Shown here piece after piece: positions 1-44,692 of a DNA stretch of 44,692 nt. The stretch lies in contig QKMY01000003.1 of assembly GCA_003242895.1 (NCBI GenBank), positions 1 to 44,692 of the forward strand. The letters run 5' to 3'. Position 1 is the first letter of the stretch, and each line of letters begins with the position of its first letter. Below the pieces are notes generated by a model. The model worked only from the letters and a program-made list of their open reading frames with translations, did no database searches and was not told where the DNA came from. The translations under genes were made by a program, and so were the position numbers. Source of the stretch: Candidatus Margulisiibacteriota bacterium. Lineage in GTDB: Bacteria; Margulisbacteria; Riflemargulisbacteria; GWF2-39-127.

Positions 1-99
1 AGAAGGACATTAATTCTTGTTGAACCGCCGTATACGGAACCGTACGTACGGTGGTGTGAGAGGTCGGTAGGTGAATTAATCACCTACCTCCTACTCGAT
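1..99 (+). mobile_element. 3' end of a group II intron (domains V and VI)
   Basis: Bases 23-56 fold as a 34-nt domain V. A nine-pair lower stem (24-32 with 47-55) is followed by a two-base bulge (CG, 45-46) and a four-pair upper stem capped by GAAC (37-40). Bases 61-92 form a domain VI-like hairpin (66-73 with 81-88), and A86 is a possible branch point. The intron probably ends near the CTAC at 91-94, and the match to the other copy continues through TCGAT. The reverse-transcriptase part lies outside the window. The same sequence returns inverted at the right end with one mismatch. Confidence 0.85.
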
Positions 100-198
100 A
101 ACGTGGATATGGTAAACTCTTTTATTATAATTTTTCCAATTATCCTATTTGTTTGAATATTTGTCTTATGTTTATTAATAAAATGAGCAATAAGTATA

Positions 199-227
199 TT
201 GAAAAGAGTCTGAAAGTATATTATAAT
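199..227 (+). promoter_or_regulatory. Sigma-70-type promoter of the tRNA gene
   Basis: TTGAAA (199-204) and TATAAT (222-227) are separated by 17 bases. The expected transcription start, about 234, lies some 10 bases before the tRNA. Confidence 0.75.
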
Positions 228-244
228 ACATAAACAATTTGATC

Positions 245-322
245 GGGCCCATAGCTCAGTTGGTTAGTAGCATTCGACTCATAATCGAAGGGTCGTAGGT
301 TCAAGTCCTACTGGGCCCACCA
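245..322 (+). tRNA. tRNA with CAU anticodon (Ile2 or elongator Met)
   Basis: All arms are present: acceptor GGGCCCA/TGGGCCC, anticodon loop CTCATAA (anticodon CAU), T-arm GTAGG/CCTAC and an encoded CCA (320-322). The GGTCGTAGG stretch and the GGGCC acceptor resemble tRNA-Ile2, whose C34 is changed to lysidine by TilS, more than elongator Met. This cannot be settled by eye. The D-arm ends GTAGC where GAGC is usual. This gives either an extra base or a long D-loop with a mismatched 13-22 pair, making 78 nt including CCA. Confidence 0.93.
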
Positions 323-332
323 ATAATAATTT

Positions 333-368
333 AAAAGGATTCAAAGAAATTTGAATCCTTTTGTTTTT
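333..368 (+). terminator. Rho-independent terminator after the tRNA
   Basis: A 12-pair stem (333-344 with 351-362) is followed by GTTTTTA. It ends the tRNA transcript and separates it from the next gene. Confidence 0.85.
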
Positions 369-417
369 AAACAATTATTGTTTATTTGAGTATAAATTAT
401 ATATAAAGGAGAGACTT

Positions 418-840
418 ATGAATAAGGCAGAAGTCATTGATTTTATAAATGCGCATTTAGGTGGTCATTTAGCCACGGTTGAGGATGGGAAACCACATGT
501 TCGAGGGATTTTTTTCTACAAAGCGGATGATGATGGGATAGTTTTTCACACCGGAACGATGAAGGATCTTTATCGCCAGGTAATGGCAAATCCAAACGTG
601 GAAACGTGCTTCAACGATTTTCAGCAGGGTATTCAGATACGCGTAAGTGGTGTTGCTCAGGAAATCAAAGATATGGATTTTAAGAAAGAGATTGTCAGCA
701 AAAGGGAGTTTCTGCAGAAGATGATCGAATCAAATGCAGCCAGCTATGAAACCTTGGCGGTATTCTATATAAAAAACTGCGTTGCAACGCCTTGGACCAT
801 GGCTGCTAATTTTGCGACTAAAGAGTATATTAAGTTTTAA
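418..840 (+). CDS. Pyridoxamine 5'-phosphate oxidase-fold family protein
   Basis: The 140-aa protein starts at ATG 418, behind AAAGGAGA at 405-412. An upstream TTG at 361 lies inside the tRNA terminator and is not credible. The sequence has the small split-barrel flavin-binding pattern of PNPOx-like proteins: an early LATVEDGKPHVRG strand pair, then IVFHTGTMKDLYRQV and a central VETCFND. Such proteins bind FMN or F420, and many are annotated only as general stress or flavin-nucleotide-binding proteins. The substrate cannot be read from the sequence. It stands alone between two terminators, so it is probably a single-gene transcript. Confidence 0.8.
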   Translation: MNKAEVIDFINAHLGGHLATVEDGKPHVRGIFFYKADDDGIVFHTGTMKDLYRQVMANPNVETCFNDFQQGIQIRVSGVAQEIKDMDFKKEIVSKREFLQKMIESNAASYETLAVFYIKNCVATPWTMAANFATKEYIKF

Positions 841-868
841 TGAATTTTAAGCAGCCTTATATCAACAG

Positions 869-904
869 GAAAAGGGATTCAATATTTGTTGAATCCCTTT
901 TCTT
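869..904 (+). terminator. Rho-independent terminator
   Basis: AAAAGGGATTCAA pairs with TTGAATCCCTTTT around a short loop and is followed by CTT. A group II intron 5' end begins at the very next base, 905. Confidence 0.85.
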
Positions 905-945
905 GTGCGCCCAGCATGGGCGCTTTCTAGCCGGTGAAAGCTCAC
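905..945 (+). mobile_element. 5'-terminal relic of a group II intron
   Basis: The fragment starts GTGCGCCCAG, the canonical 5' end of bacterial group II introns (Ll.LtrB starts the same way), and continues with a GCGCCC/GGGCGC hairpin and GCCGGTGAAAG. It begins directly behind a terminator, as class C introns do. The rest of the intron is missing and the right boundary is uncertain. The first 14 bases recur at 6443. Confidence 0.65.
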
Positions 946-993
946 AGATAGTTTGAAGGAAATCACAGGAAGAAGCAATGGAAGAAAAAAAAC

Positions 994-1860
994 ATGAAAA
1001 AATTTAAGAAGATTTATATTGAAATAACCAATGTTTGCAATCTGTCTTGTGATTTTTGTCCTAAAACCAATCGTAAACCTAAATTTATGGACCGAGATTT
1101 ATTTGAAAGAATTTTGTATCAGATAAAAGGAAGGCCTACTCATCTCTATTTTCATGTAATGGGAGAGCCTCTTTTACACCCGGAGCTTAGCACTTTTCTT
1201 AATTTAGCTCATAAATATGGATATCCGGTTAATTTGAACACTAACGGGATTTTGATAGATTCTATTGCTGAATCAATCGTCTTTGAACCTGCTTTGAGAC
1301 AGGTTAATTTTTCATTGCACAGTTTCGAGGCAAATAATAATCAGTATTCAATAGACCCCTACCTTAGCAAAATATTTGAGTTTATTACTCTAGCGCGAAA
1401 AGATAATAAAATATCTATCTGTTTGAAGTTATGGAATCTTTCAGATGCGGGGAAAAACGAAAACAATCGACATATTCTAAATAGATTGCAATACGAGTTT
1501 GGCATTGATTATGTAATTGAAGACAAGCTGACACCTTTTAGAAGCTTGCCGTTAGCTGAAAATGTTTTTCTCAGTCAATCTTTCCAATTTGATTGGCCGG
1601 ATATTAACCTTGAGGACATCAGCGATAAAGGTTTTTGTTATGGACTTAGAGATCAGGTTGGCTTTTTGGTAGACGGCACTGTTGTTCCCTGCTGTCTCGA
1701 TGGGGAAGGCACAATAAAGCTTGGTAACATTTTAGAACAGGAATTCGATGAAATTATTGCCGGGCAACGGGCTCAAAAACTATACGAGGGTTTTTCAAAA
1801 AGGCAAGCTGTTGAGCCATTATGTCAAAAATGTGGATTTAGGACTCGTTTTAATCGTTGA
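994..1860 (+). CDS. Radical SAM/SPASM domain protein
   Basis: The 288-aa protein opens with the CxxxCxxC signature of radical SAM enzymes (Cys15, Cys19, Cys22), which binds the 4Fe-4S cluster that cleaves S-adenosylmethionine. The HVMGEPLLHPEL and NTNG motifs of the fold follow. A C-terminal SPASM-like region contains GTVVPCC and the CQKCG pair, expected to hold an auxiliary cluster. SPASM members modify peptides or build cofactors. No precursor peptide is visible next door, so the substrate is unknown. The start has a weak GGAAG ribosome site. The gene begins about 90 bp after an intron relic. Confidence 0.85.
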   Translation: MKKFKKIYIEITNVCNLSCDFCPKTNRKPKFMDRDLFERILYQIKGRPTHLYFHVMGEPLLHPELSTFLNLAHKYGYPVNLNTNGILIDSIAESIVFEPALRQVNFSLHSFEANNNQYSIDPYLSKIFEFITLARKDNKISICLKLWNLSDAGKNENNRHILNRLQYEFGIDYVIEDKLTPFRSLPLAENVFLSQSFQFDWPDINLEDISDKGFCYGLRDQVGFLVDGTVVPCCLDGEGTIKLGNILEQEFDEIIAGQRAQKLYEGFSKRQAVEPLCQKCGFRTRFNR

Positions 1861-2168
1861 GAGCTCTTTTCTTTGATTTGGTCTCTGTATGGATCATTGC
1901 TGGTATACGGATCTCAAAATCCAGCTAACCTTTATGACAAGAAGTAATTTTTAACGCCAAACCCTCACTGTTAACTATTAGTAACACTGTTAATCATCGA
2001 ATTCATCTAATTATAACCAAATATTTCCTTGCAGTGATAATAATCTATTAACCTCGGCAAATCTATTATTTATACTTTTAGGTTTATTTAAAATAACATT
2101 TGAAAATTATAATATAATGTGATAATAAAGTGCTTTGAGGAAATACTAGGAACAGGGGGGAATATTTA
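1861..2168. other. Intergenic region with a possible promoter
   Basis: These 308 bp hold no convincing gene. A TATAAT at 2113-2118 about 50 bp before the next start is a plausible -10, but no good -35 lies at the right distance. The frame of the upstream gene stays open for 26 codons after its TGA, which is not statistically remarkable. Confidence 0.4.
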
Positions 2169-3824
2169 ATGTATAGAAAAATAATAGTGTTGGTTTTATG
2201 TATAATAATTGTAGCGCTTATCGGGTGTGGACAGTTAACCAAACAGCATATGGATATAAATACGACACCTTTATCGGCGCAAACCCAATCTTATACTAAC
2301 GAGACAGTTGCAGCTACAAGTAAAATATCTATTTCTTTAGGACAAATGAATACAGAACTAAGCTCGCTACCGGCAGAAAAAATTCTGATGTCAGCGCAAT
2401 CAGTTAAAATTGAATCAGCTGTCTCAGAATATATGACATTCGATGTCACCAGTAATATATTTTTTCAGGTAAATCGTTTGGGAAAAGTAGAAGCAGATGG
2501 TTGTATTACTCTAAACATTGTTTACAAGGACACTGCTAAGCCTAACTTGTTAAAATTGAGGGCATATATGCTAGGTAGCGATGGGCTAGCAGGTCAAAAG
2601 ATTACCCAGAATGTAATACCTATTGAGATGAAGATCGCCGATGATCAGCCATTCAAGTCACTTTCTAGCTCTAACATGAGCATCAAAGTATGGGATGCTA
2701 CATTTATGCAGGGGATAAGCCAAGTATACGTAATAAAGTTGAGAGGAGATTTCTCGAATGCGTTTAAACAGCAATATACTGGGACGATAGTTTTTGATTT
2801 CGTCAGAGATGAAAAGTTGGGATGGTTCAACGTCGGAGAGCGAGGGCTCTCAGCCGGAAAGGCCGATTACAATAATTTGCGTATAGATAATGGAATGCTT
2901 TATATGGTGTACAAGGATTATTCTGAAGGAGGCAAGGCTACGGTAACGAAATATGACGGGACTGCCTGGGAGCCTATCGGTGAACCAGGGTTTACTCAAA
3001 GTTCAGTTAATTATACTTCGCTTAGCGTATATAATGGAACTCCCTTTGTAGCGTTTAAAGACTCAGCTAATTTTAATAAAGCAACAGTAATGAAATATGA
3101 CAGGAGTAACTGGGTAACGGTTGGGAATCCTGGCTTTTCATCCGGTGAGGTTTTTGATACGACGATCGTAGTTAATAATGGAATTCCCTATATTTCTTTT
3201 CGGGATATCGGTAGCGGCGGTAAAGCAACTGTAATGAAATATGATGGAGAAAAATGGTTAAGTGTCGGTAATGCAGGATTTTCGGATGGCGCTGTATCAT
3301 ATCTCTCGATGTGTCTTGATAAGGGCTGTCCGTACGTTGTTTACTCAGATTGGGGTGGCAGCCAAAAAGCTACTGTGATGAAATACGATGGTAATAATTG
3401 GGTGGCTATCGGTGCAAAAGGATTTTCTTCGGGAGCAGCGTTTTATACGTCTCTTTGCGTTGATGATGGAGTACCCTACGTCGCGTATCAGGATTTTGGC
3501 AATACCGGCAAAGCTACTGTCATGAAGTATGATGGTATAAATTGGGTTAATGTCGGTACGCCAGGATTTTCGCTTGCGCATGCCTCCAATACTTCATTGT
3601 CTGTTTATAACGGAATTCCTTATGTTGCATATCAAGATGAAGTTTTCGGAAGTAAAATAACCTTAGCAAAATACGATGGTAATCATTGGAATACAATAGG
3701 AAATCCAGGTTTTTCAAGTGGGTTCGGCGGCGCTCCCTCCCTATATATATATAGGGGGGTTCCCTATGTATCATATATAAATAATGATAATTCCGGGAAG
3801 CTGGAAGTAATGAAGTTTTTTTAA
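2169..3824 (+). CDS. Lipoprotein with a seven-repeat beta-propeller
   Basis: The 551-aa protein has a signal peptide with lipobox LIGC (lipidated Cys20). An N-terminal module (about residues 50-215) is shared with the lipoproteins at 31277, 32837 and 34508; the tell-tale stretches are GQK..Q.VIPIE and LRGDF.NAFKQQY.GTI. The C-terminal half consists of seven repeats of about 47 residues, each with a W..VG..GFS start, a SL.V..G.PYVAY.D centre and a KATVMKYDG end. This count suits a seven-bladed propeller, though that is inferred from repeat number. The function is unknown; binding at the cell surface or in the periplasm is the likely role. It has its own terminator and is apart from its paralogues. 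Confidence 0.8.
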   Translation: MYRKIIVLVLCIIIVALIGCGQLTKQHMDINTTPLSAQTQSYTNETVAATSKISISLGQMNTELSSLPAEKILMSAQSVKIESAVSEYMTFDVTSNIFFQVNRLGKVEADGCITLNIVYKDTAKPNLLKLRAYMLGSDGLAGQKITQNVIPIEMKIADDQPFKSLSSSNMSIKVWDATFMQGISQVYVIKLRGDFSNAFKQQYTGTIVFDFVRDEKLGWFNVGERGLSAGKADYNNLRIDNGMLYMVYKDYSEGGKATVTKYDGTAWEPIGEPGFTQSSVNYTSLSVYNGTPFVAFKDSANFNKATVMKYDRSNWVTVGNPGFSSGEVFDTTIVVNNGIPYISFRDIGSGGKATVMKYDGEKWLSVGNAGFSDGAVSYLSMCLDKGCPYVVYSDWGGSQKATVMKYDGNNWVAIGAKGFSSGAAFYTSLCVDDGVPYVAYQDFGNTGKATVMKYDGINWVNVGTPGFSLAHASNTSLSVYNGIPYVAYQDEVFGSKITLAKYDGNHWNTIGNPGFSSGFGGAPSLYIYRGVPYVSYINNDNSGKLEVMKFF

Positions 3825-3857
3825 TAAACGACTAAAGTATTCTTTTATTTGATTGAA

Positions 3858-3883
3858 AGCCCTGGATTTTTCCGGGGCTTTTG
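3858..3883 (+). terminator. Rho-independent terminator
   Basis: AGCCCTGG pairs with CCGGGGCT (one GU pair) around ATTTTT, followed by TTTT. The 290 bp between the flanking genes otherwise hold only the next promoter. Confidence 0.8.
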
Positions 3884-4021
3884 ATGTCTGCAAAGATTCT
3901 TGTAGAGAATCTGAGTTCTAAAGCCATAAGTAGATTGGCTTCTGTTCCTGACCTTACAAAGTTTAATGGGTATTCATCTGGGATAAGCCCAGCTCAGGAT
4001 TTCTTGTATTTACAATATTAA

Positions 4022-4050
4022 TTTACTTTTTTATATAAATACGATAAAAT
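4022..4050 (+). promoter_or_regulatory. Likely promoter of the OMP/lipoprotein pair
   Basis: TTTACT (4022-4027) and TAAAAT (4045-4050) are spaced by 17 bases, about 65 bp before the start of the next gene. Confidence 0.5.
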
Positions 4051-4116
4051 GTCATTAATCTCATGTCTGTGTGTCTTACCTCAGATTTATATTAACGCAA
4101 TAGCAAGGAGGAATAT

Positions 4117-4938
4117 ATGAAAAAAACTAAGGGAATATTATTAGTTTTAATATTAATCAGTACCTGGATAAGTATATCATTTGCAGAAAATGGTGGTTAT
4201 AGTACAACATCGAGCCTGGATTGGAATCTATTCAAAAAATACAATAGCATGATTTTTATTCCGAACCAGAATGGGCTATTAACGGTACCTATTGCAACTA
4301 CTATAGGAAAAGGAAAAATAGCCGCAGGACTAAGTAGTCTGGAAGCAGGGAAAATTTCAGATACAAAAGTATACTATACAAACGCAGGAATTTTACTTGG
4401 CACCTCAGATGATGTTGAGATCGGGTATTCCAAAAAAGCGCTTGTATTTAGTGATGATTATTCACGAACAGACATAGAGGGTGCCAATCTTTACCTAAAA
4501 ATAAAGCTGCTGGATTGGGGAGATGTGGTTCCTAGGATAGCTGTTGGATTAACGGCAACGTCGTTAACTAATGAAAGCGATCTTGATAAGTACAATACAT
4601 TCATGAATGCTTTTGCCGTAACCAGTATAATGTTTGATCTGTTTGCAGCCAGGATTGGTCTCCATGCAGGTTTAGAGAACGGATTTATGGGAGATAACCA
4701 AGGTGATCCTTTCTTTTTTGGAGGAGCTACCATTACATTATTTGATTTTATTAACCTCTGCGGAGAATATGTAGGAGCAAACCAAGAAGGCGAAGATGGA
4801 ATGGTTAATGCTTCAGCTGGTGTTAAGCTCTTTGACATTTTATCCATCAATGTCAATCAGCTTGATCTTAATAATGAGAACAATAAAAAAGATCCGAAAA
4901 CATCAGCGCAAGCAGTGCTATCCATAAAATTTCACTAA
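4117..4938 (+). CDS. Secreted beta-rich protein, possibly a YjbH-like outer-membrane protein
   Basis: The 273-aa protein has a classical signal peptide cleaved near SFAENG and follows AGGAGG at a good distance. The mature part alternates short amphipathic strands and begins with NGLLTVPIATTIGKGK, which resembles the start of YjbH-type outer-membrane proteins. The repeated GLxxxL/V strand pattern supports a barrel or barrel-like fold. There are no catalytic motifs. Only 18 bp separate it from the lipoprotein downstream, so the two are probably co-transcribed and may act together in the envelope. The YjbH link rests on general resemblance. Confidence 0.6.
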   Translation: MKKTKGILLVLILISTWISISFAENGGYSTTSSLDWNLFKKYNSMIFIPNQNGLLTVPIATTIGKGKIAAGLSSLEAGKISDTKVYYTNAGILLGTSDDVEIGYSKKALVFSDDYSRTDIEGANLYLKIKLLDWGDVVPRIAVGLTATSLTNESDLDKYNTFMNAFAVTSIMFDLFAARIGLHAGLENGFMGDNQGDPFFFGGATITLFDFINLCGEYVGANQEGEDGMVNASAGVKLFDILSINVNQLDLNNENNKKDPKTSAQAVLSIKFH

Positions 4939-4956
4939 TAAAGGAGAACTCATTCA

Positions 4957-6378
4957 ATGAAAAAATTCATCGTAATTATATCGCTATTAGCTATATGCCT
5001 TTCTCTTTTTGGTTGTACCGAAAGAGCGATTGACAAAACAGCAATTCAAATTCTGAACTCAGACCGAATACCGACTGATAAAGTCAAAGTACTTGATACG
5101 GTTATGATCAAAATGAGTAACTTGAAGTCAAATCAACTTTACACCGTTACTATCAAGGATTCTGCAAACAGTATTATCAGCAAAGTGAGATACAGCACTG
5201 ATGAGCATGGAAATATCGCTCCTGTGCCAATTTGGTACCAAGCCGGTTTAAACAACCGTGGAGCCGAACAAGGAAAAATCAACGTTAATGCACTTCTCAG
5301 GTCATATACCGCAACTATTCTCGGGCCTGAAACCGATGTGACGATACCATTTACAATTTTTGATACAAAAGAAGGCGAGGGTAAGTTGCCAATAGCAGCT
5401 GCAGCTATTTCTACAGGAAATAATGACTATTGCATTTCAGATTCATTTGATTACGATCCGTCACATCCTAACTTAAGCAATGATGTGTATCTTTGGTCAG
5501 AAAATCTTCCAAATGGTCTCTATAATGGTACCGTGAATATATATATTATAAAAGATAAAGACATCAAAGATGCGGATAATACAGGATCATTTGAAGTCGT
5601 TTCTCATAACACGGTAAGCGTTTCTGTGACAGGAAGCATATTTACAAAAATATTAAATAAAACCGAGTTTGCTGCAGCAATAGCAAGTTATGGCAATAAT
5701 TTTGATGTTTTTGTGGATGTCAATAAAAATGGTGTTTATGATGATACGATAGACATACTCGATGGCAAGTCCAATGTCGGGTTTACTATTCAACAATTAG
5801 TGGAAGAAACAACCATCGTACGTATTCAGGTCGCCTCAAAAGGCTTTTATGACAATAACGGTTACTATGGATATGTTGATACGTTCAGGCAAGATGGCAG
5901 TGACCTTGTTGGTCCATACTGGGCTGACGGCGATTGGGCTGACTGGTACAAAGGAATAAAAGCTATTTTTAATCCATATGTTAAAAAAAGCTATCATTGG
6001 AATGATTATGGCAGCGATGAAGATGCCGGATTTATGGCTCCATATTCTGGTAAGTGGGTTAATATCTATGTTGTAACTTCCAATGCGGTTGTTTATGTGG
6101 ACAACCACTTGGATATAGCAGCAGATCGTCCGGCACTTGTCGACGTTTCCGGACAATACGGTAATCCTCAAGTCGAAATGGTACCGTTAGCTGCATCCTG
6201 TTATAACGGAGCTTCCCAATTCATCGTGTATCCTAAAGCATATTTGCGATTAGGTCATTACTCGATAATTGTTGATGTTAATAACAATGGTAAATGGGAT
6301 TCAGACATTGATTTCATAGATGACGTTAATGCTGATGATGGAGCTTCTCATACCGGGTTTTCGATTACAGCTAATTAA
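4957..6378 (+). CDS. Lipoprotein with two calcium-loop-like motifs
   Basis: The 473-aa protein has lipobox LFGC (Cys20). The family is not recognised. Two similar segments stand out: VDVNKNGVYDDTID (from about Asp254) and VDVNNNGKWDSDID (from about Asp440). Both match the DxNxNGxxD loop seen in dockerin or EF-hand-like calcium sites, and each sits in an extended beta-rich stretch, suggesting duplicated extracellular domains. It follows the barrel-like protein after 18 bp with ribosome site AAAGGAGA and is closed by the terminator at 6410. A structural or ligand-binding role in the envelope is inferred. Confidence 0.6.
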   Translation: MKKFIVIISLLAICLSLFGCTERAIDKTAIQILNSDRIPTDKVKVLDTVMIKMSNLKSNQLYTVTIKDSANSIISKVRYSTDEHGNIAPVPIWYQAGLNNRGAEQGKINVNALLRSYTATILGPETDVTIPFTIFDTKEGEGKLPIAAAAISTGNNDYCISDSFDYDPSHPNLSNDVYLWSENLPNGLYNGTVNIYIIKDKDIKDADNTGSFEVVSHNTVSVSVTGSIFTKILNKTEFAAAIASYGNNFDVFVDVNKNGVYDDTIDILDGKSNVGFTIQQLVEETTIVRIQVASKGFYDNNGYYGYVDTFRQDGSDLVGPYWADGDWADWYKGIKAIFNPYVKKSYHWNDYGSDEDAGFMAPYSGKWVNIYVVTSNAVVYVDNHLDIAADRPALVDVSGQYGNPQVEMVPLAASCYNGASQFIVYPKAYLRLGHYSIIVDVNNNGKWDSDIDFIDDVNADDGASHTGFSITAN

Positions 6379-6409
6379 TTCTGAAATATAATATCGATAC
6401 TATCTTAGA

Positions 6410-6442
6410 AGACTGCCGTACAAATTGCGGCAGTCTTTTTTT
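6410..6442 (+). terminator. Rho-independent terminator
   Basis: A ten-pair stem (6410-6419 with 6427-6436, ending in a GU pair) is followed by a seven-T run. A second group II intron 5' end starts at the next base. Confidence 0.9.
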
Positions 6443-6456
6443 GTGCGCCCAGCATG
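6443..6456 (+). mobile_element. Minimal 5' relic of a group II intron
   Basis: GTGCGCCCAGCATG is identical to the first 14 bases of the relic at 905 and likewise starts right after the T-run of a terminator. The sequence after it is unrelated, so nearly all of the intron is gone. Confidence 0.5.
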
Positions 6457-6493
6457 TAATCTGTCTGTTATGTAAAAGTCTAAACTGCCGGAT

Positions 6494-6552
6494 TTGACAG
6501 AAAAAGAGTACTCTTGTAAAATAGATGCTATTAGCAATTATATATAATAGCA
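6494..6552 (+). promoter_or_regulatory. Strong promoter with two embedded palindromic operators
   Basis: TTGACA (6494-6499) and TAAAAT (6517-6522) are 17 bases apart. The spacer contains the perfect 12-bp palindrome AAGAGTACTCTT (6504-6515). Directly after the -10, TGCTATTA (6526-6533) and TAATAGCA (6545-6552) form an inverted repeat with an 11-bp gap over the expected transcription start. Either could be bound by the regulator encoded just downstream. Confidence 0.75.
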
Positions 6553-6571
6553 AACTATCCCTGGAGGAATC

Positions 6572-6919
6572 ATGAAACCTCTCTGTAAACTAAAAAGTGT
6601 TTTTAAAGCGATATATTCCTGTGAACAAAAACTCAAACAAGAAGTCCACCTTACGATAAACGAATGTTTAGCTTTATGCTGCGTATTTAATGGCGAAAGA
6701 AATGCCGGAGAGATAGCCGGCGAAATAGGAATTTCTCCATCCAGGATTTCACGAATACTTGGCTCTCTTGAAAAAAAAGAGCTTATTATCAGGTTGGTTG
6801 ATGAAAATGATAAGCGAAAAATGATCTTTGAATTAAGCCTGTCGGGCAAAACAAAAATGGATATGATAAAAAACGTTAATATGGATTTTTCCGAATTAAA
6901 TTTTATAAGCGAGGTATAG
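6572..6919 (+). CDS. MarR-like winged-helix transcriptional regulator
   Basis: The 115-aa protein has a helix-turn-helix centred on AGEIAGEIGISPSRISRILGSLEKKELI and a wing around RLVDENDKRKMIFELS, the pattern of MarR/winged-helix repressors. It is shorter than most MarR proteins. Cysteines at positions 5, 17, 32, 36 and 37 cluster before the DNA-binding part. They could sense reactive sulfur or oxidants, given the persulfide reductase downstream; this is inference. The stop lies 2 bp before the next ATG, so the two genes form an operon, behind a palindrome-rich promoter consistent with autoregulation. Confidence 0.8.
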   Translation: MKPLCKLKSVFKAIYSCEQKLKQEVHLTINECLALCCVFNGERNAGEIAGEIGISPSRISRILGSLEKKELIIRLVDENDKRKMIFELSLSGKTKMDMIKNVNMDFSELNFISEV

Positions 6920-6921
6920 CT

Positions 6922-9399
6922 ATGTCAAAATATATAATTATCGGCGGCGTTGCCGGCGGTGCTACGACGGCGGCACGACTAAGAAGACTCGACGAAAAAG
7001 CAGAGATTCTCCTGATAGAAAGAGGCGAAAATATCTCCTATGCTAATTGCGGTTTTCCCTACTATGTTGGTGGCGTAATAGCAGAAAGGGACAAGCTGTT
7101 TGTCCAAACTCCTGCAAGTTTCAATCAGCGTTTCAATATTGATGTTCGAGTCAAATCGGAGGCAATAGATATAGTACGGAGTAATAAAACGATCAAGATT
7201 AAAAAAGCAGATTCCGGCGAAGTCTATGAAGAAAGCTACGATAAACTAGTATTTTCTCCGGGAGCAACGGCAATCAAACCGCCTATTCCAGGGATAGATG
7301 AACAGGGTGTTTTTACGTTGCGAAGTGTAGAAGACACTGACCGGATCAAGCAATATATGGCCCAAGGTCACCCCACTAAAGCGGTTATTGTCGGTGCCGG
7401 ATTCATAGGGCTTGAGATGGCAGAGAATCTTCGCCACAAAGGTATCGAGGTGACGATCGTAGAAATGGCCGAACAGGTCATGAACATGCTTGACTTCGAA
7501 ATGGCCGCACAAGTACACCAACATCTACGTTCAAAAAACATCACACTTCATCTCAAGGATAGTCTTAGATCATTTGCGAGAGAAGGAAATACTATTGTTA
7601 TTCAACTCAGCAGCGGCAAAGAGATTCGTTGTGATATGGTTATTCTATCATTAGGAATTAAACCTGACAGCGCATTGGCATCGAAAGCCGGGCTAAAAGT
7701 CGGGGCTTTTGGCGGCATAGAAGTAAATGAATTTCTACAGACTTCTGATCCTGATATCTATGCAGTAGGCGATGCTATTGAATTCCTTAATCCTATAATA
7801 AATATAAAAATGCCAACGTACCTTGCAGGACCTGCTAATAAACAGGGTAGGATTGCTGCTGACAATATAGTAGGAGGCAATAAAAAGAAATATGCCGGGT
7901 CGATTTCAACTGCAATTGCCAAAGTATTTGATCTCAGTGTTGCAACAGCAGGAATATCGGAAAAAATCGCAAAGAAATACGGAGTCCAATATTACGCATC
8001 AATTACTCACGGAGCTTCCCATGCTGGCTATTATCCTGATTCAACACCTCTGACAATTAAAATTATCTTTGCAAAAAATGACGGGCAATTATTAGGAGCA
8101 CAAGTTATCGGACAAGAAGGGGTTGATAAACGAATAGATCTTCTTTCGACGATCATAAAGAATAAGGGAACGATCTATGACCTTGAGGAAATAGAACATG
8201 CTTACGCGCCTCCTTATTCATCGGCAAAAGATCCGGTTAATATTGCCGGGTTCGTAGCAGAAAATATACTGACTTCTGCTACAAAAGTTATTCATTGGGA
8301 AGAACTTATTTCACTAAAATCCGATGACATTTTTCTCCTTGATGTCAGGACTCCAGAGGAATACTCTATTGGAAATATCGATGGATCTGTTAACATACCT
8401 CTCGATACAATAAGAAATAATCTTGATAAAATCTCAAAAACAAAAAAAATCGTAATTTACTGCGCTGTAGGACTGCGAGGCTACCTGGCTTCCCGGATTC
8501 TCGACCAAAACGGGTTCAAGGAAGCATACAATCTTTCAGGCGGATACAAGACCTATAGTGCGGCTACCAAAAAGCATAGCAATGAAGATACTTCGAAGGT
8601 ATATATTGGAAAGGATGATACTATTTATCAAACGGACCCGAATGAGAAAATGCAAATAGCTAATGGTACGATTACAATCGTAGATGCAACCGGAATCCAA
8701 TGTCCCGGTCCGATCATCAGGCTAAAAAGCGAGATGGACCGAATAAAGGAGAATGAACAACTAAAGATTATTGTCAGCGATAAAGGCTTTGCAAATGATG
8801 TTGCATCCTGGTGTAATGTGACAGGAAATAAACTAATCTCGCTCGAACAGCAGTCAACCAAAATCATTGCAATAATCGAAAAGTCGACACAAGGAGTAAC
8901 CCATTCTATGACCGACATAGATGTAAAAAAAGACAGAAAGACAATAATTGTCTTTAGTGACGATCTCGACAAAGCTCTGGCAGCATTTGTTATTGCCAAT
9001 GGAGCTGCATCAATGGGAAAAAAAGTCACAATGTTCTTTACTTTCTGGGGACTTAATGTAATAAAAAAACTCCAAAAGCCAAAGACGAACAAAGATCTTA
9101 TGGGAAAATTATTCGGGATGATGATGCCGACCAGCAGTCTTGGATTAAAATTATCAAAAATGAATATGCTCGGGCTGGGAACATTTATGATGCGTTTAAG
9201 AATGAACTTCAAAAAAGTTGATTCTATTGAACAGATGATCGATACCGCAATCAAAAGTGGAGTAGACCTTGTTGCGTGCCAGATGTCCTTAGATGTTATG
9301 GGTGTCAATAAGGAAGAACTGCTTGATGGTGTTCAAATTGGTGGAGTTGCAATGTATTTGGAAGCAGCAGAAAAGTCAAACCTGAACTTGTTTGTGTAA
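6922..9399 (+). CDS. CoA-disulfide/persulfide reductase fused to rhodanese, TusA and DsrE-like domains
   Basis: The 825-aa protein starts with an FAD/NAD(P)H disulfide reductase of the CoA-disulfide reductase type (GGVAGG dinucleotide motif; the single active cysteine Cys43 in SYANCGFPYY). A dimerisation domain follows, then a rhodanese domain with active Cys514 (YCAVGLRG), a TusA-like domain with Cys594 (QCPGP) and a DsrE-like C-terminus with Cys786. Related multidomain proteins reduce CoA persulfides or polysulfide and pass sulfane sulfur between cysteines. All four expected cysteines are present, so an active sulfur-relay enzyme is likely. The partner regulator is 2 bp upstream. Confidence 0.9.
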   Translation: MSKYIIIGGVAGGATTAARLRRLDEKAEILLIERGENISYANCGFPYYVGGVIAERDKLFVQTPASFNQRFNIDVRVKSEAIDIVRSNKTIKIKKADSGEVYEESYDKLVFSPGATAIKPPIPGIDEQGVFTLRSVEDTDRIKQYMAQGHPTKAVIVGAGFIGLEMAENLRHKGIEVTIVEMAEQVMNMLDFEMAAQVHQHLRSKNITLHLKDSLRSFAREGNTIVIQLSSGKEIRCDMVILSLGIKPDSALASKAGLKVGAFGGIEVNEFLQTSDPDIYAVGDAIEFLNPIINIKMPTYLAGPANKQGRIAADNIVGGNKKKYAGSISTAIAKVFDLSVATAGISEKIAKKYGVQYYASITHGASHAGYYPDSTPLTIKIIFAKNDGQLLGAQVIGQEGVDKRIDLLSTIIKNKGTIYDLEEIEHAYAPPYSSAKDPVNIAGFVAENILTSATKVIHWEELISLKSDDIFLLDVRTPEEYSIGNIDGSVNIPLDTIRNNLDKISKTKKIVIYCAVGLRGYLASRILDQNGFKEAYNLSGGYKTYSAATKKHSNEDTSKVYIGKDDTIYQTDPNEKMQIANGTITIVDATGIQCPGPIIRLKSEMDRIKENEQLKIIVSDKGFANDVASWCNVTGNKLISLEQQSTKIIAIIEKSTQGVTHSMTDIDVKKDRKTIIVFSDDLDKALAAFVIANGAASMGKKVTMFFTFWGLNVIKKLQKPKTNKDLMGKLFGMMMPTSSLGLKLSKMNMLGLGTFMMRLRMNFKKVDSIEQMIDTAIKSGVDLVACQMSLDVMGVNKEELLDGVQIGGVAMYLEAAEKSNLNLFV

Positions 9400-9434
9400 C
9401 TTAATTAACCAATAGGTAAAACTTAAACCCATGC

Positions 9435-9462
9435 TTGATTCGATGAGATAAATGAGTATAAT
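9435..9462 (+). promoter_or_regulatory. Promoter of the ygiQ-like gene
   Basis: TTGATT (9435-9440) and TATAAT (9457-9462) are spaced by 16 bases, about 40 bp before the ATG. Confidence 0.65.
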
Positions 9463-9500
9463 TATGTCTGTTTAAATTCAACGTCAGATCAAGGTATTCT

Positions 9501-11240
9501 ATGTCATTCAACTTTCTCCCTACAAACAAAACCGAAATGAAGCAAAAAGGCTGGTCGAGCATCGATGTTGTCATCATTACAGGAGATGCTTATGTTGATC
9601 ATCCGTCATTTGGCGCGGCTATCATCGGAAGATATCTTGAAAGCCAGGGGTTCACGGTTGGAATAATTGCCCAGCCGGATTGGAAACGGGATGAAGATTT
9701 CCTGTCTATGGGAACGCCGAACCTTTTTTTTGGCATAACCGCGGGTAATCTTGACTCCATGATAGCTAATTATAGCCCGGAGAAAAAACACCGCAGAAAA
9801 GATGAATATTCTGAAGGCGGTATATCTGGAAATCGCCCGGATAGAGCTGTCATCGTCTATTCCAATATCGTGAGAAAGTTGTTTTCAGATACGCCTATCG
9901 TTATCGGTGGTATCGAAGCAAGTCTGCGAAGGCTTGCATACTATGATTACTGGGATAACAAAATTAGAAGATCAATCCTCTTCGATACCCGGGCAGAAGT
10001 TCTGGTCTATGGCATGGGAGAAAAGGCGATTGCCCAGATAGCAAAAAATATTCAAAATGGAGATTCACTTAAAGGAATAAAAAATACCGCATACATTTCC
10101 GATTCTCTCCCAGCGGACGATCATATTATCCTGCCATCATTTGAAGAAGTATCCGAGGACAAAGTTAAGTACTCCCAATCAGTGAAAGAATATTATACGG
10201 AATCAGTCAAAAAAAAGCCAAGGACTATTGTTCAGGCTTGCCAGAAAAAATATGTTATTACTGAAACTCCGGGTGTTATCAATAATGATGAACTCAACTC
10301 AGTCTATATGCTGCCCTTCACCCGGGAAGCCCACCCAAAGTACCAGAAGCCCATCCCGGCTTTTAGCTTCGTTAAACATTCGGTCGTCTCTCACCGGGGT
10401 TGTTATGGCGGATGTTCGTTCTGTACTCTCAATTTGCATCAAGGGAAATACATTAACAGCCGTTCAATTGAGTCAATGCTTAAAGAGATAAAAGATATTA
10501 TTATTCCACAGAAGGATTTTAAAGGATATATCCTTGATATTGGCGGACCGTCAGCGAACATGTACGCTAGCAAATGCGAAAAAGATGAAGGTTGTATGAG
10601 AGTAAGCTGCCTTGTTCCTAATAAGTGTAATAATCTAAAAGTAGATTTCCAAAAGCAATTGCAGTTATTACGTCAAGCCAGTTCAATTAAAGGGATAAAA
10701 AAAGTATTCGTTAACTCAGGTGTTCGCGTTGATCTGGCCCTTAAGTGTCCTGAATACATGCACGAGCTCGTTGCGAACCATGTATCCGGTCAGCTCAGTA
10801 TTGCACCGGAACATATGTCTCCCAGTGTGCTTAACGCAATGAATAAACCTGAATTTTCAATCTACGAAAAATTCTTTTCTCTGTTCGACAAGATTAGTTC
10901 CGACGTAGGAAAAAAACAATATATTATTCCATATTTTATTGCCTCCCACCCAGGATCATCATTAACTGATATGTATATGCTGGCAATGTACCTGAAAAAA
11001 AATAAAATGAGAGTGGAGCAAGTACAGAACTATACTCCGATACCTATGACACTCTCATCCTGCATGTACTATACCGGCATTAATCCGATGACCGGAAAGC
11101 CTGTCTATGTTCCAAAAAGTGAAGAGAGGTTGCTACAAAGGGCCCTCTTGCAGCCACAGTTCGAAGACAACAGGGTTCTCGTTAGAAAAGCGCTTAAAAT
11201 GCTGGGCAAAGAAAAAGATTATGCTTATTTAACTCGATAG
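9501..11240 (+). CDS. YgiQ family radical SAM protein (UPF0313)
   Basis: The 579-aa protein matches the YgiQ family over its whole length. It has an N-terminal vitamin B12-binding-like region starting DVVIITGDAYVDHPSFG, the conserved IGGIEASLRR block, and the radical SAM cluster motif CYGGCSFC (Cys301, Cys305, Cys308). The C-terminal NYTPIPMTLSSCMYYT block is also typical. The biochemical role of YgiQ is not established. The ribosome site is weak (AAGG about 9 bases before ATG). A PHP-domain gene follows after 15 bp and may share the transcript. Confidence 0.92.
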   Translation: MSFNFLPTNKTEMKQKGWSSIDVVIITGDAYVDHPSFGAAIIGRYLESQGFTVGIIAQPDWKRDEDFLSMGTPNLFFGITAGNLDSMIANYSPEKKHRRKDEYSEGGISGNRPDRAVIVYSNIVRKLFSDTPIVIGGIEASLRRLAYYDYWDNKIRRSILFDTRAEVLVYGMGEKAIAQIAKNIQNGDSLKGIKNTAYISDSLPADDHIILPSFEEVSEDKVKYSQSVKEYYTESVKKKPRTIVQACQKKYVITETPGVINNDELNSVYMLPFTREAHPKYQKPIPAFSFVKHSVVSHRGCYGGCSFCTLNLHQGKYINSRSIESMLKEIKDIIIPQKDFKGYILDIGGPSANMYASKCEKDEGCMRVSCLVPNKCNNLKVDFQKQLQLLRQASSIKGIKKVFVNSGVRVDLALKCPEYMHELVANHVSGQLSIAPEHMSPSVLNAMNKPEFSIYEKFFSLFDKISSDVGKKQYIIPYFIASHPGSSLTDMYMLAMYLKKNKMRVEQVQNYTPIPMTLSSCMYYTGINPMTGKPVYVPKSEERLLQRALLQPQFEDNRVLVRKALKMLGKEKDYAYLTR

Positions 11241-11255
11241 TAAAGAGGTAATGAA

Positions 11256-11873
11256 ATGATCATCGACATGCATAACCATACTGACAAATACTCGTCGTGC
11301 AGCATACTCGACTCACTTGTTCTCGTCGAAAAAGCAGAAGAGAAGAAACTGGACGGCATTATTATAACCGAACACTATTATGTGTGGACTGAAAAGGAGA
11401 TTAGACAGCTAAAAGCTATGGCAGATAGTCATCTCGTTATACTTCGGGCCCAGGAAGTAGCTACATCGATCGGTGACCTCCTTTGTATCGGATATTATGA
11501 GAACCTTCCCAGGAAACTTAGTGCGATGGAAGTCATAAGGCGAGTGCATGGAAACGGCGGCGTCGTAATTATGGCACATCCTTTCCGCGGGGGAAAAGAT
11601 CTCGGAGCAAACCTGCAAAAACTGAGCAAACGGTTCGCTATTGTAGATGGAATAGAAGTTTACAATGGCAATCAAGTTGAGATAGAGAACCAGTTCGGTT
11701 ACGAAGTTTGGGAGTCACTCAATATTGTAGGTATTGGGGGAAGCGATTCCCACTCGGCGCAAATGGTTGGGAAATATGTTACGGAATTTGAAAATTATAT
11801 TAACAACGAAGATGATCTTGTAAGAGAATTAAAAGCAGGAAAATGTAAACCGGTAATACATTCTTTTAAATAA
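11256..11873 (+). CDS. PHP domain metal-dependent phosphoesterase
   Basis: The 205-aa protein shows the four PHP motifs in order: DMHNHTD near the start, TEHYY, MAHPFRGG and GSDSHS near the end. These supply the histidines and aspartates that bind two or three metal ions in PHP phosphoesterases such as the RNase AM-like and histidinol-phosphatase groups. It is a stand-alone short PHP protein, so the substrate (nucleotide, oligonucleotide or sugar phosphate) is open. The start follows AAAGAGG, 15 bp behind the ygiQ-like gene. Confidence 0.85.
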   Translation: MIIDMHNHTDKYSSCSILDSLVLVEKAEEKKLDGIIITEHYYVWTEKEIRQLKAMADSHLVILRAQEVATSIGDLLCIGYYENLPRKLSAMEVIRRVHGNGGVVIMAHPFRGGKDLGANLQKLSKRFAIVDGIEVYNGNQVEIENQFGYEVWESLNIVGIGGSDSHSAQMVGKYVTEFENYINNEDDLVRELKAGKCKPVIHSFK

Positions 11874-11922
11874 ACCAATACTTGTGTGTGAACAGATAAT
11901 CAATTTTCCTAAAAAAAAATAC

Positions 11923-11950
11923 TTGATAAACAGTCGAGACCTGTTACAAT
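11923..11950 (+). promoter_or_regulatory. Promoter predicted to give a leaderless mRNA
   Basis: TTGATA (11923-11928) and TACAAT (11945-11950) are spaced by 16 bases. Six C residues then lead straight into the ATG at 11957, where transcription should start. There is no Shine-Dalgarno sequence. Confidence 0.65.
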
Positions 11951-11956
11951 CCCCCC

Positions 11957-12493
11957 ATGGTAAAGCTTGCAGGCTATTCGTTATGGCTTCAACCGGAAGG
12001 TTATAGGTATACCAAATTCTCAAATCTTATTAATCATTTGAGCCTGAAATACAATGTTCCTCACTTTGAACCGCACGTTACATTATTCGGAAATGTCATG
12101 GAACCGGAACCGGAGGTGCTTTTCAATGCACAGCAGCTCGCGGAGATTATAAAATCTACTACGATTCGACTAGATCGAATTGAATACTTCGAAGAATACT
12201 ACCGAAGTATCATTGTTCTGGTTGAAAAAAACGAAGCACTTATTGATGCACATAATAAAGCCAGTCAGCTATTTTCCCGGGACATTTCTGAACCGTATGT
12301 GCCTCATCTGAGTTTGCTTTACGGCTATATTTCTGAGGAATTGAAAAAACAGATAATTGATGATATCGGAACTGAATTAGAACATTGTTTCATGGCAAAG
12401 CATTTGACTGTTGTATCGACATTCGGTGAACCCTCCGAATGGAGAATTATAAAAAAATATAATCTGATTGACTTAAGCGACAAATGTCTTTAA
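11957..12493 (+). CDS. 2H phosphoesterase (cyclic phosphodiesterase-like)
   Basis: The 178-aa protein carries two HxT/S-type motifs, HVTLF and HLSLLYG, spaced as in the 2H phosphoesterase superfamily (2'-5' RNA ligase and cyclic phosphodiesterase enzymes). The opening GYSLWLQPEG and FEPHVTLFG resemble the plant/yeast cyclic phosphodiesterase branch, which opens ADP-ribose 1'',2''-cyclic phosphate. A Nudix gene that could take ADP-ribose-type substrates lies about 600 bp downstream, which makes a nucleotide-salvage link plausible but unproven. The start codon appears to be at or next to the transcription start. Confidence 0.8.
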   Translation: MVKLAGYSLWLQPEGYRYTKFSNLINHLSLKYNVPHFEPHVTLFGNVMEPEPEVLFNAQQLAEIIKSTTIRLDRIEYFEEYYRSIIVLVEKNEALIDAHNKASQLFSRDISEPYVPHLSLLYGYISEELKKQIIDDIGTELEHCFMAKHLTVVSTFGEPSEWRIIKKYNLIDLSDKCL

Positions 12494-12523
12494 GTTATTA
12501 CCTCAAATTCAGGGAGGGTTAGT

Positions 12524-13027
12524 ATGGGCAGAGTTATGGATGGGCCGGAATTATTAATGACAAGGAGAAGCATCCGTGACTATGCAAATAAAGAAGTACC
12601 AGAAGAAGTCCTATGGAGGATTTTAGATTTTTGCCGCTATGCGCCTACATCCAATAATTCCGAATCATATTATTTTGTCGTTATCAAAAATAGAGATATC
12701 TGCAAATTCCTATCAAATTTAAGAGCAGAGCATAGCGAGCCGCTTGCAAATGCGCCTATGGCAGTAGCAATCTGTACAGACCCCATGAAAACTAGAAGAG
12801 TTATCGAGGATGGATGTATTGCTGCCTATCATTTTATATTGAGTGCCTGGATGTGCAGGGTTGGTACCTGCTGGATTGGAGGTATGGATAGGGATGATGT
12901 TAAAGAAAAGCTAAAAATCCCAAAAGAACATTATATTTCTTCAATAACTCCACTAGGATATCCTGCTGAAATACCAGAGATCCCCCCTCGGCGAAATAAA
13001 GAAAATATTGTAAAATTCTTAGTATAG
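12524..13027 (+). CDS. Nitroreductase family protein
   Basis: The 167-aa protein has the FMN-binding nitroreductase pattern: RRSIRDYANKEVPEE at the N-terminus, ILDFCRYAPTSNNSESYYFVV, a central AAYHFILSAWMCRVGTCWIGG and the closing ITPLGYPAE. These enzymes transfer two electrons from NAD(P)H to nitro-aromatics, quinones or unknown natural substrates. It is at the short end for the family, lacking the usual extended insertion. A strong GGGAGGG ribosome site precedes the ATG. Confidence 0.88.
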   Translation: MGRVMDGPELLMTRRSIRDYANKEVPEEVLWRILDFCRYAPTSNNSESYYFVVIKNRDICKFLSNLRAEHSEPLANAPMAVAICTDPMKTRRVIEDGCIAAYHFILSAWMCRVGTCWIGGMDRDDVKEKLKIPKEHYISSITPLGYPAEIPEIPPRRNKENIVKFLV

Positions 13028-13072
13028 TTAGCGTTGACTACATTAATTTTATTTCAAAAAAAAGGAACATCA

Positions 13073-13606
13073 ATGGATAAGATGCCCCGAAAACTTGATC
13101 GCACGGTTATTTACGAAAACCCTTGGGTGAATCTCTACGTCGACAAAGTGGAGTTCCCGGATGGGCGCATCGTTAATGAGCATCATTTTCTTGATTTCGA
13201 AAAAGAAGCTGTTGCAGCTATTGTAGAAAATGAAAAGAACGAAATACTCATGGTAAAAGCTTATCGTTACGTCATAGGTTGTATTGACTGGGAGGTTCCG
13301 GCAGGATTAATAGAGAAGGGAGAATCTATTATTAATGCTGCCCAGAGAGAGGTTATGGAAGAGAGCGGGTATAAAACACTTTCTCATCATCATATATATA
13401 CCTTTTACCCTATGAGTGGCCTTGCAAATAAAGTATTTCATGTTGTGAAATGCAAATCAGGAAAAACAACCGGTGTGTTTGATAAAAACGAGGTAAAAGA
13501 GTATGGCTGGTTTTCAGAAGACGTTATACGGCAGATGATCCAAAAAAAAGAGATAAAAGATGGACTCACGCTTAATGCGTTGTTAATAAGAAACTATCTA
13601 AAATAA
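13073..13606 (+). CDS. Nudix hydrolase, ADP-ribose pyrophosphatase type
   Basis: The 177-aa protein starts at ATG 13073 behind AAAGGAA; an upstream in-frame start at 13034 has no ribosome site. A complete Nudix box lies mid-protein, beginning GLIEKGE and ending REVMEESGY, with the REVMEE core that binds magnesium. The surrounding WEVPAG and the FYPMSGLANKVFHV segment fit the ADP-ribose pyrophosphatase branch, which splits ADP-ribose into AMP and ribose 5-phosphate. Substrate choice is inferred from resemblance only. Confidence 0.88.
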   Translation: MDKMPRKLDRTVIYENPWVNLYVDKVEFPDGRIVNEHHFLDFEKEAVAAIVENEKNEILMVKAYRYVIGCIDWEVPAGLIEKGESIINAAQREVMEESGYKTLSHHHIYTFYPMSGLANKVFHVVKCKSGKTTGVFDKNEVKEYGWFSEDVIRQMIQKKEIKDGLTLNALLIRNYLK

Positions 13607-13815
13607 CCAATGAACCCTGCCTTATAAGCGAGTCACATTCAATGCTGTAAAGCTTCATACAATTACATCCTATTCCAGCTTGACTTATCCAGCTTCAATG
13701 CTAACATCTCACTAAAATTAAAACAGGTCGAGCGATGACATTAATCTAATCATCTATCGTCGTTTCTATCTGGTTTTGCATCATTAACGATGTCATCATA
13801 ACCGGGAGGAATAAA
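13607..13815. other. Intergenic region with an imperfect inverted repeat
   Basis: GATGACATTAAT (13734-13745) is matched by a slightly longer reverse complement ending at about 13796, shortly before the next ribosome site. No gene is seen. Confidence 0.35.
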
Positions 13816-14274
13816 ATGAAAATTACCTTTGTATTAATTCTGTTAATCATAAGTTATGTTGGCGTTCCTGTTCATGCTCAGAATAAATTCGGCATAGGAA
13901 TAATAGTTGGAGAGCCGACCGGTTTAAGCTTCAAGAACTGGGTTAATTCAACTGAAGCTATAGATGGCGCGATTGCATGGGACTTTAGAAAAGATGGAAG
14001 ATTAACTATACACACTGACTATTTATTTCATAAACTTAACCTGGTAAGAGTTAAGGAACTTGGAAACATTCCTGTCTATATGGGCATCGGTGCAAGAATC
14101 AATTTCGAAGAAGAGGATACGAAAATCGGAATACGCATTCCCTTTGGTATCGCTTTTAACTTTGCCTCACGATTACCATTCGATGTGTTTATCGAAGTTG
14201 TCCCTGCACTGAACCTGATACCGGCTACGGAAGCTGATATTAATATTGGCTTGGGTACTAGAGTTTTCTTTTGA
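13816..14274 (+). CDS. Small secreted protein, likely outer-membrane beta-barrel
   Basis: The 152-aa protein has a signal peptide cleaved near VHAQNK. The mature part is a run of amphipathic strands: GIGIIVGEPTGLSFKNW, then IPVYMGIGARINF, IRIPFGIAFNF and a C-terminal strand ending in a double phenylalanine (GLGTRVFF). A terminal aromatic residue is a usual signal for outer-membrane barrel assembly. The GEPTGLSFK start is seen in several uncharacterised small barrel families. The start has a GGGAGG ribosome site. No partner gene is evident; the downstream genes are heat-shock chaperones. Confidence 0.65.
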   Translation: MKITFVLILLIISYVGVPVHAQNKFGIGIIVGEPTGLSFKNWVNSTEAIDGAIAWDFRKDGRLTIHTDYLFHKLNLVRVKELGNIPVYMGIGARINFEEEDTKIGIRIPFGIAFNFASRLPFDVFIEVVPALNLIPATEADINIGLGTRVFF

Positions 14275-14350
14275 AACTATATGAGAGGGGGTGACATTCA
14301 ATATTTCATGGATTTTTCAAATTGCATATAAATAAAAGGGGGGATAAATT

Positions 14351-14770
14351 ATGGCATGGATTTCTAATCCGCTACGAGAGTTAGATAAAATGCAACGAGA
14401 GATGGAACGGTTATTTGATACTTTTGGCTATACTCCGACCCGGGAAGCGTTTCCACTCCTTAATATTTATGATGACGAAAACAATATTATTGTGCTGGCA
14501 GAAACCCCGGGAATACTAAGGGAAGGCCTCCACATTTCTGTACGTGAAGATGTCTTGAGGATATCAGGACAATGCGAAGCAAAAAGTTATGGAGAAAATT
14601 CAATACTTATAAGAACAGAGCGTTGCAGGGGTAGTTTTGAAAAATTATTAGAGTTACCGGTAAAAGTAAAAGAAGACCAGATAACAGCGTCGCTCAAAGA
14701 TGGAGTATTAATGATTACACTGCCAAAAGCAGAAAAGGTTAAAGCCAAGTCGATTGAAATTCAAGGATGA
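14351..14770 (+). CDS. Hsp20/alpha-crystallin small heat-shock protein
   Basis: The 139-aa protein has the alpha-crystallin domain from about residue 35, with AETPG (the conserved P-G turn), LRISG, and LKDGVLMITLPKAE near the end. The C-terminal IEI matches the I-x-I tail that bridges oligomers. Small heat-shock proteins hold unfolding proteins without ATP. It begins with MAWISNPLRELDKMQREMERLFD, a usual N-terminus for the family. A second Hsp20 gene lies 18 bp downstream, so the pair is co-transcribed; co-assembly is possible. Confidence 0.93.
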   Translation: MAWISNPLRELDKMQREMERLFDTFGYTPTREAFPLLNIYDDENNIIVLAETPGILREGLHISVREDVLRISGQCEAKSYGENSILIRTERCRGSFEKLLELPVKVKEDQITASLKDGVLMITLPKAEKVKAKSIEIQG

Positions 14771-14788
14771 CAAACCGGAGGTGAAAAT

Positions 14789-15187
14789 ATGGCAAATGAA
14801 CTCGAAAAAAGAACCAAAAATAAGGTAAAAAATACAAGTGCAGAGCAGATAACCGATGCAGTTAATTCTTTTTCGCCTGATGTGGACATTTATGATACAA
14901 AAGACTCCCTGTTATTTGTTATCGACCTCCCTGGCGTATCAAAAGGGGACGTAAAAGTTGGTATCGATGAGAATAATATCATGTCGGTACGGGCAACGAC
15001 ATCCATAGAAGAGCCAGGAAGGGTACTGATGAGGGAATCCAATATCGGTAATTATTACAGAGCCTTTTCCTTGAGTAATGAATTTAATAAAGATAAAGTC
15101 TCAGCTGCCTTGGAAAACGGTGTTCTTGAAATATCAATTCCACGTAGAGAAGAAGCAAAACCAAGAGTAATCGAAATCAGTGTTTAA
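14789..15187 (+). CDS. Second Hsp20/alpha-crystallin small heat-shock protein
   Basis: The 132-aa protein has the same fold as the upstream neighbour but is clearly divergent: FVIDLPGVSKGDVKV, the AFSLSNEFNKDKVSAALENGVLEISIP block and a C-terminal IEI tail. Its N-terminal arm is hydrophilic and rich in lysine and glutamate, unlike the aromatic arm of the first copy, so the two probably differ in substrate binding or partner roles. The ribosome site GGAGG is well placed. An inverted repeat after the stop may end the transcript. Confidence 0.92.
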   Translation: MANELEKRTKNKVKNTSAEQITDAVNSFSPDVDIYDTKDSLLFVIDLPGVSKGDVKVGIDENNIMSVRATTSIEEPGRVLMRESNIGNYYRAFSLSNEFNKDKVSAALENGVLEISIPRREEAKPRVIEISV

Positions 15188-15200
15188 GTCTGGATTTGAA

Positions 15201-15253
15201 GGGCTGTCAGGATTCTTAAGCTTTCTGACTAATGGAGGAGATCGGACAGCTCC
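15201..15253 (+). terminator. Possible terminator or stem-loop after the hsp20 pair
   Basis: GGGCTGTC (15201-15208) pairs with GACAGCTC (15245-15252, one GU), enclosing 36 bases and followed by CTTTATTA. The long loop makes it a weaker terminator call. Confidence 0.4.
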
Positions 15254-15430
15254 TTTATTAATAATTCGTTCTTGCTATTTACGACAAACTTAATATAATT
15301 GAGGTCCATAATATTCTGATAGGGCATAAAGTTTTATTGTGATTGTATTTGTTTTCTTTATATTCCGAACCAATATAATTTCGTAGCTAAAAGATACCTG
15401 GCGTGATTACAAGTGAAAGGGTGAATACAA

Positions 15431-15904
15431 ATGGCAGAAATAATCAACGAACTCGATCTAATGAAAAAACTCGGGATTAGTACCTGGGATAATTTAAGCA
15501 CGAGAGAGATTACCGGATTTATTCTGATGAGCCTGTATGTTGAGCAGTTTTTATATAAAGAAGTTGCCGAAAAAATACCTAACCTTGCGGGTAGAATTGC
15601 TGAGGCTATGGATATGATTATAGAAGAAGGGAAAAAGAATAATAAAAAAGATATTCGAGTTTATGAGTTATTAGAGAATATGGTAAGACCGATAAAAAAA
15701 ATTAGCCTCAAAAAAAACCTCCAGGAAAGTGACGTAGCATTTATATCCGACCGGATAAAAATAATTGCAAATATTCTTGCTGAAATCAAAAAAGAAAAAT
15801 ATTCGGAATGGAAAAATTATGGGATATGGACCTTCGTTGGAATATCCGTAATAGCTATCTTAATCGTATTTATAACCCGCTTATTAACAAATAAAAACGA
15901 ATAA
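15431..15904 (+). CDS. Tail-anchored membrane protein of unknown family
   Basis: The 157-aa protein is mostly helical and charged. A single hydrophobic segment near the C-terminus (about residues 130-150, starting IWTFVGISVIAILIVF) is followed by a short polar tail, so the soluble part should face the cytoplasm. No known domain is recognised. Its stop overlaps the start of the HD-domain gene (TAATG), pointing to translational coupling and a shared task. It follows AAAGGGTG. Confidence 0.6.
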   Translation: MAEIINELDLMKKLGISTWDNLSTREITGFILMSLYVEQFLYKEVAEKIPNLAGRIAEAMDMIIEEGKKNNKKDIRVYELLENMVRPIKKISLKKNLQESDVAFISDRIKIIANILAEIKKEKYSEWKNYGIWTFVGISVIAILIVFITRLLTNKNE

Positions 15905-16644
15905 TGGTTTTCCGGAAAATATTGAGAATAGTTAACAATTTCTTCTCTGTTCCAAAAGATTATCCCAGCTCGCAGGTTGTCACCGAAGAAGACCTGCGAA
16001 GCATTACCGATCTAATCCGCAGTTATCGATATAAACTCAATATTATTAGCTATTTCAAAACGCAGCAGTCGCCGGACAAACATGCCGAAGGTCCCACAGT
16101 CCTCTATCATATAGCCTATATGCTAAAAATATATGAGCTCATTCTCCATGATCAATCATGGCTGACTAAAAGAACACCGGTAGATATTCAAATCCAGGAA
16201 CTTATAAATATATATAAAGATAAAACCAATGAACAGATAATCAAAGATTTTATAATTTTTCATGATATAGGAAAAAAGAAAACCATGGGTTATAAGAATA
16301 ACTCTGTTATCAACTATGGGCATACAGAGGAATCATTAAGAATCCTTAACAGTATCAGCATCCAACAGGATTCGCTTCTCTATAAATCTGTTAAATATCA
16401 TATGACCATTTACAATGGATTTTTTAACCGGAGTAATGTTCGGCTGATCAGAAAATTCATAGAACAGGAGCGCATGGACCTGAGCGAAATCAAAGTCATG
16501 TTCGCACTCTGTATTTTGGATTATATTGGTACGTTAAGAAATGAAACGGAAGAAGACAAGCTTCGTATGTGGCGGAATATGTATAGAGCGATTGACGGAT
16601 ATTTTGAGCATTTAGAAGAACAAGGGAAGAAAAAGAAATATTAA
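15904..16644 (+). CDS. HD-domain protein
   Basis: The 246-aa protein shows the metal-binding residues of an HD phosphohydrolase: His69, the His120-Asp121 doublet in IIFHDIGKKKT, His140, His166 and Asp206 in LDYIGT. The order and spacing fit an active HD domain, as in cyclic-nucleotide or (p)ppGpp hydrolases and the HD part of tRNA-processing enzymes. No second enzymatic domain is visible; the N-terminal 55 residues are unassigned. Its start overlaps the stop of a tail-anchored protein that may dock it at the membrane. The substrate is unknown. Confidence 0.7.
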   Translation: MVFRKILRIVNNFFSVPKDYPSSQVVTEEDLRSITDLIRSYRYKLNIISYFKTQQSPDKHAEGPTVLYHIAYMLKIYELILHDQSWLTKRTPVDIQIQELINIYKDKTNEQIIKDFIIFHDIGKKKTMGYKNNSVINYGHTEESLRILNSISIQQDSLLYKSVKYHMTIYNGFFNRSNVRLIRKFIEQERMDLSEIKVMFALCILDYIGTLRNETEEDKLRMWRNMYRAIDGYFEHLEEQGKKKKY

Positions 16645-16726
16645 TCATTTGAAATAATAATGAATTTGATTTAAGATCGCGGCATAGGTAAAATGATCGT
16701 AAAAATCGAATCAATGAGGTAAAATT

Positions 16727-17275
16727 TTGAAAAAAATCATTCCAATAATTATTATCACGTTATGTTTGTGTACATTCCAGAGTTTAGGTATGGCGAAGGA
16801 GGTAAAGAAAATGACTATTAATCTCAAAAGCCCGGCATTCAAAAATGAAGAAATGATCCCTAAGCAGTATACTTGCTACGACAAAAATGTATCGCCTCCG
16901 CTTGAATGGTCAGGAGTTCCGGCGAGCGCCAAAAGCATTGCAATAATTACCGAAGATCCGGATGCGCCTCGTGGAGTGTGGACACATTGGGTTGTTTATA
17001 ATTTGCCAGCAGATATAAAAGGCTTACCTGAAGAAGTTCCTACACAAGACACCTTGAAAAACGGGGCAGAGCAGGGAATAAACGATTCGAAAAATATCGG
17101 ATATGGTGGCCCTTGTCCTCCAAGCGGAGTACATAGATACTACTTTAAAATCTACGCACTTGATGAAAAACTTCCCTTAAAAAGCGGTAGTACAAAGGGA
17201 GACGTAGTAAAGGCCATGAAGGGCCACATTCTGGCAGAAGGCCAATTAATGGGAAAGTATAAAAAAGTTAAATAG
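16727..17275 (+). CDS. YbhB/YbcL family (PEBP-like) exported protein
   Basis: The 182-aa protein starts with TTG at 16727 behind GAGGT (16716-16720). The signal peptide runs to about residue 23. The mature part has the bacterial phosphatidylethanolamine-binding-protein motifs: YTCYDKNVSPPLEWSGVP, the EDPDAPRGVWTHWVVYNLP block and GYGGPCPPSGVHRYYF. The bacterial members have no agreed function. No operon partner is apparent. An ATG at 16714 in another frame meets a stop two codons on, which supports the TTG start. Confidence 0.9.
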   Translation: MKKIIPIIIITLCLCTFQSLGMAKEVKKMTINLKSPAFKNEEMIPKQYTCYDKNVSPPLEWSGVPASAKSIAIITEDPDAPRGVWTHWVVYNLPADIKGLPEEVPTQDTLKNGAEQGINDSKNIGYGGPCPPSGVHRYYFKIYALDEKLPLKSGSTKGDVVKAMKGHILAEGQLMGKYKKVK

Positions 17276-17387
17276 AAATATTTTGAGAAGTAGTAAACCG
17301 GTAACAAAATCTTTTTTTATGCTAAGGTTGTAAAGAATCATAGATATCCGTATAATTGTTAACTGAATTTAATTCATAGAGGCTATA

Positions 17388-18161
17388 ATGAGCACATTCA
17401 ATTTTTTATTTTCAGCGAAACCGCCAAAGCAAGAATCAGGGATGATTATGCATAATGAGCGGATAATAAAATATTCGATTCAACGGAGTTCGAAAAGACG
17501 AAGTATTGCGCTCGGTATAGATCTTCATAACGGTCTCAAGATAAATGCCCCACATAAGGCTACCACCAAAACTGTAGAAGACATTATAAGAAAGAAAATA
17601 AAATGGATTATCCGGCATCTTCAGTCCCATGAAGAATTAAAAAAAATGCTTCCGACACATAATTTCGTCAATGCCGAGAGCTTTCTCTATCTAGGGAGTT
17701 CTATTACGCTAAAGGTGATTGACGACCCTTATTGTAAGCGGGTACGAAGCTCAATAGAAAAAGACATTTTAACCATCGTAATGCCCAACGTAGCGGAACC
17801 GATCAAACGGGAGCATACCCGAAAAGCGTTGATATCCTGGTACCGGAAATGTGCTGAGGAAATAGTAACTTCGCGTACTGAGAAATATGCAGGGTTACTT
17901 GGCATTTCTTTTTACCGCATCGCCATAAGGGAACAGAAAAAGATATGGGGAAGCTGTAGTTTCAAAGGTATTATTCGTATCAACTGGAAAATTGTAATGG
18001 CGCCGATCTCTGTGGTAGATTATGTTGTTGTCCATGAACTGTGTCATATTAAGATCAGGAATCATTCATCAAACTTTTGGGATCTTGTCGCTTCAATATT
18101 GCCTGATTACAGAGAACGAAGACTGGTACTCAAAAAGGAAGGGATTAAATTTACACTATGA
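17388..18161 (+). CDS. YgjP-like (M48/DUF45) metallopeptidase
   Basis: The 257-aa protein has the HExxH zinc motif as HELCH (His216 to His220), preceded by the family's KKIWGSCSFKGIIRINW block and VVDYVVVHELCHI, and followed by NHSSNFW. YgjP-type proteins are annotated as zinc metalloproteases. An alternative start at the later MIM (about 17442) would drop 18 residues; the first ATG has a GAGG site and is kept. The stop overlaps the HAD gene by four bases. Confidence 0.85.
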   Translation: MSTFNFLFSAKPPKQESGMIMHNERIIKYSIQRSSKRRSIALGIDLHNGLKINAPHKATTKTVEDIIRKKIKWIIRHLQSHEELKKMLPTHNFVNAESFLYLGSSITLKVIDDPYCKRVRSSIEKDILTIVMPNVAEPIKREHTRKALISWYRKCAEEIVTSRTEKYAGLLGISFYRIAIREQKKIWGSCSFKGIIRINWKIVMAPISVVDYVVVHELCHIKIRNHSSNFWDLVASILPDYRERRLVLKKEGIKFTL

Positions 18162-18826
18162 GCCGGGACGATTTTAGAATAATTTTTGACTGGGATGGGG
18201 TTCTCATTGACTCTTCCCGGCAGCATAAAGAAAGCTGGAGCCGACTTGCAAGGGAAATCAACAAGCAGCTTCCTCCAGGTTTTTTCAATAAAAGCTTTGG
18301 TATGAAAAATGAAAAAATAATAATGGAAATCCTTTTTTGGGCCGATGATATTAGTGAAGCACACGAACTCGGTCTGCGAAAAGAAATACATTACCGTCAG
18401 ATCATCCAGGAAAAGGGGATTTCGTTCCTCCCCGGTGTTGAGATATTTATTAAGCGTCTCCGTATTGCAAATATACCTTTTGTCATAGGTTCGTCGACCC
18501 AAAGGGTCAATATCGATACAGTCCTTGATCTCCTTCACTTCAATGGATACTTTGATAAAATAGTATCGGCTGAAGATGTTACTGCAGGCAAACCAGATCC
18601 TCAAGTATTTATTAAATCTGCACAGTTGCTAGGAAACCCTGCCCCCAAATGCGTCGTTTTCGAGGACGCACTAGTTGGAATTGAAGCTGCCAGAGCTGCG
18701 AACATGAAGGTTGTTGCGGTAACGACAACCAATCCGAGGTCCGTACTGCAAGATAAGTCTGATATCGTAGTGGACAGGCTCGATGAAGTAACAATTGAAA
18801 GGCTTAATGGTTTATTTTCGACTTGA
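18158..18826 (+). CDS. HAD-superfamily phosphatase, beta-phosphoglucomutase-like
   Basis: The 222-aa protein has the HAD motifs in order: the nucleophile loop DWDGVLID (Asp11, Asp13), VIGSST as the threonine/serine motif, KPDPQVF with its lysine and VFEDALVGIEAARAA as the acid motif. A helical cap lies between the first two, as in phosphoglucomutase-type or phosphoglycolate-type enzymes. The substrate cannot be chosen by eye. Translation is coupled to the metallopeptidase gene by a four-base ATGA overlap. gpmA follows 45 bp later with its own ribosome site. Confidence 0.85.
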   Translation: MSRDDFRIIFDWDGVLIDSSRQHKESWSRLAREINKQLPPGFFNKSFGMKNEKIIMEILFWADDISEAHELGLRKEIHYRQIIQEKGISFLPGVEIFIKRLRIANIPFVIGSSTQRVNIDTVLDLLHFNGYFDKIVSAEDVTAGKPDPQVFIKSAQLLGNPAPKCVVFEDALVGIEAARAANMKVVAVTTTNPRSVLQDKSDIVVDRLDEVTIERLNGLFST

Positions 18827-18871
18827 TTTTATCAATAATATTTCTTTTTTTTGTAAAAAAGGAGGGTATTC

Positions 18872-19594
18872 ATGGTAAGGCTCATAATGGTTCGGCATGG
18901 AGAAAGCTTATGGAATAAACTAAATATTTTTACCGGATGGACTGATGTCGATCTATCAGAAAACGGAATTAATGAAGCCCGGAAGGGCGCGGAAATACTG
19001 AGAAGGGAAGGGTATACCTTTGATATTGCATACACTTCCTATCTCAAGCGAGCGATTAGAACATTGTGGATCATCCAGGATGTAATGGACCTGATGTGGG
19101 TGCCTGTTCATAGGAGCTGGAGATTGAATGAGCGTCACTACGGTGCACTGCAAGGCTTGAACAAAGAAGAAACCAGGCAGAAATATGGTGCAGGTCAAGT
19201 TCATATATGGCGCAGAAGTTACGATATTCAGCCGCCGGCATTAACAAAAGATGATCAACGTTATCCAGGCAGCGACACCCGATACAAAGAATTGAGCGAT
19301 AATCAGATTCCTCTGACAGAGAGCCTCAACGATACAGTTCAGCGATTTCTTCCCTACTGGCACAACACAATTGCTCCAACCATCAACGAAGGGAAACAAG
19401 TAATTATCGTGGCTCATGGCAACAGCTTAAGGGCACTCATCAAGTATATTGATAATATTGCAGATGAAGCGATACCAAACCTGGAAATACCAACGGGAAT
19501 CCCCCTGATATATGAACTTGATAGTTCATTGCATCCAACGGAACGATATTATTTAAGCGATGAAGGGAAAACGATATTTAATTTTAAATTTTAA
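18872..19594 (+). CDS. gpmA: 2,3-bisphosphoglycerate-dependent phosphoglycerate mutase
   Basis: The 240-aa protein is full length for cofactor-dependent phosphoglycerate mutase, which interconverts 3- and 2-phosphoglycerate in glycolysis. It carries the phosphohistidine motif [46 protein letters not shown] and the second catalytic histidine in [15 protein letters not shown] precedes the ATG. Its last 11 bases overlap the end of the chemoreceptor gene on the other strand. Together with pgi at 37296 it supports a glycolytic metabolism. Confidence 0.95.
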
Positions 19595-21200
19595 ACTTTT
19601 GCACTAAGTTTAATAATTTGGATGAGGCATTTGCCAGGGTACTCGAAGTCCCGGTTATCTTTTCACTGATCGAATTTATGTAATCAATGTTAGCTGATAG
19701 TTGCTTAAAAGTTTCAGTGCTCTGATTTGAATATTTATCAACTTCCACTATCTTTTCATGAACATTGGAAGAGATGTAGAGTTGTTCATTTGATGCTGTC
19801 TGAACTTTTTGAAAATATCCCGTAATAACTTCGATTTCTTTCCCAATAGACTCCATTTCGGACAAAGCTTTTTTGATTATTTCTCCACCGTCATTGATTG
19901 CCTCTACATTATTGCTTATTCCGAATACGACATTATCAGTACTTTCAATAATCTCATTAATAACCGACTTAATCTCATTCGTTGCTTCTGTTGTTCTGGC
20001 TGCCAGATTCTTTACCTCATTAGCCACAACCGCAAATCCTTTCCCGGCTTCTCCGGCTCTTGACGCTTCAATTGCGGCATTTAGTGCCAGCATATTTGTC
20101 TGTTTTAAAATTTTATTAATAACCTCGACAATTTGATGGATCTGTTCAGTTTTAGTTTTTAATTCCTGGACATTTCTCCTGGTATCGGCTGCATTTTCTT
20201 TTATTAACTCTAATTTGCTTCCGGCGGTATTTGCCGATACCTTTCCAACTTCCGTCATTTCTAGTATTTGACTGAAACCGGTAACTGTTTGTGTATTCCC
20301 TTCCAGGATAGTGTGAATGTGGCGAACAAGGAGCTCAATTTCTTTCTTTGTAGTGGTGATCATAGAAAAAAAATCACGGTTATTCTGAATGTTGTCTTCT
20401 AAGGATACAGTAATATTATTTATTGTGCCCGAAAGCTCTTCGCTCATAAAGTTAAGCTCTTTCGCAATAGAAGTGGTTTCTTTAGAGTGAGCAAGAATAT
20501 TTCCGATCATTTCCCGCTGTTTTCCAAGGAACTTATTAAAACTTCCACACAATGTCCCCATTTCATCATAAGCATTTATACAAAAGGATCTGGTAAGATC
20601 TCCCTCGCCCTCAGAAAGTTCATGAACTTTGAGTACAATTTTATTAAGTGAAGTGAATATAAATTTCTTTAAACAAACAAATGCGCTAACAAGGATAATA
20701 AGTGAAAGGATGAGCGACTTAGCAAAAGAGAGCAGCAAATGTTTTTTTAAATATTGTCTGAGAAAATTGTCAGTGAAGTATAATTCGACGGTTCCAACAA
20801 CTTCTTCCCCTTTTATAATATTTTCTTTTTTCCGAAAAAAAGCATGTTTTAGTTGATCATATTTTTTTGTAGGATCATAGTCAGTTATTTGATATGAACT
20901 AGACTTCACTTTGCCTTTATACGGAATGCCTGCGTTATAAACCACTATGGCAATAACATCAGGATTAGTCATTTCCAGCATAATCATTTTTTCTACACTT
21001 TTATCGTCAAAAACCCATAGTGGAACAGCAAGTGTATTGGAAATCCGGTCCGTAATCTGATTAACCTCACGCTTGATCTTATAATAAGCTGTATTTCTTT
21101 CTAAAACAAAAGAAATACAGTCAAATAATACCAATGCAGAAACGGTAGTTAATATTAGGATTGTTATTACTTTGGCATATGTTGAATTTTTTATGTTCAT
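19584..21200 (-). CDS. Methyl-accepting chemotaxis protein
   Basis: The 538-aa protein has a first membrane helix at about residues 8-28, a periplasmic sensor of about 130 residues, a second helix near 163-183, a HAMP linker and the cytoplasmic signalling domain. The hairpin tip is nearly canonical: [30 protein letters not shown] (split here only by reading). The ligand domain is unassigned; it is the size of single-module sensors. The gene ends by overlapping gpmA and diverges from a periplasmic binding protein, which may present its ligand. No cheA or cheW is in the window. Confidence 0.93.
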
Positions 21201-21363
21201 GATAATTTTAGGTTGTTGTATATAATTTTTTATTCATTATGTTATAAATGAAACCTATGAACTATATTATCATATAAGTATCTAAATTTCTAATTTCTTG
21301 TTAAAATGTTAAGAGGTATTTTTTTTCAAAAGTAGTCGATTTAGTACGAAGGAAATATTAAAT

Positions 21364-22116
21364 ATGTTAAAATATTTAGCACTTGCAATAATAATAATGT
21401 CACTTTTACTCACCGGTGTTCAGGCCGATTACTCAAAAACAATACTTGTTGTGACTGAAAGCTGGCAGAATGGCACAAACGTTGACGGTACTGGTCTATA
21501 TTTTGACATCATACGCGCTATCTACGAACCAAAAGGATATACTGTAAAGTACAAAATAATGCCCTACAATAGATCGACAAACCTGGTAAAGAAGGGCGAT
21601 GCCGATATCGTGATCGGTGTCTATGCAGGCGAGCTCGATGGCGTGCTATTTCCTAAATGGCATTTTTCTTCAGATTTGATTAGTGCTTTTTTTCTGAAAG
21701 GCTCCAGCTGGGAAGGAGAAAAAAGCCTTAACAATAAAAAAGTAGTTTGGATGAGAGGGTATTCTTATGACAGCTATATTAGTACTCCCATGAAGTTTAG
21801 TGAGGTTGATGATCGGGCAATAGCCTTACAATTACTTAAATCGAAGAGAATCGATTATTTTCTTGATTCACCGGATGATACCCTGGACTTCATAAAAAGC
21901 AGCAGTAGCAGCAAATCTCCTAAATTAGTTTTCACACCTTCTGATTTTGAAGTCAAAAAAGTTAAAGCGTTAAATATGTATACATGTTTTGTGAAATCAG
22001 AGAAGGGGGCGCAGCTTGTAAAGCTATGGGATAAAGAGATCCAGAAACTTATTAGTTCGGGAAAAATCAAGGAACTGTTCAAAAAATGGGATCAAATAGA
22101 TTACTATAATTTTTGA
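21364..22116 (+). CDS. Periplasmic solute-binding protein (SBP_bac_3 type)
   Basis: The 250-aa protein has a signal peptide cleaved near VQADYS. The pattern is that of the amino-acid-type family 3 binding proteins: ILVVTESW at the start, GLYFDIIRAIYEPKGYTVKY, NRSTNLVKKGDADIVIG and the late IKELFKKWD. No ABC permease or ATPase is nearby, so it may serve a distant transporter or act as a sensor for the chemoreceptor encoded divergently 163 bp away. A GAAGGA site precedes the ATG. Confidence 0.85.
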   Translation: MLKYLALAIIIMSLLLTGVQADYSKTILVVTESWQNGTNVDGTGLYFDIIRAIYEPKGYTVKYKIMPYNRSTNLVKKGDADIVIGVYAGELDGVLFPKWHFSSDLISAFFLKGSSWEGEKSLNNKKVVWMRGYSYDSYISTPMKFSEVDDRAIALQLLKSKRIDYFLDSPDDTLDFIKSSSSSKSPKLVFTPSDFEVKKVKALNMYTCFVKSEKGAQLVKLWDKEIQKLISSGKIKELFKKWDQIDYYNF

Positions 22117-22140
22117 GATTTATATTCTGAGTACCTAGAG

Positions 22141-22171
22141 CCTTAACCCTGCATAAAGTGCAGGGTTAAGG
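22141..22171. terminator. Thirteen-pair hairpin between convergent genes
   Basis: CCTTAACCCTGCA pairs perfectly with TGCAGGGTTAAGG around five bases. It has no clear T-run but sits between two convergent genes, so it probably ends both transcripts. Confidence 0.6.
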
Positions 22172-22212
22172 AACGTAGCAATCGAAAAAACTATTCTTTT
22201 TAGCGATTGATT

Positions 22213-23319
22213 CTATTTGAACAATAACATCGTCGAGGTTTGATTCATATGTCCGATATATTGCTCCCCGTAAGTGCTGAACCCGACAGTCGGGATAGCC
22301 GTGAATATTTTACCATACTCATCTGACTTGTTTGAATCCTCAAGGCCTAATGTTCGAAGTATGCAGTGAAAATTGATAATGCCGGTTATTTTTCCCAATT
22401 CTAATTCTTTCGCTGCTATCGCTTTTTTTGTGTCGTTTACTATGTCTGTTCCTTCTAATAACGAGAGTTCCATTCCCTCACTCATATTGCAGTAAAACAC
22501 CATGCTATTATCTTTAGCTTGCTGTGGACTTCTTACATAAGGCTGCCCGTCTATCATTAATCCTATAGGGTTATGCATAAATGAATTCTTAGCTTCCTCT
22601 GTACTTTTGCCTAACGCGATAGCATATTCTACGATTGCCGGATTGTTGTTAAATTCCATTACTTCTCTTTTTGCCTCATTTGCTTTTGTTACCTTTAATA
22701 TTTTATTGAGCGGGTTAAAGCTTTGGGTCTTGAGAATGTCAAATCCGTTATTTGTCTTTAGCAGGATAAGGATTGCGGCATTAGTATAAGATTTGCCATT
22801 TGCAAAAACGTACGTTTGAGAAAATTTAAGGTCGTCACCAGCAGATCCGCCAACAAATGTAAGATTGGTCAATGCGCCGATCTTTTCCATTATTCGCTCT
22901 TCTTTCCCTCGTAACCCATCAATTAAAATAAGCCCTACATACTTATCTAAATCAAGTTCGTTCAATTTTGCTTTATAATAATTTTCGAAAGAAACAAAGG
23001 CACTTTTTACTTGATCTAGCTCTGATAGATTTTCTATAACCTCTATCTTGGCATCACTTATAATCTTATCGTTAAGAGCCATTAAGACTATCGAGTTTTT
23101 TGTTATTGTTCCGCTGATTAGCTCTCCTGAGGTTGAACATCCGAAAGTCTGTGCCTGAGTAAATCCAGACTGCATTTTATCCGATAGCTCTTGCGGTGAG
23201 TAAATTGAAGATGCGAAATATATTACCAATTTTGGATTAAATGTCTCTAGCTGCTTCTTTAAATCTTCCATCGCTTTTTCAATATTTTGTTCATGCGTTA
23301 TTACGGTCTTAATATTCAT
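22213..23319 (-). CDS. FIST domain sensory protein
   Basis: The 368-aa protein matches the FIST_N plus FIST_C architecture: PKLVIYFASSIYSPQEL, TFGCSTSGELISG, the GGSAGDDLKF turn and a C-terminal FHCILR and VGFSTYGEQYIGHMNQTSTML. FIST domains are thought to bind small ligands and often accompany chemotaxis or two-component genes. Here the protein stands without a fused output domain. The gene for a 69-aa protein is 11 bp upstream on the same transcript, and GGAGGAT marks the ribosome site. Confidence 0.85.
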   Translation of the reverse strand: MNIKTVITHEQNIEKAMEDLKKQLETFNPKLVIYFASSIYSPQELSDKMQSGFTQAQTFGCSTSGELISGTITKNSIVLMALNDKIISDAKIEVIENLSELDQVKSAFVSFENYYKAKLNELDLDKYVGLILIDGLRGKEERIMEKIGALTNLTFVGGSAGDDLKFSQTYVFANGKSYTNAAILILLKTNNGFDILKTQSFNPLNKILKVTKANEAKREVMEFNNNPAIVEYAIALGKSTEEAKNSFMHNPIGLMIDGQPYVRSPQQAKDNSMVFYCNMSEGMELSLLEGTDIVNDTKKAIAAKELELGKITGIINFHCILRTLGLEDSNKSDEYGKIFTAIPTVGFSTYGEQYIGHMNQTSTMLLFK

Positions 23320-23330
23320 TATGATCCTCC

Positions 23331-23540
23331 TTATTTTGAAGCAATTTCAATGCCTGATTCTTTTGCATACTTAATTAGTTTATCGATTATGTCAGGGTCA
23401 TCGGCAGTTGTCTCATCATACTTTAGCGGATTTATTCCTATTAATATAAGTTTTGCTTTTGTCATAGGGACCAATGATGTAACCCCGTTCGTTTTCACCT
23501 CAACAATCCTATCAATTATCATTTTAATTTTTCCAGCCAT
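23331..23540 (-). CDS. Small protein of unknown function, partner of the FIST gene
   Basis: The 69-aa protein begins MAGKIKMIIDRIVEV and ends with a lysine-rich helix. It has no signal peptide or membrane segment and is not recognised. It is a convincing gene because it has a strong ribosome site (GGAGTG), a fitting promoter (TTGACT at 23601-23596 and TAAAAT at 23577-23572, 18-base spacer) and lies first in a two-gene operon with the FIST protein. A role in the same sensory pathway is inferred from position only. Confidence 0.7.
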   Translation of the reverse strand: MAGKIKMIIDRIVEVKTNGVTSLVPMTKAKLILIGINPLKYDETTADDPDIIDKLIKYAKESGIEIASK

Positions 23541-23571
23541 TTTATTTAATCACTCCTCTCTTCTACTATAT

Positions 23572-23601
23572 ATTTTACTGAGCAATCAAATTTAAAGTCA
23601 A
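23572..23601 (-). promoter_or_regulatory. Promoter of the FIST operon
   Basis: On the minus strand TTGACT and TAAAAT are spaced by 18 bases, about 30 bp before the first gene of the pair. Confidence 0.6.
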
Positions 23602-23707
23602 ATTTCATACCCTTCCTAAAAGGATATATTTAGCATTCTCGACAAAAAATAAAAACGTATTTTTTGACCTTTCCATTTCTCTTATTTGTCCCATATAATT
23701 GATTAAT

Positions 23708-26700
23708 ATGGATACGGCAATAACTAATACCAACAGAGAAATAATAGCGGATAGCAAGACAACGATCCTCGTTCAGGGCTTGTCAGGCACCGGGAAAACT
23801 TCTTTTATCATCGACAAGTATGTATACCTTGTTACCAATAGCCGGCTACAGGCTTCGAATATCCTTGTACTCACAAACAACTCAAAGAATGCGGAATTCA
23901 TTAAGACAAGTATTATAAAGAAGCTGGCTCGAAGTTTTGATGAGACATGGATTAATACCTTTTATTCTTTTCCTGCCAGAATCCTTCGTGATTATGCATT
24001 TGAGGGTGGTGCGGAATATGACTATGAAGATGTTAATCGGTACAAATCATTGCTCATCATCGAGCACTTGATTCAGGACAATCAATGCCGTTTATCCGAA
24101 GAATTCACCTGGTATCTTGGCAAAAAAAGCTTTCTGAAAAAAGTTCTGGATACCATCCAATGGTTCAAAACGAATCTGATAACCATCGATCAGCTAGCCG
24201 GAATCGTGAATACCCATTTCCCACAGAACAACTACCTTGCCTCTATACTTTTCATTTATCGTAAGTATCAGGAGTTTCTTGGTGACTATCTGCTTTGCGA
24301 TCACTTGGATATTGTCAATAATGCCTACTCAATCGTAACAACAAACCCGGGTGTTAAGCAAAAAATCCAAGATCAATTCAAGTTAATTATGGTCGATCAT
24401 ACGGAAGATATGAATTATCTTCAATTACGGCTATTAAAAGAAATATGTGCTCCGCAAGCCACGACCGCTAACTTTTTTTATGATATCCATCAAACGCTGG
24501 CAGAAGAGAACTATACCGGGACGTTATTAGATCATATAAAAAGGCATTTCAAACCGGAGGAAATTGTTCTTTCGTCGATACATCGGAATTCGTCTCTCAC
24601 TACTGTTGCTGAAAGTATTGTATCGAAAAAACTTCTTTTCCCTGAGCCTAGACCGGAGATTGAGCTTTATAAGTGCTGTGATGAAAACAATGAATTCGAA
24701 TTCGTATTCCGTTCAATAAAAGAATCGATTATTACTAACAAGCATCTTACCTATAATGATTTTGCCATCGTGACTCGTAACCTCAAACGACATGCATACC
24801 GTATTCGCGAACAATCACGTCTTGCCGGTATCCCTTGTATTTTCGGGACTGATATTGATTTCTACAACCAGAAGCCGGTTGTATTACTTTTCGCTCTCAT
24901 CGCTTTTTTGACTGACGAGAGCAACACTCGATTCAAGCAGATCATCCCGCTTCATAGCAATGATATCCCGATGACAAAACTCTTTTCCCTGGAGCAAAAG
25001 GTTAACGGGGAGTTGCTAACAGAAATCTGCATTAAATCCGATACTAAAACAAAGGGGCAATTGTCGCCGGAGGAACTGGCAATTGCAATCGAGTTGCGAG
25101 AATTCTACAGTGCACTCAACAAAACTAAAAGGTGGATTGGTTCCTGTACAAGCATTACGGAATGTATCTATAAACTGTACCGCGAGTATGTTCTGGGATT
25201 CATATATCGTAGCGGTAATCTTGAAGGATTGGATTCGCTCACCTCACTTTTTTCAATGGTCAAAGAGTATGAAACCATAACAACGAACTTTGACAGGAAA
25301 ATCGACATGTACGAATTTTTACGAACCATAGAAGCAGTCACACTGCAATACTGTGATGAAATGGAATTGAAAAACACAGCAGATTACGACGTCGGAGTAA
25401 AAATACTCTCTATGCACCAGCTTAAAGGTGAAGAGTTTGACTCTGTCTTCCTGGTCCATTTTACTGAGGAAGAGTTCCCCAAAGTTAATAGCAGGATAAC
25501 TATTATCGACGGTAACCTATTAGCCTTATCACAGAACCTGCATGACGAACTTCATCAACCGTTCTATATCTCGCCGATAGTAACTCTTGAAGAAATACTT
25601 GAACAGGAAAAAAGGCTGCTTTATATTTCTCTCACAAGGGCAAAAAGCCGGGTATTCATTTCCTATCCGGCAACCGTTGATAATAAAGAACAGCATGCGT
25701 CTTCCTACCTGTCAGATGTCATTCATCCTGATAATATGCATACTTACGACGGCTCCCGAATTACAACCTTTCTCAATAGCTCAGAGGTTGAGATAACACT
25801 CCTTAAGAATTATTCATCGGTCTCGGCAGAACTAAAACAATTCCTGGTGATGAACGGCATTTATATCGACACAGCTATTTTCTCTCAGAAAAAAGAAGAA
25901 CTCAATATTCCTTTTAGCGATAAAAGAAAGTACTCAGCGTCAGCTATAAAAACGTTTCTTAGCTGTCCCAAAAAGTTCTATTATTCCAAGGTACTTGGGC
26001 TTGAGACACTTGGGAAGGAACGATTGCATATTGGCACGGAAGTTCATCGAGTTCTCCAGGTTTTTCATAGAATATTTCCTTCTCTTCACGGCATTGAACA
26101 TTCGACAATGCAGGCTATACTTGCCCGATTGTTAGATCGTGTCTGGCTTGGCTACGAACAAGCTCGCGACTTACCGGAAAATGTAAAATTAAAACGCTCC
26201 AAAAAAGGAGCGAGGGCTTTATTCAGTACAGAAATTATTGCCTCGTATTATTATAAAATGTTTGTTACGATATGTGTTCGCTACGTGGCCCAAACTCGAA
26301 CTATCATGGAAGGCCGGACCGCATATTTCCTGGAAAAAAAAGTAGCGTTCTCCCTCAACGGTATAGGCCTTTATGGTGTAATCGACAGAGTGGACAAAGA
26401 CAGGGACGGGCGGTACCATATTGTCGATTACAAAACTTCGGGAGCTAATGCAGCCTTCACAGCGCGAAGTGAAAAATTGAAATACATCAATATTGATAAG
26501 GACATTGATTATATTCCTCAAGATTTCCAGATGCCGCTCTATTATCTGGCAAGCTGTAACGCACTCAAGCTTCAACCTGAATCAATAGAATACTATTATC
26601 TCAACCAGACTGACAGTAACGAGCAATTCAAACGGATGAAGATATTATTCTCAGGCACGGAAGAGAAGAACACTGCTGTCATAAGTGAAGATGAAATAAA

Positions 26701-26830
26701 TGAGATAATCGTTAATTTGACGACGACCATTGATCGAATAAAGGCGGGTGCTTTTCCTTCGAAGCCCGACACCCAACGAACCTGCCAGCAATGCGACTAC
26801 TCCGAAATATGCCGGGAAAGCCAATTATAA
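23708..26830 (+). CDS. UvrD-like helicase/PD-(D/E)XK nuclease, AddB-like subunit
   Basis: The 1040-aa protein has a good Walker A (GLSGTGKT, residues 24-31), but the DEFQDT motif of UvrD enzymes is replaced by VDHTEDMN. Late motifs survive (SMHQLKGEEFD, LYISLTRAKSR). The C-terminal nuclease has GVIDRVD (Asp893) and VDYKTSG (Asp907, Lys909). Cys753, Cys1026, Cys1029 and Cys1035 are spaced like the 4Fe-4S cysteines of AddB. It pairs with the next gene by a TAATG overlap, so both probably form one end-resecting recombination complex. No ribosome site is seen before the ATG; TATAAT at 23694-23699 suggests a nearly leaderless message. Confidence 0.8.
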   Translation: MDTAITNTNREIIADSKTTILVQGLSGTGKTSFIIDKYVYLVTNSRLQASNILVLTNNSKNAEFIKTSIIKKLARSFDETWINTFYSFPARILRDYAFEGGAEYDYEDVNRYKSLLIIEHLIQDNQCRLSEEFTWYLGKKSFLKKVLDTIQWFKTNLITIDQLAGIVNTHFPQNNYLASILFIYRKYQEFLGDYLLCDHLDIVNNAYSIVTTNPGVKQKIQDQFKLIMVDHTEDMNYLQLRLLKEICAPQATTANFFYDIHQTLAEENYTGTLLDHIKRHFKPEEIVLSSIHRNSSLTTVAESIVSKKLLFPEPRPEIELYKCCDENNEFEFVFRSIKESIITNKHLTYNDFAIVTRNLKRHAYRIREQSRLAGIPCIFGTDIDFYNQKPVVLLFALIAFLTDESNTRFKQIIPLHSNDIPMTKLFSLEQKVNGELLTEICIKSDTKTKGQLSPEELAIAIELREFYSALNKTKRWIGSCTSITECIYKLYREYVLGFIYRSGNLEGLDSLTSLFSMVKEYETITTNFDRKIDMYEFLRTIEAVTLQYCDEMELKNTADYDVGVKILSMHQLKGEEFDSVFLVHFTEEEFPKVNSRITIIDGNLLALSQNLHDELHQPFYISPIVTLEEILEQEKRLLYISLTRAKSRVFISYPATVDNKEQHASSYLSDVIHPDNMHTYDGSRITTFLNSSEVEITLLKNYSSVSAELKQFLVMNGIYIDTAIFSQKKEELNIPFSDKRKYSASAIKTFLSCPKKFYYSKVLGLETLGKERLHIGTEVHRVLQVFHRIFPSLHGIEHSTMQAILARLLDRVWLGYEQARDLPENVKLKRSKKGARALFSTEIIASYYYKMFVTICVRYVAQTRTIMEGRTAYFLEKKVAFSLNGIGLYGVIDRVDKDRDGRYHIVDYKTSGANAAFTARSEKLKYINIDKDIDYIPQDFQMPLYYLASCNALKLQPESIEYYYLNQTDSNEQFKRMKILFSGTEEKNTAVISEDEINEIIVNLTTTIDRIKAGAFPSKPDTQRTCQQCDYSEICRESQL

Positions 26831-29800
26831 TGAATACAAACGAACAACAACTGCAAGCCATAACTTATCCTGACACAAAACCGCTCAAGATCCTCGCGGG
26901 AGCGGGGACTGGGAAAACCTTCGTGCTGACCAACCGGTTTCTTCACCTGGTCGAGCAGCTTCGGTATAAGCCGCAGGACATAGTCTGCTTAACTTTCACG
27001 GTTAAAGCTGCTGACGAGATGAAAACACGAATTATCAACGAGCTGCTCAATAAGAAAATCATCAGGAATAAAAGCGATATGGCATTAAGCTATATTTCTA
27101 ATTTCCATTCTTTCTGCCGCCGGTTACTAGAAGAAAATCCCTTTATTGTGCCGATTGATCCGAGTGCCGAAATTATCAGTGAACCTGATCAGATTGTCCT
27201 AATGAGGGATATTTGCAAAGAATTCCTTGATCTGAAACTTCCTGTTCCCGAAGAATTCCGGGACCTCTTTACCGCAATGCCTATCAAAAATTTCGGTTTA
27301 TTTGTGGACAACATGATTAATGTAATCAATAAGATAAAAGACTGCCTGTTGTCTCCCGAGAATTATAAAAAATACAGTCTGAAAATGCTGGAAAATAACA
27401 AGGGGTTGCTAGCCAATGACCTCTACGAAAAAGCCAATAGCAAAGAAGTCCATGCAAGTACCAGAAAAAAATATAGCCGGCTAATCGAATACGTTAACCA
27501 GGATTTTGCTGATGAGAGAACCGTCATGGAAATGATCTATGTGATCTATCAGCGCTATGAAGAAAAGCTCAGAGAAAAGAACAAAATCGACTTTGGCGAT
27601 CTGATTTACTATACATTTGAACTTCTCAAAAGAAAACCTGATATAGCAAATAAATTCGCATATTTACTAATCGACGAATTCCAGGATACGAATAACGCTC
27701 AATATGAGTTGATTAAGCTGCTCTCCCGACCAGGGTTCGAGAATGTGACTATTGTCGGGGACATCAAGCAGTCAATCTACGAGTGGCGGGAAGCGCGACC
27801 GGGAAATGTAACGATTTTTCCTGGAGAAGAGATCAATCTTGTGCTTAATTACAGATCAACTGCACCTATTTTAGACCTGGCTTACACTATATTGAAAGAA
27901 GACATGCCGGATGAAAAAAAGTTGATCCAGGCATCAAACAGCAACGAGAATACTATCGTCCATCTTTTTAAAGGAACGAATCGGGAAGCTGAAGCGTTAT
28001 ATATTGCCCGTAAGATCAACCAGCTTCTGACTGAAGGTAGCAACCCAGGGGATATTGTCATCCTTATGCGTAGCGTTAACAGTGCCCATCTTTATTCCGA
28101 TAAAATTAAAGAACTCGGAATACCTTGTGTGATCATGGGTTCTTCTGGATTTTTTGAACAGAACATTATTAAGGATATCACGGCTTTTATTCGGCTTATC
28201 AATAACCCGTATAATGAGTTCTCGTGGATAAGGGTTTTAGCCAGTCCTCTTTACCACTTCACGGATTATGATCTAAGCCAGCTCATCCAAGAAGGGAAGC
28301 AAGAGAAACTGCCGATCGCCGAGATTATTAAACAAGGGAAATTCGGTCTGCTAGGAATCGAAGAAATTAAAATATTACAGAATTTTATGGCAATACTTAC
28401 TGAAGCAGGAGAAAGAATGAAGCGCTATTCCTTACTCCATGTATTCATCTGGCTGCTCGAACAATCTCATTATGTGAGAAAGCTGGCTGTATTTAACAAA
28501 ATCGATGAAATAAACGCTATTAACGAGTTTCTCAGTGTTATGAACGACTACTTTTCGAAAAATATTTCTTCGACCATCGATGAGTTTCTCGAATACATCG
28601 AAATCATTAAAAAAAGTGATCAGAATATTTCCATAGTGTCTCAATCGAGCATGATCAGGATTATGAGCGTTCACCAATCTAAAGGTCTCGAATTCCCAAT
28701 AGTTTTCGTATGTAATGTCCGTCCTCAGAGCTTCCCGATCACTGCGAGTTCTCATCCTTACTCTTTTTCCCGGGATTACGGCGTTATTGTAAAAAACGCT
28801 CTCAATACAGAAGAAAAAGAGAGAAAGAACGTCAAGTTTTCTGAAATGGTGAAAGATGACGAATCTCTGAAACGGCTGAACGAAGAAAAGAGAGTACTTT
28901 ATGTCGCAATTACCAGAGCAAAACGAGGACTTTACCTGACTTCATCAGAAGGCGGACGGGGGAAAAGCTTCTATGATGAAGTAGCAGAGTTAAAAGAAAC
29001 CGGGCTTAAGAACATTATGATAGATCAGCTTATGGAAGAACCTCTGTCATTATATACAAACCAGGATTTGAACCTTCAATCGCTTAATGAAGATATTATC
29101 AGGAACTACCTTCAACACCAAAAACTAATTACAGCTACTGCTGGTCAAAAGAAATTGCTGTCACTCTCATTTTCCCAAATTTCAATTTACGATACCTGTC
29201 CGTTGAAATACAAATACCGCTATATTGATAAGATCCCGGTGTTTGATGAGTTCGACAATTACTCGATGCATTTCCAGGGTGATGAACTGGGGCTTGATGC
29301 TATGTACCTGGGAGATATTCTTCATAAGCTTATTCAGCTCTACCATTATCGTAAACGCAAGGACCTCCATGTTGATGAAATATTTCTTGCAGATAAGTTA
29401 AAAAAAGCCATTTTACACAAAAAGAAGCCCGACAGCTTAATCTTAAAAGGCAAAGAAATACTCGACAACTACTTGCGATCTCCCCTTGCCGCCAGAAATA
29501 CAATGGAAGAAGAAAAACCGTTTACAATCTGGTTTGCAAACAAAGAGTTCGATGTCATGCTCAAAGGCAAGATAGATCGGATCGATACCCTCGACGACCA
29601 TATTCAAATAATCGATTACAAAACTAATGTAAGAATTGAAAAGGATAAATTCCGCAAACAACTGGCAATCTATAAAATCGCTTTACAAGAACTTTACGCG
29701 CCAGAAAAAATTATAAAAACTAGTTTATACTTCCTTCGCAGCAGCAAAGAAATCGACTTGAACTACTCTGATAATGAACTAGATGCTGTAAAACGGGAAA

Positions 29801-29946
29801 TCCTGTCGACAGCCAGTAATATTTACCAGAACAAATTTTCGAAGAGTCCAAAGGCCTACTGCAAGGTCTGCGAATTCTCAATGTTCTGCCCCGACTCAAT
29901 CACCAGACATGATCGGGTAACGCACAATCAAATGCAGCTTTTTTGA
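26830..29946 (+). CDS. UvrD-like helicase/PD-(D/E)XK nuclease, AddA-like subunit
   Basis: The 1038-aa protein starts at the ATG overlapping the upstream stop. All superfamily 1 helicase motifs are intact: GAGTGKT (24-30), IDEFQDT (Asp282, Glu283), GDIKQSIYEWR, NYRS, SVHQSKGLEFP and YVAITRAKRG. The C-terminal nuclease has GKIDRID (Asp916) and IDYKTN (Asp929, Lys931). Unlike usual AddA it also has four cysteines in the AddB cluster pattern (Cys790, Cys1011, Cys1014, Cys1020). It is the likely motor of the two-subunit complex that resects double-strand breaks for recombination and degrades foreign DNA. Confidence 0.88.
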   Translation: MNTNEQQLQAITYPDTKPLKILAGAGTGKTFVLTNRFLHLVEQLRYKPQDIVCLTFTVKAADEMKTRIINELLNKKIIRNKSDMALSYISNFHSFCRRLLEENPFIVPIDPSAEIISEPDQIVLMRDICKEFLDLKLPVPEEFRDLFTAMPIKNFGLFVDNMINVINKIKDCLLSPENYKKYSLKMLENNKGLLANDLYEKANSKEVHASTRKKYSRLIEYVNQDFADERTVMEMIYVIYQRYEEKLREKNKIDFGDLIYYTFELLKRKPDIANKFAYLLIDEFQDTNNAQYELIKLLSRPGFENVTIVGDIKQSIYEWREARPGNVTIFPGEEINLVLNYRSTAPILDLAYTILKEDMPDEKKLIQASNSNENTIVHLFKGTNREAEALYIARKINQLLTEGSNPGDIVILMRSVNSAHLYSDKIKELGIPCVIMGSSGFFEQNIIKDITAFIRLINNPYNEFSWIRVLASPLYHFTDYDLSQLIQEGKQEKLPIAEIIKQGKFGLLGIEEIKILQNFMAILTEAGERMKRYSLLHVFIWLLEQSHYVRKLAVFNKIDEINAINEFLSVMNDYFSKNISSTIDEFLEYIEIIKKSDQNISIVSQSSMIRIMSVHQSKGLEFPIVFVCNVRPQSFPITASSHPYSFSRDYGVIVKNALNTEEKERKNVKFSEMVKDDESLKRLNEEKRVLYVAITRAKRGLYLTSSEGGRGKSFYDEVAELKETGLKNIMIDQLMEEPLSLYTNQDLNLQSLNEDIIRNYLQHQKLITATAGQKKLLSLSFSQISIYDTCPLKYKYRYIDKIPVFDEFDNYSMHFQGDELGLDAMYLGDILHKLIQLYHYRKRKDLHVDEIFLADKLKKAILHKKKPDSLILKGKEILDNYLRSPLAARNTMEEEKPFTIWFANKEFDVMLKGKIDRIDTLDDHIQIIDYKTNVRIEKDKFRKQLAIYKIALQELYAPEKIIKTSLYFLRSSKEIDLNYSDNELDAVKREILSTASNIYQNKFSKSPKAYCKVCEFSMFCPDSITRHDRVTHNQMQLF

Positions 29947-30014
29947 TTCCGTCAATTTCTTTAAGCACCTGGATATCATTATTAAAAAAATGTGATATCT
30001 AATAAGGTTTCCTT

Positions 30015-30857
30015 TTATACCGACTTCAGTTTAATTATCTGTAGCAGTTTATCTGCAATTGGAGTGAGAACGTCTTTTTTTATTTGTTCAGATAAGATGA
30101 AGAACATAGTAAAAACCAACCACCTGAACGGGGTCCAAAAACTAAATTGGACAATTAGATTACCGAGGTCATTTCTATATAAATTACCTACTACTTTTAG
30201 CCTGATGGTATTTTCTCCTTCAGGTAATTCTTTGATGCTCATTATCAATATTTCGCTGTTTCCTGCAAGATTGTCTGTTTTTTTCAAATATGGAGGGAAT
30301 GTCTTTACCACCATTTTTTTTGGGACATTTATCATCGCCGAGGAATTGATATCCGGTATATAGTTAATCTTACCAATTTTCATTGAAGGCACTTGGACCG
30401 CAATAATTCTACTTGAAGAGTATAATGCTAGCCTAACTGGGATTATGCGATGCTGCTGTACTATAATTTTTTGTCCAATTAAGCCTGCTATATTCCATTT
30501 GCTATTGCGGGTAAGTTTATTGACGATTTTCTTTTCTTCCGAATTTACCCTGAACTCATCAATGATATAAAAGGCATTATCCTTATACTTTATGTGACAT
30601 TTATAAGGGACTTCTCGATATTCAAGCGGCTCTAAATCGTATTGCCTCAAGCTCTTAGGACTGTTCAACTGAAAGTATAGAGACAAAAGAACAACTCCTA
30701 TTAGTGCCATGATCAAAGCTGTTGGAACAAAAGGAAAAGCTCGAAAGAAAAAAACAATTATCATCCCGGCTGCTAAGCCCGTAATCGCTAACAAAAATAG
30801 CACAGGATTGAGGAACAGCAGAATAAACATAGTTATTAAAAATAATATATATTTCAT
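30015..30857 (-). CDS. Membrane protein of unknown function
   Basis: The 280-aa protein has three closely packed hydrophobic helices in its first 66 residues, then a soluble, mostly beta-type stretch of about 180 residues, and a hydrophobic or amphipathic segment (WLVFTMFFIL) near the C-terminus. No motif is recognised. It points toward the helicase pair and away from the lipoprotein cluster, with its own upstream region. It could be an envelope protein with a periplasmic beta domain, but nothing shows its role. Confidence 0.6.
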   Translation of the reverse strand: MKYILFLITMFILLFLNPVLFLLAITGLAAGMIIVFFFRAFPFVPTALIMALIGVVLLSLYFQLNSPKSLRQYDLEPLEYREVPYKCHIKYKDNAFYIIDEFRVNSEEKKIVNKLTRNSKWNIAGLIGQKIIVQQHRIIPVRLALYSSSRIIAVQVPSMKIGKINYIPDINSSAMINVPKKMVVKTFPPYLKKTDNLAGNSEILIMSIKELPEGENTIRLKVVGNLYRNDLGNLIVQFSFWTPFRWLVFTMFFILSEQIKKDVLTPIADKLLQIIKLKSV

Positions 30858-31276
30858 GCCGGTAGTAATATCACATATGAGTTAACAGATAAACGGGTAT
30901 ATTTGTGCAATCAAAATTAGCAGCTTCATCAGTCTGCAAAACTTTCTAGTTTTCAAACAAGAAATACAACATGTACGTTATCAATTGAATAATTATCTAT
31001 TTATTCCTGATCGTTTTCAAAATACCTGCAAAATCCTTTTTTTTTCCATTGTTTTATATATTATAATATTGAATTTTTATGTATATATTTCCTCTGTAAT
31101 TAGTGCTATATATGCCTGCAACTAATCTGAGGCTGGGTAAGTTATGATCTGTATAAGAAATAACTTCAGCCGGATTTGGGTGAAATTAATACGCTGATAT
31201 GCGTTGTTTTGTTACGAAAGGAGATTGATTAACCAAGCATTAAGTATCGGGGAAGAACAAAAAGGGAGGGAAGTTA
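30858..31276. other. Divergent regulatory region before the lipoprotein cluster
   Basis: These 419 AT-rich bases hold no gene. TATAAT at 31062-31067 is a possible -10 for the + strand without a good -35. A bulged hairpin lies at 31131-31171 (GGCTG and AAGTTAT with ATAACTT and CAGCC). The 50 bases before the start resemble those before the paralogue at 34508. Confidence 0.45.
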
Positions 31277-31440
31277 ATGAACAAGAAAGTACTCTGGTTT
31301 AGTTTGGGCATACTCTGTCTTACCCTTATCGGCTGCGGGCAATTAACGGACCAACATACCGAACGAGTATCAGCACTCGGTGATCAGATTTTGAATCAAA
31401 ACGGGAACAATACCAATACCGGTGATAATGATGAGGTACT
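31262..31440 (+). repeat. Near-identical 179-bp repeat, copy 1
   Basis: This stretch covers the ribosome site and first 55 codons of a lipoprotein and recurs at 34493-34671 with one difference (T31392 against C34623, changing Leu to Ser). Just beyond it, the two genes differ at many synonymous sites. Confidence 0.9.
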
Positions 31441-32728
31441 TGCTACTAACAAGATCACCCTGACTATCGGGGACCCAAAAGCCAGTTTATCTCCACAAGC
31501 GATAACCGCCAAATGCCTGATAGCCTCTCAATCAGTCAATATTGTAGCTGATGTCCCGGGTTTCTTAACCTTCCAGGCATGCAGCGATATTTTCTTCAAT
31601 GTTACTCAGCTCTCGAAGATAGAAGCTGATGGCTCGATCAAGCTCAAAATTATCTATAATGATCTGCTCAGTAAGGACATCGAATCAATCAAGGTCAAAG
31701 CCTGTATGCTCGATGCTAATGGGTTGATCGGTCAGAAAGAACCCCAGAGCATCATTCCACTGGAAGTTAAAGTCGTTGATGAGAAACCATATCAAGACCT
31801 GAATACTAATTGTGCCGAGCTCAAGAACTGGAAAGCTCCGTTCACTCAAGGGATCAATAAGGTACTCACGCTCAAGCTCAAAGGCGATTTTACCAATGCA
31901 CTCAAGCAACAGTATAAAGGGACGATATTGCTCAAGTTGGTCAAGGAAAAATCAACAGCAGATAATACATGGAAACATGTCACTAGTACATTGCCGTGGA
32001 ATTTCTTTTTCGATAATAGTGCCACAACATACAACGGTTATATGTGGGTTGTCGGGGGATTCGACTTTAATAAAGTATTGAAGTCCATTAACGGCAAAGA
32101 GTGGACCGAGACTTCCGCTAATACCCCCTGGACAGAGAAACCAAATGCAATTGCCTTCAAAGATAAACTATGGGTTTTTGGGTATCAAGGAAACACCAAT
32201 CTATGGAATACTTCAGATGGAAGCAGTTGGCAACTGATCAATTCTTTTTTCCTCCCAAGTTATATTGATATACAGGGTTTAGCAGTTTTCAGAAACAAAC
32301 TATGGGTTATAGAGTTCGCTATATCCGATAGTGATTTTGGTCCATACATTCAATCTTCCGGCGATGGTGTTAATTGGACACCGATATCCCGGCCTGACTG
32401 GGGTGATTTCTATCCCAGAAAAGCTCTGGTTTTTAAAGATAAATTATGGGTGCTGGGAGATGCTAATTATGCCTGGACGTCCGAAGACGGGATAAACTGG
32501 TCCAGGACCACGTTCACCGGATTGCCTGAACCACGAACCACAGAGGATTATTCAGTTTCAAACAACAAACTCTGGGCGACTATCAGTAATGTTTTGTATT
32601 CTTCCGAAAACGGTTTGAGGTGGAATCGAGAGGCTAGCAATCCTGTTTTTATCGATACACTTCTTTCTTATAACAATTTATTGTGGGGATTTGGAAATGG
32701 CAACTTGTGGTATTTCAATAACAAATAA
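31277..32728 (+). CDS. Propeller lipoprotein, paralogue A
   Basis: The 483-aa protein has lipobox LIGC (Cys20). The shared N-terminal module spans about residues 56-225 and contains Cys80, Cys102, Cys143 and Cys179, absent from the paralogue at 2169, which may form disulfides. The C-terminal half has about six repeats with a KLWV.G strand and a S.DG..W turn, a kelch-like propeller pattern. The function is unknown; exposure on an outer or inner membrane face is inferred. It is first of three tandem paralogues. Confidence 0.78.
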   Translation: MNKKVLWFSLGILCLTLIGCGQLTDQHTERVSALGDQILNQNGNNTNTGDNDEVLATNKITLTIGDPKASLSPQAITAKCLIASQSVNIVADVPGFLTFQACSDIFFNVTQLSKIEADGSIKLKIIYNDLLSKDIESIKVKACMLDANGLIGQKEPQSIIPLEVKVVDEKPYQDLNTNCAELKNWKAPFTQGINKVLTLKLKGDFTNALKQQYKGTILLKLVKEKSTADNTWKHVTSTLPWNFFFDNSATTYNGYMWVVGGFDFNKVLKSINGKEWTETSANTPWTEKPNAIAFKDKLWVFGYQGNTNLWNTSDGSSWQLINSFFLPSYIDIQGLAVFRNKLWVIEFAISDSDFGPYIQSSGDGVNWTPISRPDWGDFYPRKALVFKDKLWVLGDANYAWTSEDGINWSRTTFTGLPEPRTTEDYSVSNNKLWATISNVLYSSENGLRWNREASNPVFIDTLLSYNNLLWGFGNGNLWYFNNK

Positions 32729-32736
32729 TAGTCCAT

Positions 32737-32775
32737 CAGGACAGGTTTGCTTTAATCCAGAAGACACCTGTCCTG
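32737..32775 (+). terminator. Terminator or attenuator hairpin
   Basis: CAGGACAGGT pairs perfectly with ACCTGTCCTG around 19 bases. TTAAAAAA follows, not a T-run, so its strength is uncertain. Confidence 0.55.
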
Positions 32776-32792
32776 TTAAAAAATCCCCTGGA

Positions 32793-32820
32793 TAAATAAA
32801 TAAATAAATAAATAAATAAA
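32793..32820 (+). repeat. Tetranucleotide tract (TAAA)7
   Basis: Seven perfect TAAA units are followed by TA and then the ribosome site AGGAGG (32822-32827) of paralogue B. The tract lies between the upstream hairpin and the start codon. Confidence 0.97.
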
Positions 32821-32836
32821 TAGGAGGTTGTATCTA

Positions 32837-34342
32837 ATGAAAATCAGACTATTGCTGCTAATAAGTATATGCATCATAGGATTTATGTTTGCCGGATGCA
32901 GTAAGTTAACCGATCAGGTCCTCGACCACAATGCTTTGATTAACAACAAAACTGATGATGCCAGCGAGGCCCGTTCGGTATTGGCTCTCAGTACTGTCAG
33001 TATTTCTGTTGATAAATCCACAGGAAACAAGTTACGTACCAATTGCACAGGCAGTTCGAATGGATTATTCGATGCCTATAGTACAATATCCTTTGATATT
33101 CAGTCCCCGGAAAGTATAGTAGCTAATGGGACAATTAAGCTGACGGTGGCTAAAAGCGTGTTCAATGACTCGTCGATCTCCAATCTCAGTGTAGAGGCTT
33201 ATCTGGCGGAAGGCAGCGGACTCATCGGACAGAAAGAATCCCAAAGTATCATTCCGCTGGAAGTATCAGTGACCAACGGGACTCAATTTAAGCGACTGGA
33301 TCAGCAGCCAATTACACTCAAGGAATGGCCAGGCCCCTTCAGCAACCCGACGACAGAATCTGTAACGCTCAAGTTGGCAGGAGATTTTTCCTACGCACTG
33401 AAACAGTGCTATAAGGGGGCTATTATACTAAAACTCATAGCTCAAAAAAAACCTGTAACTTGCGAATATATATGGAATGAAGAGACAGAAAATGCAGCCT
33501 TCTCGACGAGACGAGATCATGCTTCGGTGGTATTCGATAATAAATTATGGATTATCGGAGGTGAGTCGAAGATTGGAGGTCCGTTATTGAATGATGTCTG
33601 GTATTCTTCGGACGGAAAGAACTGGATTCAAGCAACTCCTTCCGCAAACTGGTCACCAAGAAGAGGTCATAAATGCGTCGTCTTTGATAACAAAATATGG
33701 TTGCTCGGAGGATTCGAAGTCGGAACTAAATTTGATAATGATGTCTGGTATTCTTCTGATGGAAAAAATTGGACACAGGCGGTTGCTTCAGCACCCTGGC
33801 AGGCACGAGGATTTCACGCGGCCACAGTTTTTAACAACGCATTATGGATAATGGGCGGGACCGTTAATTTGCCAGGTCTTACAGTTAACGACGTATGGCA
33901 TTCCCTAGACGGAAGAAACTGGACACAGGCTACACCTTCTGCAAATTGGCAACCAAGGAATTATTCGCAGAGTGTAATATTTAATAACAAAATGTGGATT
34001 CTGGGAGGAACTTTCTTCCGGGATGCCTGGTATTCCACTAACGGAATAATTTGGAATAAAGCAACTGATACTGCCCCCTGGCAAGGTATTAGTGCAATTA
34101 CTAGTGTGACCTTTGATAATAAGATCTGGGTAATGGGAGGCGTCAATCAACAGGGTATTCCTCAAAATGATGTGTGGTATTCAACTGATGGTGCAAATTG
34201 GAATCAAATTGCTAACGCACCATGGCAGGTTAGATGGGGGCAAGCCGGTTCTGTATTTATGGATAAAATATGGATCACTGGTGGTCTTGGGACTACAACA
34301 ACACTTGCTGATGTCTGGTCTATGAGAAAAGTATGCAAATAA
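32837..34342 (+). CDS. Kelch-like propeller lipoprotein, paralogue B
   Basis: The 501-aa protein starts at ATG 32837, nine bases behind AGGAGG; a TTG at 32828 is too close to the site. The lipobox is FAGC (Cys21). The N-terminal module is the most divergent of the four paralogues but keeps GLIGQKESQSIIPLEV and LKLAGDFSYALKQCYKG. Six repeats of about 48 residues follow, each with R..H..VVFDNKLWIIGG, NDVWYSSDGKNW and a Q A.P.A.W turn, a clean six-bladed kelch pattern. Kelch propellers usually bind protein or sugar partners. The (TAAA)7 tract before it may vary its expression. Confidence 0.8.
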   Translation: MKIRLLLLISICIIGFMFAGCSKLTDQVLDHNALINNKTDDASEARSVLALSTVSISVDKSTGNKLRTNCTGSSNGLFDAYSTISFDIQSPESIVANGTIKLTVAKSVFNDSSISNLSVEAYLAEGSGLIGQKESQSIIPLEVSVTNGTQFKRLDQQPITLKEWPGPFSNPTTESVTLKLAGDFSYALKQCYKGAIILKLIAQKKPVTCEYIWNEETENAAFSTRRDHASVVFDNKLWIIGGESKIGGPLLNDVWYSSDGKNWIQATPSANWSPRRGHKCVVFDNKIWLLGGFEVGTKFDNDVWYSSDGKNWTQAVASAPWQARGFHAATVFNNALWIMGGTVNLPGLTVNDVWHSLDGRNWTQATPSANWQPRNYSQSVIFNNKMWILGGTFFRDAWYSTNGIIWNKATDTAPWQGISAITSVTFDNKIWVMGGVNQQGIPQNDVWYSTDGANWNQIANAPWQVRWGQAGSVFMDKIWITGGLGTTTTLADVWSMRKVCK

Positions 34343-34358
34343 CTGTGTAATCTGAGAA

Positions 34359-34386
34359 CAGGCATCTCTTTAGCGAGAGGTGCCTG
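34359..34386 (+). terminator. Hairpin after paralogue B
   Basis: CAGGCATCTCT pairs with AGAGGTGCCTG (11 pairs, one GU) around TTAGCG. No T-run follows, so it may be a processing or weak termination site. Confidence 0.5.
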
Positions 34387-34492
34387 CCTCAACTATATCA
34401 CAACCAATATTTCTACATAACTTTTTTATCCATTACCGTTCTTCGATATGAAAGGAGATTATTAATATGGATTAAGTATAGAAAGAATAAAT

Positions 34493-34671
34493 AAGGGAGG
34501 GAAGTTAATGAACAAGAAAGTACTCTGGTTTAGTTTGGGCATACTCTGTCTTACCCTTATCGGCTGCGGGCAATTAACGGACCAACATACCGAACGAGTA
34601 TCAGCACTCGGTGATCAGATTTCGAATCAAAACGGGAACAATACCAATACCGGTGATAATGATGAGGTACT
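34493..34671 (+). repeat. Near-identical 179-bp repeat, copy 2
   Basis: Second copy of the stretch at 31262-31440, again covering ribosome site and start of a lipoprotein gene. The copies lie 3231 bp apart in direct orientation. Confidence 0.9.
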
Positions 34672-35995
34672 GGCAACCAACAAGATCACCCTGACTATCG
34701 GAGACCCCAAGGCCTGCCTATCTCCTAAGGCAATAACCGCCAAGTGCCTGATAGCTTCCCAGTCCGTCAATATTGTAGCTGATGTACCAAGCTTCTTAAC
34801 CTTCCAGGCCTGCAGCGATATTTATTTTAATGTCACGCAGCTTGGCAAGATAGAAGCCGATGGCTCGATCAAGCTCAAAGTTATCTACAATGATCTGCTC
34901 TATAAGGATATCGAATCAATAAAAGTCAAAGCTTGTATGGTTGATGCTAATGGGCTCATCGGACAGAAAGAACCTCAGAGTATAATTCCACTGGAAGTCA
35001 AAGTTGTGGATGAGAAACCATATCAAGACCTGAACACTAATTGTGCCGAGCTCAAAAACTGGAATGCTCCGTTCACGCAAGGCATCAACAAAGTGCTCAC
35101 TCTCAAGCTCAAAGGCGATTTCACCCATGCCCTCAAACAACAGTATAAAGGGACGATATTATTGAAACTGGTGAAGGAGAAGAAACCTGAGTGCGCTGTT
35201 AAATGGACTAAGGCAGAAAAAGCCTGGCCATTCGCGAATTTGACCTTCGAGCATAGTTTTGGGTTTGTATTCAAGAATAAAGTTTGGCTTGTTGACGATA
35301 TTGAAGGATTTGACCTTGCCTTTCAATATTCAAACGATGGCAAGGTATGGAATTCAGGACCTCAGCTAGATAATGGGGGAGACTATCAGGAAAAAATACG
35401 GACTGCGGAATTAAATAACAAGTTGTGGCTTGTAAATATTGGAAGCACCCTTTCAGATGATCCCACAGATCCCGAATACTATTTTCATATTAGATATTCC
35501 TGCGACGGACTGAACTGGAGCAAAACGTTTACTCCAACACTTAATGTAACACCCCAGGCCCAATTTACTGCATTTAATAATAAATTATGGGTTTTTGATA
35601 AGGGGGCTGCTTTGAGTTCTACTGACGGGATACATTGGACGAGAGAAACTAGTTCGGCACCTTGGACAGATTTGGTTAACTGCGTTGTCTTTGACAACAA
35701 GCTTTGGGTTACAGATAGTGCTGGGAATGCCTGGTTCTCATTGAATGGGATAAACTGGAATCAAGCTCCAAAATTCCCTGCCGGGGATTTATTAGTCTAC
35801 AACAATAAATTATGGATTATTGATCAGGATGAGAAGTTGTACTATTCAACCGACGGCAAGACATGGGTGTTATATTCAGCTTCACATGACTGGGATACAC
35901 CGGGACATCTGTTTTCAATTATATTTGATAACAAATTATGGATTATAAAACAACCCAATCTTGGAACTGAAACCTGGTATTTATGTATCAAATAG
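34508..35995 (+). CDS. Propeller lipoprotein, paralogue C
   Basis: The 495-aa protein has the same signal peptide and lipobox as paralogue A (Cys20). The N-terminal module is about 95 percent alike in protein and keeps all four cysteines, plus Cys70. After about residue 225 the sequence changes to a different set of about six repeats with NNKLW.. strands and S.DG..W turns, only distantly like those of paralogue A. The gene therefore looks like a shared anchor joined to a new binding head. It is the last of the tandem trio. Confidence 0.78.
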   Translation: MNKKVLWFSLGILCLTLIGCGQLTDQHTERVSALGDQISNQNGNNTNTGDNDEVLATNKITLTIGDPKACLSPKAITAKCLIASQSVNIVADVPSFLTFQACSDIYFNVTQLGKIEADGSIKLKVIYNDLLYKDIESIKVKACMVDANGLIGQKEPQSIIPLEVKVVDEKPYQDLNTNCAELKNWNAPFTQGINKVLTLKLKGDFTHALKQQYKGTILLKLVKEKKPECAVKWTKAEKAWPFANLTFEHSFGFVFKNKVWLVDDIEGFDLAFQYSNDGKVWNSGPQLDNGGDYQEKIRTAELNNKLWLVNIGSTLSDDPTDPEYYFHIRYSCDGLNWSKTFTPTLNVTPQAQFTAFNNKLWVFDKGAALSSTDGIHWTRETSSAPWTDLVNCVVFDNKLWVTDSAGNAWFSLNGINWNQAPKFPAGDLLVYNNKLWIIDQDEKLYYSTDGKTWVLYSASHDWDTPGHLFSIIFDNKLWIIKQPNLGTETWYLCIK

Positions 35996-36027
35996 CTAGT
36001 AGTTTGCTACTGTAGCTGTGTCGGCAT

Positions 36028-36054
36028 GCCAGCTTCCCTCACCGGGGAGCTGGC
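36028..36054 (+). terminator. GC-rich hairpin after the lipoprotein cluster
   Basis: GCCAGCTTCCC pairs with GGGGAGCTGGC (11 pairs, one GU) around TCACC. There is no T-run. It probably ends the cluster. Confidence 0.5.
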
Positions 36055-36168
36055 AGCGTGATGCAGTGATACTGGACCACGCTTGGTGCGGAGGTACATT
36101 AAATTTCAAAAAGACTACAAGAATGCAAATAAAGGGTTACTACCTCCTGATAATCATTAGCGAATCTT

Positions 36169-37023
36169 TTATTTGAAGATTTTTTTTAGGTTATTCCAGA
36201 ACGATGGTTTTGTTTTTTGACTACTATTTTTTACAGCTCCACTTTTCTGGGTTGCCTGGATTTGTAGCTTTTCAAGGATTTTGAAAAGTGCTTCTTGAGA
36301 GATGATCGGACCGGTAGAGTGTATAAGATTAAGCCATAAGTCAGTTAATCTTCGGTAGAAAAGGGGAGGACAACTGGTATTATATAAGCTATGGATGATT
36401 CTTTCCCATTTAGATTGTATTGATGAATGATTCAGCTCTAATGGTATTTCCGGTTGTCCGCCGTGTTTAACGAAGCTTAGATAATAAAGCAGGAACTCAA
36501 ATTCATTGTGGCTTTTCAGTGCTGAGGCTATCTTTTTTAGTAGTTCATTTTTTGGTATTATTGAGCTGTTTGATATTGCCTGGACTGTTCGGTAGTCGTC
36601 GCTGATGACACTGCTTACCGTATGGTTCTGCACATATTGACCTTCACCATCATTAATCGGTGTAATCGGCTTTTTAGGCTGAGGAGGTTGATTCCTCGAA
36701 ATGCTTGCCTGTGTGGTGAGTACAGGTTTGTTGGTTAAAATATTTATCATATCAGAGGAGAAATGTTCGGTAACTTTTCCTCCTTGTTTCTTGATAGCAT
36801 CGAACCAGATTGCGCATAATTCTTCAAGAAAATCAGGATCACATGCTAGGTTAAAAGATTGTGATATTATTTGTTCCCAGCCCTGCTTAATACCGTTTAG
36901 GTCTAAAGACGAAGGTATCGGAACATTATATCCGCTATCGTTAAGAGAAATGTAGGCAACAAGGAAAGCAAGTGAGTTTTCGTTGTATAAATACTCTTTT
37001 ACTTTATCAAGTTCTGTTGCCAT
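36169..37023 (-). CDS. Protein of unknown function with an internal domain duplication
   Basis: The 284-aa protein contains two homologous helical segments, about residues 7-96 and 161-250. Matching landmarks are LAFLVAYISL and FEFLLYYLSF, then IKQGWEQII and IQSKWERII, then LCAIWFDAI and LTDLWLNLI. A polar, proline-rich linker separates them, and a short basic amphipathic tail (SFWNNLKKIFK) ends the protein. There is no signal peptide. The family is not recognised. It could be a scaffold or pairing protein. It runs opposite to its neighbours. Confidence 0.6.
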   Translation of the reverse strand: MATELDKVKEYLYNENSLAFLVAYISLNDSGYNVPIPSSLDLNGIKQGWEQIISQSFNLACDPDFLEELCAIWFDAIKKQGGKVTEHFSSDMINILTNKPVLTTQASISRNQPPQPKKPITPINDGEGQYVQNHTVSSVISDDYRTVQAISNSSIIPKNELLKKIASALKSHNEFEFLLYYLSFVKHGGQPEIPLELNHSSIQSKWERIIHSLYNTSCPPLFYRRLTDLWLNLIHSTGPIISQEALFKILEKLQIQATQKSGAVKNSSQKTKPSFWNNLKKIFK

Positions 37024-37071
37024 AACATTTATTCTATAAAAAATTTAAAGAAAAGTCTAACAAAGCAGGAA

Positions 37072-37227
37072 TTATGACTCTTTGTATTTTAAAAACTTAA
37101 GGTCTGTGATCGTTGCTTCAGCCGTTTTTCCTGGGCTGGAATTAATATCCTCTCCATTTTCAAAGAATATTTCATCCTTCTTTAATGTCTGGAACCGTAA
37201 GTAATTTAATCTTTTTTTAATTAACAT
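37072..37227 (-). CDS. Possible small protein or remnant (51 aa)
   Basis: An ATG-started frame encodes 51 residues, starting MLIKKRLNYLRF and ending LKFLKYKES. Its composition looks protein-like (FFENGEDINSSPG in the middle), but no clear ribosome site precedes it, and its first codons overlap the probable promoter region of pgi on the other strand. It would lie just upstream of the duplicated-domain gene on the same strand. It may be real, or the tail of a decayed gene. Confidence 0.3.
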   Translation of the reverse strand: MLIKKRLNYLRFQTLKKDEIFFENGEDINSSPGKTAEATITDLKFLKYKES

Positions 37228-37295
37228 TTAACGGTATAATTCCATGATAAATAATGAAGCAATTATAGCTGAAACATTAAATGAGGAGGCAATTA

Positions 37296-38897
37296 ATGAC
37301 AGACATTAAATATAATAATTTAAATGAGGCAGAATCCTTTGGAAGGCTTAAAGACGTTGTGTTATCTGCAAGGATTGAATTAAAAGATGAATTGACTGCA
37401 GAAAAGATATCGAAAAGTGTTGTTAATATCGGGGATTTAATGACGTATAATTATGCAGCGAAGGCAGTAAATACTAAGATACTTAGTGCAATGCAGAAGC
37501 TAGCGGATGAGCAGCAGGTTATCGACAAGTATAAAGTATTATTGAACGGTGAAGTTATTAACACCGGAGAAAAAAGAAAAGTATTGCACCAATTGACCAG
37601 GGGGCAGCTTGGTAACGATGTTTTTGAAGGTGCTGCAAATTTGAGGGACTTCTACGTTGAGCAACAGAATAAGATTTATGAGTTTGCTCGCAAGGTACAT
37701 TCAGGAGAGATCAAAGGCTCGACTGGAAAACCTTTTGACACGGTAGTGCAGATTGGAATCGGCGGATCGGATCTTGGACCTCGAGCCCTTTACATGGCAT
37801 TAAAAAATTACGTCGAGGATACAAAAGGGAAACAGCCAATGAAATCTTATTTTGTTTCCAATGTCGATCCGGATGACGCTAATGAAGTATTACGTGTACT
37901 TAATTTTGAAACGACCTTATTCATTCTTGTTTCCAAAAGCGGGACAACCCAGGAGACATTAACAAATGAAGTCCTTGTTCGGGAAAAAGTTACAAAAGCA
38001 AACATTCCTGGAATGGATGTTCGTAAGCATTTTGTAGCAATAACAAGTGAGACAAGTCCTCTGGCAAAATCTTCCGATTTTCTGACGTCATTTTTTATCA
38101 ATGATTTCATCGGGGGAAGGTTTTCAAGTACAAGTGCCGTGGGAGGGGCTATATTGACCTTAGCCTTCGGCCAGGATATTTTTGGCCGACTGTTAAAGGG
38201 AGCTCATGCCTCTGATAAAAATGCCCTTAATCCCGATATCCTTAAGAATGCCTCACTACTTGATGCATTAATAGGTGTTTGTGAACGGAATATTCTTGAT
38301 TATCAGACAACGGCAATCCTTCCTTATAGCCAGGCCTTAAGCAGGTTCCCGGCACATCTTCAGCAACTCGATATGGAGAGCAATGGTAAATCCGTAAATA
38401 GGAATGCAAAACCGATAGATTATAAGACCGGCCCAATAATATTTGGCGAGCCTGGGACTAATGGTCAGCATTCCTTTTATCAATTACTTCATCAGGGGAC
38501 TGATGTCATCCCTTTACAGTTTATCGGTTTTAAGCACCCTCAAATCAGTGCTGATTTTGAGTTCGACAACTCTACCAGCCAAATGAAACTAAATGCAAAT
38601 ATGGTGGCTCAAATCGTTGCATTTGCAAAAGGCAAATCAGCCAGTGATCCGAATAAAACATTTAGTGGAAATCGTCCTTCAAGCTTGTTATTTGCTGATA
38701 AGTTGACGCCTGAAGTTCTTGGAGCTATCTTGGCCCACTTTGAAAACAAAGTTATGTTTCAAGGGTTTATTTGGAATGTTAACTCATTTGACCAGGAAGG
38801 CGTGCAATTAGGAAAAGTGTTAACAGGTCAGGTTCTTAGAGGTGGCAGCGATTTGGATCCTGCTCTTGCGTGTTTCGCTCAGATGATGGGACTCTAG
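37296..38897 (+). CDS. pgi: Glucose-6-phosphate isomerase
   Basis: The 533-aa protein starts at ATG 37296 because GAGGAGG (37283-37289) sits just before it; the ATG at 37281 overlaps that site. It has the sugar-isomerase motifs VQIGIGGSDLGPRALY, VSKSGTTQET, GGRFSSTSAVGG, the GxxGQHSFYQLLHQG block with its catalytic residues and the closing NSFDQEGVQLGK signature. The length is typical of the large bacterial form. It interconverts glucose 6-phosphate and fructose 6-phosphate in glycolysis and gluconeogenesis. It is a single gene ended by a strong hairpin. Confidence 0.96.
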   Translation: MTDIKYNNLNEAESFGRLKDVVLSARIELKDELTAEKISKSVVNIGDLMTYNYAAKAVNTKILSAMQKLADEQQVIDKYKVLLNGEVINTGEKRKVLHQLTRGQLGNDVFEGAANLRDFYVEQQNKIYEFARKVHSGEIKGSTGKPFDTVVQIGIGGSDLGPRALYMALKNYVEDTKGKQPMKSYFVSNVDPDDANEVLRVLNFETTLFILVSKSGTTQETLTNEVLVREKVTKANIPGMDVRKHFVAITSETSPLAKSSDFLTSFFINDFIGGRFSSTSAVGGAILTLAFGQDIFGRLLKGAHASDKNALNPDILKNASLLDALIGVCERNILDYQTTAILPYSQALSRFPAHLQQLDMESNGKSVNRNAKPIDYKTGPIIFGEPGTNGQHSFYQLLHQGTDVIPLQFIGFKHPQISADFEFDNSTSQMKLNANMVAQIVAFAKGKSASDPNKTFSGNRPSSLLFADKLTPEVLGAILAHFENKVMFQGFIWNVNSFDQEGVQLGKVLTGQVLRGGSDLDPALACFAQMMGL

Positions 38898-38930
38898 CAT
38901 TTCTCGTTATTATTTAAATTAATTTTAGTT

Positions 38931-38954
38931 GCGCGGGTTTTTTTTAAACCCGCG
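38931..38954 (+). terminator. Rho-independent terminator of pgi
   Basis: GCGCGGGTTT pairs with AAACCCGCGC around TTTT; the T-run lies inside the loop. Confidence 0.6.
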
Positions 38955-39098
38955 CCGTTGCTAGTGATGTTAGGTTTTTCAATGTCATTTATGATATAAT
39001 TCCAGATAATTCTATTGATTTGGTCGAGAATTAATTTTTATAATTTGTAGGGCAGTTCTCGAACGGCTCTTTATATGAAATAGGAGAGGTGTTCATAG

Positions 39099-39746
39099 TT
39101 GTTTCCTTTTTTTACAAAACAAAAAAACTTGCATGACAATATATTGAAATATTTAGCAGAAGTTCTGAATAGTACAGATCTTTTTGCCACATTAATGGGG
39201 TCCTATGTTGATAACGGCTTCACTGATGAATTTCATGATCAAGCAAAACTAGTGCATAAATCCGAATCAAAAGCCGACGATATTCGCTATCTCATAGAAA
39301 AAGATATGTACCAACATTCGCTTCTTCCAGATTCGAGAAGTGATATCTTTGTTATAATCGAAGAATTAGACAGGATTCCTGGAATTTACGAAAAAACTAT
39401 AGAATACCTTTTAATCAGAAAGTTGATAATACCTCAAGAGATCAAAGTGAATATTTTGTTGTTACTGGAAACAGCATTGGCAACATCGAGAGAGATCATT
39501 AAAGGGACCGAACAGATGTTCACAAAACCGAAAGTTGTTCCTGAACATGTTAGAACTGTTGATACCTTAGAAAGTAAATGCGATAGGTTGGAACACCATC
39601 TATTAAAAAAGATATTCGATATGGATATAGATGATCTCAGCAAAGAACGATTATCCCGAATTGTAGAGCTAATTGCAGATATTTCCGATCAGGCTGAAAA
39701 TGTTGGCAATAGATTGTCAATTGCTGCAGTTAAGAGGATTATGTAA
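39099..39746 (+). CDS. PhoU-like DUF47 protein
   Basis: The 215-aa protein starts with TTG 39099 behind AGGAGAGGT (39082-39090). It is all-helical with the DUF47 pattern: FFTKQKNLHDNIL, VHKSESKADDIRYLIEKDMYQHSLLPDSRSDIFVIIEELDRIPGI (read as landmarks E-x3-A-D and SRSDI), and the second-repeat VDTLESKCDRLEHHL. DUF47 proteins almost always precede PiT phosphate transporters and are thought to regulate them through metal-bound helical bundles. The stop is directly followed by the PiT ATG. Confidence 0.9.
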   Translation: MFPFFTKQKNLHDNILKYLAEVLNSTDLFATLMGSYVDNGFTDEFHDQAKLVHKSESKADDIRYLIEKDMYQHSLLPDSRSDIFVIIEELDRIPGIYEKTIEYLLIRKLIIPQEIKVNILLLLETALATSREIIKGTEQMFTKPKVVPEHVRTVDTLESKCDRLEHHLLKKIFDMDIDDLSKERLSRIVELIADISDQAENVGNRLSIAAVKRIM

Positions 39747-40673
39747 ATGTATTGGTTAATAAGCGCACTATTTTTAGGGTGGGCTATGGGTACAAACGAT
39801 GCTGCTAATGTTTTTGGTAACGCCGTGTCTTCACGGATGTTAACCTTTCGACGGGCAACAATCTTAGCGGCTGTTTTTGTTATCCTTGGTGCTGTTTTGA
39901 GAGGAGATAATGGAATTGAAACGCTTTCTTCTCTATCCTCCCAGACAATTAAAACTGCTGCGCTGGTTAGTATCTCGGCTGCAATAACCGTGACCTTAAT
40001 GAGCATTATTAAAATGCCTATTTCTACTTCTCAATCTGTTGTCGGGGCTATTATTGGGCATTCGTTAATAACTGGCGATCTCAATACCCAGGTACTTACC
40101 AAAGTGGTTTTGGGGTGGATTGGTACTCCGATTGGTGCATTTTTTTTAGCGATAGCTTTATATTATATAATTAGATACTTTGTTGAGAAGTATAACTACA
40201 ATTTTATTTATCTTGACGGCTGGATCCGTTTTGGATTTATTATTATCGGGTGTTATGGTTCTTATGCCTTAGGTGCTAACAATGTGGCAAATGCTGTCGG
40301 CATATACAAAGGCTTGATACCGCAATTGAATGATTATAGCCTGGCACTTATCGGGGGGATAAGTATAGCGCTTGGTATCCTTACTTTTTCAAAGCCGGTA
40401 ATGTTAACCGTAGGAAAAAACTTGGTTGAAATGAATTCGATAACCTCTTTAGTAGCAGTTTTAACCTGTGCCTTAACCGTGCATTTTTATGCTATTATTG
40501 GGGTTCCTGTTTCTTCTTCTCAAGCCATCATTGGAGCTGTGCTCGGAATGGGCATGATAAAAAAAATGGCTACCCTTAAATGGACGTTGCTTATGAACAT
40601 TGTGTTAGCTTGGCTAATAACGCCATTATTAGCAGCAACCATATCTTATATAATAAATTACCTATTTCTGTAA
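39747..40673 (+). CDS. PiT family inorganic phosphate transporter
   Basis: The 308-aa protein has about nine or ten membrane helices and both PiT signature repeats: MGTNDAANVFGNAVSSR near the start and YALGANNVANAVGIYKG in the second half, with the matching STSQSVVGAIIGH and SSSQAIIGAVLG segments. PiT carriers import metal-phosphate with protons or sodium. It is on the short side for the family. It begins right after the stop of the DUF47 gene. Its own stop codon lies inside a 41-bp perfect palindrome. Confidence 0.93.
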   Translation: MYWLISALFLGWAMGTNDAANVFGNAVSSRMLTFRRATILAAVFVILGAVLRGDNGIETLSSLSSQTIKTAALVSISAAITVTLMSIIKMPISTSQSVVGAIIGHSLITGDLNTQVLTKVVLGWIGTPIGAFFLAIALYYIIRYFVEKYNYNFIYLDGWIRFGFIIIGCYGSYALGANNVANAVGIYKGLIPQLNDYSLALIGGISIALGILTFSKPVMLTVGKNLVEMNSITSLVAVLTCALTVHFYAIIGVPVSSSQAIIGAVLGMGMIKKMATLKWTLLMNIVLAWLITPLLAATISYIINYLFL

Positions 40674-40700
40674 GTTACTAAGTAACTTACAGAAATAGGT
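40660..40700. terminator. Perfect 20-pair hairpin overlapping the PiT stop codon
   Basis: The 20 bases at 40660-40679 are exactly complementary to 40681-40700, with one A between them. It lies between two convergent transcripts and probably stops both, although there is no T-run. The last four codons and stop of the PiT gene are inside the left arm. Confidence 0.7.
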
Positions 40701-40714
40701 GGTCATGATTAATT

Positions 40715-40852
40715 TTAAAGTTTTTGAAATTGATCTTTCGTAACTCCACATACCGGGCATACCCAGTCATCAGAAAGTGATTCGAAAGGAACGTTATCAT
40801 TTTCTGCCGGATCATATACATACCCACAAACGAGACATTCATATTTATCCAT
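40715..40852 (-). CDS. Rubredoxin
   Basis: The 45-aa protein reads [19 protein letters not shown] at the start and [10 protein letters not shown] near the end. The two CxxCG motifs bind a single iron with four cysteines, and the length is slightly below the usual 52-54 residues. Rubredoxin carries electrons, here most likely to the rubrerythrin encoded 29 bp upstream on the same strand, in peroxide reduction by anaerobes. AGGAGG precedes the ATG. Confidence 0.95.
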
Positions 40853-40881
40853 AATTTTTGTCCTCCTCTTGTTTTTTTGTA

Positions 40882-41457
40882 CTAATAGTTTTCAGAAAAT
40901 GCTTCAAAGTATGATTGTGGATGCGCGCAGCCTGGACAAAGAACAGGTGCTGAATTTCCTATTGCGTGATATCCACAATTTCGACATTTCCACTCGATAG
41001 ATATAACTTTTGAGAATATGGTACCTGATTCGATATTATTCACTAATTTGAGATAACGTTTTTCGTGTTCTTTCTCTACTAGTGCGATATGCTCGAATTG
41101 CAGTGCAATTTCCGGGAACCCTTCTTCTTTGGCTGTCTTTGCTGCTGCTACATAGAGGTGTGTCCATTCTTCGTGTTCGCCGGTCGCAGCCGCTTTTAAG
41201 TTATCTATAGTAGATGTAATAATGCCAGCAGGATATGTGTTCGTAATTTCGACCATACCTCCCTCAAGAAGCTGGAAGAATCTCTTTGCGTGTTCTTTTT
41301 CATTGTCTGCAGTTTCAAGAAATAGCGAAGATATCTGCTCATAGCCTTCTTTCTTTGCTATACTTGCGTAATAAGTATACCTGTTTCTAGCTTGCGATTC
41401 GCCGGCAAAAGCTGCTAGAAGATTTTTTTCTGTTTGTGTTCCTTTTACGCTCTTCAT
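40882..41457 (-). CDS. Rubrerythrin
   Basis: The 191-aa protein starts at the ATG behind AAGGAGAAA; an ATG 14 codons earlier has no such site. The N-terminal four-helix bundle carries the di-iron ligands ([41 protein letters not shown]). The C-terminal rubredoxin-like domain has CRNCGY and LCPGCAHPQ. Rubrerythrin reduces hydrogen peroxide to water in anaerobes. Rubredoxin downstream is its probable electron donor. Confidence 0.95.
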
Positions 41458-41779
41458 TTCTTTTTCTCCTTCATAATCTTTTCCTGACAAGAACAACAAC
41501 GTGCCGAACGCTATTTAATTAGATTTATATTAGATTACATAAATTCAAAAGTCAATATTGTCATGGAAATATCGAAATAATTATTTATAGAGGTTTGGTT
41601 AAAAACTTTTTTAATTAATAATTAAACTTTTTGTGTTTAGTTTTTGGATCAAATGGTGCTGGCTTATATCTAAATATTGATACTGGCTGATAATATAATA
41701 GCTGTACATACTATATCGGGAATGGTAAGAAATATGTTAATTAATAGCTATCAGACCTCAAGTTAGGGAGGGTGAATAT
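41458..41779. other. Divergent promoter region of the rubrerythrin and glutaredoxin operons
   Basis: No gene is seen in these 322 bp. On the minus strand TTGACT (41555-41550) and TAATAT (41532-41527), 17 bases apart, are a good promoter for rubrerythrin. On the plus strand TATAAT at about 41694-41699 may serve the glutaredoxin operon, without a clear -35. I saw no convincing PerR-type palindrome. Confidence 0.55.
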
Positions 41780-42019
41780 ATGTCAAAAATTATAAAAATG
41801 TATAGTACGCCCACTTGTCCCTGGTGCCGAAGGTTAAAGAAATATTTAGACGAGCAGCAGGTGGACTATACTGAGTTCGATGTTTCTAAAGACCAGCAAG
41901 CCCTCATCGAGATGGTAAAAAAATCGGGGCAACTTGGAGTACCGCAGATTGATATCGGAGGTAAAGTGATCGTAGGTTTTGACCGTGAAACAATTGATGA
42001 GGAGTTAAAGAGTGCATGA
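41780..42019 (+). CDS. Glutaredoxin-like (NrdH-type) protein
   Basis: The 79-aa protein is a minimal thioredoxin fold: KMYSTPTCPWCRRLKKYL with the CPWC redox pair, FDVSKDQ and the cis-proline segment GVPQIDIGG, then VIVGFDRE. Such short glutaredoxins are commonly reduced by thioredoxin reductase rather than glutathione, which fits the gene that overlaps its end by eight bases. Possible targets are ribonucleotide reductase or peroxidases. Confidence 0.9.
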   Translation: MSKIIKMYSTPTCPWCRRLKKYLDEQQVDYTEFDVSKDQQALIEMVKKSGQLGVPQIDIGGKVIVGFDRETIDEELKSA

Positions 42020-42935
42020 TCTTATTATAATCGGCGCGGGACCAGCAGGAGTAACGGCAGCAATTTATGCAGCCAGGAAAAATATGAACGTCATTCTAAT
42101 CACTCGAGATGTCGGCGGGCAAGCAGCTTGGGCTGCTGGGATAGAGAATTATCCGGGATACCAATTAATAAGCGGAGCTGATCTGTCTATAAAATTCGAA
42201 GAGCATCTTCGTCGGTTTAATCTAGAGATGGATGAGTTCGATGAAGTATTGTCGGTTAAAAAAAAGGATAATTACTTTGAAGTTTTTACTGATGAAAAGA
42301 GTTATAAGTGCCGATGCATAATTATTACCTCAGGAAGGAATCCTCGATTGCTGGGAGTTCCCGGTGAAATAGATTTCAAAAACAAAGGAATATCGTATTG
42401 TTCAACATGCGACGCACCATTGTTTAAAGGGAAAACCGTCGCTGTCGTCGGAGGAGGCAATGCTGCACTTGACGCGGTTTATCAGCTAATATCAATTGCA
42501 GCGAAAATCTATGTTATAAATGTTGCGGAGCAGTTTACTGCAGACGATCTGCTTGTCAAACGGGTAACAAGTTCGGATAAGGTTTTTGTATATAATAATT
42601 CTTCAGTAAAAATGATTCTTGGTCATGATTTTGTAGAAGGAATAATGGTCAGTGTTAATAATAAAGATGAACAAGTATTTCCTGTAAACGGTATTTTTGT
42701 AGAAATAGGTTCTATTCCTGCCGTGTCATTTCTTGGAGGACTTGGGTTAGCACTAAATGAAAAAAAAGAAATAATTATAAATAATCTTTGTGAGACAAAT
42801 GTCGAAGGAGTATTTGCTGCTGGCGATGTCACGAATATTCCGGAAAAACAGATTATTGTAGCTGCTGGGCATGGCTGTATAGCTAGTCTGACTGCTTATA
42901 GGTATATTTTAGAGAATAATAATAAGTTTAATTAG
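42012..42935 (+). CDS. Thioredoxin reductase-like flavoprotein
   Basis: The 307-aa protein starts with GTG 42012, inside the end of the glutaredoxin gene. It has the FAD motif IIGAGPAGVTAAIYAAR, the redox pair CSTCDAP, the NAD(P)H motif VAVVGGGNAALDA and the late FAD motif EGVFAAGDVTN. The length and order match bacterial thioredoxin reductase. The overlap suggests tight co-production with the glutaredoxin, which is probably its substrate. Together they form a disulfide-reducing system next to the peroxide-removing rubrerythrin pair. Confidence 0.93.
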   Translation: MHDLIIIGAGPAGVTAAIYAARKNMNVILITRDVGGQAAWAAGIENYPGYQLISGADLSIKFEEHLRRFNLEMDEFDEVLSVKKKDNYFEVFTDEKSYKCRCIIITSGRNPRLLGVPGEIDFKNKGISYCSTCDAPLFKGKTVAVVGGGNAALDAVYQLISIAAKIYVINVAEQFTADDLLVKRVTSSDKVFVYNNSSVKMILGHDFVEGIMVSVNNKDEQVFPVNGIFVEIGSIPAVSFLGGLGLALNEKKEIIINNLCETNVEGVFAAGDVTNIPEKQIIVAAGHGCIASLTAYRYILENNNKFN

Positions 42936-43020
42936 ACATTCTATATTTATAATAATATTGAAAGTGTAATTAAATATTTTACTAAATATGAATAAGATAT
43001 ATAATAAATCAAAAACTTGA

Positions 43021-43049
43021 TTGACAATTGTAAATATTAATAATAAAAT
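43021..43049 (+). promoter_or_regulatory. Strong promoter of the cas6 gene
   Basis: TTGACA (43021-43026) and TAAAAT (43044-43049) are spaced by 17 bases, about 90 bp before the GTG start. Confidence 0.7.
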
Positions 43050-43139
43050 TTGTTAAATTAATAAATCAGAATAAGATAAATAAGAAAAATCAAATGTGTT
43101 GTTTCATATCCTTGGTCTTGTATGTAGGAGAAAACATAC

Positions 43140-43904
43140 GTGAGATATAAATTAGTATTAGAAAATGAACAAGAAAATATCTTTCCTATAGACTATCCTT
43201 ATATTCTAAATAGTATAATTGAGAAATATTCCGAACCCTATTTCAGCAGCAGTAAATATGATAAAACACTATTAATGGACTTATTCTCTTATTCTCCATT
43301 TCTCGTAAAAGAAAAAATAATAGATGGTGACAATAATAGAATTAAATTGCTTTCGAAGAGGATGTATTGGATTTTGTCTTCGCCTGTCGCTGAGCATGTA
43401 CACTGTTGTGCCAAGAACTTATTCATGGACAAGAAAATCGAGATATGTGGAAATAAGCTAAATGTAACAGGAATACTTAAAATTAATGAACCTGTATTTG
43501 AAGATAAAATGAAATTTATTTGTTTATCTCCTATTTCAATAGTTAAGAAAATAATTAATGCCCGAAAAAATTATGTTTACTATGATTACAATGAAAATGT
43601 TTCTCCAATCATAAAGAATTCTCTTGAAAATAAATACCGAAAGGTGTTTTTTCAAGATCCGCCTAAGTCCGACTTGAAAATTAAATTTGATCATAACTAC
43701 ATCAATAAGCGAAATGGAAGAGTGATGAAGCTCTTGAGTGTTGTTGAAAGTGATGGATTCGCCAGAAAGGTAAAAGGCATATTTGCTCCATTCGAGATTG
43801 AAGGTCATTTAGACCTTATTCGATTAGGATATTACACTGGCTTCGGAGACATGACCCAATATGGTCTGGGAATTGTCGATATAGTATCAAATTTTAATTC
43901 ATAA
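43140..43904 (+). CDS. cas6: CRISPR-associated endoribonuclease Cas6, orphan
   Basis: The 254-aa protein starts with GTG nine bases after AGGAG. The C-terminal third has the Cas6 layout: a KGIFAPFEIEGHLDLIRLGY strand-turn followed by the glycine-rich loop TGFGDMTQYGLG that binds crRNA repeats. Cas6 cuts CRISPR precursor RNA within repeats. The catalytic histidine cannot be assigned with certainty. No other cas gene and no repeat array are visible in the 800 bp to the window end, so a locus may continue beyond the intron copy, or this is a stray gene. Confidence 0.8.
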   Translation: MRYKLVLENEQENIFPIDYPYILNSIIEKYSEPYFSSSKYDKTLLMDLFSYSPFLVKEKIIDGDNNRIKLLSKRMYWILSSPVAEHVHCCAKNLFMDKKIEICGNKLNVTGILKINEPVFEDKMKFICLSPISIVKKIINARKNYVYYDYNENVSPIIKNSLENKYRKVFFQDPPKSDLKIKFDHNYINKRNGRVMKLLSVVESDGFARKVKGIFAPFEIEGHLDLIRLGYYTGFGDMTQYGLGIVDIVSNFNS

Positions 43905-43945
43905 ATTCTTTTGAATTTTTTAATGAGTTATTATTTTGGCGATAA

Positions 43946-43973
43946 GCAGGAGCAGTTCGCGAACTGTCCCTGC
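43946..43973. repeat. REP-like palindrome after cas6
   Basis: The 28-bp sequence pairs almost fully with itself (one mismatch, one GU) around TTCGCGAA. Similar ACAGTTCGCGAACTGT palindromes are often seen beside RAYT-type transposases. It may be a relic of such an element or a terminator. Confidence 0.5.
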
Positions 43974-44112
43974 TAGTTCTTAAACTTTCTGTCCAAAAAA
44001 AAATGTAGTAATAGTCATAAAAATATTCTCAGTGAAAATTTGAAAAGAATTGTCTGTGTTTATTATCTTTCTCAATAATGATATTATTAAATTAATAATT
44101 AATGAAAATATC

Positions 44113-44344
44113 ATGATGCCTGATCTAAAAAAGTTTAAATATATACTGATGACGCTTGTTCCGGCGGGTGGTGTGCAATATTAAAGTACAGGGAAGCAGT
44201 AAAACAAAGAACTATTGGAACAGCTTGATGTACTCAATCAGAAACACACTATAACTGGATATGGGTTAAGGGGCATGCTGATACAATCAATGAGATGAAA
44301 TGGCAAGAAAAGAGATAGAAAAATTAAATCGAAGGGATGAATAG
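44113..44344 (+). pseudogene. rnhA: Decayed ribonuclease HI gene
   Basis: Pieces of RNase HI are readable in changing frames. TDDACSGGWCAILKYREA (from about 44144) matches the conserved TDGACSGN..GGWGAILRY start. NKELLEQLDVLNQKHTIT and then WIWVKGHADT match the C-terminal part, and EMARKEIEKL the last helix. At least three frame changes and a missing middle (about 75 residues, including catalytic aspartates) show that it is inactive. Its start is about ATG 44113-44118. Confidence 0.75.
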
Positions 44345-44346
44345 TA

Positions 44347-44505
44347 ATGATGCCAATATATGATAAATCTCTTGTATATGCTCTCAATGCTATTGAAAAA
44401 GGAAATTATACCGGCATTGAAAAAGTTCCTTCTTTTACGCTGAAATTAGTTGCTAAGATGGCAGGAGATTTATTTGATATTGATATTGAAATTGTTTTCA
44501 ATTAG
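44347..44505 (+). CDS. Possible 52-aa protein after the rnhA remnant
   Basis: The frame starts ATGATG 44347, seven bases after AAGGGATG-type purines, and ends at TAG 44503. The product (starting MMPIYDKSLVYAL and ending FDIDIEIVFN) is acidic with no signal peptide or known motif. It begins three bases after the end of the rnhA remnant, so it may have been translated together with it, or be decayed itself. Confidence 0.4.
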   Translation: MMPIYDKSLVYALNAIEKGNYTGIEKVPSFTLKLVAKMAGDLFDIDIEIVFN

Positions 44506-44592
44506 TAAGCCCTTATTCTAAACCAATCACTAGCCTTAAAACTAACTTTTTTAATGAAAAATTTGAAAAGAGTTATCCAGGTTTAAGTTATA

Positions 44593-44691
44593 ATCGAGTA
44601 GGAGGTAGGTGATTAATTCACCTACCGACCTCTCACACCACCGTACGTACGGTTCCGTATACGGCGGTTCAACAAGAATTAATGTACTTCT
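44593..44691 (-). mobile_element. 3' end of a group II intron, inverted copy
   Basis: The reverse complement equals bases 1-99 except for one base near the domain IV side. It contains the same domain V and domain VI hairpins. The intron body lies beyond the window end and is transcribed leftward. The flanking sequence after TCGAT differs from the left copy, so these are two separate insertions. Confidence 0.85.
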
Positions 44692-44692
44692 G

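Follow-up and report, generated by a model that had tools for sequence, protein, structure and literature searches.

The window, i.e., the whole 44,692-nt stretch of DNA analyzed, carries three tandemly arranged lipoprotein genes (lipoproteins 1, 2, and 3, starting at 31277, 32837, and 34508) and a fourth, separate one (lipoprotein 4, at 2169), the parts of which are listed in Table 1. Its source is a poorly known bacterial relative of the cyanobacteria, represented by a draft genome of 3.35 Mb (100% complete) that has no relative closer than class level among the genomes compared. Candidate division WOR-1, the origin of the single relative described below, belongs with the Margulisbacteria/Saganbacteria group (PMC6349859), and the source genome itself presumably lies inside that group. 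Elsewhere in the window, two adjacent UvrD-type helicases of ~1040 aa, each with a C-terminal PD-(D/E)XK/Cas4-like nuclease (23699-29946), form an AddAB-like pair, an 825-aa fusion combines pyridine-nucleotide oxidoreductase, rhodanese, TusA, and DsrE-like domains (6922-9399), and a Cas6-like CRISPR protein is encoded near the contig end (43140-43904), the remainder of that locus lying outside the window. A group II intron domain is matched at both contig ends (23-94, plus strand, and 44598-44669, minus strand) with identical scores and in opposite orientation; the contig breaks are probably due to copies of a single such intron.

Table 1. Positions of the lipoprotein genes, their modules, and associated sequence features within the window.
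Feature	Position	Strand	Remarks
Lipoprotein 1	31277..32728	+	lipobox Cys20, module to ~residue 225, then six-repeat kelch/DUF6242-like propeller head
Module (beta-sandwich), lipoprotein 1	31433..31951	+	
Lipoprotein 2 (middle gene)	32837..34342	+	divergent module and clear kelch propeller head
Module, lipoprotein 2	32897..33451	+	starts at lipobox Cys
Lipoprotein 3	34508..35995	+	module sharing 95% identity with that of lipoprotein 1; head a different, predicted six-bladed propeller
Module, lipoprotein 3	34664..35182	+	AlphaFold2 pLDDT 90.1, pTM 0.86
Lipoprotein 4	2169..3824	+	module and seven 48-aa repeats (Rax2-like propeller head)
Module, lipoprotein 4	2226..2816	+	starts at lipobox Cys
(TAAA)7.8 microsatellite	32792..32822	+	candidate phase-variation tract; abuts Shine-Dalgarno AGGAGG (32822-32827) of lipoprotein 2
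10-bp perfect inverted repeat (hairpin)	32737..32775	+	between genes 1 and 2; no U-tract
Duplicated block, copy 1	31213..31950	+	~64 nt upstream, signal peptide, and module
Duplicated block, copy 2	34447..35181	+	88% identical to copy 1

All four ORFs are present as the initial annotation had described them and share, as it had proposed, an N-terminal module, a homologous region of ~170 aa. In each of the four a signal peptide and a lipobox can be recognized (LIGC and FAGC among them; test pattern [LVI][ASTVI][GAS]C or close). The motif GDF..A.KQ.Y.G.I is likewise common to all four, whereas QSIIPLE, which had been ascribed to the whole set, is exact in the three tandem genes but reads QNVIPIE in lipoprotein 4. 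For the middle gene, ATG 32837 is the most probable start codon, in preference to TTG 32828, because of the position of the gene's AGGAGG sequence. Compared with the module of lipoprotein 3, identity is 95% in lipoprotein 1, 41% in lipoprotein 4, and 36% in the middle gene. Leave-one-out profile HMMs recovered every module member at E <= 3e-15, values of 0.06-0.5 being the best obtained with 2200 shuffled decoys, so that, as judged from sequence, homology of the module is far beyond chance.

Module searches of the genome revealed 10 readable copies and one broken remnant, four of the copies lying in the window and the other six, together with the remnant, elsewhere. A lipobox (LIGC, FAGC, LAGC, MAGC, IAGC, or VSGC) is present in 10 proteins, namely nine of the genome copies and a WOR-1 relative, and is lacking in the remaining copy, a fusion to a GH8 enzyme. 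When 74 genomes of the phylum were searched, the module was found in one genome other than the source (G051, candidate division WOR-1 bacterium RIFCSPHIGHO2_01_FULL_53_15; E 2.7e-15) and had no match in the 72 others. This distant relative carries the module N-terminally in a lipoprotein whose C-terminus differs and has no Pfam match, and the reverse search, with the WOR-1 protein as query, recovered the window family. Pattern scans, which detect close relatives only and may let remote ones escape, found no relative of the module in viral contigs nor, using the closest module copies, in 84,980 GTDB species; with the WOR-1 protein as query such a scan returned only the protein itself.

The suggestion that no named family contains the module agrees with sequence searches of Pfam, NCBIfam, and the PDB, all of which were negative and by which a known family was ruled out; the module was found to lie outside any known propeller family, and its relatives differ in their C-termini. 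Going by these libraries, it is thus a new domain family, although building proteins from modules is an already familiar architecture. The AlphaFold2 model (11 sequences; scores in Table 1) is all-beta save for a short helical turn, and a beta-sandwich is confidently predicted. A search of a viral fold library gave one weak, uninformative match. The best reading of the module is that of a lineage-specific, undescribed stalk domain in mosaic envelope lipoproteins, and it defines a beta-sandwich family that, by sequence, is absent from Pfam, NCBIfam, and the PDB. The phylum in which it occurs is a near relative of the Cyanobacteria, and the envelope proteins of this phylum are, to our knowledge, largely unstudied.

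The initial annotation had pictured swapped propeller heads on one module. The C-termini do differ, but they are not limited to propellers: the 10 readable copies comprise four with kelch/DUF6242-like heads (lipoproteins 1, 2, and 3, and C54), one with a Rax2-like head (lipoprotein 4), two with FN3+LamG heads (both at C45), two that are headless (C69 and C19), and one attached to a GH8 enzyme. The seven repeats attributed to lipoprotein 4 were borne out, with an exact 48-residue period. Kelch-like repeats, attributed to the other three window proteins, are clear in lipoprotein 2 (Kelch_1, PF01344, 84.3 bits; cut-off 20.1 bits) but divergent in lipoprotein 1 (18.1 bits, below the cut-off) and lipoprotein 3 (no match), the heads of which exceed the DUF6242 (PF19755) gathering cut-off of 29 bits with 32.3 and 34.4 bits, respectively. 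In a longer model of lipoprotein 3, of lower confidence than that of the module (mean pLDDT 79.7, pTM 0.54), the strands of the head fall into six groups, each with three or four of them, giving a predicted six-bladed propeller, and the fold matches of the model are propellers, including Ycf48. The GH8 protein (C32; L026:6441-9179) is a secreted protein of 912 aa (GH8 E 2e-32) in which the module forms the last ~120 residues; its gene adjoins one for a LamG lipoprotein that has no module (L026:9526-10656). The term "anchor" given to the N-terminal region therefore applies to the lipobox, and the module is better described as a stalk or adaptor, since in the GH8 protein it is C-terminal and has no lipobox; it is a portable domain and not merely an anchor.

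Signs of recombination are seen in the tandem pair formed by lipoproteins 1 and 3. DNA identity between the two begins ~64 nt 5′ of the start codon and stops at the module/head boundary, and in this comparison their heads have no DNA match to each other, with 35% protein identity over the aligned part. Past codon 60 of the module dN is 0.038 and dS 0.86, and the module is therefore under purifying selection, while dS in the first 180 coding nt is 0.08, a pattern such as recent gene conversion at the 5′ end would produce. A head that had diverged along with the module should still be recognizable in DNA at a dS of 0.86, and it is therefore simpler to assume that the module was joined to another head or was converted between genes. 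At the level of sequence, this sharp break between two tandem copies is direct evidence of head swapping and provides a natural example of anchor-plus-stalk/head mixing with the recombination boundary visible. A frameshifted, internally deleted remnant of an FN3+LamG module gene (L028 about 9775-10031; G000:C45 ~152.8 kb) consists of a module start, 92% identical to that of the neighboring gene, and the final residues of a LamG head, the two parts being joined at an ATTG microhomology. The module tree is poorly resolved, one origin per head type not being rejected (p-AU 0.13 and 0.485), and it was dropped as a proof of head swapping.

Exchange appears to run in both directions and not only, as had been supposed, through new heads joining a constant module. 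The kelch head occurs in 13 of the 74 genomes of the phylum (the source genome and 12 others), and at the loci read outside the source genome it is mostly found, as judged by eye, on lipoproteins that have a Thr/Ser-rich linker or Ig-like domains or are near-stalkless, while in the source genome itself (C51) one such head was judged by eye to sit on a carboxypeptidase-regulatory-like stalk. Heads resembling the Rax2-like one (28-40% identity) are borne on other anchors by plasmid-encoded proteins of Acidovorax and Pseudoalteromonas whose annotations read choice-of-anchor U, tandem-95, or Ig-like, and plasmid matches to lipoprotein 3 all fall in the propeller head (Leptospira). As kelch and Rax2-like heads are found on unrelated stalks and on other anchors, respectively, stalk and head are both interchangeable parts.

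A further source of variation may exist upstream of the middle gene. Apart from the (TAAA)7.8 tract, the 3.35 Mb genome contains no (TAAA)6+ array, and in the 131 kb of the genome examined the tract is also the sole microsatellite with a 3-7-nt unit and at least four copies. The middle gene may be phase-variable via this tract, the position of which suggests an effect on translation initiation or on the mRNA; if the tract varies, envelope-protein phase variation would be extended to this lineage. Promoter and terminator scans returned fewer sites than in shuffled DNA.

We consider it likely that these proteins are mosaic envelope lipoproteins, in which a stalk carries interchangeable binding heads. 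Following Sec export, signal peptidase II would cleave at the lipobox to leave a lipidated Cys, which would be followed by a short disordered linker, the ~170-aa beta-sandwich stalk, and the binding head, be it a kelch/DUF6242-like propeller, a seven-repeat Rax2-like propeller, or FN3+LamG, with some copies headless. The lipid anchor would tether the protein to a membrane, most likely the outer one, the module would space or dock the head, and the head would bind a ligand, most plausibly a glycan or a protein. New variants would arise when a duplicated segment, made up of the region 5′ of the gene, the signal peptide, and the module, is joined to another head, and gene conversion would prevent the 5′ parts from diverging. 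The presence of Omp85 genes (PF01103), two of which lie side by side at G000:C24:29814-32582, indicates that the cell has an outer membrane. In E. coli, Gly or Ser following the lipidated Cys does not retain a lipoprotein at the inner membrane, and one or other of these residues occupies this position in the copies of the genome. The lipoproteins may be surface-exposed. A point against the favored reading is that lipoprotein 1 (C-GQLTDQ, one acidic residue) and lipoprotein 4 (C-GQLTKQ, none) do not have the signal for surface export of the Bacteroidota type, for which two acidic residues must lie within six positions of the Cys.

An alternative that appears unlikely, but that carries more weight than the others considered here, is that the module is a ligand-binding or docking domain, CBM-like or adaptor-like, which targets secreted proteins to one partner, on the cell surface or extracellular, with the heads and the GH8 enzyme as cargo. 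In the secreted, non-lipidated GH8 protein an anchoring or spacing role for the C-terminal module is hard to see, and its job may therefore be binding and not spacing; the two headless copies also fit such a role. Many of the weak structural matches of the module are CBMs, but their TM-scores are low (0.14-0.28) and none reaches E 1e-3, and the residues that are conserved (GLxGQ, P, W, GDF..A..Q.Y.G.I) resemble core or turn positions and not an exposed binding patch. An extended version seems improbable to us. In it, the module would be a novel docking domain that is portable between proteins, a pilin-like beta-sandwich specific to this lineage, by which lipid-anchored adhesins and a secreted glycoside hydrolase are brought to one common surface structure, with the heads diversified by recombination and one gene switched by the TAAA tract. 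All of this together would amount to a ligand-switching surface system in an uncultured cyanobacterial relative.

Mention of pilins reflects the fact that they are the highest-probability PDB folds for the module, with FimG at 1.00 (TM 0.54 by target), CfaB at 0.99, CooA at 0.96, and the CS17 pilus at 0.95. Together with the occurrence of both headless and headed copies, this would accommodate a fimbria built from lipoprotein precursors, in which the headless copies are stalk subunits, the headed ones tip adhesins, and the module a strand-exchanging pilin domain. We regard this as very unlikely, given that no PDB match reaches E 1e-3, no module copy has a pilin-family Pfam match, and the model is already a predicted complete sandwich with its own N-terminal strand first, although strand exchange is not readable from such a monomer model. 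A chaperone-usher subunit was ruled out, as the genome has no usher gene (PF00577), the E. coli control being detected by the same search. Least credible of all is the notion that the propeller-bearing copies are BamI-like accessory lipoproteins of the outer-membrane assembly machine. NCBIfam BamI (NF053688) matches the heads of lipoproteins 1 and 3 at E about 1e-8 to 1e-9, and a Porphyromonas gingivalis BAM chain (9hjm_H) is among the fold matches of the lipoprotein 3 model; however, the scores are 37.5 and 34.1 bits against an equivalog cut-off of 370, by which membership was ruled out, the matched stretches lie in the propeller only, with no match to the N-terminal Ig-like domain of BamI, and BamI is reported as largely Bacteroidia-restricted. 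Moreover, the module also occurs with a LamG or Rax2-like head or with none, which would not be expected of a dedicated subunit.

Mosaic envelope lipoproteins of the kind favored here can be compared with several known systems. In BamI, a lipoprotein of the BAM complex in Bacteroidota, an Ig-like beta domain at the N-terminus precedes a six-bladed propeller (PMC12578637), and the window proteins have a similar layout, the heads of lipoproteins 1 and 3 aligning weakly to its propeller; nevertheless, they score ten-fold under the cut-off, their module is unmatched to the BamI N-terminus, their heads vary, and they are multicopy. Chaperone-usher and class 5 pilins (FimG, CfaB, CooA) resemble the module in predicted fold, but the module proteins have no sequence match to them and no usher gene, are lipidated, and are fused to globular heads. 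The likeness to DUF6242, for which lipoproteins 1 and 3 exceed the gathering cut-off, is confined to the head, the module lying outside it. The kelch-type lipoproteins of Margulisbacteria/WOR-1 are also lipidated and have the same head family, but Thr/Ser-rich, Ig-like, or carboxypeptidase-regulatory-like stalks replace the module. For the candidate switch, the counterpart is nadA of Neisseria meningitidis, where a TAAA tract 5′ of the promoter governs phase-variable expression (PMC2791445). The same tetranucleotide, in similar copy number, precedes an envelope-protein gene in both cases; the candidate tract of the middle gene differs in abutting the Shine-Dalgarno sequence instead of lying 5′ of the promoter.
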